Shown piece by piece: positions 1 to 64,000 of a stretch of 64,000 nt of DNA (position 1 is the stretch's first letter; each line of letters begins with the position of its first letter). The position numbers and the translations under genes were made by a program. This stretch comes from an uncultured Prevotellaceae bacterium (lineage in GTDB: Bacteria > Bacteroidota > Bacteroidia > Bacteroidales > Muribaculaceae): assembly GCA_900318205.1 (NCBI GenBank), contig ONJS01000021.1, positions 1-64,000 on the forward strand, given 5' to 3'. Below the pieces are notes generated by a model. That model searched no databases. It saw only the letters and a list, made by a program, of their open reading frames with translations, and was not told the DNA's origin.

Positions 1-4
1 TGTT

Positions 5-81
5 ATTATCAAAAGTTGGTTTAAAAGTTATGACTGTAACAAATTTACTTTCATTGCTTTACAAAACCGACTTTTGATAAT
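5..81. repeat. 18-bp inverted repeat at the window edge
   Basis: Positions 5-22 and 64-81 are inverted copies of each other with one G-T mismatch, separated by 41 bp. A second small hairpin follows at 92-109 (TGATAAA/TTTATCA). The repeat could be a terminator of an upstream gene outside the window, or a recombination or element end. I see no gene between 1 and 264. Confidence 0.5.
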
Positions 82-264
82 CTTTTACTTGTGATAAAAC
101 GCTTTATCAATAGCTTTCGATAATGCACTGTCGAAGAATTTTAGACAAAATCAATGATGTTGTTTATGTGTACATATTAAAGAAGTGTTTATGGTTTGGG
201 CAGGTCACGCGTGAGCGCCTCCTGCTTTTTTGGATGATAATATTTTTTATTATGAGAATTGTTG

Positions 265-272
265 TACCTTTG
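265..272 (+). promoter_or_regulatory. -7 promoter box, near-leaderless start
   Basis: TACCTTTG matches the Bacteroidetes -7 consensus TAnnTTTG. It ends only 4 bp before the ATG at 277, so the transcript should begin at or very near the start codon. No convincing -33 TTG is seen. Confidence 0.5.
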
Positions 273-276
273 CGGT

Positions 277-1365
277 ATGGAAGACAATAAGAATCTTGAT
301 CAACTCCAAGACAAACCAATGTTGCCAAATCAATTGGTCAATGATGTTAAACAGATTGTAGAGCGTGGCATTCGTGACGCTTATGACAAGGTTAACACTG
401 TTGCTATCCATACCTACTGGCAGATTGGCCGTCGTATCGTAGAGGAAGAACAACATGGAAATCGCAGGGCTGAATATGGTAGCAGACTGATAACGCTGCT
501 TGCCGAAGAGTTGTCATTGGAATACGCCCACGGCTTTTCTGCGCGTGATTTGCGCAATTACCGTCAATTGTATCTATGCTTCAGCGATTTGGAAATTTGG
601 TACACGCGTGTACCAAATCTTAAATGGTCACATTATCGCACTGTATTGTCGGTCACAAGTGAAGACGCAAGATACTGGTATATTAGAGAAGCCTCTGCAG
701 AATCGTGGAGTGTGCGTACTTTGGCACGTAACGTTGGCTCTCAGTATTATCACCGATTACTGCAATCACCCAAGAAAGAGGCCGTAATTGAAGAAATGCT
801 ACAGCTCACCGCACCATTGAAAGATGAGCCACAAGGTTTTCTCAAAGATCCTGTCGTAGCTGAGTTCCTGCAACTTCCGTCCAACTCTTCGTTCACCGAG
901 ACCGAACTCGAGAAAGCTATCATCCGTCACCTGAAAGAGTTTTTGCTTGAGATGGGTCGTGGATTCGCATTCATGGCCGAGCAATACCACATTAGCACCG
1001 ATGCCGGCGATTTCTTTGTTGACTTGGTATTCTACAATGTGGTATTGAAATGCTACGTACTTATCGACCTCAAAACAAAACGAGTGACCCATCAAGATGT
1101 CGGACAGATGGATATGTATGTACGAATGTTCGATGACTTGAAGCGAACAGACGGAGACAATCCAACCATAGGCTTGCTGCTTTGCTCCGACACAAGTAAA
1201 GACATAGCACAATACTCCGTGCTTCATGACAGCAAGCAACTCTTTGCCGCCAAGTATTTGACTTACCTGCCGTCGGAAGAAGTCTTGAGACGTGAGATTG
1301 AGCAGCAAAAAGAAATCTTTTATCTGCAACACAATAAGTCTGTAAAAGAAGATACTGAACAATAA
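277..1365 (+). CDS. DUF1016 (YhcG-type) PD-(D/E)XK nuclease-like protein
   Basis: A 362-residue protein of the DUF1016/YhcG family. The N-terminal half is the helical DUF1016_N region, with a WQIGRRIVEEE-like stretch and an SARDLRNYRQLY stretch. The C-terminal half carries a PD-(D/E)XK nuclease-like core: D249 in FVDLVFY, then D264 and K266 in LIDLKTK. The open frame extends to a TTG at 259, but the ATG at 277 is preferred because a -7 promoter box lies at 265-272. Members often sit near restriction-modification or mobile genes; none is visible here. Its DNA or RNA substrate is unknown. The gene stands alone and is followed after 43 bp by an ABC transporter pair. Confidence 0.85.
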   Translation: MEDNKNLDQLQDKPMLPNQLVNDVKQIVERGIRDAYDKVNTVAIHTYWQIGRRIVEEEQHGNRRAEYGSRLITLLAEELSLEYAHGFSARDLRNYRQLYLCFSDLEIWYTRVPNLKWSHYRTVLSVTSEDARYWYIREASAESWSVRTLARNVGSQYYHRLLQSPKKEAVIEEMLQLTAPLKDEPQGFLKDPVVAEFLQLPSNSSFTETELEKAIIRHLKEFLLEMGRGFAFMAEQYHISTDAGDFFVDLVFYNVVLKCYVLIDLKTKRVTHQDVGQMDMYVRMFDDLKRTDGDNPTIGLLLCSDTSKDIAQYSVLHDSKQLFAAKYLTYLPSEEVLRREIEQQKEIFYLQHNKSVKEDTEQ

Positions 1366-1408
1366 TTTATCGTCTACAACTGTTCATCAGTTATATATCA
1401 GTCTAAAA

Positions 1409-2248
1409 ATGGTTAGATTGGAGAATGTATCATTCGGATACAAGAAACAAAAATATATACTCCAAGACATCAATCTTCTATTGATGCCTTCTCGTGTTTA
1501 TGGACTGTTGGGAATGAATGGTGTCGGCAAATCCACATTATTATATTTGATTACCAACTTATTGCGTCCACAACAAGGAACAATCTCATATAAGAATTCA
1601 GCCAATGGAAATTGGCAGAATAAGATTGAAGACTTTTTCTTTGTTCCTGAAGAATTTGATTTACCAAATATCAGTATTAAAAACTATCTGAAAATAAACG
1701 CTCCATTCTACCCAAAGTTCAGCCGAGATGATTTCCTTCAATATCTCAGCCTTTTTGGAATTGATTATGATAATAGATTGGGAGAGTTATCGATGGGGCA
1801 AAGGAAGAAATTCTATTTATGTTTTGCTCATTCTACGAATACCGACTTACTTATCCTTGATGAGCCGACTAATGGCTTGGATATTGTAAGCAAGCAGCAA
1901 TTCCGAGATTTCATTGCTCAAACCAAGGAGAATTGTGACAAATGTATAATTCTTTCCACTCATCAGATTAATGATGTTGATGTTTTGTTTGATGATGTTG
2001 TTATCTTACATGACAAACATATAATTCTTCAAACTGATTGCGAATCTTTATCACGCAGATTTGTTATAGAGAATGATGAGGCACAAATGAGTGACAGAAA
2101 CAGCTTGGCAGTTCTACAAGATGCGAACAGAAAATTCTCATTACGAGCGGCACGGAGCAATACGAGAATAGATTTGGAAATGTTGTATAATATGTTGGTA
2201 CACAATCCAAGCATTGCAGAAACTATTAATTATGAACTCACAAAATAA
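1409..2248 (+). CDS. ABC transporter ATP-binding protein
   Basis: A 279-residue ATPase subunit. It has Walker A GMNGVGKST at about residues 35-43, an ABC signature LSMGQ near 127-131 (Met for the usual Gly, as in BcrA/YtrB-like exporters) and Walker B LLILDEPT near 147-154, followed by a D-loop (NGLD) and the switch histidine in STHQ. It should energise the membrane protein encoded directly downstream, whose start overlaps this gene by 17 bp, so the two are translationally coupled. The substrate cannot be read; small exporters of this type often handle lipids, peptides or drugs. The DNA is much more AT-rich than the fructan and cell-wall genes. Confidence 0.9.
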   Translation: MVRLENVSFGYKKQKYILQDINLLLMPSRVYGLLGMNGVGKSTLLYLITNLLRPQQGTISYKNSANGNWQNKIEDFFFVPEEFDLPNISIKNYLKINAPFYPKFSRDDFLQYLSLFGIDYDNRLGELSMGQRKKFYLCFAHSTNTDLLILDEPTNGLDIVSKQQFRDFIAQTKENCDKCIILSTHQINDVDVLFDDVVILHDKHIILQTDCESLSRRFVIENDEAQMSDRNSLAVLQDANRKFSLRAARSNTRIDLEMLYNMLVHNPSIAETINYELTK

Positions 2249-2963
2249 ACTCAATCATTTTTTTATGGCATTCAGTAAGTTTATTCACGAAAATGCCAGA
2301 CGATTGCTTTATTATGCTGCATTGATGTTTGCGACAATGTTGCTTTCGTACTTGATATTTGCAATTATACCAATCTTATCGAGACCTCAATCTAATCTTA
2401 ATTATACCACAGAGATAATGCAAATAACCATCTTCTTGTTATTTGTATTTGGCTGCTTAAGTGCTAGCATCATGTTTCGGGAGTTAAGAAATCGAAGAAC
2501 GAGAATAGCCTATATATGCTTTCCGACCACCAAGTTTGAGAAGTATATTATTGAGTGGTTTGTATACGTTTTGTTATTCCCATTTATATTTTTGTTGTTA
2601 TCAGAATTATCGGTAAAACTCCTTGTTGCTATTCTTCATTTCTCTGTAGAATCCACAAAAAGTATTGAGAACATATCGGTTACAAAAAAACTTATTGAGT
2701 TTACGAAAGGTGAAAATAGTGTATTCTTGTTTTTCTTAACTGTTCAATCATGTTTTATGATTGGAAGCACATATTGGCGGAAATTCCCTTTTATTAAAAC
2801 GTTCTTATGTATTGTGGGTATTTCAATTGCTCTGTTCTTTTATGCTTTACAGGCAAAGAATCAAGATATTCTGATTGCATACAACTATGTCTATGTAATA
2901 TTCACTCTAATAGCATGGGCATTATCATATATTATTTTTCGAAGGAAAGCAACATTAATATAA
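2232..2963 (+). CDS. ABC-2-like membrane permease subunit
   Basis: A 243-residue integral membrane protein with about six hydrophobic segments (residues roughly 20-45, 60-85, 105-130, 165-190, 195-215, 220-240). The frame could begin at a TTG (2214), but the ATG at 2232 overlapping the end of the ATPase gene is the natural coupled start. It lacks recognisable catalytic motifs, and its partner is inferred only from the neighbouring ATPase. AT-rich like the preceding gene. A strong intrinsic terminator follows 13 bp after the stop. Confidence 0.75.
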   Translation: MNSQNKLNHFFMAFSKFIHENARRLLYYAALMFATMLLSYLIFAIIPILSRPQSNLNYTTEIMQITIFLLFVFGCLSASIMFRELRNRRTRIAYICFPTTKFEKYIIEWFVYVLLFPFIFLLLSELSVKLLVAILHFSVESTKSIENISVTKKLIEFTKGENSVFLFFLTVQSCFMIGSTYWRKFPFIKTFLCIVGISIALFFYALQAKNQDILIAYNYVYVIFTLIAWALSYIIFRRKATLI

Positions 2964-2975
2964 TCAAAGATAATT

Positions 2976-2999
2976 AAGCCTACTTCGGTAGGCTTTTTC
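2976..2999 (+). terminator. Intrinsic terminator of the ABC pair
   Basis: A perfect 8-bp stem AAGCCTAC/GTAGGCTT with a TTCG tetraloop, followed by T residues: a textbook rho-independent terminator. Confidence 0.9.
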
Positions 3000-3028
3000 G
3001 TGTCTTTTACCACATCAGCCAATCAAAG

Positions 3029-3057
3029 TAGCTTTGCGACGTAAAATCGCAAAGCTA
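3029..3057 (+). promoter_or_regulatory. Perfect 11-bp palindrome overlapping a -7 box
   Basis: Inverted arms at 3029-3039 and 3047-3057 are exact complements with a 7-bp spacer. The left arm contains TAGCTTTG (3029-3036), a match to the TAnnTTTG -7 box, and the ATG of the next gene is 8 bp past the right arm. As DNA it could be an operator; as RNA only the right arm would be transcribed. Confidence 0.6.
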
Positions 3058-3065
3058 TTTTGATT

Positions 3066-3467
3066 ATGATTGACATCCAACAACTGACCTCATTGATCTC
3101 CGCATTCCGCGTCGAGACCGAGAAAGAAAGCATCTCGCCCGAGACAGTCGGCTCCATCCTCCAGGCCATCGCAGACCTGCTGGCCACCGCCACCAGCGAG
3201 ACCGAGTACAACATCATCCGCTTCTGGAAGGAAACGCTCCAGCAGTACCGCTTCCTCTACGACATCCAGCAGCGCAACATCGATGACCACAGCAACGTCA
3301 TCCTGCAGCTCATGGCTCGCAGCATGGTCGACGGGGCGACCTCGTCACTCACGCTCGCCATCGGCCCGGCCACACGCACCCGTGCCGGCGTGCTCACCGC
3401 CGAGGACTACATCCGCATCCAGGGCATCGGCGAGACGAACTACGATTACAATGAGGACGTGTTATAA
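3066..3467 (+). CDS. Small protein with phage tail-fibre-like C-terminus
   Basis: A 133-residue protein that I do not recognise as a named family. It starts MIDIQQLTSLISAF; the upstream TTG at 3060 is less likely because the ATG sits just past the palindromic promoter. The first ~80 residues are predicted helical. The segment TRTRAGVLTAEDYIRIQGI near the C-terminus resembles the short AGLMSAADK-KLDGI motif common in phage tail fibres and related surface fibres. No signal peptide or membrane segment. It is GC-rich, unlike the AT-rich ABC genes beside it, and stands alone. It may be a remnant or module of a phage-derived fibre; function unknown. Confidence 0.6.
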   Translation: MIDIQQLTSLISAFRVETEKESISPETVGSILQAIADLLATATSETEYNIIRFWKETLQQYRFLYDIQQRNIDDHSNVILQLMARSMVDGATSSLTLAIGPATRTRAGVLTAEDYIRIQGIGETNYDYNEDVL

Positions 3468-3572
3468 TTTTCGCCTATGGCTTTGGTTGGGCTTGCGGTT
3501 GGGGAATTGGTACCCGTTTAGATGACTGTCATTTTTTTATGTCATGGAATACTGATTTTCTCCTAAATACTA

Positions 3573-3604
3573 TTTGCGTATTTCGTTAATTGTTGGTACA
3601 TTTG
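3573..3604 (+). promoter_or_regulatory. Promoter of secreted dockerin-tagged protein
   Basis: TTTG at 3573-3576 and TACATTTG at 3597-3604 with a 20-bp spacer: a full match to the Bacteroidetes primary sigma consensus. It predicts a leader of about 85-90 nt before the ATG at 3697. Confidence 0.75.
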
Positions 3605-3696
3605 CAATTCATAACCAAACCCGCTTTCCGAAGATGTATAAATAGTTATTTGTGTTTATTAGTATACGTTTATCAAATTAATGTGATTACTTTATT

Positions 3697-5487
3697 ATGA
3701 AGAAATTAATTGCTCTATTTGCTCTTGCCATGCTGACTATGACGGCATGGGCTGCTAGGACTGTGACCCTTGACTTCACGCTGCAAGGTTATGACAACCA
3801 GCATGAGGTTTCGGAACTGACTATTGATGGTGTGACAGTGGCCTTTGACAAGGGAACCAACAGCATTACTCCCAAGTACTACACCAGTGGAAATGCCGTT
3901 CGCCTGTATGCTGGTGGCACCTTAACCGTATCGGCCGACGAAGCTATCACCGGTATCACCTTTACTTATGGCTCCGGCGATGGCAGCAACGAGATTACCA
4001 GCGATGTGGGCACCTTTGAAAGCCCGACTTGGACTGGCGAGGCTGGTGAGGTTGTTTTCACTGTCGGCGGCACTTCGGGCAACCGCAGATTTTCGAAGGT
4101 CGAGGTTACCCTGGGTGAAGGTCCCGTTGACCCCGTTGATGAGGAGACTGTGAACATCATCTTTGCTTTGCAGGGCTACGAGAATGCACAAGCTCTCGAT
4201 GGAGAGACCCTCACTGTCGATGGCGTGACCGTTGCCTATGGCAAGGCTTTGGGCTCGTATGCTCCCACCTACTACAATACTGGCGCTGCTGTCCGTTTCT
4301 ACACGGGCAACACCATGACTGTAACTGCTCCCAGCGGTAAGTTGATTACCAAGATTGTCTTCACCTATGACAGTGGCTCCTTCAGCCAGAGTTGTGTCAA
4401 TGTCGGTGAGATTAACAACAAAACCTGGACCGGCGAGGCTTCCAGCATCGAGTTCACCAACATGACCACCAGCCAGGTGCGCGTCGCATCGATGCTGATT
4501 ACTCTGGAAGACGATCCCGCTCATCCCGTACTTCCCCTCCCCGTGTGCGATCCTGCCGACGGTACTGAGTTTACCGACAGCCTGGTTGTAACCATTACCT
4601 GCCCCACCGAGGGTGCCATCATCAACTACATAGTGAACGATGGACCAATGCTCGCAGAACCGTCACCCGTTACCATTGTCGTGTATGACTTCGCGCTTAT
4701 CATGGGCTACGCCGAGAAGGATGGTGCTTATAGCGGACCTTTCACCGCTACCTACTACAAGGTTGCCCCTGAGGATGGCGTTGAAACGCTGGCAGCCGCA
4801 AACGCTCTTGAGGACAATAGCGGGTTCACCTTTAACGGCGACGCTGTCGTTACCGTCTGCTGGAATGGCAGCGTGTACCTGCGCGACGCAAGTGGCTACG
4901 GCCGAATTACCAACGTTGAGGGCACCTTCGAGAACGGTCAGGTGCTGAACCAGGGCTGGAGTGCTACCAAGACCAGCGATGACGGTTGGGTTAAGTACAT
5001 CGATGCTGCAAACCTCAGCGCCAGCGATCAGACCGATCCCGAGCTGGCTGCTGCCCAAAAGCTCACTGGTGCAGTCGATGAGAGCATGATTAACGCCTAT
5101 GTTTACGTTGAGAATGTGCACAAGGGCTTCATGCCTATCCGCGTAATACCATTGCCTGATGGCACGACCATTAGTTTAACCGGAACAGGAAATCAGCCCG
5201 CCATCGGCGATTACAATATCTATGGTATTATTTGGAAGGTTAACGGCGCGTTGGTATTCGAACCCGTTGCTTGGCAGAAATATGTTGCACCCGCCTACCT
5301 GCGTGGCGACGTTGATGACAACGGCGAGGTGAAGATTGCCGACGTATCGGCCCTGATCAGCTACCTGCTCAGTGGTGATGCTACCGGTATCAACATTCAG
5401 GCTGCCGACTGCGACGAGAACGGCGAGGTGAAGATTGCCGACGTATCGGCTCTGATCAGCTACCTGCTGAGTGGCACCTGGAATTAA
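3697..5487 (+). CDS. Secreted multidomain beta protein with dockerin-like tail
   Basis: A 596-residue secreted protein with a signal peptide (residues 1-19, ending AWA). Two related beta-rich domains follow (about 20-135 and 150-270), each with a GVTVA(F/Y)-K start and a TxTW-TGEA motif. Next is a chitobiase-C-terminal-like segment (about 278-350, CDPADGTEF then CPTEGAIINY), then an unassigned domain that may be an OB-like fold (360-525). The last 65 residues are two dockerin-like repeats with GDVDDNGEVKIADV and CDENGEVKIADV calcium-loop cores. The gene encodes those repeats as a nearly exact direct repeat with a 99-bp period (first copy from about 5320, second from about 5419). Closely related to the gene at 39988. 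No catalytic motif is seen; a surface binding or adhesion role is an inference. Confidence 0.75.
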   Translation: MKKLIALFALAMLTMTAWAARTVTLDFTLQGYDNQHEVSELTIDGVTVAFDKGTNSITPKYYTSGNAVRLYAGGTLTVSADEAITGITFTYGSGDGSNEITSDVGTFESPTWTGEAGEVVFTVGGTSGNRRFSKVEVTLGEGPVDPVDEETVNIIFALQGYENAQALDGETLTVDGVTVAYGKALGSYAPTYYNTGAAVRFYTGNTMTVTAPSGKLITKIVFTYDSGSFSQSCVNVGEINNKTWTGEASSIEFTNMTTSQVRVASMLITLEDDPAHPVLPLPVCDPADGTEFTDSLVVTITCPTEGAIINYIVNDGPMLAEPSPVTIVVYDFALIMGYAEKDGAYSGPFTATYYKVAPEDGVETLAAANALEDNSGFTFNGDAVVTVCWNGSVYLRDASGYGRITNVEGTFENGQVLNQGWSATKTSDDGWVKYIDAANLSASDQTDPELAAAQKLTGAVDESMINAYVYVENVHKGFMPIRVIPLPDGTTISLTGTGNQPAIGDYNIYGIIWKVNGALVFEPVAWQKYVAPAYLRGDVDDNGEVKIADVSALISYLLSGDATGINIQAADCDENGEVKIADVSALISYLLSGTWN

Positions 5488-5511
5488 TTTTCCTACAACG
5501 TCAATAGTATT

Positions 5512-5548
5512 ATCCCTCATGCTCTCCCTGAGCGTGAGGGATTTTTTT
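5512..5548 (+). terminator. Intrinsic terminator
   Basis: A 13-bp stem (ATCCCTCATGCTC with GAGCGTGAGGGAT, one T-G wobble) and a 5-nt loop, followed by a run of T. From 5549 to 5713 I see nothing further. Confidence 0.9.
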
Positions 5549-5713
5549 GCCCCAGTGTCATGCGTTTCCCTTTTTCCCATCAATATATCAGATGGGGAAA
5601 ATGTAGAACCCACGAGGCTTAAAGCGGGAGCGTGACGTCAAGTGAATGAGGATTCTCTTCAGGTGCTTGAATTGATTGTGATGAATGAAGAGAGAGACAT
5701 GATACTGCATAGA

Positions 5714-6454
5714 TCAACGGTTCATGTCGTCTTGCTTGAGGAAATCAATTTCTTTCCCGAATCGGAATAAGTTTATAATGCTTAATATAAACGCTAATAA
5801 CATCATCCAACCACCAATCCTATATTCCATGTAAAGCAATGGCAAACCGGCTAATAGTAGTAAGACGGCAGACCAAAGTGAAATACGGCTCACTGAGCTC
5901 AAATCAGAACGATACCTCAGCAAACACTGTCCAATCCATAATGAACCAAACACAACAAGTAAGTAATTGGCATTGAACAGCTGTGGTAAATCAAAATGAA
6001 TCAAGTCAAAACTGCTTAAAATGTTGATAGCCAAGACAGAAAAGGCAAAGAAAAGGATGATTGCACCTAGGACCTTGGCGCCTTTCTCACTCCATGTGGG
6101 AACGTGTGCTGCCAGAGAACTATTTGTCGGCTCTTTCTTTTCAGGATTTTCAGTTTGTTGCTTTTCGACCTTCTTGATTTCACGGTCCACATCGTTGATT
6201 GCCCATGACAATTTGGTGAATTTTACAACTAAATATCCCATAAAAAGAAGTAAGAACATATAGGTGATGCCTACGAGCCTTGTTACAGTATCTTCAGCCA
6301 AGAAATTCTCAAGGATAAATTCCAGTGCAATGGGAACAATAATGATGGCTAAAAGAATTCCTATCCATTTGTTGCGTTTCGTTTCAAGGGCATGTTTTCT
6401 TTGTTGGAGCTCTTGTAGGCTAAGTTGGCTGCTATTGTTGTCTATTGTATTCAT
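5714..6454 (-). CDS. Hypothetical polytopic membrane protein
   Basis: A 246-residue protein, not recognised. An N-terminal coiled segment (LSLQELQQRKHALETKRNKW) leads into two membrane helices (about 29-50 and 58-78). A charged cytoplasmic stretch rich in K and E follows (about 90-115), then four more hydrophobic helices to the C-terminus. The frame extends to a GTG at 6481, but the internal ATG at 6454 is the better start since the segment before it is low in complexity. AT-rich and on the opposite strand from its neighbours; no partner is evident. Confidence 0.7.
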   Translation of the reverse strand: MNTIDNNSSQLSLQELQQRKHALETKRNKWIGILLAIIIVPIALEFILENFLAEDTVTRLVGITYMFLLLFMGYLVVKFTKLSWAINDVDREIKKVEKQQTENPEKKEPTNSSLAAHVPTWSEKGAKVLGAIILFFAFSVLAINILSSFDLIHFDLPQLFNANYLLVVFGSLWIGQCLLRYRSDLSSVSRISLWSAVLLLLAGLPLLYMEYRIGGWMMLLAFILSIINLFRFGKEIDFLKQDDMNR

Positions 6455-6693
6455 AGTAGTTGTTTTTTGAATTGGTTTCACCCCTTAGACGCAGCAGAAC
6501 AAGGAAAAACTACACAACACAACAATAAAATGAATCTATTGGACCGATGTCGTCCATATCATTATTGAACACAATTCGGCTTCTCCATATAAAACATTCA
6601 ACCTTCATCAGGTTACTGCAGTGGTTTATTGTCTAATTATTTTACAGTTTTTCGCTTTTTTGGTGGAAATCGGCTTTTTTCTGGCATAAAAAC

Positions 6694-6724
6694 TTGTCAG
6701 GCTATTGTTATGGGCATAAATTTG
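6694..6724 (+). promoter_or_regulatory. Promoter of LRR protein
   Basis: TTG at 6694-6696 and TAAATTTG at 6717-6724 with a 20-bp spacer. A leader of about 130 nt follows, with a possible GCAGGA/TCCTGC hairpin (6729-6734 with 6751-6756). Nothing else is seen between 6455 and 6859. Confidence 0.7.
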
Positions 6725-6859
6725 CAGTGCAGGATTGCTGATGACACCTGTCCTGCAAGACGACATTAGCCCTCTGAGACTACTAAATGAATGAATAGAA
6801 TTTGCTCGATCGGTAGTTAAAAGAGTTTATAACTGACAACACCATAAACTGATACAAAA

Positions 6860-9739
6860 ATGAAAAGTTTCATCAAAACCGCACTCTTGCTGCTGGCCCT
6901 GCTTCTGCCAGCCACTGCCGCGGCTCACGACTTTGAGGTGGACGGCATCTATTACAATTTTCTTGATGACGAGGGCTCTGTCGGAGTTGCAAGGCCTCCC
7001 GTTAACTACTCCGGTGACGTGGCTATCCCTGATGCTGTCAACTACGACGGCACGACCTACTCCGTCACCGCCATCGGCGACAGCGCATTCTTTTCTTGTG
7101 CGGGTCTCACAAGCGTGACAATTGGCAACTCAGTTACCACCATCGGCAAATATGCATTCTGGAGCTGCTCCAGTTTGATGGCTGTCAATATCCCCAACTC
7201 GGTTACTACCCTGGGCGTTGAAGCGTTCTCCTACTGCACCGGGCTGACGAGCGTCACCATTCCTAATTCTGTTACTTCAATCGGTGTAGGGGCATTCCTG
7301 AAGTGCTACCGATTGACGAGTATCAATGTGGAAAGTGGAAATACTGCATACGATTCCCGTGACAATTGTAATGCCATCATTGAGACGGCAACCAATACCT
7401 TGATTTCAGGTTGTCAGACCACGATGATACCCAACACCGTCACCGCCATCGGCGATTATGCGTTCGGGCTCATCACTGGTTTGGGATATGTAGATATCCC
7501 CAATGCCGTCACTTCCATCGGCGTTGGGGCCTTCATTGGCTGTGGAGGCCTGACGAGGGTGACTATCCCCGACTCGGTGACTATTATCGGCAATCTTGCG
7601 TTCTATCAATGCATGGATTTGGCGAGCGTGACAATAGGCAACTCGGTGACCACCATTGGCAATAGGGCGTTCTATAGTTGCTGGAACATGACGAGTCTGA
7701 CGATGGGCAACTCGGTGTCTGCCATTGGCGATATGGCGTTCGCTTACTGCCCGCGCCTGACGACCCTGACCATCCCCAGCGCCGTCACCTCCATCGGTGA
7801 ACAAGCGTTCATGTACTGCAGCCGCCTGACGGATGTGTATAGTTATATTCCCGATTTATCAAGGCTGTCGATTGGATATAATGCCTTTTATTCATCTGGT
7901 AATGATTATCCAGCTCGCACGCTTCATGTTGTGCAAGGGACAGCCGATGCCTATCAAGCCGACGAGAACTGGTATCCCTACTTCGGACAGATTGTGGAAG
8001 ACCTGATGCCTGTCGAAGGGTTGCTGGCCTTTACTGGGGTAGAGGAGCACCCTGTAATTGAGGTGACACCCGATAAGAGTACCGGCCTGGATAAGATCTT
8101 TGTCGTTTACAATACCGACGGGGTGGGGATGACTTATCGCTCGTTGTCGGGTGAGCAGGCGGTTTGGTACCGCTTTGATTCCCAGGGCAGCGACTTTGTC
8201 GAGGAGATTCCTGGCATCACCAGCGACGGTGAAACCACCACACTCAGCCAGGTCTTGCCTAACACGGGCTACAAAATCGTGGAGGGCGATTTCACTTATC
8301 ACTGCTGGGTGGTCAACTATGCCGACTACTACATGGAATTGAACGATTTGTCCATCAGCAACGAGGACCCATGCGACCTGCTCACGTTGAACATTGATGG
8401 CCGTGCAGTTGCCATCCCTTATTACACGGTGGATGGCAACCGACAAGTGCTTGACCGCGATATCAAATTGAAGTACAGAATGCTGGAGTGGGATGGCGCT
8501 TACTACAGCTGGCTGGAGCGAGAAATCGTTGAGAGTTTTGCTTACTTGGATCAGGATATCAAGGTCGTACAGCCGCTATGCAACACTTGTTTCGAGCTGA
8601 GGGGCGACCGCTTCCTGGAGCAGTGGGGCATTTATACGAGTGCTGAAAGCAGTTACTTCGATACTCAGGCAGTGGACTGTAGAACTAACGCCTTACAGAA
8701 GAACTACGGAGAATTAACCAATAGCAGCCTGGTAGGTTGTGCCCCAGTTGACATTGTACTCATGGGATATCCCACCGATGCTGTGGCCAATAGCGTATGG
8801 GAGATAGCAACGGATCCTGAATTTGAAAATGTTATCCTGCAATTCAACCAGGATGAGGTGGATTATGCTTTCAATGATGTGGGCACCTATTATGTGCGTT
8901 ATCGGGTTGCCAATGCAACGGGTACGTGCCACGCCTGTGGTGACACCTATATCGTTAGAGTCATCGATTTCGGCAAACTGCCGTGTGACGTGAATCGTGA
9001 CGGACATGTCGATATTGCTGATGTGAACGCTGTCATTGATGTGATTTCGGGCTATAGCGACATGACTACTGCCGACGTGAACGGTGATGGCGAGGTGACC
9101 ATCGCCGACATCAATGACATCATTCATCGCATCTTGGGCAAGGAGCATGAGTGGGTTGACTTGGGCTTGACCAGCGGCACCTTGTGGGCTACTTGCAACG
9201 TGGGGGCCAATAGCCCAGAGGAGTATGGCGACTATTTCGCCTGGGGCGAGATCTCCCCTAAGAGTGTATATCAGTGGGAGAATTACAAGTGGTGCAATGG
9301 CACAGCCCGCACGTTGACGAAGTACTGCACCGATAGCACTTTTGGCTACAACGGCTTTGTTGATTGCAAGACGGAGCTGGATCCCGAGGACGATGCCGCC
9401 TATGTGAATTGGGGCCCGTCATGGCGCATGCCCTCTAAAGAGCAACGGGACGAACTGATAGCTGAATGCACCTGGACGTGGACCGCGATGAACGGGGTGA
9501 ACGGTCAATTGGTAATAGGCCCCAACGGGAATGCCTTGTTCTTGCCCGCAGCGAACTACGGCGACTTGGAAATAAAGCTCGGCAACAAGGGCTCCTTTGG
9601 CAACTATTGGTTCCGTACACTTAGTCCAAGCGAGACCCACTGGGCTTTCGTTCTGCACTTCTCTTCTGATTTATTTACCGGTTACGGCTACCGCTGCTCT
9701 GGCTATTCCGTGCGCGCTGTTCGCGCCACTCAGGAATAA
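6860..9739 (+). CDS. Secreted BspA-type leucine-rich repeat protein with dockerin-like and lectin-like C-terminal domains
   Basis: A 959-residue secreted protein. Signal peptide about 1-22 (ends AAAH). Residues about 60-335 are BspA/Treponema-type LRR_5 repeats, visible as recurring NSVT-IG-AF and LTSVTIGNSV units of about 23 residues. A middle region (about 370-700) has no assigned fold. Two dockerin-like repeats lie at about 707-762 (CDVNRDGHVDIADV and ADVNGDGEVTIADI). The last 195 residues begin WVDLGL-SGTLWA-CNVGA and end SVRAVR, the pattern of a FISUMP/C-type-lectin-like domain common in Bacteroidetes surface proteins. A surface adhesin or scaffold-bound binding protein is inferred. Confidence 0.85.
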   Translation: MKSFIKTALLLLALLLPATAAAHDFEVDGIYYNFLDDEGSVGVARPPVNYSGDVAIPDAVNYDGTTYSVTAIGDSAFFSCAGLTSVTIGNSVTTIGKYAFWSCSSLMAVNIPNSVTTLGVEAFSYCTGLTSVTIPNSVTSIGVGAFLKCYRLTSINVESGNTAYDSRDNCNAIIETATNTLISGCQTTMIPNTVTAIGDYAFGLITGLGYVDIPNAVTSIGVGAFIGCGGLTRVTIPDSVTIIGNLAFYQCMDLASVTIGNSVTTIGNRAFYSCWNMTSLTMGNSVSAIGDMAFAYCPRLTTLTIPSAVTSIGEQAFMYCSRLTDVYSYIPDLSRLSIGYNAFYSSGNDYPARTLHVVQGTADAYQADENWYPYFGQIVEDLMPVEGLLAFTGVEEHPVIEVTPDKSTGLDKIFVVYNTDGVGMTYRSLSGEQAVWYRFDSQGSDFVEEIPGITSDGETTTLSQVLPNTGYKIVEGDFTYHCWVVNYADYYMELNDLSISNEDPCDLLTLNIDGRAVAIPYYTVDGNRQVLDRDIKLKYRMLEWDGAYYSWLEREIVESFAYLDQDIKVVQPLCNTCFELRGDRFLEQWGIYTSAESSYFDTQAVDCRTNALQKNYGELTNSSLVGCAPVDIVLMGYPTDAVANSVWEIATDPEFENVILQFNQDEVDYAFNDVGTYYVRYRVANATGTCHACGDTYIVRVIDFGKLPCDVNRDGHVDIADVNAVIDVISGYSDMTTADVNGDGEVTIADINDIIHRILGKEHEWVDLGLTSGTLWATCNVGANSPEEYGDYFAWGEISPKSVYQWENYKWCNGTARTLTKYCTDSTFGYNGFVDCKTELDPEDDAAYVNWGPSWRMPSKEQRDELIAECTWTWTAMNGVNGQLVIGPNGNALFLPAANYGDLEIKLGNKGSFGNYWFRTLSPSETHWAFVLHFSSDLFTGYGYRCSGYSVRAVRATQE

Positions 9740-9800
9740 CCGTCTCTAACACGACGAAACATCTGCCCGTCCGTCGCTGTCGCATCACGGCCACTAAAAA

Positions 9801-9836
9801 AAGCCAAATGACTTGTAATGAGTCGTTTGGCTTTCT
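9801..9836 (+). terminator. Intrinsic terminator of LRR protein
   Basis: AAGCCAAATGACT and AGTCGTTTGGCTT pair over 13 bp (one T-G wobble) around a 7-nt loop, followed by TCTTGCTTT. Confidence 0.8.
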
Positions 9837-9907
9837 TGCTTTGCCAACCTATGGTACCTATAATAGGGTGTCTGTAGATAATTGTTTCACAGAAACCGTC
9901 CCCGAGT

Positions 9908-9930
9908 AGTTGCCCTTGGGGCAACTTTTG
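9908..9930 (+). other. Short hairpin with T run
   Basis: AGTTGCCC (9908-9915) pairs perfectly with GGGCAACT (9919-9926) and is followed by TTTTG. It may be a second terminator or an attenuator in the 540-bp gap before the hybrid regulator. A further inverted pair, TTCACAC (10168-10174) with GTGTGAA (10207-10213), lies in the same gap. No gene is supported there. Confidence 0.45.
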
Positions 9931-10138
9931 GACACTCACATTAATCTTACTTGTTTTCCCAGGACAAGCTAATAATCTATATACCTGCAATACCTGGACT
10001 TTCCTGTCACCTCTTTGATGCGGAGAAAGCATTTTACTCAATAATCCAATCAATCTTGCGTCATTTTTAAAGAGAATGTGTCAAAATCGTGGCAATATGC
10101 AGAAAAATCGATTAAAATTTTGTCATTTCGGAGAAAAT

Positions 10139-10151
10139 TGCAAAATTTGCA
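10139..10151 (+). promoter_or_regulatory. TGCAAA-A-TTTGCA palindrome upstream of hybrid regulator
   Basis: A palindrome with 6-bp arms TGCAAA/TTTGCA around one base, 132 bp before the regulator's start. The same arms, spaced by 9 bp, occur just upstream of the susC2 leader promoter (22830-22850). An autoregulatory or shared operator is possible; this is inference from sequence similarity only. Confidence 0.35.
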
Positions 10152-10282
10152 GGTTAAATCAATTGAATTCACACTCAATGATGGCCATGTTGGACTCTGT
10201 GACGTTGTGTGAAATGTGGTTGAGTTTCGCACGGCAGGTTTGGTGATGATGGTAATTGAGAAGTGAAGGGAAATAACAAGTA

Positions 10283-12478
10283 TTGAATGTGAGACCATTA
10301 AAAGTTTGTATAGGAATTATATTGTTGTTTAGCCTGTTGGCTTCATGCTCGCAGGATGAGAAAAGATATCGAATCGGAGTATCGCAGTGCTCTGATGACA
10401 TCTGGCGTGATAAGCAGAACTCGGAATTGCAGATTGGCGCCTATTTCCACGATAACGTGGATTTGTGCTTTGCCGCGGCATACGATAGCGATGAGCGACA
10501 GATCCAGCAGATTGACAGCCTTGTCGAAACAGGGATAGACCTGCTGATTGTGGCTCCCAACCAGGTATCGACCATTTCGCCCGCCATCGACAGGGCCTAT
10601 GACAAGGGCATCCCGGTAATTGTGTTTGAACGCAAGACCAACACCAAGAAATATACGGCCTATATGGGTGCCGACAACTATGAGATGGGGCACCTGATGG
10701 GCGAGTATGTCGCCACACGGCTGCATGAACACGGCCGCATCATCGAGGTGATGGGCCTGAAAGGCTCCTCACCTGCCATCGAACGTCACAACGGTTTCAG
10801 GGAAGCCATTGCCCAGCACCCCGGCATCCAGGTGATTGCCACCTTGCAGGGCGACTGGACCGAACCGACAGCCTACAATAAGGTGAAGCAGTGGCTTGAC
10901 AAAAACAAGGGAGAGAAGATTGACCTGGTGTTCGGCATGAACGACCGCACGGCGATGGGTGCCCGCAAAGCCTTTGAGGAGGCAGGCGGTGCGCTGCCGC
11001 TGTTCTGCGGCATTGATGGCCTGCCGGGCGAGAACGGCGGCATCCGCCTGGTGCAGGATTCGCTACTGGATGCATCCTACATCTATCCCACTCATGGCGA
11101 CCAGCTGCTGCAGCTGGCGGTGGATATCCTGGAAGGGAAGCCTTATGAGAAGGAGACCAAACTCATGTCGGCGCTGGTTACCCAGGACAATGCCCGCGTG
11201 CTGCTGATGGAGAGCGAGGAAATCATGCGCCAGTCGCACAACCTGGAGCAACTGCATGAAAAAGCAAACAAATACCTGGATCAATTGGGCAACCAGCGCA
11301 TGCTCACGTTTGTTGCTCTGGCAGCAATGTTCCTGTTGCTGGCCCTGCTGGTCGGCATCTACATGTACTACTTGCAGCGTGCCCGCATCCAGGACGAACG
11401 AACCAAGATGGAGCGCGAGCAACTGGACTTCTACACCCAGGTGAGCCACGAGCTGCGCACGCCGTTAACACTCATCCAGGGTCCTCTGGACCAGTTGTTA
11501 AGGACCAACGACTTTCGCACCGCCAGCGACAATGCACGTGAACTCTTCACAATCGTTCGCCGCAATACTCATCACCTCACCGGTCTCGTCAACAAGATGC
11601 TGGATGCCCAAGTGGGCGGCACCATCACCGACGTCAATGCCCATGTAGAGACGCAAAATCTCGCGTCTCCCGAATCGGCTGGAAATGTCAAGCCCGACGA
11701 GGATGCGCCCACGGTGCTCATCGTCGATGACAATGCCGATATCCGCACCTATCTGCGGTCCATCCTCCAGGGCAAATACCGCGTGCTGGAGGCCGAGGAC
11801 GGCAAATCGGGACTGGATATGGCACGCGAGCATGTGCCTGACCTCATCGTGTCGGACGTGATGATGCCCGTGATGAACGGTCTGGAATTCTGCCAACAGG
11901 TGAAAAAGGACGGCATCTCCAGCCATATTCCCGTCATCCTGCTCACGGCAAGGGCACTTGAAAAACATCAGATCGAGGGTTATGAAAGCGGAGCCGACGC
12001 CTATATCACCAAACCCTTCTCCCCGGAACTGCTGCTGGCTCGTATCGACAACCTGCTGCAAAGCCGACATCAGCTCAAGGACCTGTGGACCATGAAACCA
12101 GCGGCCGAGACCGTTGCCGTCACATCAACTGCGGCCGCTGTAGCCGCCACGAACCCCATCGAGGACGCCTTCATTTCCCAATTCAAGAGTATAGTGGAGG
12201 AACGTCTGGCGGACAGCTACCTGAGTGTCGAAGATCTTGCGACAGCCATGGGGTTGAGCCGCGTGCAGCTCTACCGCAAGGTCAAGGCCTTGACAGGCAG
12301 TTCTCCAGTTGACCTGCTGCGCAAGGCAAGACTCGCCCAAGCCCAAAGGTTATTGCAAGAGTCAACGCTCTCGGTCAGCGAGATTGCCTATCAGGTGGGA
12401 TTTGCCTCCCCGTCCTACTTCACCAAGTGCTACAAAGACGAGTTCGGTACTGTGCCGGGTGAGGCGCGCAAGTCCTAA
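10283..12478 (+). CDS. Hybrid two-component regulator with sugar-binding sensor, lacking the HATPase domain
   Basis: A 731-residue hybrid regulator beginning at TTG (GTG at 10289 is the alternative; no ATG fits). N-terminal signal with a lipobox-like LLASC, then a type-1 periplasmic binding protein domain (about 27-320, ribose/fructose-binding class), a membrane helix (about 336-358), HisKA with SHELRTPL and H389 (about 383-446), a receiver domain (about 473-590, phosphoacceptor D525 in SDVMMP) and an AraC-type DNA-binding domain (about 635-731). In canonical hybrids a HATPase_c domain of about 110 residues separates HisKA from the receiver; here only ~27 linker residues do, and no N, G1 or G2 box is present. 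Being next to a fructan locus, it likely senses fructose, as reported for BT1754 of B. thetaiotaomicron. Confidence 0.88.
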   Translation: MNVRPLKVCIGIILLFSLLASCSQDEKRYRIGVSQCSDDIWRDKQNSELQIGAYFHDNVDLCFAAAYDSDERQIQQIDSLVETGIDLLIVAPNQVSTISPAIDRAYDKGIPVIVFERKTNTKKYTAYMGADNYEMGHLMGEYVATRLHEHGRIIEVMGLKGSSPAIERHNGFREAIAQHPGIQVIATLQGDWTEPTAYNKVKQWLDKNKGEKIDLVFGMNDRTAMGARKAFEEAGGALPLFCGIDGLPGENGGIRLVQDSLLDASYIYPTHGDQLLQLAVDILEGKPYEKETKLMSALVTQDNARVLLMESEEIMRQSHNLEQLHEKANKYLDQLGNQRMLTFVALAAMFLLLALLVGIYMYYLQRARIQDERTKMEREQLDFYTQVSHELRTPLTLIQGPLDQLLRTNDFRTASDNARELFTIVRRNTHHLTGLVNKMLDAQVGGTITDVNAHVETQNLASPESAGNVKPDEDAPTVLIVDDNADIRTYLRSILQGKYRVLEAEDGKSGLDMAREHVPDLIVSDVMMPVMNGLEFCQQVKKDGISSHIPVILLTARALEKHQIEGYESGADAYITKPFSPELLLARIDNLLQSRHQLKDLWTMKPAAETVAVTSTAAAVAATNPIEDAFISQFKSIVEERLADSYLSVEDLATAMGLSRVQLYRKVKALTGSSPVDLLRKARLAQAQRLLQESTLSVSEIAYQVGFASPSYFTKCYKDEFGTVPGEARKS

Positions 12479-12493
12479 TCCAGTTAATTTATA

Positions 12494-12516
12494 CCCTATA
12501 AATACAACTATTTACA
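12494..12516 (+). promoter_or_regulatory. Candidate operator, copy 1
   Basis: CTATAAATACAACTATTTACA is an imperfect inverted and direct repeat ending 8 bp before the -33 element of the leader promoter. The equivalent position of copy 2 has TGCAAAATGCAACTATTTGCA, giving the shared core RCAACTATTTRCA. It is a candidate binding site for the AraC domain of the adjacent hybrid regulator. Confidence 0.5.
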
Positions 12517-12524
12517 GAATACCC

Positions 12525-12555
12525 TTTGATAACTGAGGGAAAAACACTACATTTG
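12525..12555 (+). promoter_or_regulatory. Leader promoter P1 of operon 1
   Basis: TTTG (12525-12528) and TACATTTG (12548-12555) with a 19-bp spacer, a near-perfect promoter. Transcription would start near 12560, about 410 nt before susC. Confidence 0.75.
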
Positions 12556-12560
12556 CACAT

Positions 12561-12766
12561 TCTCCCATGTGGGAGAGGAAAGACATTGTGGGATTTTTTA
12601 TTGAGTTACTGACTCTTTTCGGACCAAACTGCGACCTTGGATTACTGGAATAGAGAGTTCAGGACACCACCATTTATAGGCATAAGAATGGTGTGGACCG
12701 ACGTTTCATCTATTCCAACGGTTGTCGCAGACCTGGTTCGAAAGTGAAACGACGCGAGTCCACACC
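12561..12766 (+). ncRNA. Structured leader or small RNA, copy 1
   Basis: A conserved RNA element shared with 22893-23101. Helices: 5' hairpin TCTCCC/GGGAGA (12561-12576); small hairpin GAGT/ACTC (12603-12615). Nested set 1 is A 12629-12635 with 12724-12730 (CTGCGAC/GTCGCAG), B 12647-12654 with 12709-12716 (GGAATAGA/TCTATTCC) and C 12668-12674 with 12687-12693. Nested set 2 is D 12690-12698 with 12758-12766 (GGTGTGGAC/GTCCACACC) and E 12702-12708 with 12745-12751. C and D overlap, so the full sets are mutually exclusive, or part of a pseudoknot. The downstream strand of D is followed by TTTT. It could be a riboswitch-like leader of susC or an independent small RNA. No known family was recognised. 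Confidence 0.65.
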
Positions 12767-12911
12767 TTTTGCTATTTCTACAGCACAAAGGTAGTGCATT
12801 GACACTGATTGTTGCTTGAAAAAATCGTTCTTTGGCTAAAAAAAATGATACATTGAAACATATTTACTAGTAGAAGAACGAAAACTGATAGTCCCCCATG
12901 TTCCAATAGGT

Positions 12912-12919
12912 TAACTTTG
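12912..12919 (+). promoter_or_regulatory. Second -7 box close to susC1
   Basis: TAACTTTG lies 49 bp before the susC1 ATG and is conserved at 23247-23254 before susC2. No good -33 element is present, as expected for an activated promoter. Upstream, an inverted pair CGTTC/GAACG brackets a conserved CATTGAAACATATTT stretch in both copies. Confidence 0.5.
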
Positions 12920-12968
12920 CAACCAATCAACATAAACTAATGTATTATTAACCAAAACCAACAGAACA

Positions 12969-15900
12969 ATGAACGTACTGAAAAGATTTCTACTCAGCTT
13001 CATGCTCATGTTGACGTGTACCCTAGTGTATGCGCAAACAGAAATCACAGGCACCGTCGTTGACGAGACAGGAGAAGGAGAGACCGTCATCGGCGCCACT
13101 GTGGTTGAGAAAGGTACCAGCAACGGTACAGTGACCGACTTTGACGGCAACTTCGTCATCAAGGTAAATCCTGGAACCATACTGGTGGTATCCTACATCG
13201 GTTATGAAAAGATGGAGGTTGCCGCCGAGAATGGTATGACGATTACCCTCAAGGACAACGCCGTCGAGCTCAAGGAGCTTGTGGTGACCGGTTATCAGGT
13301 ACAGCGCAAGGCTGACTTGACCGGTGCCGTGGCTGTGATGGACATGAAGGGTCCGATCAGCGACAGTGACCCCAACATGCTTAACTCGATGCAGGGTAAA
13401 CTGTCGGGTGTGGACATCGTGACCGATGCCGCTCCTGGTGGTGGCAGTTCCACCATCCGCGTGCGCGGTATGAGCACCGTCAACGCCTGTGACCCCTTGT
13501 ATGTCATCGATGGTGTCGCCACCAACGAGAACCTGAACTCCCTGAACTCGGCCGATATCGAGTCCATTCAGGTTTTGAAGGACGCCTCCTCGGCTTCAAT
13601 CTACGGTAGCCGTGCTGCCAACGGTGTCATCATCATCACCACCAAGAAGGGCAAGGACGGCCGCATGGCCATCAACGTCAACTACAATGCTGCGTTGCAG
13701 ACTGTGGTCAAGACGTTTGACGTGCTGAATGCCGCTCAATGGGGCCAAGCCTACTGGCAGGCCGCCAAGAACGACGGTATCGCCCCCTCGGCAGCCGCTG
13801 CCCTGTATGGCACCGGTGCAACGCCCCAACTGGTATCATCGGTCAATGGCATCAATACTGCCGACACCAACTGGCAGAAAGCCGTTTACAGCAACGCATG
13901 GACCCACAACATCACCGCCAGCATCAGTAATGGCAGCGAGAAGGGTTCCTACCTGTTCTCGGGCAGCTACATTAACCAGAACGGTCTGATGAACCGCACG
14001 TTCTACAAGCGCCTGAGCGGTCGTGTGAACTCTACCTACAACTTCAACCAGTACCTGCGTGTGGGTGAGAACCTGATGATTGCCAAGTGGGACAACCGTG
14101 GTGCCGACACCAATGGTGACCGTGGCATTCCCTACAGCGCTATGCGTCAGCATCCCGCCATTCCCATCTATTCGGCCGATGGCGTATTTGCCGATCCCGT
14201 TGCCATGTTGGGCAGCGATATCGACAACCCCGTGCAGACCCTTTACAATGCGCGCGATAACCAGAACTCCTCGTGGCGCATCTTCGGTAATGCCTATGTT
14301 GACATCATGCCCATCAAGGGCCTGACCTTGAAGAGCAACATCGGTATTGAGCACATCCAGTTCCTGAACAAGACGCTCACCCGCAATGTGCGTCCCAGCG
14401 ACATCTCGGCCAACCGTGCCGTGAGCCGCGGCTACGGCCAGGGCGACACCTGGACTTGGACCAACACCGCCAACTACCTGCTCGACATCAATGGTGTTCA
14501 CCACTTCACCTTCCTGGCAGGTACCGAGGCCATCAAGTATGTGTTTGAGGACGTGGCAGCCACCCGCAAGGATTATGCCTTTGAGGATGTGGATTACATG
14601 CAGATCGGTGCCGGTTCGGGCACGATGACCAACGGCGGTGGCAAGCAGGAGTGGGCATTGTTCTCGATCTTCGGCAAGATTGACTACAACTACGCCGACC
14701 GCTACCTGTTGTCAGCAACCCTGCGCCGCGACCAGACTTCGCGCCTGTCCAAAAAGAACAACTCGGGCATCTTCCCCGCCTTCTCGGCCGCTTGGCGTAT
14801 CTCAGAGGAGGCATTCTGGCCCAAGAACCACACCATCGACAACGTCAAGCTGCGTGCCGCATGGGGACAGAACGGTAACTCCGCTATTTCCAACAACTAT
14901 GCCGCCTATTCGACCTACGTCTATGACATGGGCAACGGTGCATACGACCTGAACGGTAACAACAGTGTAGTGAGTGGTATCAAGGTGCTCACCACTGGTA
15001 ATCCCGACCTCAAGTGGGAGACCACGACCCAGACCAACATCGGTATTGATGCCTACCTGTTCAACAACACGGTAAGCCTCTCGGCCGACTACTACTGGAA
15101 GGACACCAAGGACATGATCACCATTCCTCCCGTGCTGTCGGTAGCCGGTGAGAATGCTGCCAAGTTTGTCAACACTGGTGAGATGAAGAACCACGGTTTC
15201 GAGTTGAACCTGGGTTATCACTCGCCCTCTTACGGCGACTTCTCTTGGGAAGGCAATTACAACTTCTCGCTGTATCGCAACAAGCTGGTGAAGTATAATG
15301 ATAAGGTGAGCGTCATCGGTGGTGACTTCCGTCTCATCGAGGGCCAGCCCATGGGCGTTTACTACGGCTATGTGAGCGACGGCATCTTCCAGAATGCTGA
15401 TCAGGTGAGCAACCACGCCATCCAGGAGGGTAAGGGCATCGGCCGCCTCATTTACCGCGACATCAACGGCGACGGTTACGTGAATGACCAGGACCGCTGC
15501 ATCATCGGTGACCCCAATCCCGACTTTGCAATGGGTCTGACACTCGCAGTTTATTACAAGAACTGGTCGCTCTCGACCTTCTTCTCGGGCGAGTTTGGAT
15601 TTGACATTTATAATGGTACGCGCAAGCAGACCGAGTTCATGACCTATGGTAACCTGTACACCAACCGTGGTACTGGTGTCATGAATGCATGGACCCCCGA
15701 GAATACCGGTGCAAAGATTCCGGCTCTGACGACCATCGACGACAACAACGAGATGCGTATGTCCACCTACTTTGTAGAGGACGGTTCCTACTTCAAGTGC
15801 AAGTACATCAAGTTGGGTTATCGCTTCGACCAGTCCTGGCTGCAGACCCTTGGCCTGACTGCCATGAACATCTACGGCCAGGTTGAGAACGTCTTTACCG

Positions 15901-16019
15901 CTACCAAGTACAGCGGTCTTGACCCCGAGGTGCCCCTGGGTGTGTATGGTGCCCGCATCGACAACGGCCCCTATCCCCGTGCAAGAACATTCTCGTTGGG
16001 ACTGAACCTGTCATTCTAA
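12969..16019 (+). CDS. SusC-type TonB-dependent outer membrane transporter, fructan operon 1
   Basis: A 1016-residue outer membrane transporter. Signal peptide 1-22 (ends VYA), a CarboxypepD_reg-like domain (about 25-100), a conserved VVTGYQVQRKADLTGAV segment starting near 105, a plug domain with the hallmark YGSRAANGVIIITTKKG (about 210-230), and a 22-strand barrel ending in an aromatic residue (F1016). Its partner susD follows after 15 bp. It should import fructo-oligosaccharides captured by SusD, powered by TonB. Expression is probably controlled by the hybrid regulator at 10283 and by the leader RNA element upstream. The first 36 codons are almost identical to those before susC2. Confidence 0.95.
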   Translation: MNVLKRFLLSFMLMLTCTLVYAQTEITGTVVDETGEGETVIGATVVEKGTSNGTVTDFDGNFVIKVNPGTILVVSYIGYEKMEVAAENGMTITLKDNAVELKELVVTGYQVQRKADLTGAVAVMDMKGPISDSDPNMLNSMQGKLSGVDIVTDAAPGGGSSTIRVRGMSTVNACDPLYVIDGVATNENLNSLNSADIESIQVLKDASSASIYGSRAANGVIIITTKKGKDGRMAINVNYNAALQTVVKTFDVLNAAQWGQAYWQAAKNDGIAPSAAAALYGTGATPQLVSSVNGINTADTNWQKAVYSNAWTHNITASISNGSEKGSYLFSGSYINQNGLMNRTFYKRLSGRVNSTYNFNQYLRVGENLMIAKWDNRGADTNGDRGIPYSAMRQHPAIPIYSADGVFADPVAMLGSDIDNPVQTLYNARDNQNSSWRIFGNAYVDIMPIKGLTLKSNIGIEHIQFLNKTLTRNVRPSDISANRAVSRGYGQGDTWTWTNTANYLLDINGVHHFTFLAGTEAIKYVFEDVAATRKDYAFEDVDYMQIGAGSGTMTNGGGKQEWALFSIFGKIDYNYADRYLLSATLRRDQTSRLSKKNNSGIFPAFSAAWRISEEAFWPKNHTIDNVKLRAAWGQNGNSAISNNYAAYSTYVYDMGNGAYDLNGNNSVVSGIKVLTTGNPDLKWETTTQTNIGIDAYLFNNTVSLSADYYWKDTKDMITIPPVLSVAGENAAKFVNTGEMKNHGFELNLGYHSPSYGDFSWEGNYNFSLYRNKLVKYNDKVSVIGGDFRLIEGQPMGVYYGYVSDGIFQNADQVSNHAIQEGKGIGRLIYRDINGDGYVNDQDRCIIGDPNPDFAMGLTLAVYYKNWSLSTFFSGEFGFDIYNGTRKQTEFMTYGNLYTNRGTGVMNAWTPENTGAKIPALTTIDDNNEMRMSTYFVEDGSYFKCKYIKLGYRFDQSWLQTLGLTAMNIYGQVENVFTATKYSGLDPEVPLGVYGARIDNGPYPRARTFSLGLNLSF

Positions 16020-16034
16020 ATTGTTGAGGTACTA

Positions 16035-17747
16035 ATGATTAAAAATTCAAAGACAATGAAAACGACAATATATCAACTGATTCTTGTAGTCTGCATCTTG
16101 GGTGTTTTCACCTCTTGTGATGATATGCTCGACACCGTTCCTCAGGGACAGTTCACCAGCGAGCAGATTGACGACTCTTCGGTAGAAGGCCTTGTGGCTT
16201 CGGCCTATGCTGGTCTGGAGGCACACTTTTATGGCAACAATGAGGCTTTTGCCGGTCCTTCCACCAACTGGATCTTTGACGTGCGCAGCGACGATGCCTA
16301 TAAGGGCGGTGGCGGCACTGGTATGGAGGAGAACATCCACCTGCTGGAGGTTTCCGAAATCAACTCCGACAACGTTTCCTGCCTGAACAAGTGGCAGAAT
16401 AACTACTACGCCATTTCTCGTGTACACAATGCGATGAACGCTCTGGCTGATGCTACCTCGGTGAGCAATGCTGCTCAGCTGATGGGTGAGCTCAAGACCT
16501 TGCGCGCCTGGTACTACTTTGACCTCATCCGCATTTTCAACCGTATTCCTTACTTCACCGAGACCGATGACGTGAACACCAAGACCAACGATGAGTTCAC
16601 GCGCGATGAGATCTTCTCATTCATCAAGCGTGACCTCACCGAGGCTATTGAGGTGCTGCCTGCAGCCAAGAGTCCTGCTGGCCGTATCACCCGCACCACT
16701 GCCCAGGCCATTATGGCCAAGGTGTGTGCCTTCACTCGTGACTGGGAGGGTGTCAGGACCTATGCCGACGCTGTTATTTCCAGTGGCCAGTACAAGCTGT
16801 ATGACAACTTTGGCGACCTGTCCAAGATTGCCTTCAACAACGGCAGCGAGAGCGTGTTTGCACTGCAGTGCTCGACCGCTAACGACAATGCCCACATCAA
16901 CTGGTCCAACTTGCTGAACTGCACCTATAGCGACGGCAACCTCTATGGCACGGGCGACGACTTCTTCTATGGTTCGCAGAACCTGGTGAACGCCTTCCGC
17001 ACCGACCCTAACAGCGGTCTGCCTTACCTGGATGGTAGTTACAACGATGTGGATGTGACCGAGAACTACGACGGTTGTCTTGACCCCCGCGTGGACTTCA
17101 CCGTGGGCCGTATCGGTTTCCCCTGGCGTGGCCATCTCTATACCGCCGGCTGGTGCCGTGCCTATGACGTGTATGGTGAGTTCTCCAACAAGAAGGCTTG
17201 GCCTGCTCCCGAAGAGGCGCTCGCATCCTGGCCTTGGGGCTGCAGCTCGCTGAACTTCATGTTCATCCGCTATGCCGACATTCTGTTGCTGAAGGCCGAA
17301 GCCCTCATTGAGTTGGCTACAGGCACCAATGCTGCTACCGACGAGACTCTCGTTGAGGCCCGCGCTCTGGTTAATCAGGTGCGCATGCGTGCCGCCAACA
17401 GCATCGATGGCAATTATTATCCACAAGACCTCGACCCGTTCAAGGCCGACTACTATGTTGAACCGTATCCCACCGATTGGGACGGCAACCTGTACTGGAC
17501 CAAGGAGCGTGCCCGCCTGGCCGTGCGCTTTGAGCGCCGCCTGGAACTTGCTCTGGAAGGCAATCGCTGGTTTGACCTCGTGCGCTGGGGCAATGACTAT
17601 CTCATCAACACGATGAACACCTACATGACCCAGGAAAGCGACCTGCGCAGTTACTACGCCGGCCGTTCAGTCAGCGCCAACGAGATTTTCCTGCCTGTTC
17701 CTTTGGCCGAGATTGACAATTCCAATGGACTTTACAAACAATATTAA
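16035..17747 (+). CDS. SusD/RagB-family surface glycan-binding lipoprotein, operon 1
   Basis: A 570-residue RagB/SusD protein with lipobox FTSC and lipidated Cys at residue 28 (21 if the second ATG at 16056 is used). The TPR-like helical fold is recognised from DVRSDDAYKGG near the N-terminus, LRAWYYFDLIRIFNRIPYF in the middle, and the family end motifs RFERRLELALEGNRWFDLVRWG and FLPVPLAEID. It forms the lid of the SusC transporter and binds the glycan at the cell surface. Either start is possible; 16035 keeps the short 15-bp gap seen in the second SusCD pair. Confidence 0.95.
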   Translation: MIKNSKTMKTTIYQLILVVCILGVFTSCDDMLDTVPQGQFTSEQIDDSSVEGLVASAYAGLEAHFYGNNEAFAGPSTNWIFDVRSDDAYKGGGGTGMEENIHLLEVSEINSDNVSCLNKWQNNYYAISRVHNAMNALADATSVSNAAQLMGELKTLRAWYYFDLIRIFNRIPYFTETDDVNTKTNDEFTRDEIFSFIKRDLTEAIEVLPAAKSPAGRITRTTAQAIMAKVCAFTRDWEGVRTYADAVISSGQYKLYDNFGDLSKIAFNNGSESVFALQCSTANDNAHINWSNLLNCTYSDGNLYGTGDDFFYGSQNLVNAFRTDPNSGLPYLDGSYNDVDVTENYDGCLDPRVDFTVGRIGFPWRGHLYTAGWCRAYDVYGEFSNKKAWPAPEEALASWPWGCSSLNFMFIRYADILLLKAEALIELATGTNAATDETLVEARALVNQVRMRAANSIDGNYYPQDLDPFKADYYVEPYPTDWDGNLYWTKERARLAVRFERRLELALEGNRWFDLVRWGNDYLINTMNTYMTQESDLRSYYAGRSVSANEIFLPVPLAEIDNSNGLYKQY

Positions 17748-17764
17748 AGCAAACTCTTCGCACT

Positions 17765-19759
17765 ATGAAAAAGATATATTTTGGTCTTATCGCCATTTTG
17801 ACGCTTTTCACAGCCTGCTCGGATGTTGATCTCGAACCGATGAACTCTAGCGAGGCAGTGACCAACCTGCGTGCCGAGTACACCCCTGGCAGCCGTCAGG
17901 TAACCCTCAAGTGGACCAACCCCACGATGCCGGGCCAGACCGGTATCCAGATTATCAAGGACGATGCCGACGTCATCAACCTGGATGGTGTGGTGGACAG
18001 CTACTTCATCAAGAAGGCTCCCGCCAATGTTGACGTTTCCTATACGGTCAAGGCCCGTTACAACGACGGCCGCGTGTCGCAAGGCCAGACCGTGCGCCTG
18101 CACATCGATTATGAGGCCCAAAAGGGTGCCAATGTCGTTGCAATGCTTGTTCCCGAGGACTATGAGACATCAGCCGACGAGAAGAGCGCTGTCGAGTGGT
18201 TCCAGAACAATTATGTGAAGACCGGTAAGGGTGTCCTGCTCACTCCCGCGACCATCGATGACCTCGATATCGAGAGTCAGTCGGCTTGCTGGGTAATGTG
18301 CGACCGCATCGGCATCGGACTCGGCTGGCAGAACCTGCCCGGCAACCTGGCATCGAACGCTACCATCGAGGCACTGAAGGCCTTTACCGCCGACGGTGGC
18401 AACCTGTTCCTCACCAACCATGCTACCCAGCTCACCGTAGCCGTGGGCCGTATCGCCGAGACTTACGCTCCCGGTATCTATGGCAGTGGCGAGGGTGGCC
18501 AGAATGGCGATATCTGGGGCTCACAGCCCATCATCGGTAACGCCGAGGGTCAGATCTACGACCACAGCGGCCATGACATCTACCGCGGCATGAAGTTCGT
18601 CAGCGGTCTGTATGAGCGTTCGATCTACACCTTCATCGGTGCTGGTGTCAAGGGTGACCACAACTGTATGTGGGACCTCAATGCCTACGGCTTGGCTCCC
18701 AACCCCAACGTCGTGAAGGCATGGGAAGACTTGACCAACTCGCACGTGCTGGGTACCTGGAACCACGTGGTGGACTACTGCTGCGCCGGTATCATTGACT
18801 TTGATCCGACTTCGACATTCAATGGCCGCATCCTCGCAGTAGGTCTGGCAGCCTATGAGTGGAACTTGGGTGGACAGGCCAATTCCTGCCAGGATCAGTT
18901 GGAGCGATTCACCGCCAACTGCTTGACCTATGTGAGCACGCCCGCTGAGGAAAAGGTGGCTATGCTCGTGCCCAACGACTATACCAACAGTGACGACGAG
19001 AAGAGCGCTGTCGAGTGGTTCAAGGCTAACTATGTGAACAAGGGCAAGGGTATCCTGCTCACTCCCGCGACTATTGACGAGCTCGACATCGAGAACAATC
19101 CCATGTGCTGGGTAATGTGTGACCGCATCGGCATCGACCGTGGCTGGGAGCACCTGCCCGGTGACCTGGCATCGACCGCCACCATCGAGGCGCTGAAGGC
19201 CTATGCTGCCGACGGTGGTAACCTCTTCCTCACCAACCACGCAACCCAGCTCACCGTAGCCGTGGGCCGTATCGCCGAGGCTTACGCTCCTGGCATCTAC
19301 GGTAGCGGCGAGGGTGGCATGAACGGTGACATCTGGGGCTCACAGCCCATCATCGGCAATGCCGAGGGCCAGATTTATGACCACAGTGGCCATGACATCT
19401 ACTGGGGCATGGACTTCGTGAGCGGCCTGTATGAGCGCTCGATCTACACCTTCATCGGTGCTGGCATCAAGGGTGACCACAACTGTATGTGGGACCTCAA
19501 TGCCTATGGTCTCGCTCCCAACCCCAATGTCGTGAAGGCATGGGAAGAGCTGACCAACTCGACCGTGCTGGGTACCTGGAACCACGTGGTGGACTACTGC
19601 TGCGCCGGCATCATCGACTTTGCTCCCACCACCGGTTATCCCGGCCGCATCCTCGCTGTGGGTTTGGCAGCCTATGAGTGGAATCTGGGTGGAGAGCCTA
19701 ACTCCTGCCAGTCACAACTTGAGAAATTTACCGGTAACTGTATCAGCTACCTGAAGTAA
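17765..19759 (+). CDS. Surface lipoprotein with fibronectin-like domain and tandem DUF4960-like repeats
   Basis: A 664-residue lipoprotein (lipobox LFTAC, Cys18). Residues about 30-125 look like a fibronectin-III/DUF4959-type domain (TNLRAEYTPGSRQVTLKW). The rest is two tandem copies of a 273-residue domain resembling DUF4960 (about 125-398 and 398-664), sharing EKSAVEWF, CWVMCDRIGI, GGNLFLTNHATQL and GRILAVGLAAYEWNLGG. The DNA repeats have a period of 819 bp and high identity, so the duplication is recent or kept by conversion. Its place after susD fits a surface fructan-binding protein. The DUF names are from memory; the repeat is seen directly. Confidence 0.75.
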   Translation: MKKIYFGLIAILTLFTACSDVDLEPMNSSEAVTNLRAEYTPGSRQVTLKWTNPTMPGQTGIQIIKDDADVINLDGVVDSYFIKKAPANVDVSYTVKARYNDGRVSQGQTVRLHIDYEAQKGANVVAMLVPEDYETSADEKSAVEWFQNNYVKTGKGVLLTPATIDDLDIESQSACWVMCDRIGIGLGWQNLPGNLASNATIEALKAFTADGGNLFLTNHATQLTVAVGRIAETYAPGIYGSGEGGQNGDIWGSQPIIGNAEGQIYDHSGHDIYRGMKFVSGLYERSIYTFIGAGVKGDHNCMWDLNAYGLAPNPNVVKAWEDLTNSHVLGTWNHVVDYCCAGIIDFDPTSTFNGRILAVGLAAYEWNLGGQANSCQDQLERFTANCLTYVSTPAEEKVAMLVPNDYTNSDDEKSAVEWFKANYVNKGKGILLTPATIDELDIENNPMCWVMCDRIGIDRGWEHLPGDLASTATIEALKAYAADGGNLFLTNHATQLTVAVGRIAEAYAPGIYGSGEGGMNGDIWGSQPIIGNAEGQIYDHSGHDIYWGMDFVSGLYERSIYTFIGAGIKGDHNCMWDLNAYGLAPNPNVVKAWEELTNSTVLGTWNHVVDYCCAGIIDFAPTTGYPGRILAVGLAAYEWNLGGEPNSCQSQLEKFTGNCISYLK

Positions 19760-19768
19760 CATTAAGTG

Positions 19769-22138
19769 ATGAAACTGAGACAAATCCTGTTTACCGCATT
19801 GGTGTCTGCCCTGCCGGCAGGCATCAATGCCCAGCAGGTTGCAGCACACTATACCATGTCGCTGACCGACGGCGGTAAGATTGAGGAGACGGTGTCACAC
19901 AACCAGTACACCGTCACCTCACAGTTGCCCGCCTGCACAGTTCAGGGACTGAATGGTGATGCCTTGCGCTTTGATGGCTACTCCAACTATGTGAAGGCTG
20001 GCCTTCCCGTGGGCTCTTTCAGCACCGATGCCTTGACCATCAGCGTCGTGCTCGCAGCCGAGGCCTACCCGATGATGCAGGTGGATGTCGCCGAGACGAC
20101 ACCCACGTTTGCAACAGTGTTTGGTAACCTGGATGGCAAACAAGGCTTTGCTCTGGAATTGTCGTCTCAGGGTGACCTGCGCTTCCGCTTCGGCTCGTCC
20201 TATGCTGGCGGTTATCTTTTCTCCTTCAATGGTGATACCAAACTGCCCCGTGGCAAGTGGAGCGTGGTGACCGTCGTGCTTGACAAGGCTGGTAACGCTG
20301 CAACCATGTACCTCAACGGTACTGTCATCGGTACAGGCCGCATGAGCCGCGCTGGTGTCGTTCACAGCACTGCCGATTTCTATATCGGCAAGGATGCCAC
20401 CGATGTGAAGGCTGGCCCGTTCCTGATCAATACCTTTGTCGGTCTGATTGACGATATCGCCGTCTATAACGGTGTCATGACCGCCGACCAGGTGGCAGCA
20501 CTGGTGCCCAACAATCCCGCTTTGCCCGATTTCAATTATCCCGCATCGCGATATGCGTCAAGCCTGTGGCGTCCTCAGTTCCACGGTATGCCTTCGGGCG
20601 GCTGGACCAACGAGAGCCACGGCATGACCTATAGTGACGGCAAGTTCCATGTCTTCTTCCAGAAGAATGCCAATGGCCCTTACATGTCGCGTCTACACTG
20701 GGGACACATCACGAGTGAGAACCTGTACAGTTGGCGAGAGGAGCCCATTGCCATCGCCCCAGGCGAGAATTATGACATCAAGGGTTGCTGGAGCGGCTGT
20801 GTCTATGACAACAATGGCACTCCCAGCATCCTCTATACCGCCGTGGACAATGCCCGTGCAGTGATTGCCCAAGCCAATCCGGCAGATGCTACGCTAATCG
20901 ACTGGAACAAGCAGGGCATTATCGTCAACGGACGTCCCGCAGGATTGTCCGATGACTTCCGCGACCCGTACCATTTCACGGTGGATGGAAAGCAGTACGT
21001 CATCGTGGGTACCAGCAAGAACGGCGTGGGTGCCTGCACGTTGCACAAACTGGAAGGCGGCACCTGGACCAATGACGGTGCTATCTTCTTCCAGGGTGGC
21101 AATGCCAATCAGCACGGCACCTTCTGGGAGATGCCCAACGTGACCGATATGGGCGGTGGCAAGTGGCTGTTCACTTGCACTCCGCTGGGCATGGGCAGTG
21201 GTGTACGCACCCTGTGCTGGACCGGTTCCATCGGTGCCGACGGCAAGTTCATCCCCGATGGTAGTGGCATACAGTATCTTGAGATGGGAGGCATCAGCCG
21301 TGACGGTTACGGCTTGCTCTCACCCACCATCTACAAGAAGGACGGTAAGATCCTCATGCTGGGTATCGTGCCCGACAAACTGCCGACCAACGTGAACTAC
21401 AACATGGGTTGGGCGCACAACTACTCCCTGCCCCGCGAAATCAGCCTCGATGCGAACGGTTCACTGGTTCAGAAGCCTTATAGCGGCCTGACAGGTATGC
21501 GCACCAAGACTGCCATTACCCGCAACCTTACCCTCAACGGCGCTGAGTCGCTGGCTCCCGTCAGCGGCCGTCAGATTGAGTTGCTGGGTGAGTTCACGGT
21601 GACCGAAGGCAAGATGGGCTTCAATTTCCTGAAGTCGGGCTCGGGCAAGGTCTCCTTGACCTATGATGCTGCCAGCGGAAATCTTACCCTCGACATGACG
21701 GCTCTGACCAGGACCGCCAATGACGGTGGCGTTTACAATGGTGTCTATACTGCCGCCCTGCCCAAGCGCGTGGCTGCCGGAGAGACGTTGAAACTCCACG
21801 TTTATCTCGATGGTTCCATCGTTGACATCTTTGTGAACGACACCTGGGCTTACTCGGTGCGTCTGTTCCCCAACGATGCTACCCAAGTCGAGGCCGAGGC
21901 TTTTGCCACTGCTGCAACACCTGCCCGCATCAGTGCATGGGTGCTGGACCCTACAATGGTACCCACCCCCATCGTGGTGGGTGATGTGAATGGGGATGGC
22001 GAAGTGAATATCGCCGACGTTAACGCTGTGATTGACTTCATCCTGTCGGGCGGCTCTTCTGATTCTGCCGACGTGAATGGTGACGGCGAAGTGAACATCG
22101 CCGATGTGAATGCAGTGATTGACATTATCCTTAGTTAA
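19769..22138 (+). CDS. GH32-like secreted protein with LamG-like and dockerin-like domains, Glu at nucleophile position
   Basis: A 789-residue secreted protein starting at ATG 19769 (the frame extends one GTG codon upstream). Signal peptide 1-22 (ends INA), a LamG/concanavalin-like domain (about 30-235), a GH32 five-bladed propeller (about 265-560), a C-terminal GH32 beta-sandwich (about 565-725), and two dockerin-like repeats (about 732-789, both DVNGDGEVNIADVNAVID). The expected nucleophile motif WMNDPNG reads WTNESHG, so E282 replaces Asp. The transition-state Asp (FRDPYHF, D399) and the acid/base Glu (FWEMPN, E454) are kept. It may be an altered fructan hydrolase, a transferase or a binding protein. 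Confidence 0.85.
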   Translation: MKLRQILFTALVSALPAGINAQQVAAHYTMSLTDGGKIEETVSHNQYTVTSQLPACTVQGLNGDALRFDGYSNYVKAGLPVGSFSTDALTISVVLAAEAYPMMQVDVAETTPTFATVFGNLDGKQGFALELSSQGDLRFRFGSSYAGGYLFSFNGDTKLPRGKWSVVTVVLDKAGNAATMYLNGTVIGTGRMSRAGVVHSTADFYIGKDATDVKAGPFLINTFVGLIDDIAVYNGVMTADQVAALVPNNPALPDFNYPASRYASSLWRPQFHGMPSGGWTNESHGMTYSDGKFHVFFQKNANGPYMSRLHWGHITSENLYSWREEPIAIAPGENYDIKGCWSGCVYDNNGTPSILYTAVDNARAVIAQANPADATLIDWNKQGIIVNGRPAGLSDDFRDPYHFTVDGKQYVIVGTSKNGVGACTLHKLEGGTWTNDGAIFFQGGNANQHGTFWEMPNVTDMGGGKWLFTCTPLGMGSGVRTLCWTGSIGADGKFIPDGSGIQYLEMGGISRDGYGLLSPTIYKKDGKILMLGIVPDKLPTNVNYNMGWAHNYSLPREISLDANGSLVQKPYSGLTGMRTKTAITRNLTLNGAESLAPVSGRQIELLGEFTVTEGKMGFNFLKSGSGKVSLTYDAASGNLTLDMTALTRTANDGGVYNGVYTAALPKRVAAGETLKLHVYLDGSIVDIFVNDTWAYSVRLFPNDATQVEAEAFATAATPARISAWVLDPTMVPTPIVVGDVNGDGEVNIADVNAVIDFILSGGSSDSADVNGDGEVNIADVNAVIDIILS

Positions 22139-22154
22139 TCAAGACTGAACAACA

Positions 22155-22769
22155 ATGATGTTGATTGCAGATACCCTGGTGGTCATTGGACTCGCTACCG
22201 CCTCGTTGGGAACCATCCAGGAGACGGGGGGCGTGCAAGAGCACAGCTTCTGGCTCCGTAACGACGGGTCAGAGGCTGTGACCTTGCAGCAGGGTTACAC
22301 CTCCTGTGAGTGTACAACTATCGAGTTCGACAGGTTTGCCCAGGTGCAGCCGGGTGACTCTTCCCAAGTCATCCTGCGGTTCAATCCGCAGGGCAGGGGA
22401 GGGGACTTCAACGTGACAGGTACCGTGGTTTATGGCACCGAGCGCAAGCGTGTGAAACTGGCGATGACGGGAAACAGCATCCTGAGCGAAGAGACGCTCA
22501 TGAAGCGCTACCCCATCGCTGTGAGCGAAAATCTGCGCCTTTCGACCGACCGTTTTGACCTCGGCATTATGCTCCCCGGCGAGACCAAGGAGAGAAGCGT
22601 GGTCGTGCTGCACCGTGACGAGAGTGACCGCACCGAGACCCTGACGATCTCCTACACACCCGATGAAAAGACCCCAAAAGGTCTGCAGCATATCCCCTAT
22701 ACGGTCACCACAACCGAGCAGGGCAAGCCGCGGCAACTGGTCATCACTCTTGACGTGATGATTAAGTAG
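22155..22769 (+). CDS. DUF1573-like protein, end of operon 1
   Basis: A 204-residue protein whose N-terminal ~105 residues match the DUF1573 pattern of Bacteroidetes: LGTIQETGGVQEHSFWLRN, CECTT, VQPGDSSQV, and a TGTVVYG strand. This is an immunoglobulin-like periplasmic or surface module of unknown role. The hydrophobic start (LVVIGLATAS) is short and not a clear signal peptide; ATG 22158 is an equally good start. It follows the GH32-like gene by 16 bp and closes operon 1. A direct role in fructan use is unproven. Confidence 0.7.
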   Translation: MMLIADTLVVIGLATASLGTIQETGGVQEHSFWLRNDGSEAVTLQQGYTSCECTTIEFDRFAQVQPGDSSQVILRFNPQGRGGDFNVTGTVVYGTERKRVKLAMTGNSILSEETLMKRYPIAVSENLRLSTDRFDLGIMLPGETKERSVVVLHRDESDRTETLTISYTPDEKTPKGLQHIPYTVTTTEQGKPRQLVITLDVMIK

Positions 22770-22828
22770 GATGAGTGATTAGTGAATATTTTGAGAGATG
22801 CAGACCTTGTGTTTGCGTTTTTTTATAC

Positions 22829-22851
22829 CTGCAAAATGCAACTATTTGCAA
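22829..22851 (+). promoter_or_regulatory. Candidate operator, copy 2
   Basis: TGCAAAATGCAACTATTTGCA: inverted 6-bp arms TGCAAA/TTTGCA and a direct repeat TGCAA. It ends 8 bp before the -33 region of the second leader promoter, the same spacing as copy 1 at 12494-12516. Confidence 0.5.
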
Positions 22852-22858
22852 AAATTCC

Positions 22859-22888
22859 TTGGTAACGGAAGGGAAAATAATAACTTTG
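22859..22888 (+). promoter_or_regulatory. Leader promoter P1 of operon 2
   Basis: TTG (22859-22861) and TAACTTTG (22881-22888) with a 19-bp spacer. It lies in the same place relative to the structured RNA as the copy 1 promoter. Confidence 0.7.
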
Positions 22889-22892
22889 CACA

Positions 22893-23101
22893 TCCTATCC
22901 TAATAAGGGAGGAAAGACATTGAGGGATTGTTTATGAGTTACTGATTCCTTTTGAACCAAACTGCGACCATTGATTAGAGGAATAGAGAAATCAGGGAAA
23001 CCGCCATTTCATCGGTATAAAATTGGTGTGGATCGACGTTTCATCTATTCTAAAGGTTGTCGCAGACCTGGTTTGAAAGTGAAATGATGCAAGTCCACAC
23101 C
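22893..23101 (+). ncRNA. Structured leader or small RNA, copy 2
   Basis: Second copy of the element at 12561-12766. The 5' hairpin has a different sequence but the same form (TCCT-a-TCCT with AGGGAGGA, 22893-22913). Helix A 22962-22968 with 23059-23065 is unchanged. Helix B 22980-22987 with 23044-23051 changes G-C to G-U. Helix D 23025-23033 with 23093-23101 changes C-G to U-G. Helix E 23037-23043 with 23080-23086 changes G-C to G-U. Helix C is weaker (CGCCA/TGGTG, 23002-23006 with 23024-23028). All of these changes keep pairing, which supports a functional RNA fold before susC2. Confidence 0.65.
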
Positions 23102-23246
23102 ATTTGCTGTTACTTGAGTAGATAGTTAGTGCATCAACCACGAGAAATACTTATAAAAATCGTTCATTGAGTAGTAGAATTGATGCATTGAAACATATTT
23201 GCAAGCGCAGGAACGAATACTTACAGCCCCTCATGTTTCAAAAAGT

Positions 23247-23254
23247 TAACTTTG
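23247..23254 (+). promoter_or_regulatory. Second -7 box close to susC2
   Basis: TAACTTTG, 50 bp before the original susC2 ATG at 23304, equivalent to 12912-12919 in operon 1. The sequence CCCCTCATGTTTCAAAAAG before it also matches copy 1. Confidence 0.5.
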
Positions 23255-23303
23255 CCCAATATTAACATAAACAAATGTATTATTAACCAAAACCAACAGA
23301 ACA

Positions 23304-23411
23304 ATGAACGAACTGAAAAGATTTCTACTCAGCTTCATGCTCATGTTGACGTGTACCCTAGTGTATGCGCAAACAGAAATCACAGGCACCGTCGTTGACG
23401 AGACAGGAGAA
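23304..23411 (+). other. Out-of-frame 5' end of susC2
   Basis: ATG 23304 and the next 35 codons encode the same signal peptide as susC1 (one base change, Val to Glu at codon 3). After 23411 a 22-bp block present in susC1 (13077-13098) is missing, shifting the frame. Reading on from ATG 23304 meets a TGA within about 15 codons. The signal peptide is therefore cut off from the SusC body. Confidence 0.85.
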
Positions 23412-23413
23412 CT

Positions 23414-26395
23414 GTGGTTGAGAAAGGTACCACCAATGGTACAGTGACTGATTTTGACGGCATCTTCACCCTCAAGGTGAATCCCGGGGCAACCCTCGTT
23501 TTCTCCTACGTGGGCTACTTGAACGTCGAGATGCCTGCCGCTAACGGCATGGTCGTGACGATGAAAGAAGACGCCCTCGCTCTGAACGAGATTGTCGTGA
23601 CTGGTTATACCACACAGCGCAAGGCCGACTTGACCGGTGCCGTGTCGGTTGTCAGCGTGACCGATCTGGTCAAGCAGAACGAGAACAACCCCATCAAGGC
23701 GATGCAGGGTCGCGTGCCGGGCATGAACATCTCGGCCGACGGTAACCCCTCGGGTGCTGCTACAGTCCGCATCCGTGGTACAGGTACCCTCAACAACAAC
23801 GACCCGTTGTACATCATCGATGGTGTTCCCACCAAGGCCGGTATGCACGAGCTTAACGGTAACGACATTGAGAGCATCCAGGTATTGAAGGATGCCGCTT
23901 CGGCGTCTATCTACGGTAGCCGCGCTGCCAACGGTGTTATCATCATCACCACCAAGGGCGGCAAGGACGGAAAAGTGAAGATTGACTTCGATGCCAGCCT
24001 GTCAGTACAGACCTATGCCCATAAGATGAAGGTGCTGAACGCCAAGGAGTTTGGCCAGACGATGTGGCAGGGTTATGTAAACGATGGTCTGAATCCCAAC
24101 TTGAATGGTCTGGGATACTACTATGACTGGAGTTACGATGCTAAGGGCGTTCCCGTGCTCAACTACATCACCATGAACAAGTATCTGGATCCTGCCGGTA
24201 TAACTCCCGCAGCCGATACCGACTGGTTCAAGGAAACCACCCGCACGGGCTTTGTTCAGCAGTATAATCTCTCGCTGAGCCAGGGCACCGAGAACGGAAC
24301 CTCATTCTTCTCACTGGGCTACTACAAGAACGACGGTATCATCAAGAAGTCTGACTTCCAGCGTTTCTCGGCCCGTATGAACTCGACCTACAAGTTGCTG
24401 AACGTCGGTGACCGCAAGATCGTGACCGTGGGTGAGCACTTCACGGTAAACCGCACCAATGAGCTTCAGGCTCCTGGCGGATTCCTGGAGAACGTGCTGC
24501 AGTTCAATCCCTCGCTGCCCGTTTACACGACCAAGGGCACTTATGCAGGTCCCGTGGGCGGTTATCCTGACCGTGAGAACCCCGTGGCTCGCCTTGAGCG
24601 CAATAGCGACAACCGCTACACCTATTGGCGTATGTTCGGTGATGCCTTCATCAACATCAACCCCATTGCTGATTTCAACATCAAGTCAACCTTCGGTCTT
24701 GACTATTCTCAGAAACAGCAGCGCATCTTCACCTATCCTATTACCGAGGGTACAGTGGCCAATTCTACCAATGCCGTTGAGCCTAAGCAGGAACACTGGA
24801 CCAAGTGGATGTGGAACGCCATCGCTACCTACAACCTGGAGCGCGGTGCACATCGCGGTGATATCATGATCGGTACCGAGCTTAACCGTGAGGATGACTC
24901 ATGGCTCAGCGCCAAGGCTTATGACTTTGCAGTCTTGAATCCCGATTACATGTGGCCCAACGCAGCCGTCGGTGAGTCTGAGGCCTATGGCTCTGGTGAG
25001 GGTTACACACTTGTATCCTTCTTCGGTAAACTGAATTATACCTATGCTGACCGCTACTTGGCAAGCTTGACCATGCGCTACGACGGTTCAAGCCGCTTCG
25101 GTCGCAACAACCGCTACGGTACATTCCCCTCGGTCAGCCTCGGTTGGCGCATCAGTGAGGAGAACTTTATGAAGAGTCTGGACTGGCTCGACAACCTCAA
25201 GTTGCGTGCATCATGGGGTCAGACCGGTAATCAGGAGATTTCCAACATTGCCCGCTACACCATCTTTGAGAGCAACTATGGTGAGGCTGGTTTCGGTGGC
25301 CAGAGCTACGGTACCAGTTATGACATTGCCGGTACCAATGGCGGCCAGACGCTCCCCAGCGGTTTCAAGCGCAACCAGTTGGGTAACGATAACCTCAAGT
25401 GGGAAACCACGACACAGACCAACGTTGGTTTTGACTTCGGTATGCTGCGCAACGCACTCTACGGCTCGTTTGAGTGGTATTACAAGAAGACCACCGACAT
25501 TCTGGTTTACATGCCCGGTATCGGTGTGATGGGTGAGGGTAGCAGCCAGTGGATCAATGCTGGTGAGATGACCAATAAGGGTATCGAGCTGAACGTGGGC
25601 TACCGCGGCAGCGTGGGCGATTTCCAGTATGATATCGCCGGTAACATCGGTACTTATCGCAACAAGGTGACCAAACTTCCCGAGACCCTGGCAGCAGCCG
25701 GAACCTTCGGCGGTAACGGTGTCGAGAGCGTCGTTGGTCATCCCATGGGTGCCCAGGTGGGTTATGTATATGACGGCATCTTCAAGAGCCAGGACGAGAT
25801 TGACAATCATGCCGCACAAAATGGTGCCGGTCTGGGTCGCATCCGCTGGAAAGACTTGAACGAGGATGGTGTCATCAACGAGAGTGACCAGAAGTGGATC
25901 TACTCACCCGTGCCCGATTTCACTTGGGGTCTGAACATTTACCTTGAATACAAGAACTTTGACTTCACCATGTTCTGGCAGGGCGTACAGGGCGTTGACG
26001 TGATCAGCGACCTGAAGCGTGAGACCGACTTGTGGGCAGGTCTGAATATTACTAACCTGAACAAGGGCCGTCGCTTGCTCGACGCATGGACTCCCAATAA
26101 TCCCAGCTCCAACATTCCTGCTGTCAGCACGATGGACAACAACAACGAGAAGCGCGTCAGCAGCTACTTTGTTGAGAATGGTTCCTTCGCCAAGATGCGT
26201 AACATCCAATTGGGTTACAACTTCGGCAGTAGCATCTGTGACAAGTTGCACATCGCACGACTGCGCATGTATGTGTCAGCCCAGAATCTGCTGACCATCA
26301 AGAGCAAGTCGTTTACCGGTGTGGATCCCGAAAATCCCAACTTCGGTTATCCTATCCCCCTCAATGTTACCTACGGTCTTAATGTTTCATTCTAA
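23414..26395 (+). CDS. SusC-type TonB-dependent transporter, operon 2, 5' frameshift
   Basis: The open frame (GTG at 23414, 993 residues) covers almost all of a SusC transporter: CarboxypepD_reg-like remainder, the VVTGYTTQRKADLTGAV segment, plug with YGSRAANGVIIITTKGG, and a barrel ending in Phe. It has no signal peptide of its own and an in-frame TGA at 23396-23398 blocks upstream extension; the true signal peptide lies at 23304 in another frame. Adding back 22 bp would restore a protein of about 1036 residues. As sequenced it should not reach the outer membrane. Either the gene is inactivated, or this is a sequence or assembly error at a join between near-identical paralogues. In gene order it corresponds to the levan SusC BT1763. 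Confidence 0.88.
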   Translation: MVEKGTTNGTVTDFDGIFTLKVNPGATLVFSYVGYLNVEMPAANGMVVTMKEDALALNEIVVTGYTTQRKADLTGAVSVVSVTDLVKQNENNPIKAMQGRVPGMNISADGNPSGAATVRIRGTGTLNNNDPLYIIDGVPTKAGMHELNGNDIESIQVLKDAASASIYGSRAANGVIIITTKGGKDGKVKIDFDASLSVQTYAHKMKVLNAKEFGQTMWQGYVNDGLNPNLNGLGYYYDWSYDAKGVPVLNYITMNKYLDPAGITPAADTDWFKETTRTGFVQQYNLSLSQGTENGTSFFSLGYYKNDGIIKKSDFQRFSARMNSTYKLLNVGDRKIVTVGEHFTVNRTNELQAPGGFLENVLQFNPSLPVYTTKGTYAGPVGGYPDRENPVARLERNSDNRYTYWRMFGDAFININPIADFNIKSTFGLDYSQKQQRIFTYPITEGTVANSTNAVEPKQEHWTKWMWNAIATYNLERGAHRGDIMIGTELNREDDSWLSAKAYDFAVLNPDYMWPNAAVGESEAYGSGEGYTLVSFFGKLNYTYADRYLASLTMRYDGSSRFGRNNRYGTFPSVSLGWRISEENFMKSLDWLDNLKLRASWGQTGNQEISNIARYTIFESNYGEAGFGGQSYGTSYDIAGTNGGQTLPSGFKRNQLGNDNLKWETTTQTNVGFDFGMLRNALYGSFEWYYKKTTDILVYMPGIGVMGEGSSQWINAGEMTNKGIELNVGYRGSVGDFQYDIAGNIGTYRNKVTKLPETLAAAGTFGGNGVESVVGHPMGAQVGYVYDGIFKSQDEIDNHAAQNGAGLGRIRWKDLNEDGVINESDQKWIYSPVPDFTWGLNIYLEYKNFDFTMFWQGVQGVDVISDLKRETDLWAGLNITNLNKGRRLLDAWTPNNPSSNIPAVSTMDNNNEKRVSSYFVENGSFAKMRNIQLGYNFGSSICDKLHIARLRMYVSAQNLLTIKSKSFTGVDPENPNFGYPIPLNVTYGLNVSF

Positions 26396-26409
26396 AATTC
26401 AGATTCACT

Positions 26410-28149
26410 ATGAAAAAGATATTCAATATATTGTGTGTCGGTCTGGTTTGCTGCAGTGCCACCACATTGTTTACGTCTTGCAACGATTTCCTCGATGAGC
26501 ACAAGCCCCAAGCCACTCTCAGTGACGAACAGGTAAAGTCGCCCGAGAATGCCGAGGCCATGGCCATTTCGGCCTATGCTATCTTCACCTCGGCCGAGGA
26601 TATCAACTCATCATTCTCGATGTGGAACTTCGACGTCCGTAGTGATGACGCCTATAAGGGTGGTAATGGTACCAGCGATGGTGACGTATTCCATCAGCTT
26701 GAGATCCAGCAGGGTGTGCTCACCACCAACTGGAACATTAATGACATGTGGGTAAGGTTGTACAATAGCCTGTCTCGTGTGAACAGCGCGATTGCCCTGC
26801 TCAAGGAAACCGACGACAGCTACGCCATGAAGGGTCAGCGCCTGGCCGAGATGAAGTTCTTGCGTGCCTATGGCCACTTCCTGCTCAAGCGTCTGTATAA
26901 GAACATCCCCTTTGTTGTCAACGAGAACTTGACTTATGACGAGTATAATGAGTTGTCCAACACCGAGTACAGCAACGACGAGGGCTGGCAACTCATCATC
27001 GACGACCTGATGGAAGCCTATAACACCTTGCCCGAAGTTCAGCAGGACAAGGGACGTCCCACCCGTGCTGCTGCAGCCGCATTCCTGGCTAAGGTTTATC
27101 TTTACAAGGCCTATCGTCAGGATGATCCCAAGAGCAACCAGGTGACGAGCATCAATCAGGGTGACCTGGAGAAGGTCATTGAGTTCACCAATCCTTCTAT
27201 GTACACCAACTACGGACTGGAGGCTGACATGCACAACAACTTCCGTCCCGAGGAAGAGTATGAGAATGGTATCGAGAGCATCTGGGCTATCCAGTACTCA
27301 CGCAACGATGGTTCCACCTATGGTAACCTGAACTGGAGCTACGGCTTGATTCCGCCCAACATCCCAGGTGCTACCGATGGTGGTTGCGACTTCTACAAGC
27401 CCTCACAGAACCTGGTGAATGCTTACCACACTGGTGCCGACGGCCTTCCCTTGCTTGACAACTTCAACGAGAAGGATTTCAATTTGGCTGAGGATAATGC
27501 CGACCCGCGCTTGTTCCTTACCGTGGGTATGCCGGGTCTGCCCTACATGTTCAACCGCAACTACATGATGGAGGAGACCAGCATCTGGAGCCGCAGCAAT
27601 GGTCTGTATGGCTACTATGTGTCCCTCAAGCATAATGTTGACCCCGCTCTCATCGGCAGCTACCTCATCAAGGGTTCTTATTGGGCCAGCTCGATGAACC
27701 GCATCGTCTTCCGCTATGCCGACGTGCTGCTGATGCGTGCCGAGGCTTACGCCCAGTTGGGCCAGGCCGACCAAGCCATCAACCTCGTGAACCAGCTGCG
27801 CTCACGTGCTGCTACCAGCACCCAAATGATTTCCAGCTATCCCAACACCTATGGTGTTAAGATGTACATCAGCAACTATCGCGGCAGCTATTCCAAGGAT
27901 CAGGCTGTGAAGATTGTGAAGATGGAACGCCGTCTGGAAATGGGCATGGAGAGCGAGCGCTTCTTTGACCTCGTGCGCTGGGGTGATGCTGCCACTGTGC
28001 TCAACAAGTACTATTCCGAGGAAATCGGCAGCTGTGCCATTTACAGTGCTGCTCATTTCACTGCCAACAAGGATGAGTACCTGCCTATCCCGTTCAGTCA
28101 GATTTCGGCCTCCAATGGCCACTACACGCAGAACATTGGCAACTGGTAA
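26410..28149 (+). CDS. SusD/RagB-family surface glycan-binding lipoprotein, operon 2
   Basis: A 579-residue SusD protein with signal peptide and lipobox LFTSC (Cys24). It shares the DVRSDDAYKGG segment with the first SusD and carries the family motifs LRAYGHFLLKRLYKNIPF, ERRLEMGMESERFFDLVRWG and a C-terminal YLPIPFSQI. It starts 14 bp after susC2 and is intact, so its transporter partner would be expected to work too. It binds fructan at the surface and closes the SusC barrel. Confidence 0.95.
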   Translation: MKKIFNILCVGLVCCSATTLFTSCNDFLDEHKPQATLSDEQVKSPENAEAMAISAYAIFTSAEDINSSFSMWNFDVRSDDAYKGGNGTSDGDVFHQLEIQQGVLTTNWNINDMWVRLYNSLSRVNSAIALLKETDDSYAMKGQRLAEMKFLRAYGHFLLKRLYKNIPFVVNENLTYDEYNELSNTEYSNDEGWQLIIDDLMEAYNTLPEVQQDKGRPTRAAAAAFLAKVYLYKAYRQDDPKSNQVTSINQGDLEKVIEFTNPSMYTNYGLEADMHNNFRPEEEYENGIESIWAIQYSRNDGSTYGNLNWSYGLIPPNIPGATDGGCDFYKPSQNLVNAYHTGADGLPLLDNFNEKDFNLAEDNADPRLFLTVGMPGLPYMFNRNYMMEETSIWSRSNGLYGYYVSLKHNVDPALIGSYLIKGSYWASSMNRIVFRYADVLLMRAEAYAQLGQADQAINLVNQLRSRAATSTQMISSYPNTYGVKMYISNYRGSYSKDQAVKIVKMERRLEMGMESERFFDLVRWGDAATVLNKYYSEEIGSCAIYSAAHFTANKDEYLPIPFSQISASNGHYTQNIGNW

Positions 28150-28173
28150 TCACAGCAACATAGTTAAATTCCG

Positions 28174-29604
28174 ATGAATAAAATAATAATGATTATGAAA
28201 GCTAAGATATTATATATATTCTGTGCGTTTCTTGCCTGCTGCGGATTCGCCACAATGCTCAGCTCATGCTCTGATGACAACATCAGTGACCTGGATTTGA
28301 AGGGCAACTGCATGATTGATCAGCTCACCCTTGACAACTTTGAGGGAATCATTGATTTGCCTTCACGCTCCATCCTCGTTCGTCTGCCCGAGGTTTATGA
28401 GACTTCAGCCATGAAGGTGACGTCATTGAAGATGTCGGATGGTGCCGTGTGCAATATTAGCCAGGGCGAAACCATCAACATGGACGCTGCCAAGGTGCTG
28501 CACGTCGAGAACGGTGACGTCTTTATGGACTGGACGTTGTCTGTCCTTCACGATGAGGCTCGCATCACCCGATTTGTGATCAACGACATCTACACTGGTA
28601 GCATCGACCAGGAGGCCAAGACGATTGTAGTCTATGTTCCTGCTACGCTCGACATCACCAACCTGGTTCCGACCATTACCTATAGCGCCAATGCAACGAT
28701 TACCCCGTCGTCGGGTGTGGCTCAGGACTTCTCACAGCCTGTTATCTACAAGGTGAAGAACAATTCGGCTGAGAGTTCCTATACTGTTAAGGTTATTGCC
28801 ATCAGCAAACCTAAGGCCCTCTTCCTGGGTTCTGCTCCCACGATGAGCGAACTGGATCCCGAGGCTCAGACCGCTTGCCAGTGGATGCTCGGCAATGTTG
28901 AGAGTTCGCTGTATGCTTCGTTTGCCGACCTGCGCGCTGGCACTCTCGACCTGTCGGAGTGCAAGCTCATCTGGTGGCACTGGCACGTTGACGGCGGCGT
29001 TGATGGCCATGACAACTTTGTCGCCAAGGCTACCGATGCGATGAATACGCTGAACGAGCTGCGCCAGTTCTACGAGAACGGTGGTGCATTCCTGCTCACC
29101 CGCTATGCTGTTAACCTGCCGTCATTCATCGGCACGACCGGTGACGACGAGTGGACGACGCCCAACAACTGCTGGGGTCAGGACGAGGCTTATGCCGAGC
29201 TTTGCGGTGGCCCGTGGACCTTCCGCATCTTTGACGGTCAGAATGGCCATGCCCTCTATCAGAATCTTGTAACTGGTGATAACCCCAACGAGGTTTATTG
29301 CACCGATGCCGGTTACCACATCACCAACTCAACTGCCCAGTACCACATCGGTACCGACTGGGGTGGCTATGACAATTATGACGTCTGGACAGGCCGCACC
29401 GGTGGCCGGGTTCTCGGTGTCGGTGGCGACGGTGCTATCGTGCTCTGGGAGTATCCCGCTCATGACGGCAAGGGTGGCATCATCTGCGTCGGTTCAGGTT
29501 GCTACGACTGGTATTCCTACACCTACGAGGCTGGTTATACCGAGAAGTACCACAAGAACATTGAGATTATGACCAAGAACGCTATCAACTATTTAACCAA
29601 GTAA
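28174..29604 (+). CDS. Surface glycan-binding lipoprotein with DUF4960-like C-terminal domain
   Basis: A 476-residue lipoprotein with lipobox MLSSC; the start may be ATG 28174 or, giving a tighter signal peptide, ATG 28195. Two beta-sandwich segments follow (about 35-130 and 130-215, the second ending SYTVKVIA, DUF5018-like). The C-terminal ~260 residues, with a tryptophan-rich LIWWHWHVDGG and GGAFLLTRYAV, resemble the domain duplicated in the gene at 17765. Its position directly after susD matches the surface levan-binding protein of the B. thetaiotaomicron locus. The exposed aromatics suit carbohydrate binding, but specificity is not readable. Confidence 0.75.
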   Translation: MNKIIMIMKAKILYIFCAFLACCGFATMLSSCSDDNISDLDLKGNCMIDQLTLDNFEGIIDLPSRSILVRLPEVYETSAMKVTSLKMSDGAVCNISQGETINMDAAKVLHVENGDVFMDWTLSVLHDEARITRFVINDIYTGSIDQEAKTIVVYVPATLDITNLVPTITYSANATITPSSGVAQDFSQPVIYKVKNNSAESSYTVKVIAISKPKALFLGSAPTMSELDPEAQTACQWMLGNVESSLYASFADLRAGTLDLSECKLIWWHWHVDGGVDGHDNFVAKATDAMNTLNELRQFYENGGAFLLTRYAVNLPSFIGTTGDDEWTTPNNCWGQDEAYAELCGGPWTFRIFDGQNGHALYQNLVTGDNPNEVYCTDAGYHITNSTAQYHIGTDWGGYDNYDVWTGRTGGRVLGVGGDGAIVLWEYPAHDGKGGIICVGSGCYDWYSYTYEAGYTEKYHKNIEIMTKNAINYLTK

Positions 29605-29611
29605 TTGACTC

Positions 29612-30577
29612 ATGAAACAGTACAAGAATATTTTCAGCGCATTGCTGCTGTGTTGCTTTATGGTCGCTTCGTCGGCATGCAGTGAGGATAAATTCGGTCC
29701 GGATCCTTCCAAGGACTGGGACAACACCGCATTCTTCAACTCGGTGGACGAGGCTGGTTTCCAGACCTACTACAACCCCGCAATAGGCCGTTGTGGTGAC
29801 CCGATGCCTTTCTATGATGCCAAGGCAGGAAACTTCAAGGTGCTCTACCTGCAGGAGTTTGACAACAATGCCGCCTTCAACTATCACCCCTTCTGGGGCG
29901 TGTCCACCGTTGACGGTGCCAACTATCAGTCGCTGGGCGAAGTGCTGCATACTGGTACCTCTGCCGACGAACAGGATGCCGCTCTGGGTACAGGTTGCTG
30001 TATCTACAATGAAAAGGATGGATTATACTATATCTATTACACGGGACATGACCGTTTTGGCCGCGAGGCTGTGATGAGGGCAACCACATCCGACTTCAAG
30101 GACAGCAATAAGGACGCTACGTGGATGCTGAAGGGCTCGACCTATGGCTACTCTGACAACGACTTCCGCGATCCGCAGATCTTTGTTGCCGACGATGGTC
30201 TTTACCACATGGTCATCTCCAGCAACCTGAAGTTTGCCGAGTTCAAGTCCAGCGACCTGAAGACGTGGGAACACGTCGGCAATTTCCCGATGATTTGGGA
30301 CCGCATGTGTGAGTGCCCCGACATCTTCAAGATGGGCAACTATTGGTATCTCGTGTACAGTGAGGGCTATCGTGCATCATGGAGCCGCACACCCGTGCTT
30401 TCTATGCCGGCAAGACGGCTAGCAACGGTCAGGACCGCTACATCTGGGGTTGGTGCCCCTACCGCACCGGCAACACCATCCACGACAAGAATATCAACGT
30501 GGGTGCCGGTGGCGAGCCCAACTGGTCGGGTGCGCTGGTATGCCACAAGATCATCCAGCATGCCGACGGTACGCTGA
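29612..30577 (+). pseudogene. GH32 fructanase lipoprotein, N-terminal part of a frameshifted gene
   Basis: The frame opens at ATG 29612 with a lipoprotein signal (SSAC). It encodes a GH32-type propeller with its full catalytic triad: nucleophile D63 (GDPMPF), transition-state D187 (FRDPQIF) and acid/base E234 (CECPD). Family-like sequence stops at about 30385 (GYRASWSR); the remaining ~60 codons to 30577 are an out-of-frame shadow. The true continuation is in the +1 frame (next entry). Joined, the two parts span 1490 bp, one base short of a whole frame of 496 residues, so loss of one base (for example in the CCC run near 30391) explains the break. By position it is the likely surface endo-fructanase, as BT1760 is. 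Confidence 0.8.
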
Positions 30578-31101
30578 CCCTGGGTGAGGTGCCTGCTATC
30601 TCTGCTAAGTTCAACAAGGAGCAGAACGTTAAGGTGATGGCCAGCAATGGCGCCCAGATGAGCGGTGTCAATGGCAAGCTCTCGGGTGATGATGCCTTCG
30701 TGATGTACAACCGCTTGGGAACCAGCAACCACATCTCGTTCACGGTAACCACCTCCAACAACTGGGACCGCTTCGGCATCTCGCTGGTGCGTGGTACCGA
30801 CAGCGACCGTTATTACACGATGATGGTCAACCCCGAGGATGAGAACCACCGCAAGGTGAACTTCGAGCAGGAAGGTAAAGCCGGCAAGGGCTTTATCGAG
30901 GGCATCGATGGCTATTGGTTCGAGCGTCCCGCCGACAACGTTTATCACATCAACATCTATACCGACAACTCGGTGATGGTGATGTACATCAACGACGTTT
31001 GCGCTTACACCAACCGTATTTACGGCATCCAGAAGAATTGCTGGAGTATCAACAATTATGGTGGAAATATCACCATTTCTGACCTGAAAGTGTTCCAGTA
31101 A
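30379..31101 (+). pseudogene. GH32 fructanase, C-terminal part of a frameshifted gene
   Basis: The continuation of the preceding gene in another frame. RAFYAGKTASNG and YIWGWCP near the start are typical of the last propeller blade of GH32 enzymes. They are followed by a beta-sandwich domain (about residues 50-240, DUF4975-like) ending TISDLKVFQ. The ATG at 30379 is probably not a real start; the coding frame is meaningful from about 30390. If the break is real, the catalytic part is made without its last blade and would probably misfold. Confidence 0.75.
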
Positions 31102-31129
31102 TCGGTAAATAATTAGTTACTTTGCAACT

Positions 31130-32791
31130 ATGAACAGATTATTAACTATCATGGCGGCAGTGCTCGTGGCCTTCTCGGCCACGGCACTGGTCCCCCAGTT
31201 GTTGAGCGAAAACCACGCCATGCTGCGGGTTGACGCTACGGGCAAGTACCTGTTGCTGCCCGTGCAAGAGAAAGAGGAGTACTCCCATTTGCGCGTCATC
31301 GTGGACAACGAGCAGATGCATAATCTCAACGTGCGTCTTGCGGTGGACAAGGTGGACTACTATGTGCCTCTTGATATTCAGCGCTTCGGTAACAAGAAGG
31401 TGCTGATCGACGTCACTTTCCATGGCGACCGCCGCACCACGGGTGCCGTCAAGGACTTTGTCTGCTGGCGTGAGATGCGGGTGACCGACACGTTTGACGA
31501 CAGCAATCGCGAGCGTTTCCGTCCCGCCTATCACCACACTCCCGCCTATGGTTGGATGAACGATCCCAACGGTATGTTCTACAAGGACGGTGTGTGGCAC
31601 CTGTACTACCAGTGGAATCCCTATGGCTCCCAATGGGAGAACATGACTTGGGGACACTCCACCTCGACCGACCTGATCCACTGGGCCCACCAGCCCACCG
31701 CCATCGAGCCTGATGCCCTGGGTACCATCTTCTCGGGCTCCTGTGTGACCAACGGTGACGAGGTGGTGGCTATCTACACCTCGGCTGGGCAGAACCAGAC
31801 GCAGTCGATCGCCATCTCTCACGATAACGGCATGACGTTTGACAAGTATGAGGGTAACCCCGTGCTGACGAGCGATGTGCCCGACTTCCGCGACCCGAAT
31901 CCCTTCTGGAACAGTGACATCAACGCATGGAATCTGATTCTCGCAGCCGGACAGGAGATGAATATCTATAGTTCCAAGGACCTGAAAACCTGGAAGTATG
32001 AGAGCTCCTTCGGTAAGGAATACGGTAACCATGGTGGTGTGTGGGAGTGCCCCGACCTGATGAAGATCGACGGCAAGTGGGTGCTGCTGTGCAACATCAA
32101 CCCCGGTGGACCCTTTGGCGGTTCGGCAACGCAGTACTTCGTGGGCGACTTTGACGGCCACAAGTTCACCTGCGAGTCGATGCCCAAGGTCACCAAGTGG
32201 ATGGACTACGGCAAGGACCACTATGCCACGGTATCGTTCTACAACGCGCCCCAGGGTCGTCACGTGGTACTGGCGTGGATGTCCAACTGGCAGTATGCCA
32301 ATCAGGTGCCCACCCGCCAGTTCCGCAGCGCCAACTCGATTCCCCGCGACCTGGGTATTTTCACCGACGGTGAGGAGACTTACGTCAGCGTGAAACCCTC
32401 GCCCGAGATGCTCGCAGTGCGCGGAGCCAAGGTGAAAAAGCCGACCGAGACCTGCGAAATCGTCGTGGATGTGAAGAACTCGATGGAGTTGACCCTGTCC
32501 AATGCCAATGGCGAGCAGGTGGTAATGACCTATGATGCGGCCAAGCAGACCTTTGCGATGGACCGCACCGCCAGCGGTGACGCCTCGTTCAGCGAGGCCT
32601 TCCCCGCCGTGACAGTCGCTCCCACCCATGGTGCCATCAAGCAACTGCGCATCTTCGTTGACCGTTGCAGCATCGAGGCCTTTGATGCCGACGGCAAGAT
32701 GGCGATGACCAACCTCGTGTTCCCCACCACGCCTTACACCAATATCAAGGTGAAGGGTGGCAAGGCCGCGATCTACCAGATCAGCTATTAG
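31130..32791 (+). CDS. GH32 fructan beta-fructosidase
   Basis: A 553-residue GH32 enzyme with a short N-terminal signal (about 1-19), a DUF4980-like beta domain (about 20-115), the propeller, and a C-terminal sandwich. The canonical residues are all present: nucleophile D145 in WMNDPNG, transition-state stabiliser D255 in FRDPNPF, acid/base E306 in WECPD. It should release fructose from levan- or inulin-type chains or sucrose, probably in the periplasm, matching BT1759 in position. It starts 28 bp after the frameshifted GH32; the sequence TTACTTTGC just upstream is only an imperfect -7 box. Confidence 0.95.
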   Translation: MNRLLTIMAAVLVAFSATALVPQLLSENHAMLRVDATGKYLLLPVQEKEEYSHLRVIVDNEQMHNLNVRLAVDKVDYYVPLDIQRFGNKKVLIDVTFHGDRRTTGAVKDFVCWREMRVTDTFDDSNRERFRPAYHHTPAYGWMNDPNGMFYKDGVWHLYYQWNPYGSQWENMTWGHSTSTDLIHWAHQPTAIEPDALGTIFSGSCVTNGDEVVAIYTSAGQNQTQSIAISHDNGMTFDKYEGNPVLTSDVPDFRDPNPFWNSDINAWNLILAAGQEMNIYSSKDLKTWKYESSFGKEYGNHGGVWECPDLMKIDGKWVLLCNINPGGPFGGSATQYFVGDFDGHKFTCESMPKVTKWMDYGKDHYATVSFYNAPQGRHVVLAWMSNWQYANQVPTRQFRSANSIPRDLGIFTDGEETYVSVKPSPEMLAVRGAKVKKPTETCEIVVDVKNSMELTLSNANGEQVVMTYDAAKQTFAMDRTASGDASFSEAFPAVTVAPTHGAIKQLRIFVDRCSIEAFDADGKMAMTNLVFPTTPYTNIKVKGGKAAIYQISY

Positions 32792-32860
32792 CCTTTAGCT
32801 ATTGGTAGATGCCAACTGACAACAAAAAAACTGACAACTACAACTTAAAACTAAATAAAA

Positions 32861-34027
32861 ATGGCAAAGACAAATAAAATCGCGATCATCTCGGTCATGC
32901 TGTGCTTCTTCTGCATGGGCTTCGTTGACCTCGTAGGTATTGCTTCCAACTATGTGAAAGAAGACCTTGGCCTTTCGGACACGTGGGCTAACCTTTTACC
33001 CTCACTGGTGTTCTTTTGGTTCCTCATCTTCAGCGTTCCCACGGGCATGCTGATGAACAAGATTGGCCGCAAAAAGACTGTATTGCTCTCGTTAGTAGTG
33101 ACCATTCTTTCGCTGATGATTCCGCTGTTCGGTTACAGTTTCCCTGTGATGCTGGTCGCCTTCTCGCTGCTGGGTATTGGTAATGCGCTGATGCAGACCT
33201 CGCTCAACCCGCTGGTATCGACCGTGATGGGTGGCGGCAATCTGGCATCGACATTGACCTTCGGCCAGTTCATCAAGGCCATCGCTTCGTTCATCGCGCC
33301 TTATCTGGCCATGTGGGGAGCCAAGCAGATGATTCCCAGCCTGGGACTTGACTGGCGCGTGCTGTTCGCCATCTTCTTTGTGGTAGGTACTTTCTCGGCT
33401 GTCTTGTTAGGAGTTACCCCCATCCATGAGGAGAAAATCGAGGGCAAGCCTTCAACATTTGGAGAGTGCTTCAAATTGTTGGGCACTCCCATCGTGCTGC
33501 TCTCGTTCCTGGGCATCATGTGCCATGTGGGTATCGACGTGGGTACCAACACCACTGCTCCCAAGATTCTCATGGAGCGTCTGGGCATATCCCTGAATGA
33601 TGCTGCTTTTGCTACCTCACTCTACTTCATCTTCCGTACCATTGGCTGCCTGACGGGCTCGTTCTTCCTGCGCGTGCTCAAGATGAGAACGTTCTTCATC
33701 ATCAGTGTCATCATGATGGCCCTGTCGATGTGCGGTCTGTTCTTCGGTCAGGAGAAGTGGATTCTTTACACCGCTATCGCTCTCGTGGGCTACGGCAACT
33801 CCAACATCTTCTCGATGTGCTTCGCCACGGCTCTCGAATCGATGCCGCAGAAGCAGAACGAGGTGTCTGGTCTGATGATTATGGGCCTGTTTGGCGGTAC
33901 CATCTTCCCGTTCTGCATGGGTCTTGCCAGCGACGCTGTTGGTCAAGCAGGTGCCGTAGCAGTGATGGCCATCGGTGTCATCTACCTGTTCACCTACATC
34001 AAGCAACTCAGCCCCTCTAAACTTTAA
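32861..34027 (+). CDS. MFS sugar permease (FucP-like), probable fructose transporter
   Basis: A 388-residue major facilitator protein with 12 hydrophobic segments and the cytoplasmic motif NKIGRKKT after helix 2. The TSLNPLVS stretch in helix 4 is like that of the FucP/glucose-galactose permease subfamily. Between the periplasmic GH32 and a cytoplasmic fructokinase, it most likely carries free fructose across the inner membrane by proton symport, as BT1758 is placed. It starts 69 bp after the GH32 gene and 15 bp before the kinase. Confidence 0.9.
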   Translation: MAKTNKIAIISVMLCFFCMGFVDLVGIASNYVKEDLGLSDTWANLLPSLVFFWFLIFSVPTGMLMNKIGRKKTVLLSLVVTILSLMIPLFGYSFPVMLVAFSLLGIGNALMQTSLNPLVSTVMGGGNLASTLTFGQFIKAIASFIAPYLAMWGAKQMIPSLGLDWRVLFAIFFVVGTFSAVLLGVTPIHEEKIEGKPSTFGECFKLLGTPIVLLSFLGIMCHVGIDVGTNTTAPKILMERLGISLNDAAFATSLYFIFRTIGCLTGSFFLRVLKMRTFFIISVIMMALSMCGLFFGQEKWILYTAIALVGYGNSNIFSMCFATALESMPQKQNEVSGLMIMGLFGGTIFPFCMGLASDAVGQAGAVAVMAIGVIYLFTYIKQLSPSKL

Positions 34028-34042
34028 ACTCTAAACTAGAAT

Positions 34043-34933
34043 ATGGACAAACGTTATGTAGTGGGCCTGGGCGAGGCCCTGTGGGATGTTCTCCCCGAAG
34101 GTAAGAAACTGGGCGGTGCCCCTGCCAACTTCGCCTATCATGCTGGACAGTTCCTGGGTAGTGACAATGCTATCGCCATCAGTGCACTGGGCGAGGACAA
34201 ACTCGCCGAGGAGACCATCAACGCCCTTGAGGAACATGGTCTGAAGTACCTCATGCCGCGTGTGCCTTATCCCACCGGCACCGTGCAGGTAACACTTGAT
34301 GAGCAGGGTATTCCCACCTACGACATTAAGGAAAATGTGGCATGGGACAATATCCCCTTCACGCCCGAGATTGAGGAGATTGCACGCAACTGCCGCGCCG
34401 TGTGCTACGGTTCACTGGCACAGCGCAACGTCGTTTCACGCGAGAACATCCAGCGTTTTCTGGATGCAACTCCTGGCGACTGCATGAAGATCTTTGACAT
34501 CAACCTCCGTCAGCAGTTCTATAATAAGGAGATTATTCAAGAGTCATTGCGCCGCTGCAATGTCCTCAAGATCAACGATGAGGAGTTGGTGATCATTGGC
34601 CGCATGTTCGGTTATCCTGGTCTTGACATGGAGAACAAGTGCTGGCTCATTCTGGGCAAGTACAATCTCGACATGTTGGTACTCACCTGTGGCACCAACG
34701 GTTCCTATGTGTTTAAGCCCGGCGAGATGTCCTTCCAGGCGACTCCCAAGGTTGAGGTGGCTGATACCGTTGGCGCCGGTGACTCGTTCACTGGTTCCTT
34801 CTGCGCCGCTGTCCTGGCAGGCAAACCCATCCATGAGGCCCACAAACTTGCAGTAGAGGTGAGCGCCTACGTCTGCACGCAGAACGGCGCCATGCCTACC
34901 ATGACTCCCGAGCTCCTCGCCGCAGCCAAGTAA
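34043..34933 (+). CDS. PfkB-family fructokinase
   Basis: A 296-residue ribokinase-fold sugar kinase. It has the N-terminal LGGAPANFAYH signature, NLRQQFY in the centre, and the C-terminal DTVGAGDSFTGSF signature with catalytic base D247. It phosphorylates the fructose delivered by the upstream permease so it can enter glycolysis; in order and type it matches the fructokinase BT1757. It is the last gene of operon 2, followed by a terminator. Confidence 0.93.
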   Translation: MDKRYVVGLGEALWDVLPEGKKLGGAPANFAYHAGQFLGSDNAIAISALGEDKLAEETINALEEHGLKYLMPRVPYPTGTVQVTLDEQGIPTYDIKENVAWDNIPFTPEIEEIARNCRAVCYGSLAQRNVVSRENIQRFLDATPGDCMKIFDINLRQQFYNKEIIQESLRRCNVLKINDEELVIIGRMFGYPGLDMENKCWLILGKYNLDMLVLTCGTNGSYVFKPGEMSFQATPKVEVADTVGAGDSFTGSFCAAVLAGKPIHEAHKLAVEVSAYVCTQNGAMPTMTPELLAAAK

Positions 34934-34959
34934 AGCAAATACCTGCTCACTAAATAAAT

Positions 34960-35000
34960 GGATCCGACTGGAATCAATCTAGCCGGGTCCGTTTTCTTTT
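34960..35000 (+). terminator. Terminator of the fructan operon
   Basis: GGATCCGACT (34960-34969) pairs with AGCCGGGTCC (34981-34990) with one wobble and one mismatch; GTTTTCTTTT follows. Confidence 0.7.
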
Positions 35001-35132
35001 CCATGTGGGCGTTGCAATGGCGCTGCCGTGAGTAACGTTTGCCCGTCAATCACCTGTAGAGGGTCTTTAGCAGGCATGACTGCTGGAAACGGTGGTTGCA
35101 TTTTTGTTTTGCACCTTTTTGGGGTTTGGTTG

Positions 35133-35163
35133 TTGCGCTTTTTCTTGTGTTTTTGTACTTTTG
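35133..35163 (+). promoter_or_regulatory. Promoter of secreted dockerin-tagged protein
   Basis: TTG (35133-35135) and TACTTTTG (35156-35163) with a 20-bp spacer, giving a leader of about 85 nt. Confidence 0.65.
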
Positions 35164-35253
35164 TGGGTGATTGTTGACGGCTTTGTTTCTGATGTTGAAA
35201 TAGAGAATCAACCTGTTGTTATTTACATGGTTAACATTTAAACTCCTTTGATT

Positions 35254-36138
35254 ATGAAGAAATTATTATCTCTCCTTTTTGTTGCTGTACTGACCATGTC
35301 AGCCCATGCCCAGTTCCTCGGTTGGATAGAGGTGGGAGACTATTACAACCCCACCGAGATTTACAACGGTTCCTACTTTGATATGGCACCGACTAACTTC
35401 TATTTGGCTCATACTGGTGTCCAGATGATTTATACGCCCGATCTGCTGACCAACATGGCAGGCAAGGATGGTGTGAAGATCAAGTACCTGAACTTCAAGT
35501 TCAGCAGTGAATCATTTGAGGCGATTGTCCGCAATGCAAAGATTTATCTTCAGGAAATCGATGCCACCGAGTTTGCCATTAATGAGAATGGCGTAAAACA
35601 GTTCTTCACCTTCGGCGACCTTGTTGCCGAAGGCCGGTATGAAATAGATTTGTATGACTTCTATGGCGAGGACCATTCCCTTGTTATGGAAATAGAAGAG
35701 CCATTCAACTTCACGCTAGGCAAGAGTTTGCTCGTGACCATCGTATTTGATGCCGAGGATGATGACAACTGCACCATGGGCAGCGACTACGCACCCTTCT
35801 ACACCTCGGGAATTCGTGGCAAGGCGATGACCTACACCGACAACTGGACCAGCTTTGTCGATTATGCCATGAGTGACCAATTCCCTGATGCAACCGCCAT
35901 GCAGGGCTGTGGTACCAACGTAGAACTGCCCGTTACCGAGATTGGTTACACCTATGAGAGGATGCTCGGCGATGCCAACGGCGACGCTAATATAAGTATC
36001 GCTGATGTGACTGCTCTGATTAACTTCCTGTTGAGCGGTGATCCCACTGGTTTCTACGAGGTGAATGCCGATATTAATGAGGATGGCAAAACCAGCATTG
36101 CCGACGTCACCTCGCTCATCAGCATGCTGTTGAACTAA
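35254..36138 (+). CDS. Small secreted protein with dockerin-like tail
   Basis: A 294-residue protein starting at ATG 35254 (TTG 35248 is in frame but weaker). Signal peptide 1-20 (ends AHA), a single beta-sandwich domain (about 22-225) rich in aromatic residues and with an SLVMEIEEPFNF strand, then two dockerin-like repeats (DANGDANISIADV and DINEDGKTSIADV) to the end. No enzyme motif is visible. The tail is the same type as on the genes at 3697, 6860, 19769 and 39988. Confidence 0.75.
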   Translation: MKKLLSLLFVAVLTMSAHAQFLGWIEVGDYYNPTEIYNGSYFDMAPTNFYLAHTGVQMIYTPDLLTNMAGKDGVKIKYLNFKFSSESFEAIVRNAKIYLQEIDATEFAINENGVKQFFTFGDLVAEGRYEIDLYDFYGEDHSLVMEIEEPFNFTLGKSLLVTIVFDAEDDDNCTMGSDYAPFYTSGIRGKAMTYTDNWTSFVDYAMSDQFPDATAMQGCGTNVELPVTEIGYTYERMLGDANGDANISIADVTALINFLLSGDPTGFYEVNADINEDGKTSIADVTSLISMLLN

Positions 36139-36181
36139 TACTGGCTGTCCAACTTAGATTATAGAATTGTGCTATAACCCA

Positions 36182-36221
36182 ATCCCTCGCGCTCGATGAT
36201 GGGCGTGAGGGATCTTCTTTT
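36182..36221 (+). terminator. Intrinsic terminator
   Basis: ATCCCTCGCGCTC pairs with GGGCGTGAGGGAT (two wobbles) around a 5-nt loop and is followed by CTTCTTTTC. The outer arm ATCCCTC/GAGGGAT is the same as in the terminator at 5512. Confidence 0.8.
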
Positions 36222-36289
36222 CTGAGAGAGTGTGATTTGTCTAAAGACTGCGTTTGAGATGATTTATTCACTTTTTTTATCTTGACAGG

Positions 36290-36319
36290 TTGATAAATCG
36301 GGAATTATATGTAAATTTG
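36290..36319 (+). promoter_or_regulatory. Promoter of the multi-cofactor oxidoreductase
   Basis: TTG (36290-36292) and TAAATTTG (36312-36319), spacer 19 bp. The leader to ATG 36542 would be about 220 nt and holds a CTCCC/GGGAG hairpin at 36488-36500. Confidence 0.65.
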
Positions 36320-36541
36320 CCATGTCGTCAGAGTTTTTGTTTAGTTTTGATTTGTTTGCAGCACTCAAATAGATGAAATCTCTGACGTGGTGACATATGT
36401 GCAACTTCTTGTTGTACAGTGTGTTATATTTTAAAAAATTCACCCAAGTGCTGCTTGACTTATGAATTAAAAAGAATTACCGTTACCCTCCCGTCGGGAG
36501 ATGAAATGACTCTAAAAACAATAACCATTAAACCAGTTATC

Positions 36542-39500
36542 ATGTATAAAATAGAAAATCATCCTATTCTTGACCTTCCAAAAGAGGAATATGTGGAATT
36601 CCAGTTTGAGGGGAGAACAGTTCGTGGCCAGAAAGGCAAAACCATTGCTGCAGCCCTTCATCAGGCCGGACTGATTGTACACAGCCACAGTACCACCGGA
36701 CGCAACCGTAGCCTGGAGTGCGGTATCGGCAAGTGCGGTGCCTGTGAAATGCTTGTTGACGGCCAGGTGCGCCGCATCTGCATCACCAGTGTTGACGGTG
36801 TGAAAGAGGTGCGCGAGATTCCCAAGGACTACATGCCCGAGGTCAAGGCCCGTTCAGCCAGCGAAACCAAGATTTATAAGACTACGGTAGCCATCATCGG
36901 TGGCGGTCCTGCCGGTCTGGCATGCCGCGAGCAACTCACTGCACTGGGAATCCCCAACATTGTGGTGGACAACAACGCAACCGAGGGTGGTCAGTTCAAT
37001 ATGCAGACCCATCAGTTCTTCTTCTTTGAGAAAGAGCAGAAGTTCGGTGGTATGCGCGGTTTTGACATTGCCAAAACACTCGCCGGCGACAACCATGACG
37101 GCATCCTGCTCAACAACACCGTGTGGGACTTGCTCGAAGGTCGCCGCATCGCCTTGAAGAATATCGTTACCCAAGAGGTAAGCTATATCGACGCCGACCA
37201 TCTGGTAGTGGCTACTGGTGCCGTGCCGTTCATGCCCGTGTTTGAGAACGATGACGTGCCCGGTGTTTACACCGCCGCCGTATTCCAGAAGATGATGAAC
37301 CAGGAGCACACCCTGCTGGGCAAGCGCGTGCTCACCGTGGGTGCCGGCAACATCGGCTACCTCACCAGCTATCAGGCCATGCAGGCAGGTGCAACCATCA
37401 AGGCGATCATCGAGGGTATGGACCATGAGGGTGGCTTCCCCGTGCAGGCCAACCGCGTGCGCCGTCTGGGCATCCCCATCATGACATCTCATGTGCTCAT
37501 CCGCGCGATTCCCAACGAGGACTACACCGGCGTTACCGGTGCCGTGATTGCCGAGTGCAAGAATTTCCAGCCTATTCCTGGTACCGAGCGCGTGATTGAC
37601 GACATCGACATCATCAACATCTGCACGGGTCTGATTCCCGATAACCAGTTGCTCGTGAAGGGCCGTTCAGTCTTCGGTCGCAACGTTTATGGTGCTGGCG
37701 ATGCCGTTCGCATCGGTGAAGGTACCAGTGCTGTGCTCCGTGGCCGTCAGGTGGCCTATGAGGTGGCTCAGGAGATGGGTCTCCGTTTCTCCTATGAGGA
37801 TTATCTGGAAGTTTCCCGCCAGTATATCGACTCGCAGCAGCGTCCCGTGCGCCTGCTCGACGCACCGCGCGTCCCCGATGAGGAGCGCATGGCTCTGAAG
37901 CCCTATGTGCAGATTAACTGTCTCTATGGCTTTGCCTGCAATCCCTGTACCTTTGCCTGTCCGCAGGGTGCCATCACCAAACCCACCACGTCGTCGGTAC
38001 CGATGGTTGACTACGACAAGTGTATCGGCTGTATGCAGTGTGTGAACCACTGTCCCGGTCTCGCCATCTTCGGCTACGACAAGCGCAAGAATATTGTGTT
38101 CCTGCCTGTAGAGTATGAGGTGGAAGAGGGCAAGGAAGTCTTCCTGGTTGATGACAACGGCGCCAAGGTGGGCGAGGGCACCATCGAGAAAGTGCTCAAG
38201 AAAGACAACAAGACCAATGTCGCCCGCGTTCAGGCTACCCAGGTAGAAGACCTGAATCAAGTGAAGGGTTTCATCCTCAAGGAGCGCTATCCCGAGCCTC
38301 TGAACCTGCGACCCCTCACCGATCCCAAGGAGGGCAAGTCATTCGTCTGCCACTGCGAGGATGTAGATGTGAAGACCCTGTTGGCTGTGATTGGCGACCG
38401 CAAGTATATCTCGGTGGACGAACTCAAGCACACGACCCGCATGGGTATGGGTCCCTGCCGCGGCAAGCGCTGCGTATCGCGTGCCAAACAGATCCTGCGT
38501 GCCCATGGCATCGAGGTGACCGGCGACAGCACGCCGCGTGCCCCGTTGGCCAACCAGGTCACCCTGGGCGATGTTTACAACGGTGAGAGCAAGGAAACCT
38601 TCGTCTTTGAACACGGTTCCGTCATGGAGAAAGCCGAGACCGAAATCATCGTTGCCGGTGGTGGTATGGCAGGTAGCGCCGCATTCCGTTACTTTGCCGA
38701 GGCCGGCAAGCGCGTCATCCTGGTCAACTATGACCGTGGTTCGACTTGGCGCTGCATCGGTGGCGGTCGTCCCGCATTCTCTAACCCCGACATCAGCGAC
38801 ATCGCTATGCACAACCTGGAAATCTTCCGTGACGACCAGCAGCACTGCAACATCGACCTGAAGATGACACGTTATGTCAACCTCGTGCATGACGATGCTA
38901 CCTATCGTTCCCTTGACGCTTCTCGCGCCTGGAGCGAAGCCTTCATGATTGACCGCAAGGACTTCACCAAGGTGATCTCGCCTTACTGGAATCCTAACGA
39001 TAACATCTACAGTCACGCTTTGATTTCAGAGAATTGCTGGCAAGCCACGCCGGGTCGCACCATCGACTATGTGCGCAATGTGGGTAAGCAGCATGGTGGC
39101 GAGGTGCTCGAGGATTGCGAGGTGCTGAGCGTTCAGCGTGTGGGTGACAAATACCGCGTGCTGGTGCGCCGCCACGATAAGCACTATGTGGAATACACTT
39201 GCGACCACTTTGTCAACGCCATGGGTTGGGGCTCAGAGAAATTTGCTGACATGCTCGGCATCGACACTCAGCTCTATCCTGTCAAGCACCAGGCATTCAT
39301 CACCCGCCGTCTGCCCAACATGGGTGTCAACGGCGACTCGCTCGACATGATTATCGACCGCCGTCACTACAAGGGCTTCAACGCCGTCTATGGACAACAG
39401 TTCCTGCACACCGGTCAGATTATCGGTTGTGCATCGCCCGACTGTGACCCCTATGAGGCTCGCCAGAACCTGAAGTACAACAGCCAGGCCTTCCTCAAGA

Positions 39501-39763
39501 TCGTCAGCGAGATGTTCGCCCAGTGGATTCCCAACTTGGCAAATGTCGGTTTCCATGCCGTTTGGGCTGGTTACTACATCGAGCCGCGCTACATCATCGA
39601 TCCCGAAGTGGGTCTGCTCACCGGTCTGCGTGGTCACGGCTTCATGCTCGGCCAGTACCTTGCCAAGCTCTATGTGGACAAGTATCTGGGCAAGCCCGTT
39701 CCCGAATACATGAAGGACCTCGCCATCGGCGGCAAGGGCCTTAGCGAGAACGCCTTCCAGTAA
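36542..39763 (+). CDS. Multi-cofactor flavoenzyme: fused ferredoxin, two flavoprotein and Fe-S modules (HcnABC/opine oxidase-like)
   Basis: A 1073-residue fusion from ATG 36542; the frame opens earlier (36419), but the family-like sequence begins at MYKIENHPI. Modules in order: a 2Fe-2S ferredoxin domain (about 10-95, LECGIGKCGACEM); an FAD/NAD(P) disulfide-reductase-type domain (about 115-430, VAIIGGGPAGLAC); a two-cluster 4Fe-4S segment (about 459-512, CNPCTFACP and CIGCMQCVNHCPG); a BFD-like 2Fe-2S domain (about 600-650, CHCED and GPCRGKRC); and a DAO-type flavin oxidase domain (about 700-1073, IIVAGGGMAGSAA). The modules match separate subunits of hydrogen cyanide synthase, opine oxidase and sarcosine oxidase. 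It probably oxidises an amine or imino acid and passes electrons internally; the substrate is unknown. It stands alone. Confidence 0.85.
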   Translation: MYKIENHPILDLPKEEYVEFQFEGRTVRGQKGKTIAAALHQAGLIVHSHSTTGRNRSLECGIGKCGACEMLVDGQVRRICITSVDGVKEVREIPKDYMPEVKARSASETKIYKTTVAIIGGGPAGLACREQLTALGIPNIVVDNNATEGGQFNMQTHQFFFFEKEQKFGGMRGFDIAKTLAGDNHDGILLNNTVWDLLEGRRIALKNIVTQEVSYIDADHLVVATGAVPFMPVFENDDVPGVYTAAVFQKMMNQEHTLLGKRVLTVGAGNIGYLTSYQAMQAGATIKAIIEGMDHEGGFPVQANRVRRLGIPIMTSHVLIRAIPNEDYTGVTGAVIAECKNFQPIPGTERVIDDIDIINICTGLIPDNQLLVKGRSVFGRNVYGAGDAVRIGEGTSAVLRGRQVAYEVAQEMGLRFSYEDYLEVSRQYIDSQQRPVRLLDAPRVPDEERMALKPYVQINCLYGFACNPCTFACPQGAITKPTTSSVPMVDYDKCIGCMQCVNHCPGLAIFGYDKRKNIVFLPVEYEVEEGKEVFLVDDNGAKVGEGTIEKVLKKDNKTNVARVQATQVEDLNQVKGFILKERYPEPLNLRPLTDPKEGKSFVCHCEDVDVKTLLAVIGDRKYISVDELKHTTRMGMGPCRGKRCVSRAKQILRAHGIEVTGDSTPRAPLANQVTLGDVYNGESKETFVFEHGSVMEKAETEIIVAGGGMAGSAAFRYFAEAGKRVILVNYDRGSTWRCIGGGRPAFSNPDISDIAMHNLEIFRDDQQHCNIDLKMTRYVNLVHDDATYRSLDASRAWSEAFMIDRKDFTKVISPYWNPNDNIYSHALISENCWQATPGRTIDYVRNVGKQHGGEVLEDCEVLSVQRVGDKYRVLVRRHDKHYVEYTCDHFVNAMGWGSEKFADMLGIDTQLYPVKHQAFITRRLPNMGVNGDSLDMIIDRRHYKGFNAVYGQQFLHTGQIIGCASPDCDPYEARQNLKYNSQAFLKIVSEMFAQWIPNLANVGFHAVWAGYYIEPRYIIDPEVGLLTGLRGHGFMLGQYLAKLYVDKYLGKPVPEYMKDLAIGGKGLSENAFQ

Positions 39764-39790
39764 GCATCTGGCTCAATAGCGAGAATTAAA

Positions 39791-39830
39791 GCGCCCTCCG
39801 AAAGTTGGACAAAAGACTTTCGGAGGGCGC
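39791..39830. terminator. Strong 15-bp hairpin after the oxidoreductase
   Basis: GCGCCCTCCGAAAGT pairs perfectly with ACTTTCGGAGGGCGC around a 10-nt loop. No T tract is adjacent (first T run 13 bp later), so termination may be less sharp, but the stem is very stable. Confidence 0.7.
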
Positions 39831-39886
39831 ACTATATTGTTGCGTTTTTCTTATTGTAAATGGGCATTGATTGGGAGTATTTTTGT

Positions 39887-39894
39887 AATTTTGT
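39887..39894 (+). promoter_or_regulatory. -7 box of secreted dockerin-tagged protein
   Basis: TAATTTTG fits TAnnTTTG; no TTG lies at the ideal -33 distance (nearest gives 16 bp). Leader about 90 nt. Confidence 0.45.
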
Positions 39895-39987
39895 AGCGAG
39901 AAAGAGACAAGTTGCAATACTTGATGTTTAACCTGATTATAAACCCACTTGTTATTCACATAATTAACTTTTAATTCTTTCAGATTT

Positions 39988-41505
39988 ATGAAGAAATTGT
40001 TTTCTCTCCTTTTTGTCGCTCTGCTGACCCTGTCGGCATGGGCAGACACGGTTGTGACTGTTGATTTCAACGCTCAGGGTTGGAGCACCAACACACTGGT
40101 GACCGACCTCACAATTGATGGCGTGAAGTTGACCTTTGACAAGGGTACTAACGCCAACAACAAGCCCACCTATTATACCAATACCTCAGGTGGTGCCCTG
40201 CGTCTCTATGGCGGTAACACGATGACCGTTACTGCTCCTTTTAATCTCAAAAAGATTGACTTCACGTTCCTGTCGGGTGAAGGCAGCAACGACATCTTGA
40301 GCGATGTGGGCAACTACAATAAGGCTGGCAAGCAGTGGACCATCGGTTCCTCTGATCCTTCCACCGATGTTGTGTTCACCATTGACGGCACCTCTGGCCA
40401 CCGCCGCATCCAGACGCTCGTCATCACCATGGAAGATGCCGAGCCTTTTACCGAGCTGGTAGCACCGGTATTCAATCCCAATGGCGGTGAGTTCTCCGGC
40501 AGTCTGGAGGTGACTCTGACCTGTCCCACCGAGAATAGTTCTATCTTCTACTGGATTGGTACCGAAGAAGAGCAGAGCGATTGGATCTACTACAATGGCC
40601 CGTTCTATGTTACCGAAACCACGACCTACACCGCCGTTTCCACCAAGGGTGACGAGATCAGCGACTGCGTGACTGTTACCTTCACCAAGGTAGAGCAGAC
40701 CGTCGAGGCTCCCGTCTTCACACCTGCAGCCGGTGGCTTTGATGATCGCATTGATGTAACCTTGACCTGCGCCACCCCCAATGCCAAGATTTACTACAGT
40801 CTGGACAATGAGCTGTGGAGCCAGTATGAGGATCCCATCCCCGTAACCGATGACATCACCATCTGGGCCAAGGCCAAGGTGGGTGACGTGGAGAGCGAGG
40901 TAGTCAGCGCTACCTACACCAAGAATCCTGCCACCACTGTTGAGGTAACCTTCGACGGTGAGATTGACAAGGGCAACAGCACCGGCTCCCGTGAGTCCTA
41001 TACTGTTGTGAAGGACCCCGTGACCATGTTTGTTGGCGACGGTCTGGTTTCCAGCGACCATTACCGCATCTATTCGGGCTCTGAGTTCAAGTTCACCTCG
41101 ACTGGTGCCCCCATCATCAGGATTGACTTCAATGGCATCAGCGGTTACACCCCCAGCGGTATGGGCATGGCAGCAGGCCAGTCTGGTACCTACAACTCCA
41201 GCGGCACCCAAGGTTATTGGGAGGGCAGTGCTCAGGAAGTAGCATTCAAGTTGTATGCTCAGGTACGCTGCTATACCATTACTGTAACTCTTGCCGGCGA
41301 AGCTCCTTACCTGCGCGGCGACGTTGACAACAGTGGTGATGTGAAGATTGCCGACGTATCGGCGCTGATCAGCTATCTGCTCAGCGGTGACGCATCTACT
41401 GTCAACGTTAATGCTGCTGACTGCGACATGAATGGCGAAGTCAAGATTGCCGATGTATCGGCACTGATCAGCTACTTGTTGAGTGGCGAGTGGAGTGCTG
41501 AATAA
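39988..41505 (+). CDS. Secreted beta-rich protein with dockerin-like tail, paralogue of the gene at 3697
   Basis: A 505-residue secreted protein. Signal peptide 1-19 (ends AWA). Residues 20-150 are the beta domain also found twice in the 3697 protein (TDLTIDGVKLTFDKGTN, LRLYGGNTMTV). Two chitobiase-C-terminal-like segments follow (about 150-235 and 235-315; CPTENSSIFYWI, CATPNAKIYYSL), then a C-terminal beta domain (320-430) and two dockerin-like repeats (GDVDNSGDVKIADV, CDMNGEVKIADV). The dockerin-coding DNA is very close to that of 3697, pointing to recent duplication or conversion. It is likely a surface or matrix protein; no catalytic residues are recognised. Confidence 0.75.
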   Translation: MKKLFSLLFVALLTLSAWADTVVTVDFNAQGWSTNTLVTDLTIDGVKLTFDKGTNANNKPTYYTNTSGGALRLYGGNTMTVTAPFNLKKIDFTFLSGEGSNDILSDVGNYNKAGKQWTIGSSDPSTDVVFTIDGTSGHRRIQTLVITMEDAEPFTELVAPVFNPNGGEFSGSLEVTLTCPTENSSIFYWIGTEEEQSDWIYYNGPFYVTETTTYTAVSTKGDEISDCVTVTFTKVEQTVEAPVFTPAAGGFDDRIDVTLTCATPNAKIYYSLDNELWSQYEDPIPVTDDITIWAKAKVGDVESEVVSATYTKNPATTVEVTFDGEIDKGNSTGSRESYTVVKDPVTMFVGDGLVSSDHYRIYSGSEFKFTSTGAPIIRIDFNGISGYTPSGMGMAAGQSGTYNSSGTQGYWEGSAQEVAFKLYAQVRCYTITVTLAGEAPYLRGDVDNSGDVKIADVSALISYLLSGDASTVNVNAADCDMNGEVKIADVSALISYLLSGEWSAE

Positions 41506-41536
41506 ACCAGCGCTTGTTGATTGAGCCTTAAAGTAT

Positions 41537-41572
41537 AGAGCCGGGCACTCCTCGTGAAGGGTGCCCGGCTCT
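41537..41572 (+). terminator. GC-rich terminator hairpin
   Basis: AGAGCCGGGCAC pairs with GTGCCCGGCTCT, with further inner pairing (CCT/AGG). The following GTTGTATGG is not T-rich. Confidence 0.65.
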
Positions 41573-41692
41573 GTTGTATGGTGACGGGAATGACAAGCAA
41601 CTCAGTCGAGAGACTCGTCAGGTAGGGCATAGGTTTTTCCTGGCAACACTGTTTTTTAAAATGTTTTGTTTCTTTTTATTATAGATAATGTG

Positions 41693-41700
41693 TATCTTTG
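41693..41700 (+). promoter_or_regulatory. -7 box of patatin-like gene
   Basis: TATCTTTG, a perfect -7 element. The nearest upstream TTTG is 24 bp away, longer than usual. Leader about 80 nt. Confidence 0.5.
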
Positions 41701-41783
41701 CAGAGGTTACAATGCTGTAATCGATTCCATCATGGAAGGAGTCGCCAGAGGCTTTAATTGTTGACTTTAATCCTTCATTTGTT

Positions 41784-43454
41784 ATGATGAAACCTAAAAT
41801 CGGAATGTGTTTTTCAGGTGGTGGCTACAGGGCTGCTACCTTTGACCTGGGGGTGATGTCATATCTTTATTCCGTGCAACTTGATGAAGACACAACGTTG
41901 CTGGATTGTGTGGTCGCCTTGTCATCGGTGTCGGGCGGCACTATCCCTTCAATGAAGTATATGCTCGCCAAGGCACAAGGACACTCAGTCGATGTGATGA
42001 TTAAAGATCTGTTCCGTGTCCTGTGTGAGGAGGACTTGGTGGATAAGGCCTTAAAGCGCATGAAAGATGAGAAGGCCAATCCTAATATATCCAGCATCAA
42101 GATCATGGCCGAGATCTATGACTCTTACTTGTTTGACAATAAGGACTCGAATTTGGATTTGGGTGTCATCATTGACAATTTTTACCGCATTCATGTCAAG
42201 GACTATACAGCGCTGGCCACCGATTTTCAAAGTTCATTGCCGTTCCGTTTCCGTCTTACTGAAGGCGCCCGGACGAAAACTAATAAAGAGACTCATCCCT
42301 ACTTTGGCAACAATGACCATCGCATCAACCTTGAGGATGCGCGTTATATCACACCGGGTGAGGCCATGGCCTGCTCGTCATGTTTCCCCAGTGGCTTTGA
42401 ACCCATGATGTTCCCTGATGACTTTAAAATCTCGCAGTTGCCCGAAGCCGCCAAATACAGGTGTGAAGTGGAGAAAGACAAAGGTCAAGACCCAGACGAG
42501 CCAAAATTGCGTGGCTTTGGCATCATGGACGGTGGCATAGCCGATAATCAGGGCATAGAGAGCATCTTGATGGCCGAGAAATTCATGGCCGATCATAGCG
42601 GCCACACTGAAGATGATAGCCCGATGCTTGACCTGATTATCGTGAGCGATGTTGCTAGCCCTTATATGGACGGATACTCTCCCAATAAGAAGCTGTTGCC
42701 CGACTGGTTGGGCAGGCTGACCATTGGCCGCCTGCGTAATTATTGCTGGATTGCTGGTGGCGTTACATTGGCATGCGTGATTCTTGCTTTGGCTTTGGGT
42801 AGCAGTTTTTGGACTGGTTTTACAACGGTCTTCTTTGTGCTCTCCTTGTTGCTGAATGTCGGTGGCTGGTGGCTGAAGAAGTGGGCGTTTAAAAAGATTG
42901 CCGCGACCTTTGTGGGTGATAGGGCCCGCTTTGTTAACCACGTGAAGTTCTCCACCCTTTGGCCTATGCTGATGAACCGAGCCAGGTCGATTGTCATCAT
43001 GAGCAGTGAGGTATTCCTCAAGCGAATGCGTCAGCTCAACTATGGTAGAATTTATGATGATGAACGGTGGAAAAACCGCTCCATCACCAATCTCATCTAT
43101 GAACTGAGGGCAGGCCAGAGTTGGGACTCCATGACGAAGAATGGCACTATGCCGGCATATCTCGCCCCGTCCAAAGAGATTCAGGAAAACAGTGCTAAAG
43201 CAGCCAATATGGGCAGTACCCTGTGGTTTACCCAGGAGGACAAAGACGCAAGGATGCCACAGGCCCTGATGGCGGCAGGCCAATACACCATCTGCTTCAA
43301 TCTGCTCAATTACATATACAAGATCAGGAATAATCGGACTAATCTTTCATCCGCCCACCAAACCATTATTGCTCTGGAATCTAAATTCCAGGAAGATTGG
43401 GCTAAATTCCAGGCTGACCCCTTGTGGATGGTTAAGAAGATTGATGAAGAGTAG
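41784..43454 (+). CDS. Patatin/cPLA2-like phospholipase with membrane helices
   Basis: A 556-residue protein of the patatin-like acyl hydrolase class. The glycine-rich oxyanion loop CFSGGGYRAA is at about residues 10-19, the nucleophile S50 lies in SSVSGGT, and the catalytic Asp D249 lies in MDGGIADN: a complete Ser-Asp dyad. Two hydrophobic helices (about 320-345 and 346-365) interrupt the chain and may anchor it in the membrane. The ~190-residue C-terminal region is unassigned and polar. No signal peptide, so the catalytic part should be cytoplasmic. It stands alone; a role in lipid turnover is inferred. ATG 41787 is an equally good start. Confidence 0.85.
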   Translation: MMKPKIGMCFSGGGYRAATFDLGVMSYLYSVQLDEDTTLLDCVVALSSVSGGTIPSMKYMLAKAQGHSVDVMIKDLFRVLCEEDLVDKALKRMKDEKANPNISSIKIMAEIYDSYLFDNKDSNLDLGVIIDNFYRIHVKDYTALATDFQSSLPFRFRLTEGARTKTNKETHPYFGNNDHRINLEDARYITPGEAMACSSCFPSGFEPMMFPDDFKISQLPEAAKYRCEVEKDKGQDPDEPKLRGFGIMDGGIADNQGIESILMAEKFMADHSGHTEDDSPMLDLIIVSDVASPYMDGYSPNKKLLPDWLGRLTIGRLRNYCWIAGGVTLACVILALALGSSFWTGFTTVFFVLSLLLNVGGWWLKKWAFKKIAATFVGDRARFVNHVKFSTLWPMLMNRARSIVIMSSEVFLKRMRQLNYGRIYDDERWKNRSITNLIYELRAGQSWDSMTKNGTMPAYLAPSKEIQENSAKAANMGSTLWFTQEDKDARMPQALMAAGQYTICFNLLNYIYKIRNNRTNLSSAHQTIIALESKFQEDWAKFQADPLWMVKKIDEE

Positions 43455-43475
43455 ATCCCGTTGTTTTACTACAGA

Positions 43476-43527
43476 TGTCTCCCATGAGCAGCATCAATCC
43501 ATGCTCATGGGAGGCATTTGTTATTTT
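43476..43527 (+). terminator. Intrinsic terminator
   Basis: A 15-bp stem (43476-43490 with 43502-43516, one wobble) with core CTCCCATGAGCA/TGCTCATGGGAG, followed by TTTGTTATTTTG. Confidence 0.85.
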
Positions 43528-43623
43528 GTCAATTTGATACTTAAGACTCACGTTGTTGTGATATTAACAGGCAAAAAAACTTACTGAATATAGTGAATAA
43601 TACACAGTGAAAGGTGGGTAAAC

Positions 43624-43637
43624 TGAATTTTCATTGA
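43624..43637 (+). promoter_or_regulatory. Candidate ARG box upstream of argR
   Basis: TGAATTTTCATTGA resembles the ArgR operator core TGAAT-N4-ATTCA with one mismatch in the second half-site. Two more TGAAT half-sites occur at 43584 and 43594. It lies about 20 bp before the -33 element, so autoregulation is plausible. Confidence 0.35.
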
Positions 43638-43655
43638 AAAAAGTCAATAATTATG

Positions 43656-43686
43656 TTGTTGTATTTGTGGAGAGTCATTATCTTTG
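43656..43686 (+). promoter_or_regulatory. Promoter of argR
   Basis: TTG (43656-43658) and TATCTTTG (43679-43686) with a 20-bp spacer, 32 bp before the ATG. Confidence 0.7.
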
Positions 43687-43718
43687 CAACTCAAACCAAT
43701 TTTTAAGTATATATTTTT

Positions 43719-44270
43719 ATGGAGACTACTACAGTTATTAAGAAACCAAGAAAAAAGAAAGTACTCGTGAAAAGAAAACGTGACCGTTTACAGTTGATCA
43801 CTGATCTGATCAAGACAAATTGCATCGGTAGCCAGAGTGAGCTGGCTGACATGTTGCGTGAGCACAACATCAATGTGACTCAGGCTACTTTGTCACGCGA
43901 CTTAAAGGCCTTGAAGATTTCCAAGGTGGCCACCGACCGCAACACTTACATGTATATCATTCCTGACAGCAATCAGTTGCAAGACAGGTTGCTGAGTATG
44001 CGTCAGACCGACACTCACGCTGCCAAGCAGGTGGGTTTGGTGTCAGTTACTTTTTCAGGAAACATTGCTGTCATTAAGACCCGCAACGGCTATGCTCCCG
44101 GTTTGGCCTATGACATCGACATGAGCCGTCCCCCCGAAATCTTAGGTACTATCGCTGGTGCCGACACGGTGGTGGCTATCCTTGCCGAGGGCGTGACCCA
44201 AGAGCAGGCTAAGGCTGTTTTTGAGCAGTTCATGCCCAAGAACTCGCCTAACGTGTTTGGCAATGATTAA
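43719..44270 (+). CDS. argR: Arginine repressor ArgR
   Basis: A 183-residue ArgR. A lysine- and arginine-rich N-terminal extension (about 1-22) precedes the winged-helix DNA-binding domain (about 23-90) with SQSELADMLREHNINVTQATLSRDL. The C-terminal domain (about 105-175) has the arginine-binding oligomerisation signature, with a D-x-D-like pair in IAGADTVVAIL. It represses or activates arginine genes in response to arginine. The downstream argC-like gene overlaps its end by 8 bp (ATGATTAA), so the two are coupled. Confidence 0.93.
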   Translation: METTTVIKKPRKKKVLVKRKRDRLQLITDLIKTNCIGSQSELADMLREHNINVTQATLSRDLKALKISKVATDRNTYMYIIPDSNQLQDRLLSMRQTDTHAAKQVGLVSVTFSGNIAVIKTRNGYAPGLAYDIDMSRPPEILGTIAGADTVVAILAEGVTQEQAKAVFEQFMPKNSPNVFGND

Positions 44271-45210
44271 AGTCGGGATTACTGGTTGCGAAACCCTGCG
44301 TGCAGCAGAGCTGACGCGTGTGCTCATCAACCATCCCGATGTGGAATTGCGTTGGGTGGTGGGAAACGTTCCGCCAGGCACGCGTCTTGACAGCATTGTC
44401 ACCGGCATCATCGGCGAATGTGATCTCATTGCGAATCCTGAGGGTCCGCTTGGTGAGGTTAATGTCGTGTTTGTCTGTGACAATGCAGCCACAGTGCTTG
44501 ACAGTCTTGAACTGCCCGATGAGACCCGCATCATTGACCTGAGCGGTAGCCATAATCTGTGCCATGGGGAGGACTTGCCCTGGAGGTATGGCTTGTCCGA
44601 GATGCTGCGCCGTGTGCTTGTGCATGATACCCAGCGTGTGACGATTCCCGGCACTGCCGCTACCGCATCGTTGCTTGCTGTGATGCCCATGGCACGCAAC
44701 CTGATGCTCAACAGCCCATTGGATATCAAAGTGGCTTTGGGCTCGTTGGCGTTCCATGATGAGGGCAAGATGCTTGGTGGCCATGCAGTTGACGCTTGGG
44801 CCACGGCACAACGGCAGGAAGTGGAATATGCCCTTCGACAGTGCCAGTCAAGTTTTGACCAGCCGGTCACTTTGACCGTGAGTGAACTTGCTGAGCGGCG
44901 CACGCTTGCGGTAGCAGTCCGTTTCAAGTGTGCTGTTGATGACGAGATGGTCCGCCAGATGTATGACCAATACTATGATGACCACAACTTTGTGTTCATT
45001 GTGGACCGTCCCATCGTTACTGCCGATGTTGAGAATACCAACAAATGCCTTATCCACCTTGACAAGGACGAGCACACCGGGTTGCTCACAGTGCATGCCG
45101 TGATGGATTTCCTGCTCAAGGGTTCTGCCGGTAATGCCGTGCATATCATGAACCTGTTGTTCGGTCTTCATGAGCGTGCGGGATTGGCACTCAAGGCGAC
45201 AGGCTGTTAG
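44263..45210 (+). CDS. ArgC-like protein lacking catalytic residues
   Basis: A 315-residue protein with the overall sequence of N-acetyl-gamma-glutamyl-phosphate reductase: GITGCETLRAAELTRVLINHP at the N-terminus (Rossmann), GECDL, LMLNSP, and NTNKCLIHL and LLKGSAGNAVHIMNLLFGL near the end. The catalytic motif NPGC(Y/F)-T reads IPGTAAT, so T131 replaces the nucleophilic Cys. The HQHVPEI region with the catalytic His reads TAQRQEV. It is therefore probably not an active reductase. The reading frame is intact and the C-terminal half well conserved, so a retained non-enzymatic role (for instance metabolite sensing with the coupled ArgR) is possible. Starts upstream of ATG 44263 overlap argR deeply and are unlikely. 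Confidence 0.85.
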   Translation: MIKVGITGCETLRAAELTRVLINHPDVELRWVVGNVPPGTRLDSIVTGIIGECDLIANPEGPLGEVNVVFVCDNAATVLDSLELPDETRIIDLSGSHNLCHGEDLPWRYGLSEMLRRVLVHDTQRVTIPGTAATASLLAVMPMARNLMLNSPLDIKVALGSLAFHDEGKMLGGHAVDAWATAQRQEVEYALRQCQSSFDQPVTLTVSELAERRTLAVAVRFKCAVDDEMVRQMYDQYYDDHNFVFIVDRPIVTADVENTNKCLIHLDKDEHTGLLTVHAVMDFLLKGSAGNAVHIMNLLFGLHERAGLALKATGC

Positions 45211-45264
45211 AATTACAACGATACACATTATATATAAATAACTATCTAAAAATACCATTAAGTT

Positions 45265-45678
45265 ATGTCAGTCAATAAAGTCATTCTTTTGGGCCGAGTA
45301 GGTAAGGACCCTGATGTGCGTTATGTCGCACAAAATCAGCCTGTAGCATCATTCACGCTCGCCACTACCGACAGAGCCTATACCAACGCCAACGGCGTGC
45401 AGGTACCCGAGCGCACCGAGTGGCACAACATCGTGATGTGGGGCAAGAATGCCGAAGTTGCAGAACGTTATATTCGCAAGGGTACCCAGATTTATCTGGA
45501 AGGCCGTCTGCGCACCCGTGCATGGGAAGACCGCAACCAGGTGAAACGCTACACCACCGAGATCTATGTTGATAGCTTTGAACTGCTTGCCCGTCCTGCC
45601 ACCACGACAGCGCCCCAGCAGCCCGCAGCTCAACCTCAGCAACCTGCTGGCAATCAGCAAGGAGGAGCACCTTTCTAA
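45265..45678 (+). CDS. ssb: Single-stranded DNA-binding protein
   Basis: A 137-residue SSB with the OB-fold signature: NKVILLGRVGKDPDVRY, ASFTLATTDR, TEWHNIVMWGKNAEVAERY and GTQIYLEGRLRTRAWED. A Q/P/A-rich linker (about 110-130) leads to the tip GGAPF. The tip keeps the final PF but lacks the acidic residues usual in the partner-binding tail (DDDIPF in E. coli), which may mean it is a second SSB or has a changed tail. Follows the argC-like gene after 54 bp. Confidence 0.93.
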   Translation: MSVNKVILLGRVGKDPDVRYVAQNQPVASFTLATTDRAYTNANGVQVPERTEWHNIVMWGKNAEVAERYIRKGTQIYLEGRLRTRAWEDRNQVKRYTTEIYVDSFELLARPATTTAPQQPAAQPQQPAGNQQGGAPF

Positions 45679-45707
45679 AGCTCTTTCTTTTTTGAGATAA
45701 TAAAAAA

Positions 45708-45750
45708 ACAATCACGTGACTCTTGCTCAGTCAAGAAGTCACGTGATTGT
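45708..45750. terminator. Bidirectional terminator between ssb and manC
   Basis: ACAATCACGTGACT and AGTCACGTGATTGT form a perfect 14-bp stem. On the minus strand it is followed by seven T residues, a strong terminator for manC; on the plus strand by CATTTTATTG, adequate for ssb. Confidence 0.85.
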
Positions 45751-45786
45751 CATTTTATTGTCACCGTGGTTGAAAGACCAGGGCGT

Positions 45787-46866
45787 TTATAGATACTTGT
45801 CGCCGAACTTGGCTTTTACGTCATTGACGTATTGCTTGATTTTCTGTTCCTCGGCCATGGGCACGATGAGCAGGGCGTCATCGACGTCGGCAACGATATA
45901 TCCCTCCAGTCCTGAAGCCACCACCAGCTTGTCACCCTTGATGGCAACGATGTTGTCATGGCTGTTGAACATCAGGGCCTTGCAGTTCTGGGTCACATTG
46001 CCGTCCTTGTTCTTGGGCGAGTGGTCATAAAGCGACCGCCAGGTACCCAGGTCATTCCACCCGAAGTCCACTGTCTCGACATAGACGTTGGGCGCCTTCT
46101 CCATGATAGCAAAGTCGATGCTGATGCTGGGTGAGGCTTCAAAGTTGGTGTTGATGTAGTCCATCTCCTGGTCTGTCCCAAAGAACTGACTGCCACGTTC
46201 AAAGATGACGTTTACCTCGGGAGCAAAAGCGTTGAGCGCGTTGAGGATGCTGTCGGCACTCCAGAAGAACATGCCTGAGTTCCAGTAGAATTCTCCCGAC
46301 TCCAGGAATACGCGTGCGAGGTCCTCGTTGGGCTTTTCGGTAAAGGTCTTTACTGTCGAGAAATTACCCTCAACAGGTTCGCCCACCTGGATGTATCCGT
46401 AGCCCGTTTCGGGTCTGCTGGGCTTGATGCCCATGGTAACGAGGGCGTCATGATTCTCGATGAAGTCAAAAGCGCTGTTGACACTCTGCCTGAACTTCTC
46501 CTCATTGATGATCAGATGGTCGCTGGGGGCTACCATCATCTTGGCATCAGGATTGATGGCTTTGATGTGGTTGGCTGCCCAGGCGATGCAGGGAGCGGTA
46601 TTGCGGCGTGTGGGTTCGAGCAGGATCTGGTTGTTCTTGATTTGAGGTAACTGTTCCTTGATGAGCGGCTCGTAGCTCTCGTTAGTGATCAGGATGATAT
46701 TCTCAACGGGCACAATGCCGTCGATGCGGTCAAAGGCCATTTGCAGCAAGGAGCGTCCTGTGCCGAAGAAATCGATGAACTGTTTAGGCTTGGCGGTTTT
46801 GGAGAAGGGCCAAAATCGGCTGCCGACGCCTCCGCACATGATAACGCAATATCTGTTGTTATCCAT
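45787..46866 (-). CDS. manC: Mannose-1-phosphate guanylyltransferase
   Basis: A 359-residue nucleotidyltransferase. The N-terminal GTP-binding signature is CGGVGSRFWPFSKTAKPKQF. VAPSDHLI, TFTEKPN, WNSGMFFW and FGWNDLGTW are typical of GDP-mannose pyrophosphorylases. It makes GDP-mannose for capsule, glycoprotein or GDP-fucose synthesis. There is no C-terminal isomerase domain, so it is the monofunctional short form. It is monocistronic, with its own promoter and a strong terminator. Confidence 0.93.
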   Translation of the reverse strand: MDNNRYCVIMCGGVGSRFWPFSKTAKPKQFIDFFGTGRSLLQMAFDRIDGIVPVENIILITNESYEPLIKEQLPQIKNNQILLEPTRRNTAPCIAWAANHIKAINPDAKMMVAPSDHLIINEEKFRQSVNSAFDFIENHDALVTMGIKPSRPETGYGYIQVGEPVEGNFSTVKTFTEKPNEDLARVFLESGEFYWNSGMFFWSADSILNALNAFAPEVNVIFERGSQFFGTDQEMDYINTNFEASPSISIDFAIMEKAPNVYVETVDFGWNDLGTWRSLYDHSPKNKDGNVTQNCKALMFNSHDNIVAIKGDKLVVASGLEGYIVADVDDALLIVPMAEEQKIKQYVNDVKAKFGDKYL

Positions 46867-46920
46867 TGTGGTGGTAATGTTTTATTGGTTGATGTTGACC
46901 GACAACTTATTTGTCGCTCA

Positions 46921-46928
46921 CAAAGGTA
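46921..46928 (-). promoter_or_regulatory. -7 box of manC
   Basis: Reads TACCTTTG on the minus strand, about 55 bp before the ATG. A small hairpin CGACAA/TTGTCG lies in the leader (46900-46916). Confidence 0.5.
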
Positions 46929-47041
46929 CAAATAAAAATCAAAGAGAGAGAATAGATGCCGTATAAATACTGGCCGAGCTTTTCCTGATTTAGCTCAGAC
47001 TACTGGTAAACAATAGTTTGTGACTTGTTTTTTGATGATTG

Positions 47042-47506
47042 TTATTCATCAAAATAGATGGGCAGCGTACGGCTGATGCTTTGTTCCAGAGAGATCAGCG
47101 TTTCGGTGGCGGCAACGCCCTCGATGTGCTGGATGCGGTCATTGACCAGAGACATGAGATGCTCGTTGTCGCGGGCATAGACCTTAATCATCATCGTGTA
47201 GTGTCCAGTGGTGAAATGGCACTCGACAACTTCCTTGATTTTGAGCAACTCGGGCACCACGGTGCGATACATTGAGCCGCGCTCGAGGGTCAGTCCTATA
47301 AAGGTGCACGTGGAATAACCCAGCAGCTTGGGATTGACGTTGTAGCCCGATCCGGTAATGACGCCATCATCGATGAGGCGCTGGATGCGCTGGTGTACTG
47401 CAGCACGTGAGACACCACACACCTGTGCCACATCCTTGCTGGGGATGCGGGCGTTATTCATAATAATTTCAAGAATCTTTTTGTCGAGTGTATCAATCTT
47501 TTCCAT
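47042..47506 (-). CDS. Lrp/AsnC-family transcriptional regulator
   Basis: A 154-residue Lrp-type regulator starting at ATG 47506 (MEKIDTLDKKIL); the extension to 47533 would overlap the promoter. Winged helix about 5-65 (ARIPSKDVAQVCGVSRAAVHQRIQRL), then the RAM ligand-binding domain about 70-145 (TGHYTMMIKVYARDNEHL, IEGVAATETLISL). It probably senses an amino acid. Its place next to lysA, transcribed in the same direction, suggests but does not prove a link with lysine or amino-acid metabolism. Confidence 0.9.
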   Translation of the reverse strand: MEKIDTLDKKILEIIMNNARIPSKDVAQVCGVSRAAVHQRIQRLIDDGVITGSGYNVNPKLLGYSTCTFIGLTLERGSMYRTVVPELLKIKEVVECHFTTGHYTMMIKVYARDNEHLMSLVNDRIQHIEGVAATETLISLEQSISRTLPIYFDE

Positions 47507-47530
47507 GAAATCAAGGTTTAATAACACTCG

Positions 47531-47538
47531 CAAATGTA
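47531..47538 (-). promoter_or_regulatory. -7 box of the Lrp-type gene
   Basis: Reads TACATTTG on the minus strand, 25 bp before the ATG, giving a leader of about 20 nt. Confidence 0.55.
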
Positions 47539-47637
47539 ATTATTTTTTTTAATAAGGCTATAGAATTCAGTGATTTTTTTTGTTTTTTTTTGAAGGCTAT
47601 CTTGCAAACAGTTGTGTATTAGGTATATAATACATGT

Positions 47638-48810
47638 TTAAATCTTGTCGCTGAAGATGCTGTTGGGCAAGGAACGCATGTTGTAGGTCGAGGACATCGA
47701 CTCACCGTAGGCTCCTGCCGAGCGGATAGCGATGAGGTCGCCACGATGGGTAACAGGCAGTTGGCAGTCGCGTGCAAACACGTCGCTTGACTCGCAGACG
47801 GGACCAACGATGTCGTAGGCCTCACTCTGGGTATCGCGAGACGTCAGATTCTGGATAGCGTGGTGGGCCTGGTATAGGGCGGGCCTGATCAGGTCGTTCA
47901 TGCCGGCATCCAGGATGACGAATTTCTTGTTGCGGTTTTCCTTGATGTAGATGGTGCGGCTGATGAGTGATCCGCACTGGCCGACGATGGAACGTCCCAA
48001 CTCAAAATGCACTTGCTGATCTTGCTTGAAATTGAGGTGGCGCTTGAACACGTCAAAATACTGCTTGAAATCGGGAATCAGGCACTCGTCGGGGTGGCTG
48101 TAGTCTATGCCCAGACCGCCTCCCATGTTGAGTATTGGGAAGTGTATGCCTTGCTGCTCGAACTGGTCCTGAAGTTTGTTGACGGTCTCACACAGCATCA
48201 CATAGGGTTGCATCGAAGTGATTTGTGAGCCGATGTGGAAATGCAGTCCGCGCAACTCGATATTGGGTAACTCAATGGCTTGTTTAACAGTGTTTTCCAG
48301 TTCTTCAAGGGTGATGCCGAACTTGTTCTCGGCAGTGCCTGTTGTAATGTATTTGTGGGTGTGTGCATCGATGTCGGGGTTGACGCGCAGCGCCACGCGT
48401 GCTGTGGTGTCCATCTCGCTGGCCAACGCGTTGATGACCTCCAATTCAGGGATCGATTCTACATTGAAACACCCGATATTCTTGTCCAGTCCCAACCTGA
48501 TTTCCCAATCCGTTTTTCCTACGCCTGAATAGGTCAACTCCTGTGGCTCGAAGCCAGCCTTGACGGCTGCCTGGATTTCGCCTCCACTCACCAGGTCAGC
48601 GCCCAAGCCGCTTTGTGCTATCTCGTTGATTATGCGTGGATTGCCGTTGGCTTTGACAGCGTAATGAACCTTGAACGGATAGCCTTCAATCTGACGTTTG
48701 ATGGCATCGAGCGTCGCATGCAGAATGTCCATGTCATAGTAATAAAATGGTGTGGACACTTGCTGAAGTGAGCCCATTGGAAAATGATGGTCTGTCCTAT
48801 TGTTGACCAT
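47638..48810 (-). CDS. lysA: Diaminopimelate decarboxylase
   Basis: A 390-residue PLP-dependent fold-type III decarboxylase. The PLP lysine is in VHYAVKANGN near the N-terminus, and LHFHIGSQI, GGGLGIDY and VCESSDVF carry further cofactor and substrate residues. It converts meso-diaminopimelate to lysine, the last step of lysine synthesis, and agrees with the diaminopimelate-type MurE in this window. No clear terminator hairpin follows. Nothing else is seen between it and the Lrp-type promoter. Confidence 0.95.
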   Translation of the reverse strand: MVNNRTDHHFPMGSLQQVSTPFYYYDMDILHATLDAIKRQIEGYPFKVHYAVKANGNPRIINEIAQSGLGADLVSGGEIQAAVKAGFEPQELTYSGVGKTDWEIRLGLDKNIGCFNVESIPELEVINALASEMDTTARVALRVNPDIDAHTHKYITTGTAENKFGITLEELENTVKQAIELPNIELRGLHFHIGSQITSMQPYVMLCETVNKLQDQFEQQGIHFPILNMGGGLGIDYSHPDECLIPDFKQYFDVFKRHLNFKQDQQVHFELGRSIVGQCGSLISRTIYIKENRNKKFVILDAGMNDLIRPALYQAHHAIQNLTSRDTQSEAYDIVGPVCESSDVFARDCQLPVTHRGDLIAIRSAGAYGESMSSTYNMRSLPNSIFSDKI

Positions 48811-48858
48811 GGTGTTACGTTGATGTTTTGGTTATAAAGTTGGTTGTGAATGATGGCG

Positions 48859-48866
48859 CAAAGGTA
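48859..48866 (-). promoter_or_regulatory. -7 box of lysA
   Basis: Reads TACCTTTG on the minus strand, about 49 bp before the ATG. Confidence 0.5.
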
Positions 48867-48997
48867 TTGAAAATTTTATTAAAAAAGTATTTACAATTCA
48901 TAAAATATGCAAATTTTCACTTTATTGATATCTTCATCCTCATCTTTCACTGAAACAAGCCAAAAACTACTTTGAGAAAAATTGCCGAAAAAAGCAG

Positions 48998-49005
48998 TAA
49001 TTTTG
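48998..49005 (+). promoter_or_regulatory. Upstream promoter box of the cell-wall cluster
   Basis: TAATTTTG within AAAAAAGCAGTAATTTTG, an 18-bp string repeated 149 bp downstream. Transcripts from here would have a leader of about 200 nt. Confidence 0.5.
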
Positions 49006-49146
49006 CACTTGTAAATTTCTGACAAATCAAATTAAAGTATTGATTTTCAATGGTGTTGCAGGGTGTTAATAAGTCTGTTAATAAAAAATAACTTTTTGTT
49101 TGTAAATTTCGGGGTTTGTATTTGCAAATTATCCAAAAAAAAGCAG

Positions 49147-49154
49147 TAATTTTG
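49147..49154 (+). promoter_or_regulatory. Proximal promoter box of the cell-wall cluster
   Basis: TAATTTTG in the second copy of AAAAAAGCAGTAATTTTG, 53 bp before rsmH. A CCCC/GGGG hairpin (about 49159-49174) would form at the very 5' end of this transcript. Confidence 0.55.
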
Positions 49155-49207
49155 AAGTCCCCAAAAAGTAGGGGTCAGAAGAACACCCAACGGCAAAAGT
49201 TTACATC

Positions 49208-50131
49208 ATGCAACCACTTGTGTATCACATACCTGCGCTGCTCCACGAGAGCATCAACGGGCTTGCAATCAAGTCTGATGGCACTTATGTTGACGCCACC
49301 TTTGGTGGCGGCGGCCACAGTCGTGCCATTCTTGAACAGCTTGGCGAGAAGGGCCGCCTCATCGGAATGGACCAGGATATGGATGCCTGGCAGAACCGTT
49401 TGGAGGACGGCAGGTTTACATTTGCACACGGCAATTTTGCCTACATCAAGAATTTCCTGCGTTACTACGGGGTCGATTCGGTGGATGGCATCCTTGCCGA
49501 CCTGGGTGTGTCGTTCCATCACTTTGATGCCGTTGACCGAGGGTTCACCTTCCGTGCCGATGCCCCCTTGGACATGCGCATGAACCGTGCTGCCTCGTTC
49601 ACTGCCCGTGAACTGCTGAACACCTACACTGAGGAACGCCTGGCCGATGTGCTGTATCTCTATGGCGAGTTGCGCCAGTCACGGCGTCTTGCTGCCGCGA
49701 TTGTCAAGGCTCGTCCCCTGGTGACAACCGGTGAACTCCTGAATGTCGTTCGCCCGTTTATCAAGGCCTCGCAGGAGAAGAAGGAACTGTCGATGCTGTT
49801 CCAGGCATTGCGCATCGAGGTCAATGGAGAACTTGATGCCCTGCGCCAACTGTTGGCCCAGTCGCTTGAGGTGCTCAAACCGGGAGGCCGCCTTGCCATC
49901 ATCACTTACCACTCGCTGGAGGACCGCTTGGTCAAGAACTTCATGCGCAGCGGCAATGTCGAGGGACGGCAGGAAAAGGACTTCTATGGCCGCGTCAACA
50001 CGCCGTGGCGTGTGATTACCAGCAAGGTCATTGTCCCCGATGCTGATGAGGTGTCGCGCAACCCACGCTCCCGCAGTGCCAAGCTGCGCGTCGCCGAGTT
50101 GCTGCCAGCCTCGGCCAATTCACACGATTAA
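49208..50131 (+). CDS. rsmH: 16S rRNA (cytosine-1402-N4)-methyltransferase RsmH
   Basis: A 307-residue methyltransferase (MraW). It shows HIPALLHESINGL, the SAM-binding DATFGGGGHS, ADLGVSFHHFD and the C-terminal ITYHSLEDRLVKNFM. It methylates C1402 of 16S rRNA and is the conserved first structural gene of division clusters. mraZ, which often precedes it, is absent: the 397 bp upstream hold only promoters. Confidence 0.96.
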   Translation: MQPLVYHIPALLHESINGLAIKSDGTYVDATFGGGGHSRAILEQLGEKGRLIGMDQDMDAWQNRLEDGRFTFAHGNFAYIKNFLRYYGVDSVDGILADLGVSFHHFDAVDRGFTFRADAPLDMRMNRAASFTARELLNTYTEERLADVLYLYGELRQSRRLAAAIVKARPLVTTGELLNVVRPFIKASQEKKELSMLFQALRIEVNGELDALRQLLAQSLEVLKPGGRLAIITYHSLEDRLVKNFMRSGNVEGRQEKDFYGRVNTPWRVITSKVIVPDADEVSRNPRSRSAKLRVAELLPASANSHD

Positions 50132-50181
50132 ACATCGCTATAACTACACAACAAAACTGTTTACGCAAACAACCAACCACT

Positions 50182-50532
50182 ATGAGTGAGAAAAAAAATA
50201 ACGCTTCGACAACGGGAAAGAAGGCTGGAAAAGTCATCATCCAGGGCCGCATCTTCTCGCTTGAGTTCTTCAAGCGCAACTGGGTCTATGTCGTCTTTGT
50301 CATGGCGATGGCACTCGCCTATATCGGCAACAAGTTCGCATGCCAGAGCAGCATGGAGGAACTGTTGCAGTTGCAGAAGACCGACCTTGTCAATGCCCAG
50401 ACCGACCTCGTCAGCTCCAGCGCCAAGTACAACTCGATGATACGCGAGAGTGAGATGGTCAAGCTCATCAACGAACGTCATTTGGGCCTGACTGCGCCGC
50501 TCGACCCTCCCTATGAGTTGAAATCCAAGTGA
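50182..50532 (+). CDS. ftsL: FtsL-like cell division protein
   Basis: A 116-residue bitopic protein: a basic cytoplasmic tail (about 1-33), one membrane helix (about 34-52, VYVVFVMAMALAYIG), and a short periplasmic coiled-coil (about 58-95). Size, topology and place between rsmH and ftsI identify it as the Bacteroidetes FtsL equivalent, although sequence similarity to other FtsL proteins is low. It would bridge FtsQ and FtsW/FtsI in the divisome. Confidence 0.8.
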   Translation: MSEKKNNASTTGKKAGKVIIQGRIFSLEFFKRNWVYVVFVMAMALAYIGNKFACQSSMEELLQLQKTDLVNAQTDLVSSSAKYNSMIRESEMVKLINERHLGLTAPLDPPYELKSK

Positions 50533-50564
50533 AACTAGTTACCCCATCAAAAAAGTTTTGAAAA

Positions 50565-52697
50565 ATGACAAAGACAAAACAGAACAATAAAAGACACATC
50601 CTGTGGCGCTATGCACTGGTAGTGGGCATGATGCTCTTGTTCTCATTCTGGATCATCTGGAATATGTTCAAGCTCACCGTTGTGCAGGCTCCATTGTGGA
50701 ACAAGAAGGCCCACACGGTGCTTGACAGCACGATCTACACGCCGCCCGAGCGTGGCAGACTGCTCGCCGACAACGGCACCGAGTTGGCCGCCAACCTGGA
50801 ATTCTATGTGGCGCGCATCGACTGGCTGGCCGACGGTATCGTGGATGATACCCTGAAGAAATACATCGGCCCTTTGTGCGACAGCCTGGCAGCCTTTGAC
50901 CCCTCGTTGACGGCTGCGCAGTGGCGTACCAAGCTGATGACTGACCGTAAGGCCATCCTGGATGCGGCGCGTCCCAAGGACAAGAGCCAGAAGCCTCGCC
51001 GCAACCACGCCTACCGCCTCTTCCCGCAGATGCTCACCCACAGGGAGTATAAGCGTTTGCGCAGTTTCCCGTTCTTTAGGAAGCCGATCAACGAGTCGGG
51101 CTTCTACAGCGAGAAAATACCACGCCGCACCAAGCCCTACGGTTCCATGGCGGCACGCAGTATCGGCAACTTGGACAGCACCCGCTCCCATGGCATCTCT
51201 GGCCTGGAGCGTGCACTTGACACCTTGCTGTACGGCAAACCTGGCATCGCCCACTACCTGCAGTTGACCAATGCCATCGCGCCGGTCGAGATTGTTCCCG
51301 CCGTCAAGGGGTATGACATCACGACGACCATCAACGTCCAGTTGCAGGACATCGTCGAGCATGAGCTCAACGCCATGTGCGTCGAGACGGGCGCCGAGTG
51401 GGGCACTTGTGTACTCATGGAAGTGGCGACCGGTGATATCAAGGCGATCAGTAACCTGAAGCGCAGCGAAGACAATCCCGATGAGTATGTCGAGGGTATC
51501 AACTATGCCGTGCTGGGTTATGAGCCTGGCTCGGTAGTCAAGACCATCTCGATGATGGTAGCGCTCGAGGACGGAATTGTCACCGACATTGAGAAACCGT
51601 GGCAGACGGGTTCCTCGTGGGCCTACGCTGGAGGTAACCCCATTACCGACTCCCATGGTGGTGCCACCAGGACTGCCCGCCAGATTATTGAGACCTCGTC
51701 CAATATCGGTATGGCGAAGATCATCACCCAGAAGTATGGCGCTAATCCCCCGGGCTTCAAGGCCCGCCTGGAGCAGATGGGCTTCTTTGAGCCGTTCCAT
51801 CTGGGTATTGCCGGTGAGGAGACTCCCCAGTTCAGCAAGGCTGACGTCAAGGACGGTGGCCGCGTTGTGCTCTCCCGTCAGGCCTACGGTTACGGTACCC
51901 GCATCCCGCCATTGTGCACCCTGGCGATGTACAACGCCATTGCCAACGATGGCAAGTATGTGCGTCCGCGTCTGTTCAAGAAGCTTTCCCGTGCGGGTGA
52001 ACCTGACTCCATCATCCCGGTAACCTATATCCGCAAGCAGGTGTGCTCGCCCGAGAATGCCCGCAAACTGCGCTTGATGTTGCACGACGTGGTGTGGGGC
52101 TCCCACGGTACGGCACGCCACTGGGTGCAGGACTCCATGGTGGAAATTGCCGGCAAGACGGGTACGGCCTTTGAGGTTATCAATGGTAAGTACGGAGCCA
52201 GGAAACGTCTCGCCTTCTGTGGCTTCTTCCCCTATGAGAAGCCCAAGTATTCCTGCATCGTGTTGATGCTCGGTGCCGACCGTGGTGCCGGAGCCAGCAG
52301 TGGCATGGTGCTGAAGAACATCGCACGCAAGATGTATGCCCATGGCTTGCTCGGCTCGGCTCCCGACTATGCCTCCGTCAAGACTAAGAAGAACGCTAAG
52401 ACTGAAGAGGTCAAGACGCATCCCACGCTGTATGCCTCGTTAAACGATAAAAAGTACAAACGCGTGCAGCATGACCTCGGGTTGAAAGACACTCACCGCT
52501 ATGCCCGCCCCGAGAAGGTGACCTCTGGCGTTCCCAAGGTCATCGGTCTTGACATCCGCGATGCCATCCGTTTGCTGGAAGGCGCAGGACTCAAGGTGAA
52601 CTTTACCGGCTCGGGTATGGTTGTTGCCCAGAGTCTCTCCCCGGGCTCCCATTTTACCCGTGGTGAACGTATCAACCTCAGATTAAAGAACTCGTAA
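50565..52697 (+). CDS. ftsI: Division-specific penicillin-binding protein (FtsI/PBP3) with PASTA domain
   Basis: A 710-residue class B penicillin-binding protein. Membrane anchor about 15-38; N-terminal dimerisation domain with PERGRLLADNG; transpeptidase with the active-site serine in GSVVK, the SSN motif in ETSSNIG and KTG in IAGKTGTAF; one C-terminal PASTA domain (about 645-710, VPKVIGLDIRDAIRLL). It crosslinks septal peptidoglycan. The PASTA tail is unlike proteobacterial FtsI. Confidence 0.95.
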   Translation: MTKTKQNNKRHILWRYALVVGMMLLFSFWIIWNMFKLTVVQAPLWNKKAHTVLDSTIYTPPERGRLLADNGTELAANLEFYVARIDWLADGIVDDTLKKYIGPLCDSLAAFDPSLTAAQWRTKLMTDRKAILDAARPKDKSQKPRRNHAYRLFPQMLTHREYKRLRSFPFFRKPINESGFYSEKIPRRTKPYGSMAARSIGNLDSTRSHGISGLERALDTLLYGKPGIAHYLQLTNAIAPVEIVPAVKGYDITTTINVQLQDIVEHELNAMCVETGAEWGTCVLMEVATGDIKAISNLKRSEDNPDEYVEGINYAVLGYEPGSVVKTISMMVALEDGIVTDIEKPWQTGSSWAYAGGNPITDSHGGATRTARQIIETSSNIGMAKIITQKYGANPPGFKARLEQMGFFEPFHLGIAGEETPQFSKADVKDGGRVVLSRQAYGYGTRIPPLCTLAMYNAIANDGKYVRPRLFKKLSRAGEPDSIIPVTYIRKQVCSPENARKLRLMLHDVVWGSHGTARHWVQDSMVEIAGKTGTAFEVINGKYGARKRLAFCGFFPYEKPKYSCIVLMLGADRGAGASSGMVLKNIARKMYAHGLLGSAPDYASVKTKKNAKTEEVKTHPTLYASLNDKKYKRVQHDLGLKDTHRYARPEKVTSGVPKVIGLDIRDAIRLLEGAGLKVNFTGSGMVVAQSLSPGSHFTRGERINLRLKNS

Positions 52698-52713
52698 ATC
52701 ACTAATAAAAATC

Positions 52714-54177
52714 ATGAAAATATTATCACAGTTACTTGCCGCCATTAAGCCACTTCAAGTGGTGGGCGACACCAATAAAGAGATTACTGATGTCATCAAC
52801 GACTCTCGTCAGGCCCGTGAAGGCGTGATGTTTATCGCTGTCAAGGGCGTTGCCGTCGATTCCCATCGCTTCATCGGCGATGTGATTGCTGCCGGTGCCC
52901 GCGCCATCGTGTGCGAAGTCCTGCCCGAGCAGTTGAATGGTGATGTCACCTACATACAGGTAGAAAGCAGCTTCAAGGCTTTGTCGCAACTTGCCGACGA
53001 ATGGTTTGACCACCCGTCACGCCATCTGAAACTCGTGGGTGTCACGGGCACTAACGGCAAGACGACGACCGCAACTCTGCTCTATGAGATGACCCGTCTG
53101 ATGGGCTACAAGGCCGGACTGTTGTCCACGGTAAAGAATATTATCGACACGACCGAGGAGGAAGCCAAGCAGACTACCCCCGACCACTTGACCCTCAACC
53201 GACTGCTGCACGAGATGGTGCAGGCGGGATGTGAGTATGCCTTCATGGAGGTGAGCTCCCATGCCTGTGTTCAGGGCCGCATCGAGGGCATCAACTTTGC
53301 CGGCGGCATCTTCACTAACCTGACTCGCGACCATCTGGACTTCCACAAGACGGTAGATAACTACATTGCCGCCAAGAAGATGTTCTTTGACGCCTTGCCA
53401 GCCGATGCGTTTGCTCTGGTCAATGCCGATGACAAGGTGGGCGAAGTCATGCTCCAGAACACCCGCGCCGGCAAGTACCGCTACTCATTGCGTTCGATGG
53501 CCGATTACAAGGGCCGCATCGTTGAGTCGCGTCTTGACGGTACCACCCTGGAGCTGAATGGCAACCAGGTGGAAGTTATGTTTACCGGTCGCTTCAATGC
53601 CTACAACCTGCTGTCGGTCTATGGCGCGTCATTGCTGCTGGGTTTTGATCCTCAGGAGGTGCTGGTAAAGATGAGCCTGCTGGTGCCCGTAGCCGGTCGT
53701 TTCCAGACCCTGCGCTCACCGCGTGGCTATACCGCGATTGTCGATTATGCCCACACGCCCGATGCCCTGGTTAATGTGCTTGACACCATCCGCGAGGTGG
53801 TGGGTACCGGTGGACACATCATCACCGTGTGCGGCTGTGGCGGTGACCGCGACTCCGGCAAGCGTCCCATCATGGCACGTGAGGCAGCCGTGCGCAGTGA
53901 CCGTGTCATCCTCACCAGCGACAATCCCCGCACCGAGGATCCCGAGATGATCCTGCGCGATATGGAGGTTGGCCTGCCTGATGAGGCACGTCCCCGCACG
54001 CTGACTATCACCGATCGTCGCCAGGCCATCCGTACCGCATGCCAGCTGGCTCAGGCAGGTGACGTGGTGCTCGTGGCAGGTAAGGGCCATGAGAACTATC
54101 AGGAAATCCAAGGTGTGAAACACCACTTTGACGACCGCGAACAGGTGGAAGCCGTGTTTGCCGATGAAACCGTTTGA
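52714..54177 (+). CDS. murE: UDP-MurNAc-Ala-Glu-meso-diaminopimelate ligase
   Basis: A 487-residue Mur ligase. ATP-binding loop GTNGKTTT (about 111-118), the central TRDHLDFH, and SDNPRTEDP, whose DNPR motif selects meso-diaminopimelate rather than lysine. It adds the third residue of the stem peptide in the cytoplasm. It starts 16 bp after ftsI. Confidence 0.96.
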   Translation: MKILSQLLAAIKPLQVVGDTNKEITDVINDSRQAREGVMFIAVKGVAVDSHRFIGDVIAAGARAIVCEVLPEQLNGDVTYIQVESSFKALSQLADEWFDHPSRHLKLVGVTGTNGKTTTATLLYEMTRLMGYKAGLLSTVKNIIDTTEEEAKQTTPDHLTLNRLLHEMVQAGCEYAFMEVSSHACVQGRIEGINFAGGIFTNLTRDHLDFHKTVDNYIAAKKMFFDALPADAFALVNADDKVGEVMLQNTRAGKYRYSLRSMADYKGRIVESRLDGTTLELNGNQVEVMFTGRFNAYNLLSVYGASLLLGFDPQEVLVKMSLLVPVAGRFQTLRSPRGYTAIVDYAHTPDALVNVLDTIREVVGTGGHIITVCGCGGDRDSGKRPIMAREAAVRSDRVILTSDNPRTEDPEMILRDMEVGLPDEARPRTLTITDRRQAIRTACQLAQAGDVVLVAGKGHENYQEIQGVKHHFDDREQVEAVFADETV

Positions 54178-54206
54178 TTATCAACCACATTCAAAGCATA
54201 AAAGAT

Positions 54207-55466
54207 ATGTTATATCATCTTTTCCATTTCCTGCAACAGTATCACGTTCCCGGAGCGCGACTGTTTGAGTACATCACTTTCAGGTCAGGCTTTGCCTTCA
54301 TCCTGTCACTGTTTATCGGCATCGTCATCGGTCGCCGCATCATCTTCAAACTCAAGGAGCGCCAGATGTGTGACAAGGAGCGCGAGGAGAAGCTGGGTGG
54401 CAATTCAGCCAAGCAGGGAACCCCCACGATGGGTGGTATCATCATTATCATCTCGATTTTGGTGCCCTGTCTGTTGTTGGGAAAACTCAACAACGTTTAC
54501 ATGTTGCTCATGATTGTCTCGACCCTGTGGTGCGCCGCACTGGGTTTTGCCGATGACTACATCAAGGTCTTCCATCACGACAAGCGAGGCTTGAAGGGCA
54601 AGTTCAAGATTGTAGGCCAGGTCGGCTTGGGTGTCATTGTGGGCCTGACGATGTACCTCAGTCCTGCTATCGTGATGAACGAGAACGTGCAGGTAACGAG
54701 CCGTACCGAGACCCCTGAACTGGTGGAAATCCATAAGTCCCAGGCGGTGAAAGCCACCAAGACCACTTTGCCCTTTGTCAAAAACCACAACTTTGACTAC
54801 GCCTACTTCACGGGGTGGATGGGCAAGTACAAACAACTGGGCGGCTGGATCCTGTTCATCCTCGTCACCATCTTTGTCATCACGGCAGTGAGCAACGGTG
54901 CCAACCTGACCGACGGTGTTGATGGCCTGGCGACAGGTACCTCGGCAATTATCGGCGTTGCCCTAGCCATCATGTGCTATCTGGGTGGCAACGTCATCTA
55001 TTCATCCTACCTGAATATCATGTACATCCCGGATAGCAGTGAACTGGTAGTGTATGCCGCGGCGTTCATTGGGGCGACCATCGGCTTCTTGTGGTACAAT
55101 TCCTATCCTGCCCAGGTGTTTATGGGTGATACGGGCAGCCTGTGCCTGGGCGGCATCATCGCGGTGTTTGCCGTGCTCATCCGCAAGGAGTGGCTCATCC
55201 CCGTGCTGTGTGGCATTTTCCTCATCGAGGAGCTGTCTGTCATTATGCAGGTGTGGTATGTGAAGCGTCACAAGGGCAAGAATATGCGCCTGTTCAAGAT
55301 GACGCCGTTGCACCATCACTTCACGGCCGATCCCGCCAAACTCACGTGGGACTACAAGATCAAGACGCCTGACCATCGCATTCCCGAGGCTAAAATCGTG
55401 ATGCGCTTTTTCCTGGTGAGCATCCTGCTGGCCGCATTGACGTTTGTGACGTTAAAGATCAGATAA
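54207..55466 (+). CDS. mraY: Phospho-MurNAc-pentapeptide translocase
   Basis: A 419-residue integral membrane enzyme starting at ATG 54207; the frame opens at a TTG overlapping the murE stop, a less likely start. About ten membrane helices. Conserved motifs GTPTMGG, GFADDYIK, the magnesium-binding NLTDGVDGLA and TPLHHHF near the end. It forms lipid I on undecaprenyl phosphate. As in other Bacteroidetes, an extra soluble stretch (about 160-205) lies between helices. Confidence 0.95.
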   Translation: MLYHLFHFLQQYHVPGARLFEYITFRSGFAFILSLFIGIVIGRRIIFKLKERQMCDKEREEKLGGNSAKQGTPTMGGIIIIISILVPCLLLGKLNNVYMLLMIVSTLWCAALGFADDYIKVFHHDKRGLKGKFKIVGQVGLGVIVGLTMYLSPAIVMNENVQVTSRTETPELVEIHKSQAVKATKTTLPFVKNHNFDYAYFTGWMGKYKQLGGWILFILVTIFVITAVSNGANLTDGVDGLATGTSAIIGVALAIMCYLGGNVIYSSYLNIMYIPDSSELVVYAAAFIGATIGFLWYNSYPAQVFMGDTGSLCLGGIIAVFAVLIRKEWLIPVLCGIFLIEELSVIMQVWYVKRHKGKNMRLFKMTPLHHHFTADPAKLTWDYKIKTPDHRIPEAKIVMRFFLVSILLAALTFVTLKIR

Positions 55467-55497
55467 CCAAACAAATTAACTTGTAAAGATAGAAGTT

Positions 55498-56847
55498 ATG
55501 ACTAAACGATTAGTAGTATTGGGCGGTGGCGAGAGCGGCGCTGGTGCAGCGGTTCTTGCCAAGGTCAAGGGTATGGAGGTGTGGCTGAGTGATGCCGGTA
55601 ACATCTCACAGACCTATAAGGACCTGCTCAACCAGTATAAAGTTGATTGGGAAGAGGGTGGACACACCCCCGAGAAGATTCTTAATGCCGATGAGATTGT
55701 TAAGAGCCCCGGTATTCCCGATAACGCACCCATGGTGGCACAAGCCATCGAGCGTGGTATCCCCATCGTGAGCGAGATTGAGTTTGCCAGCCGCTATACC
55801 GATGCCAAGATGGTGTGCATCACGGGTAGCAACGGCAAGACGACAACCACCAAGCTCACCTACCATATCTTCAAGAAAGCTGGTCTGAATGTGGGTTTGG
55901 CTGGCAATGTGGGTCGTAGCCTGGCGCTCCAGGTCGCTACCGAGCATCACGACGTGTATGTGATTGAGTTGAGCAGTTTCCAGCTCGACAACATGTATGA
56001 GTTCAAGGCCAATGTGGCAGTGCTGCTCAATATCACGCCCGACCATCTAGACCGATATGACTACAAGATGGAGAACTATGCCGCTGCCAAGTTCCGCATC
56101 ACGCGCAACCAGACCGACGAGGACTCCTTCATCTTCTGGAAGAACGACCCCATCATTGCCGAGCAGTTGCGTCACCATCATCTTGAGTCCCGCCTGTTGA
56201 GCTTTACTGCCGATGATGACAACCGCAATGCAGCGTGGCTGCATGAGGGAACGGTCCACTTTGACGTGGACGGTGACTGCTGGGATATCCCCCGCGAACA
56301 GTTGTCGCTCAAGGGACTGCACAACGTCTATAACACGATGGCTGCTGGCTTGTCGGCACAGGTGTTCGATATCCGCAAGGATGTCATCCGTGAGGCTCTT
56401 GCCGACTTTGAGGCGGTGCCCCATCGCCTGGAGTATGTCGATACGGTCGCCGGTGTGCGTTATATCAACGACAGCAAGGCCACCAACGTGGATGCCTGCT
56501 GGTATGCGCTGGAGAGCGTCAATGAGCCCTGTGTGCTCATTCTGGGCGGTATTGACAAGGGCAATGACTATAGCCAGATTGAGCCGCTGGTGAAGCAGAA
56601 GGTGACGGCTATCGTGTGCTTGGGTCTTGACAACGCCAAGCTGCATGCCTTCTTTGACGGCAAGGTGCCCGTTGTGACCGATGCTACGAGCATGACCGAG
56701 TGCATGGATAAGTGCCGTGCTCTGGCTCACGCCGGCCACACTGTACTGCTGTCCCCGTGCTGTGCCAGCTTTGACCTGTTCAATGGCATGGCCGACCGTG
56801 GCAACCAGTTCAAGGAGTGCGTCAAGAAATTTAAAGCCGAAGAATAA
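55498..56847 (+). CDS. murD: UDP-MurNAc-alanine-glutamate ligase
   Basis: A 449-residue Mur ligase with GGGESGAGAAVLAK at the N-terminus, ATP loop GSNGKTTTTKL (about 110-120), NITPDHLDRYD, and YINDSKATNVDA. It adds D-glutamate to UDP-MurNAc-alanine. It starts 31 bp after mraY. Confidence 0.96.
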   Translation: MTKRLVVLGGGESGAGAAVLAKVKGMEVWLSDAGNISQTYKDLLNQYKVDWEEGGHTPEKILNADEIVKSPGIPDNAPMVAQAIERGIPIVSEIEFASRYTDAKMVCITGSNGKTTTTKLTYHIFKKAGLNVGLAGNVGRSLALQVATEHHDVYVIELSSFQLDNMYEFKANVAVLLNITPDHLDRYDYKMENYAAAKFRITRNQTDEDSFIFWKNDPIIAEQLRHHHLESRLLSFTADDDNRNAAWLHEGTVHFDVDGDCWDIPREQLSLKGLHNVYNTMAAGLSAQVFDIRKDVIREALADFEAVPHRLEYVDTVAGVRYINDSKATNVDACWYALESVNEPCVLILGGIDKGNDYSQIEPLVKQKVTAIVCLGLDNAKLHAFFDGKVPVVTDATSMTECMDKCRALAHAGHTVLLSPCCASFDLFNGMADRGNQFKECVKKFKAEE

Positions 56848-56873
56848 TCCCCCCATAAACGCTTGTTTTACTC

Positions 56874-58232
56874 ATGTCTCAAGATTTAAAGCCGAATAGG
56901 TATAACGAGATTTCCAGAAAGTATGGAGACCCCTGGATATGGGGCATCTTCATCATGCTGGTCATTATCTCGATTATTGAAAGTTACAGCGCTTCAAGCC
57001 GTGAAGTGGCCAAGGTCGGCTTGTATGCCCCATTAATCAAGCAATGTGCTTTCCTAGGAGTAGGTGCGCTGATTGTAATCGGTTTGCTGCGTGTGAACTA
57101 CAACAACGCCATGTTCCTCTATATTGCGGTGCCGATATTGGCACTATTCACCGTGTTCAGCCTCGTGTATGTGATGAAATTTGGTGATTTGATCAACGGT
57201 GCACGCCGTTCTATGACCATTATCCGAGGGCTACCGTCCATACAACCGTCAGAGTTCGCCAAACTCTCTATTGTCACGCTGTTGTCCTATATCTTCGCCA
57301 AATCCCAGAAGAACCGAGACATCTCGATCAAGGGTCTGGTTTGGGCAGCAGTGGTAGTGGCTGTCTATGGCGGATTGATGTTTAAAAGTGGTCTGACCAA
57401 TGCGTTGCTGCTGGTTGCCATCAGTGGCTCAATGCTGCTCATCGGTGGTGCCAGGGCCAAGAAGATTGTCCTGATCATGGTCTTCTTTGGATTCATGGGC
57501 GGAGCGTTCTTTATCATCAAGAGCCATAATGACGATAAAGAACGGCTGGTAGCCGAGACGCAAGCCTCCATGCCAGGAGCCGACAAGGAAGAGGTCGAGG
57601 AAATGGTGGCCAAGGCCGAGGCCAAAGGTGATGTAGACCGCGGAGGCATGCGTATGGAACGCATCAGGAAATGGTGGAACAGCGATTCGCTTGTCTATAA
57701 GGACATCACAGCCGAGAACCAGCAGGAGATGTTTTCCCGCATGGCTCAGGCCAATGGTGGCTTGTTTGGCGTCGGCGTGGGCCGCTCGCGTGAGTGCAGC
57801 CGTTTGCCGTTGGCCTTCAGTGACTATATCTTCTCGATCATCGTCGAGGAGACAGGATTCTTTGGCGGATTGTTTGTGCTGATACTCTACCTATCCTTGC
57901 TGGGCCGGGCAGCGATGATTGTGCGGCGCAGCAAGCGCGTGCTACCTTCGCTCCTGGTCATCGGAATGGCGTCATTCATCACCTTCCAAGCGCTGTTCCA
58001 TATCGCCATCAATGTGGGTGTGTTCCCGGTTTCGGGTCAGCCCTTGCCCCTCATCTCGATGGGTGGCTCGTCGATGATGGTAATCTGTGTCGCTTTTGGC
58101 GTGATGTTGAGTGTTAGCCGCACCATCGCCAATCAAGGAAATAAGAAAAACAAGGCTGAAGAGACCCCGGTTATCGAGGGCCTTGATGCCGAGAACCCAA
58201 CCGAAATACCTCCTAAAAATGTCTGGAAATAA
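56874..58232 (+). CDS. ftsW: Septal peptidoglycan polymerase FtsW
   Basis: A 452-residue SEDS-family membrane protein. About ten membrane helices, NGARRS near position 105, the IQPSEFAKL motif at about 122-130, and FPVSGQPLPLISMGGSSM in the penultimate helix region. A charged loop (about 220-275) holds an E/K-rich segment longer than in E. coli FtsW. It polymerises glycan strands with FtsI. Its last 14 bases overlap murG. Confidence 0.95.
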   Translation: MSQDLKPNRYNEISRKYGDPWIWGIFIMLVIISIIESYSASSREVAKVGLYAPLIKQCAFLGVGALIVIGLLRVNYNNAMFLYIAVPILALFTVFSLVYVMKFGDLINGARRSMTIIRGLPSIQPSEFAKLSIVTLLSYIFAKSQKNRDISIKGLVWAAVVVAVYGGLMFKSGLTNALLLVAISGSMLLIGGARAKKIVLIMVFFGFMGGAFFIIKSHNDDKERLVAETQASMPGADKEEVEEMVAKAEAKGDVDRGGMRMERIRKWWNSDSLVYKDITAENQQEMFSRMAQANGGLFGVGVGRSRECSRLPLAFSDYIFSIIVEETGFFGGLFVLILYLSLLGRAAMIVRRSKRVLPSLLVIGMASFITFQALFHIAINVGVFPVSGQPLPLISMGGSSMMVICVAFGVMLSVSRTIANQGNKKNKAEETPVIEGLDAENPTEIPPKNVWK

Positions 58233-59337
58233 GAAACAACTGAATGTGCTCGTCAGTGGAGGCGGTACGGGAGGACATATCTTCCCGGCCCTGTCCATTG
58301 CCAACGAGTTGCGTCGCCGTCATCCCGAGTCCAATATCCTGTTTGTGGGTGCCGAGGGACGCATGGAAATGGAAAAAGTGCCCGCTGCGGGCTATAATAT
58401 CGTCGGATTGCCCGTGAGTGGCTTTGACCGCAAGAACCTGTTGCGCAATTTCAAGGTTCTCGCCCGTCTGTTCAAGAGCATGAAACTGGCGCGTAAGGTC
58501 CTCAAGGATTTCCAACCCGCCATTGCCATCGGAGTGGGCGGTTATGCCAGCGGCCCCATGCTCAAGGAAGCACAGAAACAGGGCATTCCCACCTTGCTGC
58601 AGGAGCAGAACTCCTATGCCGGTGTGACCAATAAACTGCTGGCAGCCAAGGCTGACTGCATCTGTGTCGCCTATGAGGGCATGGAACGCTTTTTCCCCAA
58701 GGAGAAGATTGTGCTCACCGGAAATCCCGTTAGGCGCAACCTCCTGGAGTGTGGCGCGACACCCGAGCAGGCTCGTCAGGCCATGGGCGTTGACCCCAAC
58801 AAGAAGACAGTGCTCATCATCGGTGGCAGCTTGGGTGCCCGCACCATCAATAATGCTATCATCGACGGCTTGAAGAAGATAGGTGAGGCCGATGGCGTTC
58901 AGGTCATCTGGCAGACAGGCAAATTTTATGACCAGCAATGCCGTGAGGCCTTGGGCGCCTCGGGCGTGGCAAACGTGATACAGATGCCGTTTATCAGCAA
59001 TATGGATATGGCCTATCGTGCAGCAGACCTTGTCGTGTCGCGCGCCGGTGCCAGCTCCATCTCCGAGCTGCAATTGCTGGGCAAGGCGGCCATCCTGGTG
59101 CCCTCGCCAAATGTTGCCGAGGACCATCAGACCAAGAATGCGCTTGCCCTGGTCAATCGCGATGCCGCTATGATGGTGAGCGATGCCGATGCCATGGCCA
59201 ACCTGGTGGACACGATGCTCGCTACCGCTGTCGACAGTGCACGTCTCGAGAGCTTGGGCACCAATGTGTCCAAGATGGCTCTGAGGGATGCTGCCGAGCA
59301 TATTGTCGACGAGGTGGAGAAAATCATTGGGCGATAG
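58219..59337 (+). CDS. murG: UDP-GlcNAc:undecaprenyl-PP-MurNAc-pentapeptide transferase
   Basis: A 372-residue GT28 glycosyltransferase from ATG 58219. It has the diphosphate loop SGGGTGGHIFPAL, GVGGYASGP, QEQNSYAGVTN, IIGGSLGART and RAGASSISEL. It makes lipid II at the inner face of the membrane. The upstream extension of the frame (to 58111) is the ftsW gene in another frame and is not used. Confidence 0.96.
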   Translation: MSGNKKQLNVLVSGGGTGGHIFPALSIANELRRRHPESNILFVGAEGRMEMEKVPAAGYNIVGLPVSGFDRKNLLRNFKVLARLFKSMKLARKVLKDFQPAIAIGVGGYASGPMLKEAQKQGIPTLLQEQNSYAGVTNKLLAAKADCICVAYEGMERFFPKEKIVLTGNPVRRNLLECGATPEQARQAMGVDPNKKTVLIIGGSLGARTINNAIIDGLKKIGEADGVQVIWQTGKFYDQQCREALGASGVANVIQMPFISNMDMAYRAADLVVSRAGASSISELQLLGKAAILVPSPNVAEDHQTKNALALVNRDAAMMVSDADAMANLVDTMLATAVDSARLESLGTNVSKMALRDAAEHIVDEVEKIIGR

Positions 59338-59385
59338 AAATTGCCGATAACGTGGTTCTTTAATAAATTAGAATAGGAAAGAAAA

Positions 59386-60768
59386 ATGAAAGAGTTTGAT
59401 TCACTATATTTTGTAGGAGCCGGTGGCATCGGAATGGCTGCCCTGGAGCGCTATTTCCTGGCTCAGGGAAAGCGTGTGGCAGGCTATGACCGCACCCCCA
59501 GCGACTTGACAAATGCTTTACAACAGGAGGGCGTACATATTGACTTTGACGAGGATCCCGCCCTCATCCCCGACTACTGCCGCGACCCCGAGCGCACGCT
59601 GGTGGTCTATACACCCGCCGTGCCTGCTACCCATCAGGGCTTGACCTACTTCCGTGAACATGGTTTTGAGGTGCTCAAGCGTGCCGCCTTGCTGGGCGTC
59701 GTGACGGCTCACAGCAAGGGCCTGTGTTTTGCAGGTACCCACGGCAAGACCACGACATCGAGCATGGCAGCCCATATCCTGCACAGTTCGGGTATCGGGT
59801 GCAATGCCTTCTTGGGTGGTGTGCTGCGTAATTACGACAGCAATTTCCTGCTCTCGGCAACCAGTCCTTATTCGGTCATCGAGGCCGATGAGTTTGACCG
59901 TTCTTTCCATCACCTGCATCCGCACATCGCAGTAGTGACATCAACCGACCCCGACCATCTTGACATCTATGGAACTCCCGAGGCTTATCTGGAGAGCTTT
60001 GCCCATTTCACCGAGCTCATCCAGCCGGGTGGCGCTCTCATTGTCCACACGGGACTGGCTTTGAAGCCTCGTGTAGGCGAGGAGGTTAAGACCTACACTT
60101 ATAGTCGCGATGACGGTGATTTCCACGCCGAGCACATCCGCAAGGGCGAGGGTGAAATCACCTTTGACCTGGTGACGCCGTGGGAAACCATCAGCGACAT
60201 CAGTCTGGGTGTCCCTGTCGATATCAATATCGAGAACGGTATCGCGGCTATGGCTGCATGCCGCCTGGTTAATGTGCCTGCCGACGCGATGCGTCAGGCC
60301 ATGGCGACGTTCCAGGGACCCAAGCGCCGCTTTGAGTTCTGGATCAAGGAGCCGGGCAGCCAGGGTAGGGTGATGATTGATGACTATGCCCACCATCCCG
60401 GAGAGTTGCGGGCAAGCATCTCGTCGGTGCGCGACTTGTACCCCGGTCGCCGCTTGACGGTGATTTTCCAGCCTCACCTGTACACCCGCACTCGTGACTT
60501 TGCCCCCGAGTTTGCTGCAGCACTGTCCTTGGCCGACGAGGTCATCATGCTGCCCATCTACCCCGCCCGTGAGGAACCCATACCTGGAGTAACAAGTGAA
60601 ATGGTGCTTGAACAGGTCACAAGCACAAAAAAAATCATTTACTCCAAAGAAAATTTGATTAGGTCAATAAAATTGAGTAATTTTGACGTTTTATTGACAG
60701 CGGGTGCCGGCGATATCGCCAATCTGCTGCCACAAATATGCGTTGAATACAAGAAGCAAAAGCGTTGA
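59386..60768 (+). CDS. murC: UDP-MurNAc-L-alanine ligase
   Basis: A 460-residue Mur ligase. GAGGIGMAALERYFL (N-terminal Rossmann), ATP loop GTHGKTTTSSM, EADEFDRSFHHL, and the C-terminal DDYAHHPGEL. It adds L-alanine to UDP-MurNAc, the first stem-peptide residue. Its TGA overlaps the TTG start of ftsQ. Confidence 0.96.
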   Translation: MKEFDSLYFVGAGGIGMAALERYFLAQGKRVAGYDRTPSDLTNALQQEGVHIDFDEDPALIPDYCRDPERTLVVYTPAVPATHQGLTYFREHGFEVLKRAALLGVVTAHSKGLCFAGTHGKTTTSSMAAHILHSSGIGCNAFLGGVLRNYDSNFLLSATSPYSVIEADEFDRSFHHLHPHIAVVTSTDPDHLDIYGTPEAYLESFAHFTELIQPGGALIVHTGLALKPRVGEEVKTYTYSRDDGDFHAEHIRKGEGEITFDLVTPWETISDISLGVPVDINIENGIAAMAACRLVNVPADAMRQAMATFQGPKRRFEFWIKEPGSQGRVMIDDYAHHPGELRASISSVRDLYPGRRLTVIFQPHLYTRTRDFAPEFAAALSLADEVIMLPIYPAREEPIPGVTSEMVLEQVTSTKKIIYSKENLIRSIKLSNFDVLLTAGAGDIANLLPQICVEYKKQKR

Positions 60769-61688
60769 AGCGACTGATACAAAATAGTATACTCCTGGTG
60801 ATGGCGATAGCGCTCATCGCTGGAATTCTGTGGGCTCGTTACAAGTCCCAGGGTGAGGTGTGTGAATCGGTCGCTGTGGAGGTGATCAATGCCGACAGCA
60901 CGTCGTTTGTCACGCCCGAAGGTGTCCTCAGCGATCTTGAGCATCAAGGTCTGAAGTTTGTGGGCAAGCGCATGGCTGATATCCAAGCGTCGGACGTTGA
61001 GGAGATTCTCGGGAACTCACCCTATCTTGAGTTTGCCGACATCGTGAAGTGTCAAGACGGTCGCCTGCTGATCAGGGTGAGCCAGCTCTTGCCGGTGTTG
61101 CGTGTCTTTGACGGTGAGAACTCCTATTATGTGAACCGTGCGGGCAAACGCATGGATGCATCGGTTTATTACCATACCGATGTTCCTGTAGTCCAGGGAC
61201 ACTTCACCAAGCAATATCCGCCTACAAAGCTGTTGCCTCTCATCGACTATGTGGAGTCCGACTCCTTGTTGCGTTCGTTGGTGACCATGTATTGCGTTCG
61301 TGACAGCAACAATGTCATTCTTGTGCCTCAGATTAGTGGCCATGTGGTGAATATCGGCAATGCATCGGGATTTGAGAACAAGTTTGCCAAGCTCTTGCTG
61401 TTCTATCGCGAGGTGATGCCCAAGCGAGGCTGGAACACGTTTGACACCATCTCGGTGAAGTGGGACCATCAGATCGTGGCAACGCGTCGCATCAAAGCTG
61501 TGGTGCCGACCATTGAGTATGACCCCGAGGATGACGAGCAGGCTCCCGACATCAATACAATGGACATGACCCTGCCGCCAAAGGCCTCAAACGAGGGCGA
61601 CAATGCTGCCAAGAAGGGTGACGATGCTACAGCATCAACCGACAACAGCAAGCAGGCTAAGTCAGACAAGGATAAGAAAAAAGGGTAA
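60765..61688 (+). CDS. ftsQ: FtsQ-like cell division protein
   Basis: A 307-residue bitopic protein, read from a TTG start at 60765 that overlaps the murC stop (TTGA); there is no ATG before the membrane helix. Membrane segment about 8-25 (ILLVMAIALIAGILWA). The periplasmic part has a POTRA-like start (about 35-115) and the YYVNRAGKRMDAS strand of FtsQ/DivIB. The C-terminal ~45 residues are a charged, disordered K/D/A-rich tail. Context before ftsA fixes the assignment; overall similarity to E. coli FtsQ is weak. Confidence 0.85.
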   Translation: MKRLIQNSILLVMAIALIAGILWARYKSQGEVCESVAVEVINADSTSFVTPEGVLSDLEHQGLKFVGKRMADIQASDVEEILGNSPYLEFADIVKCQDGRLLIRVSQLLPVLRVFDGENSYYVNRAGKRMDASVYYHTDVPVVQGHFTKQYPPTKLLPLIDYVESDSLLRSLVTMYCVRDSNNVILVPQISGHVVNIGNASGFENKFAKLLLFYREVMPKRGWNTFDTISVKWDHQIVATRRIKAVVPTIEYDPEDDEQAPDINTMDMTLPPKASNEGDNAAKKGDDATASTDNSKQAKSDKDKKKG

Positions 61689-61747
61689 TTAACAGTTTGA
61701 AAATAAAAAAGAAATAAAACCAAAATTAAAATATACTTATCATTTTT

Positions 61748-63070
61748 ATGGAACAGAACCAATATATCGTAGCACTTGAAATCGGAAGCTCTAAAATCGT
61801 TGGAGCGATTGCCGAGAAGACTTCGGCTGGATACTTGAGCGTCAGGCACCTGCAGGAGGAACGACACCTGAACAGCGTGCGATATGGCATTGTACAGAAT
61901 GTGGAGAACATCAAGAGTAGCATCAACCGCATTCTTAGGAACCTCGAAGGCATGATTGACGGGCGTGTGACTCAGGTTTATCTGGGCGTCAGCGGCAGGT
62001 CGCTGCACAGCATCGTCAGCGAAGTGAACCGTAGCGTCGGCTCTACCGAGGCCATCACCCGAGAACTCATTGATCGCATTATCAAGGATGCCACCAGTAC
62101 CCCTATACGCAACTATGACACGGTCGATATCGTACCCCGTGCCTATTATGTGGACAAGGTAGAGACCCCTAACCCCGTAGGCCAGTTTGGCTCGTCCATA
62201 AAAATTAAGGTCAACCTGATTGTGGCAAAGCCGTCTCTCAAGTTGAACCTCAACCGTCTGATGACATTTGGCATTCCTGCCAAGGATTATATCGTTACGC
62301 CGCTGGCAGTAGCCGACCAGATTCTGAATGAAAGTGACCGTGAGCTGGGTTGCATGCTTGTTGACATGGGTGCCGAGACAACGACCGTGTCCATCTATAA
62401 GAACAAGGCTTTGATTTACCTTAACACGCTGCCGCTGGGCGGACGCAACCTCACTCGCGACGTGATGATTGGCACCCAGGCTGTAGAGGAAACTGCCGAG
62501 AATGTCAAGAAGAATATCAACAATCCGTTGGATCCCCCCAATGCCGACAATGTGACCATCGAGGGCGTGAATGCACGTGAGGCCGCCAACTACATCAGCG
62601 CTCGCACTGGCGAAATCATCGCCAACGTCAACCAGCAGTTGGCCGATGCCGGCGTCTCCTCCGATGAGATTAAGAGTATTGTGCTCATTGGTGGCTGCGC
62701 TCACTTGAACGGCTTGAAGCAGAAACTTGAGGATACCATCAAGATTAGGGTGCGTTTGGGTCAGAACCCGCCGACGCTCAATATTCTCAACAGTGATATC
62801 AACCGTATGGAGTACATTGAGGTCTTCTCGCTGCTGGCAGCTGCTGCCGAGCGCATCGGTGAAGGTGAGACCTGTGTGGAACTCAGCACTTCGAATATCG
62901 GTCCCGGAATCGAGAAAAGGAATACTGATCCTGTTCCCGAGGAGCCTATACAAGTCGAGAAGCCTGGCAAGAAAAAAACCAAGCCTTCTGGCGGTGGCAA
63001 GTGGAAAACATGGAAGGACCGCCTTGTTGGTCTGATTTCCGAAGACGATGATGCTGATGACGAGCAGTAA
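61748..63070 (+). CDS. ftsA: Cell division protein FtsA
   Basis: A 440-residue actin-fold protein. Phosphate-1 region VALEIGSSKIVGAIAE, SHS2-type 1C domain (about 85-165), phosphate-2 DMGAETTTVSIY, and IVLIGGCAHLNGL for the adenosine motif. The C-terminus ends in a basic linker and GGGKWKTWKDRLVGLI, an amphipathic membrane-binding helix, then an acidic tail. It anchors FtsZ to the membrane. Confidence 0.95.
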   Translation: MEQNQYIVALEIGSSKIVGAIAEKTSAGYLSVRHLQEERHLNSVRYGIVQNVENIKSSINRILRNLEGMIDGRVTQVYLGVSGRSLHSIVSEVNRSVGSTEAITRELIDRIIKDATSTPIRNYDTVDIVPRAYYVDKVETPNPVGQFGSSIKIKVNLIVAKPSLKLNLNRLMTFGIPAKDYIVTPLAVADQILNESDRELGCMLVDMGAETTTVSIYKNKALIYLNTLPLGGRNLTRDVMIGTQAVEETAENVKKNINNPLDPPNADNVTIEGVNAREAANYISARTGEIIANVNQQLADAGVSSDEIKSIVLIGGCAHLNGLKQKLEDTIKIRVRLGQNPPTLNILNSDINRMEYIEVFSLLAAAAERIGEGETCVELSTSNIGPGIEKRNTDPVPEEPIQVEKPGKKKTKPSGGGKWKTWKDRLVGLISEDDDADDEQ

Positions 63071-63106
63071 TTTTTTCCCAATCACTAAAATAATATCAAT
63101 CACAAT

Positions 63107-64000
63107 ATGGAAGAGAATAATATTCAGTTTGGTGGAGAGCCTATGACCCCAGGAGCTGGCCACGATATCCTGTCCACTTTGGACCAGAACTCAGGTTTCC
63201 AGGACAAGAACAAACCGATGACTATCATCAAGGTGATGGGTGTCGGCGGTGGCGGTAACAATGCCATCAACCACATGTATATGCAGAATATTGAGGGCGT
63301 TTCGTTTGTAGTCCTCAATACCGATAGGCAACAACTCAACGAGTCGCCGGTGCCTAACCGCGTCTTGTTGGGACCGAATACGACCCATGGCCTCGGTGCA
63401 GGCAACATCCCTGAGACGGCACGCCGTGCTGCTGAGGAGAGCGAGGCCGAGATTGCCGCCCTCTTTGATGATGACACCAAGATGGTGTTCATCACCGCTG
63501 GTATGGGTGGCGGTACCGGTACAGGTGCTGCGCCCGTTGTGGCACGCATCGCCCATGAGAAAGGCGTCCTTACCATCGGTATCGTGACGATTCCTTTCCT
63601 CTTTGAGGGACCGCGCAAAATTCTTAAGGCACTCGACGGTGCCGACGAGATGGGCAAGTATGTTGATGCCCTGCTCATCATCAACAACCAGCGTCTGACC
63701 GAGATCTACAAGGATCTGGACTTCACTAACGCTTTCGGTAAGGCCGATGATACCTTGACCATCGCTGCCCGCAGCATCAGTGACCTGATTACGGTCAAGG
63801 GTAAGATCAACCTGGACTTCAACGATGTGAACACAACCCTGCGCAATGGTGGTCCTGCCATCATCAGCTCGGGTTACGGTACGGGCGAACGCCGTGTGAC
63901 CAAGGCCATCAGCAATGCCCTCGAGTCTCCGTTGCTCAAGAACCGTGACGTTTATGGCTCCCGTAAGATCTTGATGAACTTCTACTATAATCCTGAAAGT
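63107..64000 (+). CDS. ftsZ: Cell division protein FtsZ, cut by window end
   Basis: An open frame of 298 codons from ATG 63107 with no stop before the window end. The tubulin-type GTPase begins near residue 35: KVMGVGGGGNNAINHM (G1), VVLNTDRQQL, and the G-box GMGGGTGTGAAP. The T7 region with NLDFNDV is present, and the following part of the C-terminal domain runs to the edge. It forms the Z-ring. Located 36 bp after ftsA. Confidence 0.96.
   Translation, partial: MEENNIQFGGEPMTPGAGHDILSTLDQNSGFQDKNKPMTIIKVMGVGGGGNNAINHMYMQNIEGVSFVVLNTDRQQLNESPVPNRVLLGPNTTHGLGAGNIPETARRAAEESEAEIAALFDDDTKMVFITAGMGGGTGTGAAPVVARIAHEKGVLTIGIVTIPFLFEGPRKILKALDGADEMGKYVDALLIINNQRLTEIYKDLDFTNAFGKADDTLTIAARSISDLITVKGKINLDFNDVNTTLRNGGPAIISSGYGTGERRVTKAISNALESPLLKNRDVYGSRKILMNFYYNPES

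Follow-up and report, generated by a model that had tools for sequence, protein, structure and literature searches.

The window, that is the whole stretch of 64,000 nt that was analysed, carries a cluster made up of a hybrid two-component regulator, susC and susD genes, a DUF4960 protein and a GH32 enzyme, a gene content consistent with fructan use. Two copies of a structured RNA were located in this cluster, the first between the regulator and susC1 and the second ahead of susC2 (Table 1). The two regions (12494-12969 and 22829-23304) aligned from end to end, with 82% identity over 594 nt by blastn and 85% identity in the RNA portion. This alignment, the TTG-N19 promoters with their second -7 boxes and five helices (A to E) had been reported in the preliminary description; all of them were found in place, the promoters and boxes in both copies. 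P1, the terminator-like T run after helices D and E, and the antisense-oriented -7 box were absent from that account.

Table 1. Positions of the genes and of the observed and predicted RNA features in the window.
Feature	Position	Strand	Remarks
Hybrid two-component regulator	10283..12478	+	Peripla_BP_4, HisKA, Response_reg, HTH_18
RNA promoter, copy 1	12526..12555	+	TTG-N19-TACATTTG; -7 box 12548-12555
Switch RNA, copy 1	12560..12775	+	about 215 nt; putative ends, placed from promoter and T run
5' hairpin, copy 1	12560..12577	+	predicted fold; copy 2 has a predicted hairpin of other sequence
P1, rod helix	12617-12626 with 12734-12743	+	family covariation significant in 7 of 9 pairs; unfitted alignment, 6 of 9
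P2 (helix A)	12629-12635 with 12724-12730	+	covariation significant in 6 of 7 pairs; unfitted alignment, 1 of 7
P3 (helix B)	12647-12654 with 12709-12716	+	covariation significant in 6 of 7 pairs; unfitted alignment, 5 of 7
Inner rod hairpin (helix C)	12668-12674 with 12687-12693	+	91.5% of cells paired, 16 sequences
H2, terminator-like hairpin (helices D and E)	12690-12698 with 12758-12766; 12702-12708 with 12745-12751	+	followed by TTTT 12767-12770
Antisense-oriented -7 box	12786..12793	-	TACCTTTG on the minus strand; copy 1 only
Inverted repeat CGTTC..GAACG, interval between RNA and susC1	12826-12830 with 12876-12880	.	candidate regulator site
susC1 -7 box	12912..12919	+	TAACTTTG
susC1	12969..16019	+	TonB-dependent receptor
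RNA promoter, copy 2	22859..22888	+	TTG-N19-TAACTTTG; -7 box 22881-22888
Switch RNA, copy 2	22893..23110	+	putative ends; P2 22962-22968 with 23059-23065, P3 22980-22987 with 23044-23051, H2 23025-23033 with 23093-23101
susC2 -7 box	23247..23254	+	TAACTTTG

Because the hairpin formed by helices D and E has a T run directly behind it, it looks like an intrinsic terminator. The T run is weak in copy 2, where only ATTT (23102-23105) is present. Hairpin C and the terminator arm have positions 12690-12693 in common. The predicted fold of copy 1 was better than those of all 200 dinucleotide shuffles (z -5.2); the fold of copy 2 alone was not exceptional by the same measure (z -1.25, with 22 of 200 shuffles as good). 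P2 showed no variation among the 16 nearest sequences.

Relatives were sought at increasing distance. A DNA search of 101 genomes of the same genus gave matches in 17, some of them only short pieces, and further members were obtained from the loci around susC relatives in named records, the nearest being that of uncultured Prevotellaceae RUG412, with a susC 98% identical. The covariance model R1, built on 16 sequences, matched 60 of 397 genomes of the taxonomic family, including a divergent form of about 210 nt. A second model (R2) was built from 48 divergent relatives, with none of the sequences of the window's group. In the window's own genome R2 found both copies and nothing else, copy 1 at 12599-12776 (E 3.0e-8; R1 12602-12774) and copy 2 at 22932-23107 (E 7.2e-9), a recovery that is not fully independent since the R2 rows had originally been found via R1 and the alignment A7 was fitted to the rod described below.

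Using R2 at E <= 0.001, matches were obtained in 189 of 397 genomes of the taxonomic family (26 of 30 genera, and 111 of 222 good-quality genomes), and at E <= 0.01 in 53 of 393 genomes of the order, these genome counts being lower bounds as stricter filters were applied in searches over 40 genomes. In a sample of 247 genomes from the class, four matched: three within the order, among them the window's own genome, and one beyond it, weakly and partially. Several copies per genome occur in many genomes, and one copy lies on a record labelled Phocaeicola massiliensis plasmid. Both copies in the window and their helices are real and demonstrably homologous to this RNA family, which is far larger than the two copies seen in the preliminary description. 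No credible match was found in Rfam 15 (4227 families) at the gathering cutoff for the window, for a set of 19 loci or for a set of 20 loci, the sole match in the latter set being an unrelated tRNA in L173. In E-value mode, 521 nt of copy 1 gave nothing up to E 5, and 381 nt of the family locus L121 gave just two snoRNA models, far under the cutoff.

Two incompatible folds were evaluated on the family alignments. The first is a long rod consisting of O, P0, P1, P2, P3, Q and R, and the alternative consists of two hairpins, the second one terminator-like. A5 (48 rows) was obtained from A4 (72 rows) by leaving out 24 (the window, 14 window relatives and 8 aberrant loci). A7 was derived from 95 chosen sources, which gave 105 matches and, once 9 reverse-strand duplicates had been dropped, 96 rows. 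In the rod, 94.8% of the cells were paired and 22 of 48 pairs had changes on both sides; its covariation score was 0.352 against 0.148 after shuffling, and none of 500 shuffles attained these three values. The number of further pair types in the rod showed no excess over shuffles (68 vs 66.0; 144 of 500 as high). For the two hairpins, 96.9% of the cells were paired, 13 of 42 pairs were changed on both sides, and the covariation score was 0.171 against 0.138 (0 of 500 as high). Both folds exceeded all their slid versions in cells paired and in covariation score, so the complementarity is conserved for the two of them.

Individual pairs were assessed with a tree-aware covariation test over all column pairs, R-scape style but home-made, with 12 and 20 simulated alignments. 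On the 96 rows, 22 significant pairs were found, namely seven in P1, six in P2, six in P3, one in H2 and two outside the named pairs, one of which adjoins P2; the best E value among the P1, P2 and P3 pairs was 4e-13. The 48-row alignment, which was not fitted to structure, gave 19 significant pairs: six in P1, five in P3, one in P2, none in H2 and seven outside, the last clustering around P2. On this comparative evidence P1 to P3 are regarded as established. No individually significant pair was detected in O, P0, Q, R, H1 or H2i in either test, and the two-hairpin state therefore rests on conserved complementarity. Hairpin C of the window is the counterpart of the R/Q pairing of the family and is likewise conserved, with no individually significant pair.

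An apical stem, A1 (TCAAAC/GTTTGA), was dropped from the final model, being paired in just 32-44 of 48 per pair. The preliminary description had also proposed a pseudoknot; one compact pseudoknot holding all the helices is judged sterically unlikely from the length of the linkers, 0-5 nt across about 20 bp.

The element rather probably belongs to a family of leader RNAs in Bacteroidales that adopt two states, with a terminator/antiterminator exchange. Four strands, H1a, H1b, H2a and H2b, would have two alternative pairings. In the OFF state two hairpins, H1a:H1b and H2a:H2b, would be formed, H2 with its T run acting as an intrinsic terminator. In the ON state the rod would have H1a:H2b on the outside, P1-P2-P3 in the middle and H1b:H2a on the inside, so that the terminator arms would be occupied and the rod would serve as antiterminator. 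During transcription, H1 would appear first; P3, P2 and P1 would then invade it ahead of the synthesis of the last terminator arm, and the outcome of folding would set the amount of transcription reaching the next gene. In the fructan cluster, read-through may contribute a basal level of susC expression; alternatively, the short RNA may have a function of its own. Termination itself, the order of folding, regulation and any trigger are what we infer from these features.

The placement of the RNA was examined in 89 elements outside the window's group. L139 and L167, which are one place, were counted once (the 90-row counts hold both), and L146, L149 and L154, from the same genus, are included here and absent from A5 and A7. 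The downstream gene was co-directional in 83 of 87 elements and the upstream gene likewise in 65 of 85. An ATG start codon lay 40-70 nt past the match in 51 of 83, such distances being approximate because any open reading frame that began with ATG and encoded at least 80 aa was taken as a gene. Within 120 nt of the element, a TAnnTTTG box was present on the upstream side in 83 of 89 and on the downstream side in 6 of 89; on the reverse strand of the upstream side it was found in 12 of 90. The position behind a promoter box and ahead of co-directional genes is evident from the sequences, and beyond the window's group the RNA has the appearance of a 5' leader.

In these elements, the inner part of the arm H2b pairs with the stretch just past the T run, often over 6-9 bp and in co-varying versions such as AATCCTC/GAGGATT and GTTCCC/GGGAAC. 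The own partner was better than the swapped one in 0.774 of 2370 cases (79 elements; relatedness uncorrected), and four control segments gave values of 0.477-0.527. Transcription must have read through for this helix to be able to form. The stretch from terminator to ATG pairs better with the terminator arm than as a local hairpin. Such a local hairpin, which appeared plain by eye in the majority class, was rejected as shuffles gave a mean z of -0.27 over 54 elements.

The window's group differs from these leader-type elements in several respects. Of its 17 members, 16 have a TAnnTTTG box ahead of the RNA, and all 13 susC-adjacent ones carry another -7 box in sense orientation, 134-157 nt past the RNA. 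In the remaining four (L084, L048, L039 and L056) the RNA precedes the gene of a hybrid two-component regulator, with its domains confirmed, and not susC; the distance to the gene is 85-104 nt and a second TAnnTTTG box occurs in 0 of 4. An antisense -7 box within 60 nt past the RNA was present in 14 of 17 members vs 7 of 90 others, copy 2 being among those lacking it. Two of 17 members passed the z test for the read-through helix, vs 47 of 89 leader-type elements, judged over the same span in both. The window's group looks derived, with the RNA and terminator kept and the coupling to the next gene weakened. In the fructan cluster, given a separate promoter box for susC and the general lack of the read-through helix, most transcripts probably end near 12775.

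This weakened coupling is compatible with a small RNA and equally with basal read-through into susC, and the crude duplex test given below does not discriminate between them. The bistable leader of the preliminary description accordingly holds for the family, with both helix sets conserved, covariation in the rod and a leader position outside the window's group; for the two window copies, where susC has a promoter box of its own, a leader and a small RNA have both to be considered. In the latter case, the members of the window's group would be free RNAs of ~215 nt acting in trans on susC, regulator and other mRNAs, in the manner of the FopS sRNAs, which repress susC mRNAs (PMC11697453). Their own promoter box and terminator-like end, the separate susC box and the scarcity of the read-through helix all agree with this. 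Nevertheless, a crude target-duplex test revealed no unusual complementarity of the copies to the start regions of susC1, susC2, HTCS and susD1 (z -0.05 to 1.9 against mononucleotide shuffles, accessibility ignored), and the four regulator-adjacent relatives, with the RNA 85-104 nt before the gene and no second box, speak against it. We regard the small RNA as rather unlikely.

In place of a two-state leader, the RNA could be a constitutive structure with no regulated switching, either a fixed terminator serving as insulation or a stable rod that shields the 5' end of the mRNA. The rod was the predicted minimum in 94 of 96 rows, with a mean energy of -80.8 vs -65.5 kcal/mol for the nested hairpins without kissing; since it is much stabler, a rod that never switches is possible, and H1 and H2i had no individually significant pairs. 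When partners were swapped across classes, however, the own partner was better in fractions of 0.960, 0.916, 0.851 and 0.824 for the four pairings (0.916 being the value for H2, over 1440 cross-class swaps), compared with 0.496 in a control that does not pair, relatedness being uncorrected in these values. The specificity of H1a:H1b and H2a:H2b for their own partners would be superfluous in a fixed rod, and a run of four or more T behind H2 in 46 of 48 A5 rows also argues against it. We thus hold a constitutive structure to be improbable. The outer strands switch class in concert (GGTGT, GCGT and GACGT types). Folding of successive prefixes of L121 gave H1 first and the rod afterwards; an H1-like hairpin also came first in copy 1, and no H1 hairpin was obtained in copy 2.

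The genes behind the RNA are diverse. In 82 downstream proteins scanned, 63 Pfam families were found, of which 25 are listed; the commonest matches among those listed were LRR_5 (BspA-type LRR, 11 of 82) and TerB (5 of 82). The RNA is therefore not fructan-specific, and the control of fructan transport, which had been suggested initially, finds no support as a general role, given the unrelated downstream genes and the four relatives with a regulator gene in place of susC. A metabolite riboswitch for sugar uptake, responding for example to fructose or fructose phosphate, would be in line with the conserved segments around P2 and with the GH32 enzyme in the cluster shared by both copies, but the downstream genes do not belong to one sugar pathway and a fructose sensor would be unsuited to such genes; with a different ligand still possible, we consider a riboswitch very improbable.

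The strand that folds was judged from mismatched cells. G.U cells outnumbered A.C cells on the + strand by 219:10 in the two hairpins and by 120:31 in the rod without P2; P2 itself had no G.U and seven A.C cells. This excess suggests that the + strand RNA, and not the DNA, is what folds. A palindromic mobile element acting at the DNA level (MITE, REP or attC-like) and landing before genes by chance would account for the near-palindrome, for nine elements that match R2 weakly on the reverse strand too and for the multiple copies in many genomes, one on a plasmid-labelled record, but it is highly improbable in view of the G.U excess outside P2, the one-sided promoter box, the spacing of 40-70 nt to the ATG in 51 of 83 and the lack of any match for one query among 50,697 phage records.

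Leaders with a terminator and an antiterminator are known from transcription attenuators and from the expression platforms of riboswitches. The family RNA resembles these in that an antiterminator and a terminator-like hairpin exclude each other in what looks like a 5' leader. Two marks of an attenuator were found: the terminator-like hairpin with its T run (reduced to ATTT in copy 2), and a conserved antiterminator sharing its strands, for which O, Q and R are backed by swaps and shuffles and not by per-pair significance. Unlike attenuators, the RNA exchanges four strands in two complete pairings, has a further helix with sequence past the terminator, precedes genes of many kinds, and comes without a known ligand, uORF or protein. 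Judging from these signs, it may work like an attenuator leader.

Some Bacteroidales RNAs offer partial parallels. The FopS and GibS sRNAs of Bacteroides thetaiotaomicron, as presented in PMC11697453, have a single-stranded 5' stretch and a terminator and act in trans. The RNA of the window is similarly multicopy, found in Bacteroidales, provided with a terminator-like end and tied to susC; unlike them, it is predicted to form a long rod or two hairpins and not a single-stranded seed with one hairpin. The DonS family comprises cis-antisense RNAs of 78-128 nt divergent to susC (PMC7366714). Like these, the present RNA lies in a PUL, next to the 5' region of susC, and an antisense -7 box follows it in the window's group; unlike them, it is sense and about 215 nt long, the antisense side being represented by a -7 box. 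Among the 3161 candidate structured RNAs from HMP2, some of the uncharacterised palindromic, terminator-like ones of Bacteroidetes lie near TonB or TPR genes, and those named in section 8 of PMC8040213 measure 80-132 nt. The comparison covers the descriptions in that section, and overlap with one of the 3161 candidates is possible. No described equivalent of the RNA was recognised in the open-access literature, supplements aside, and an unlabelled earlier candidate may exist.

A broader reading of the two-state leader, which we offer tentatively and hold to be somewhat doubtful as a whole, is that of a general-purpose RNA latch of Bacteroidales. The loops may kiss through P2 and the strands would then exchange like a migrating junction. 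In this way a co-transcriptional decision on expression could be made for scattered genes, several of which encode surface proteins, probably on the cue of a single cellular signal or RNA-binding factor common to them. Once transcription has read through, and not before, the extra helix would form and fix the RNA in the ON state. The fructan cluster would have taken the RNA over and linked it to the PUL, where copy 1 now faces an antisense promoter box.

Bacteroidales are major degraders of polysaccharides in the gut and rumen, and to our knowledge few cis-regulatory RNAs are known in them. If the proposed reading is true, a structured leader in roughly one of every two genomes sampled from the taxonomic family would represent a regulatory input new to this group and, in the fructan cluster, possibly a layer of RNA control that lies between the regulator and the two susC genes. 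The model together with the covarying helices makes the two-state idea directly testable.

Downstream of the RNA, the surroundings of the start codon are almost the same in both copies (143 of 145 nt, 12929-13073). The inverted repeat CGTTC..GAACG was also observed in copy 2, at 23161-23165 and 23211-23215.

The 5' ends of the two susC genes of the window (12929-13073 and 23264-23408) were found to be identical at 143 of 145 nt, against 85% identity between the two copies of the switch RNA that precede them. This difference suggests that the start of susC was homogenised by recent gene conversion. In the region 23304-23420, where susC2 starts, it encodes the same signal peptide as susC1. Past codon 36 its frame diverges from that of susC1 and then runs into a stop, and the long open reading frame opens only at 23414. 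An assembly error at the near-identical repeat is a possible cause of this frame break, because in the near relative L020 a different indel shifts the frame of the second copy there too.

Two further features adjoin the RNA and the susC genes. The -7 box (TAnnTTTG) on the minus strand could serve as a putative promoter of an antisense transcript across the RNA. At L084, a relative in which the RNA lies ahead of a regulator gene, a stretch similar to the inverted repeat (CGTTCA..TGATACAT) overlaps the start of that gene.

Features near the RNA and the susC genes
Feature	Position	Strand	Remarks
-7 box	12786-12793	-	directly behind the RNA; in 14 of the 17 members of the window's group
Inverted repeat CGTTC..GAACG, 50-bp offset	12826-12880 and 23161-23215		ahead of both susC genes

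A third sequence class was represented by three relatives of the same genus (L146, L149 and L154, about 2990-3190), in which small genes begin 57-59 nt downstream of the element. The position of P3, one of the helices of the rod fold, seems shifted in them. The model alignments were made without these three loci.

The GH32 protein (19766-22138) displayed a dockerin type I match at its C-terminus (E 8.1e-9), which is, to our knowledge, unexpected in such a cluster.
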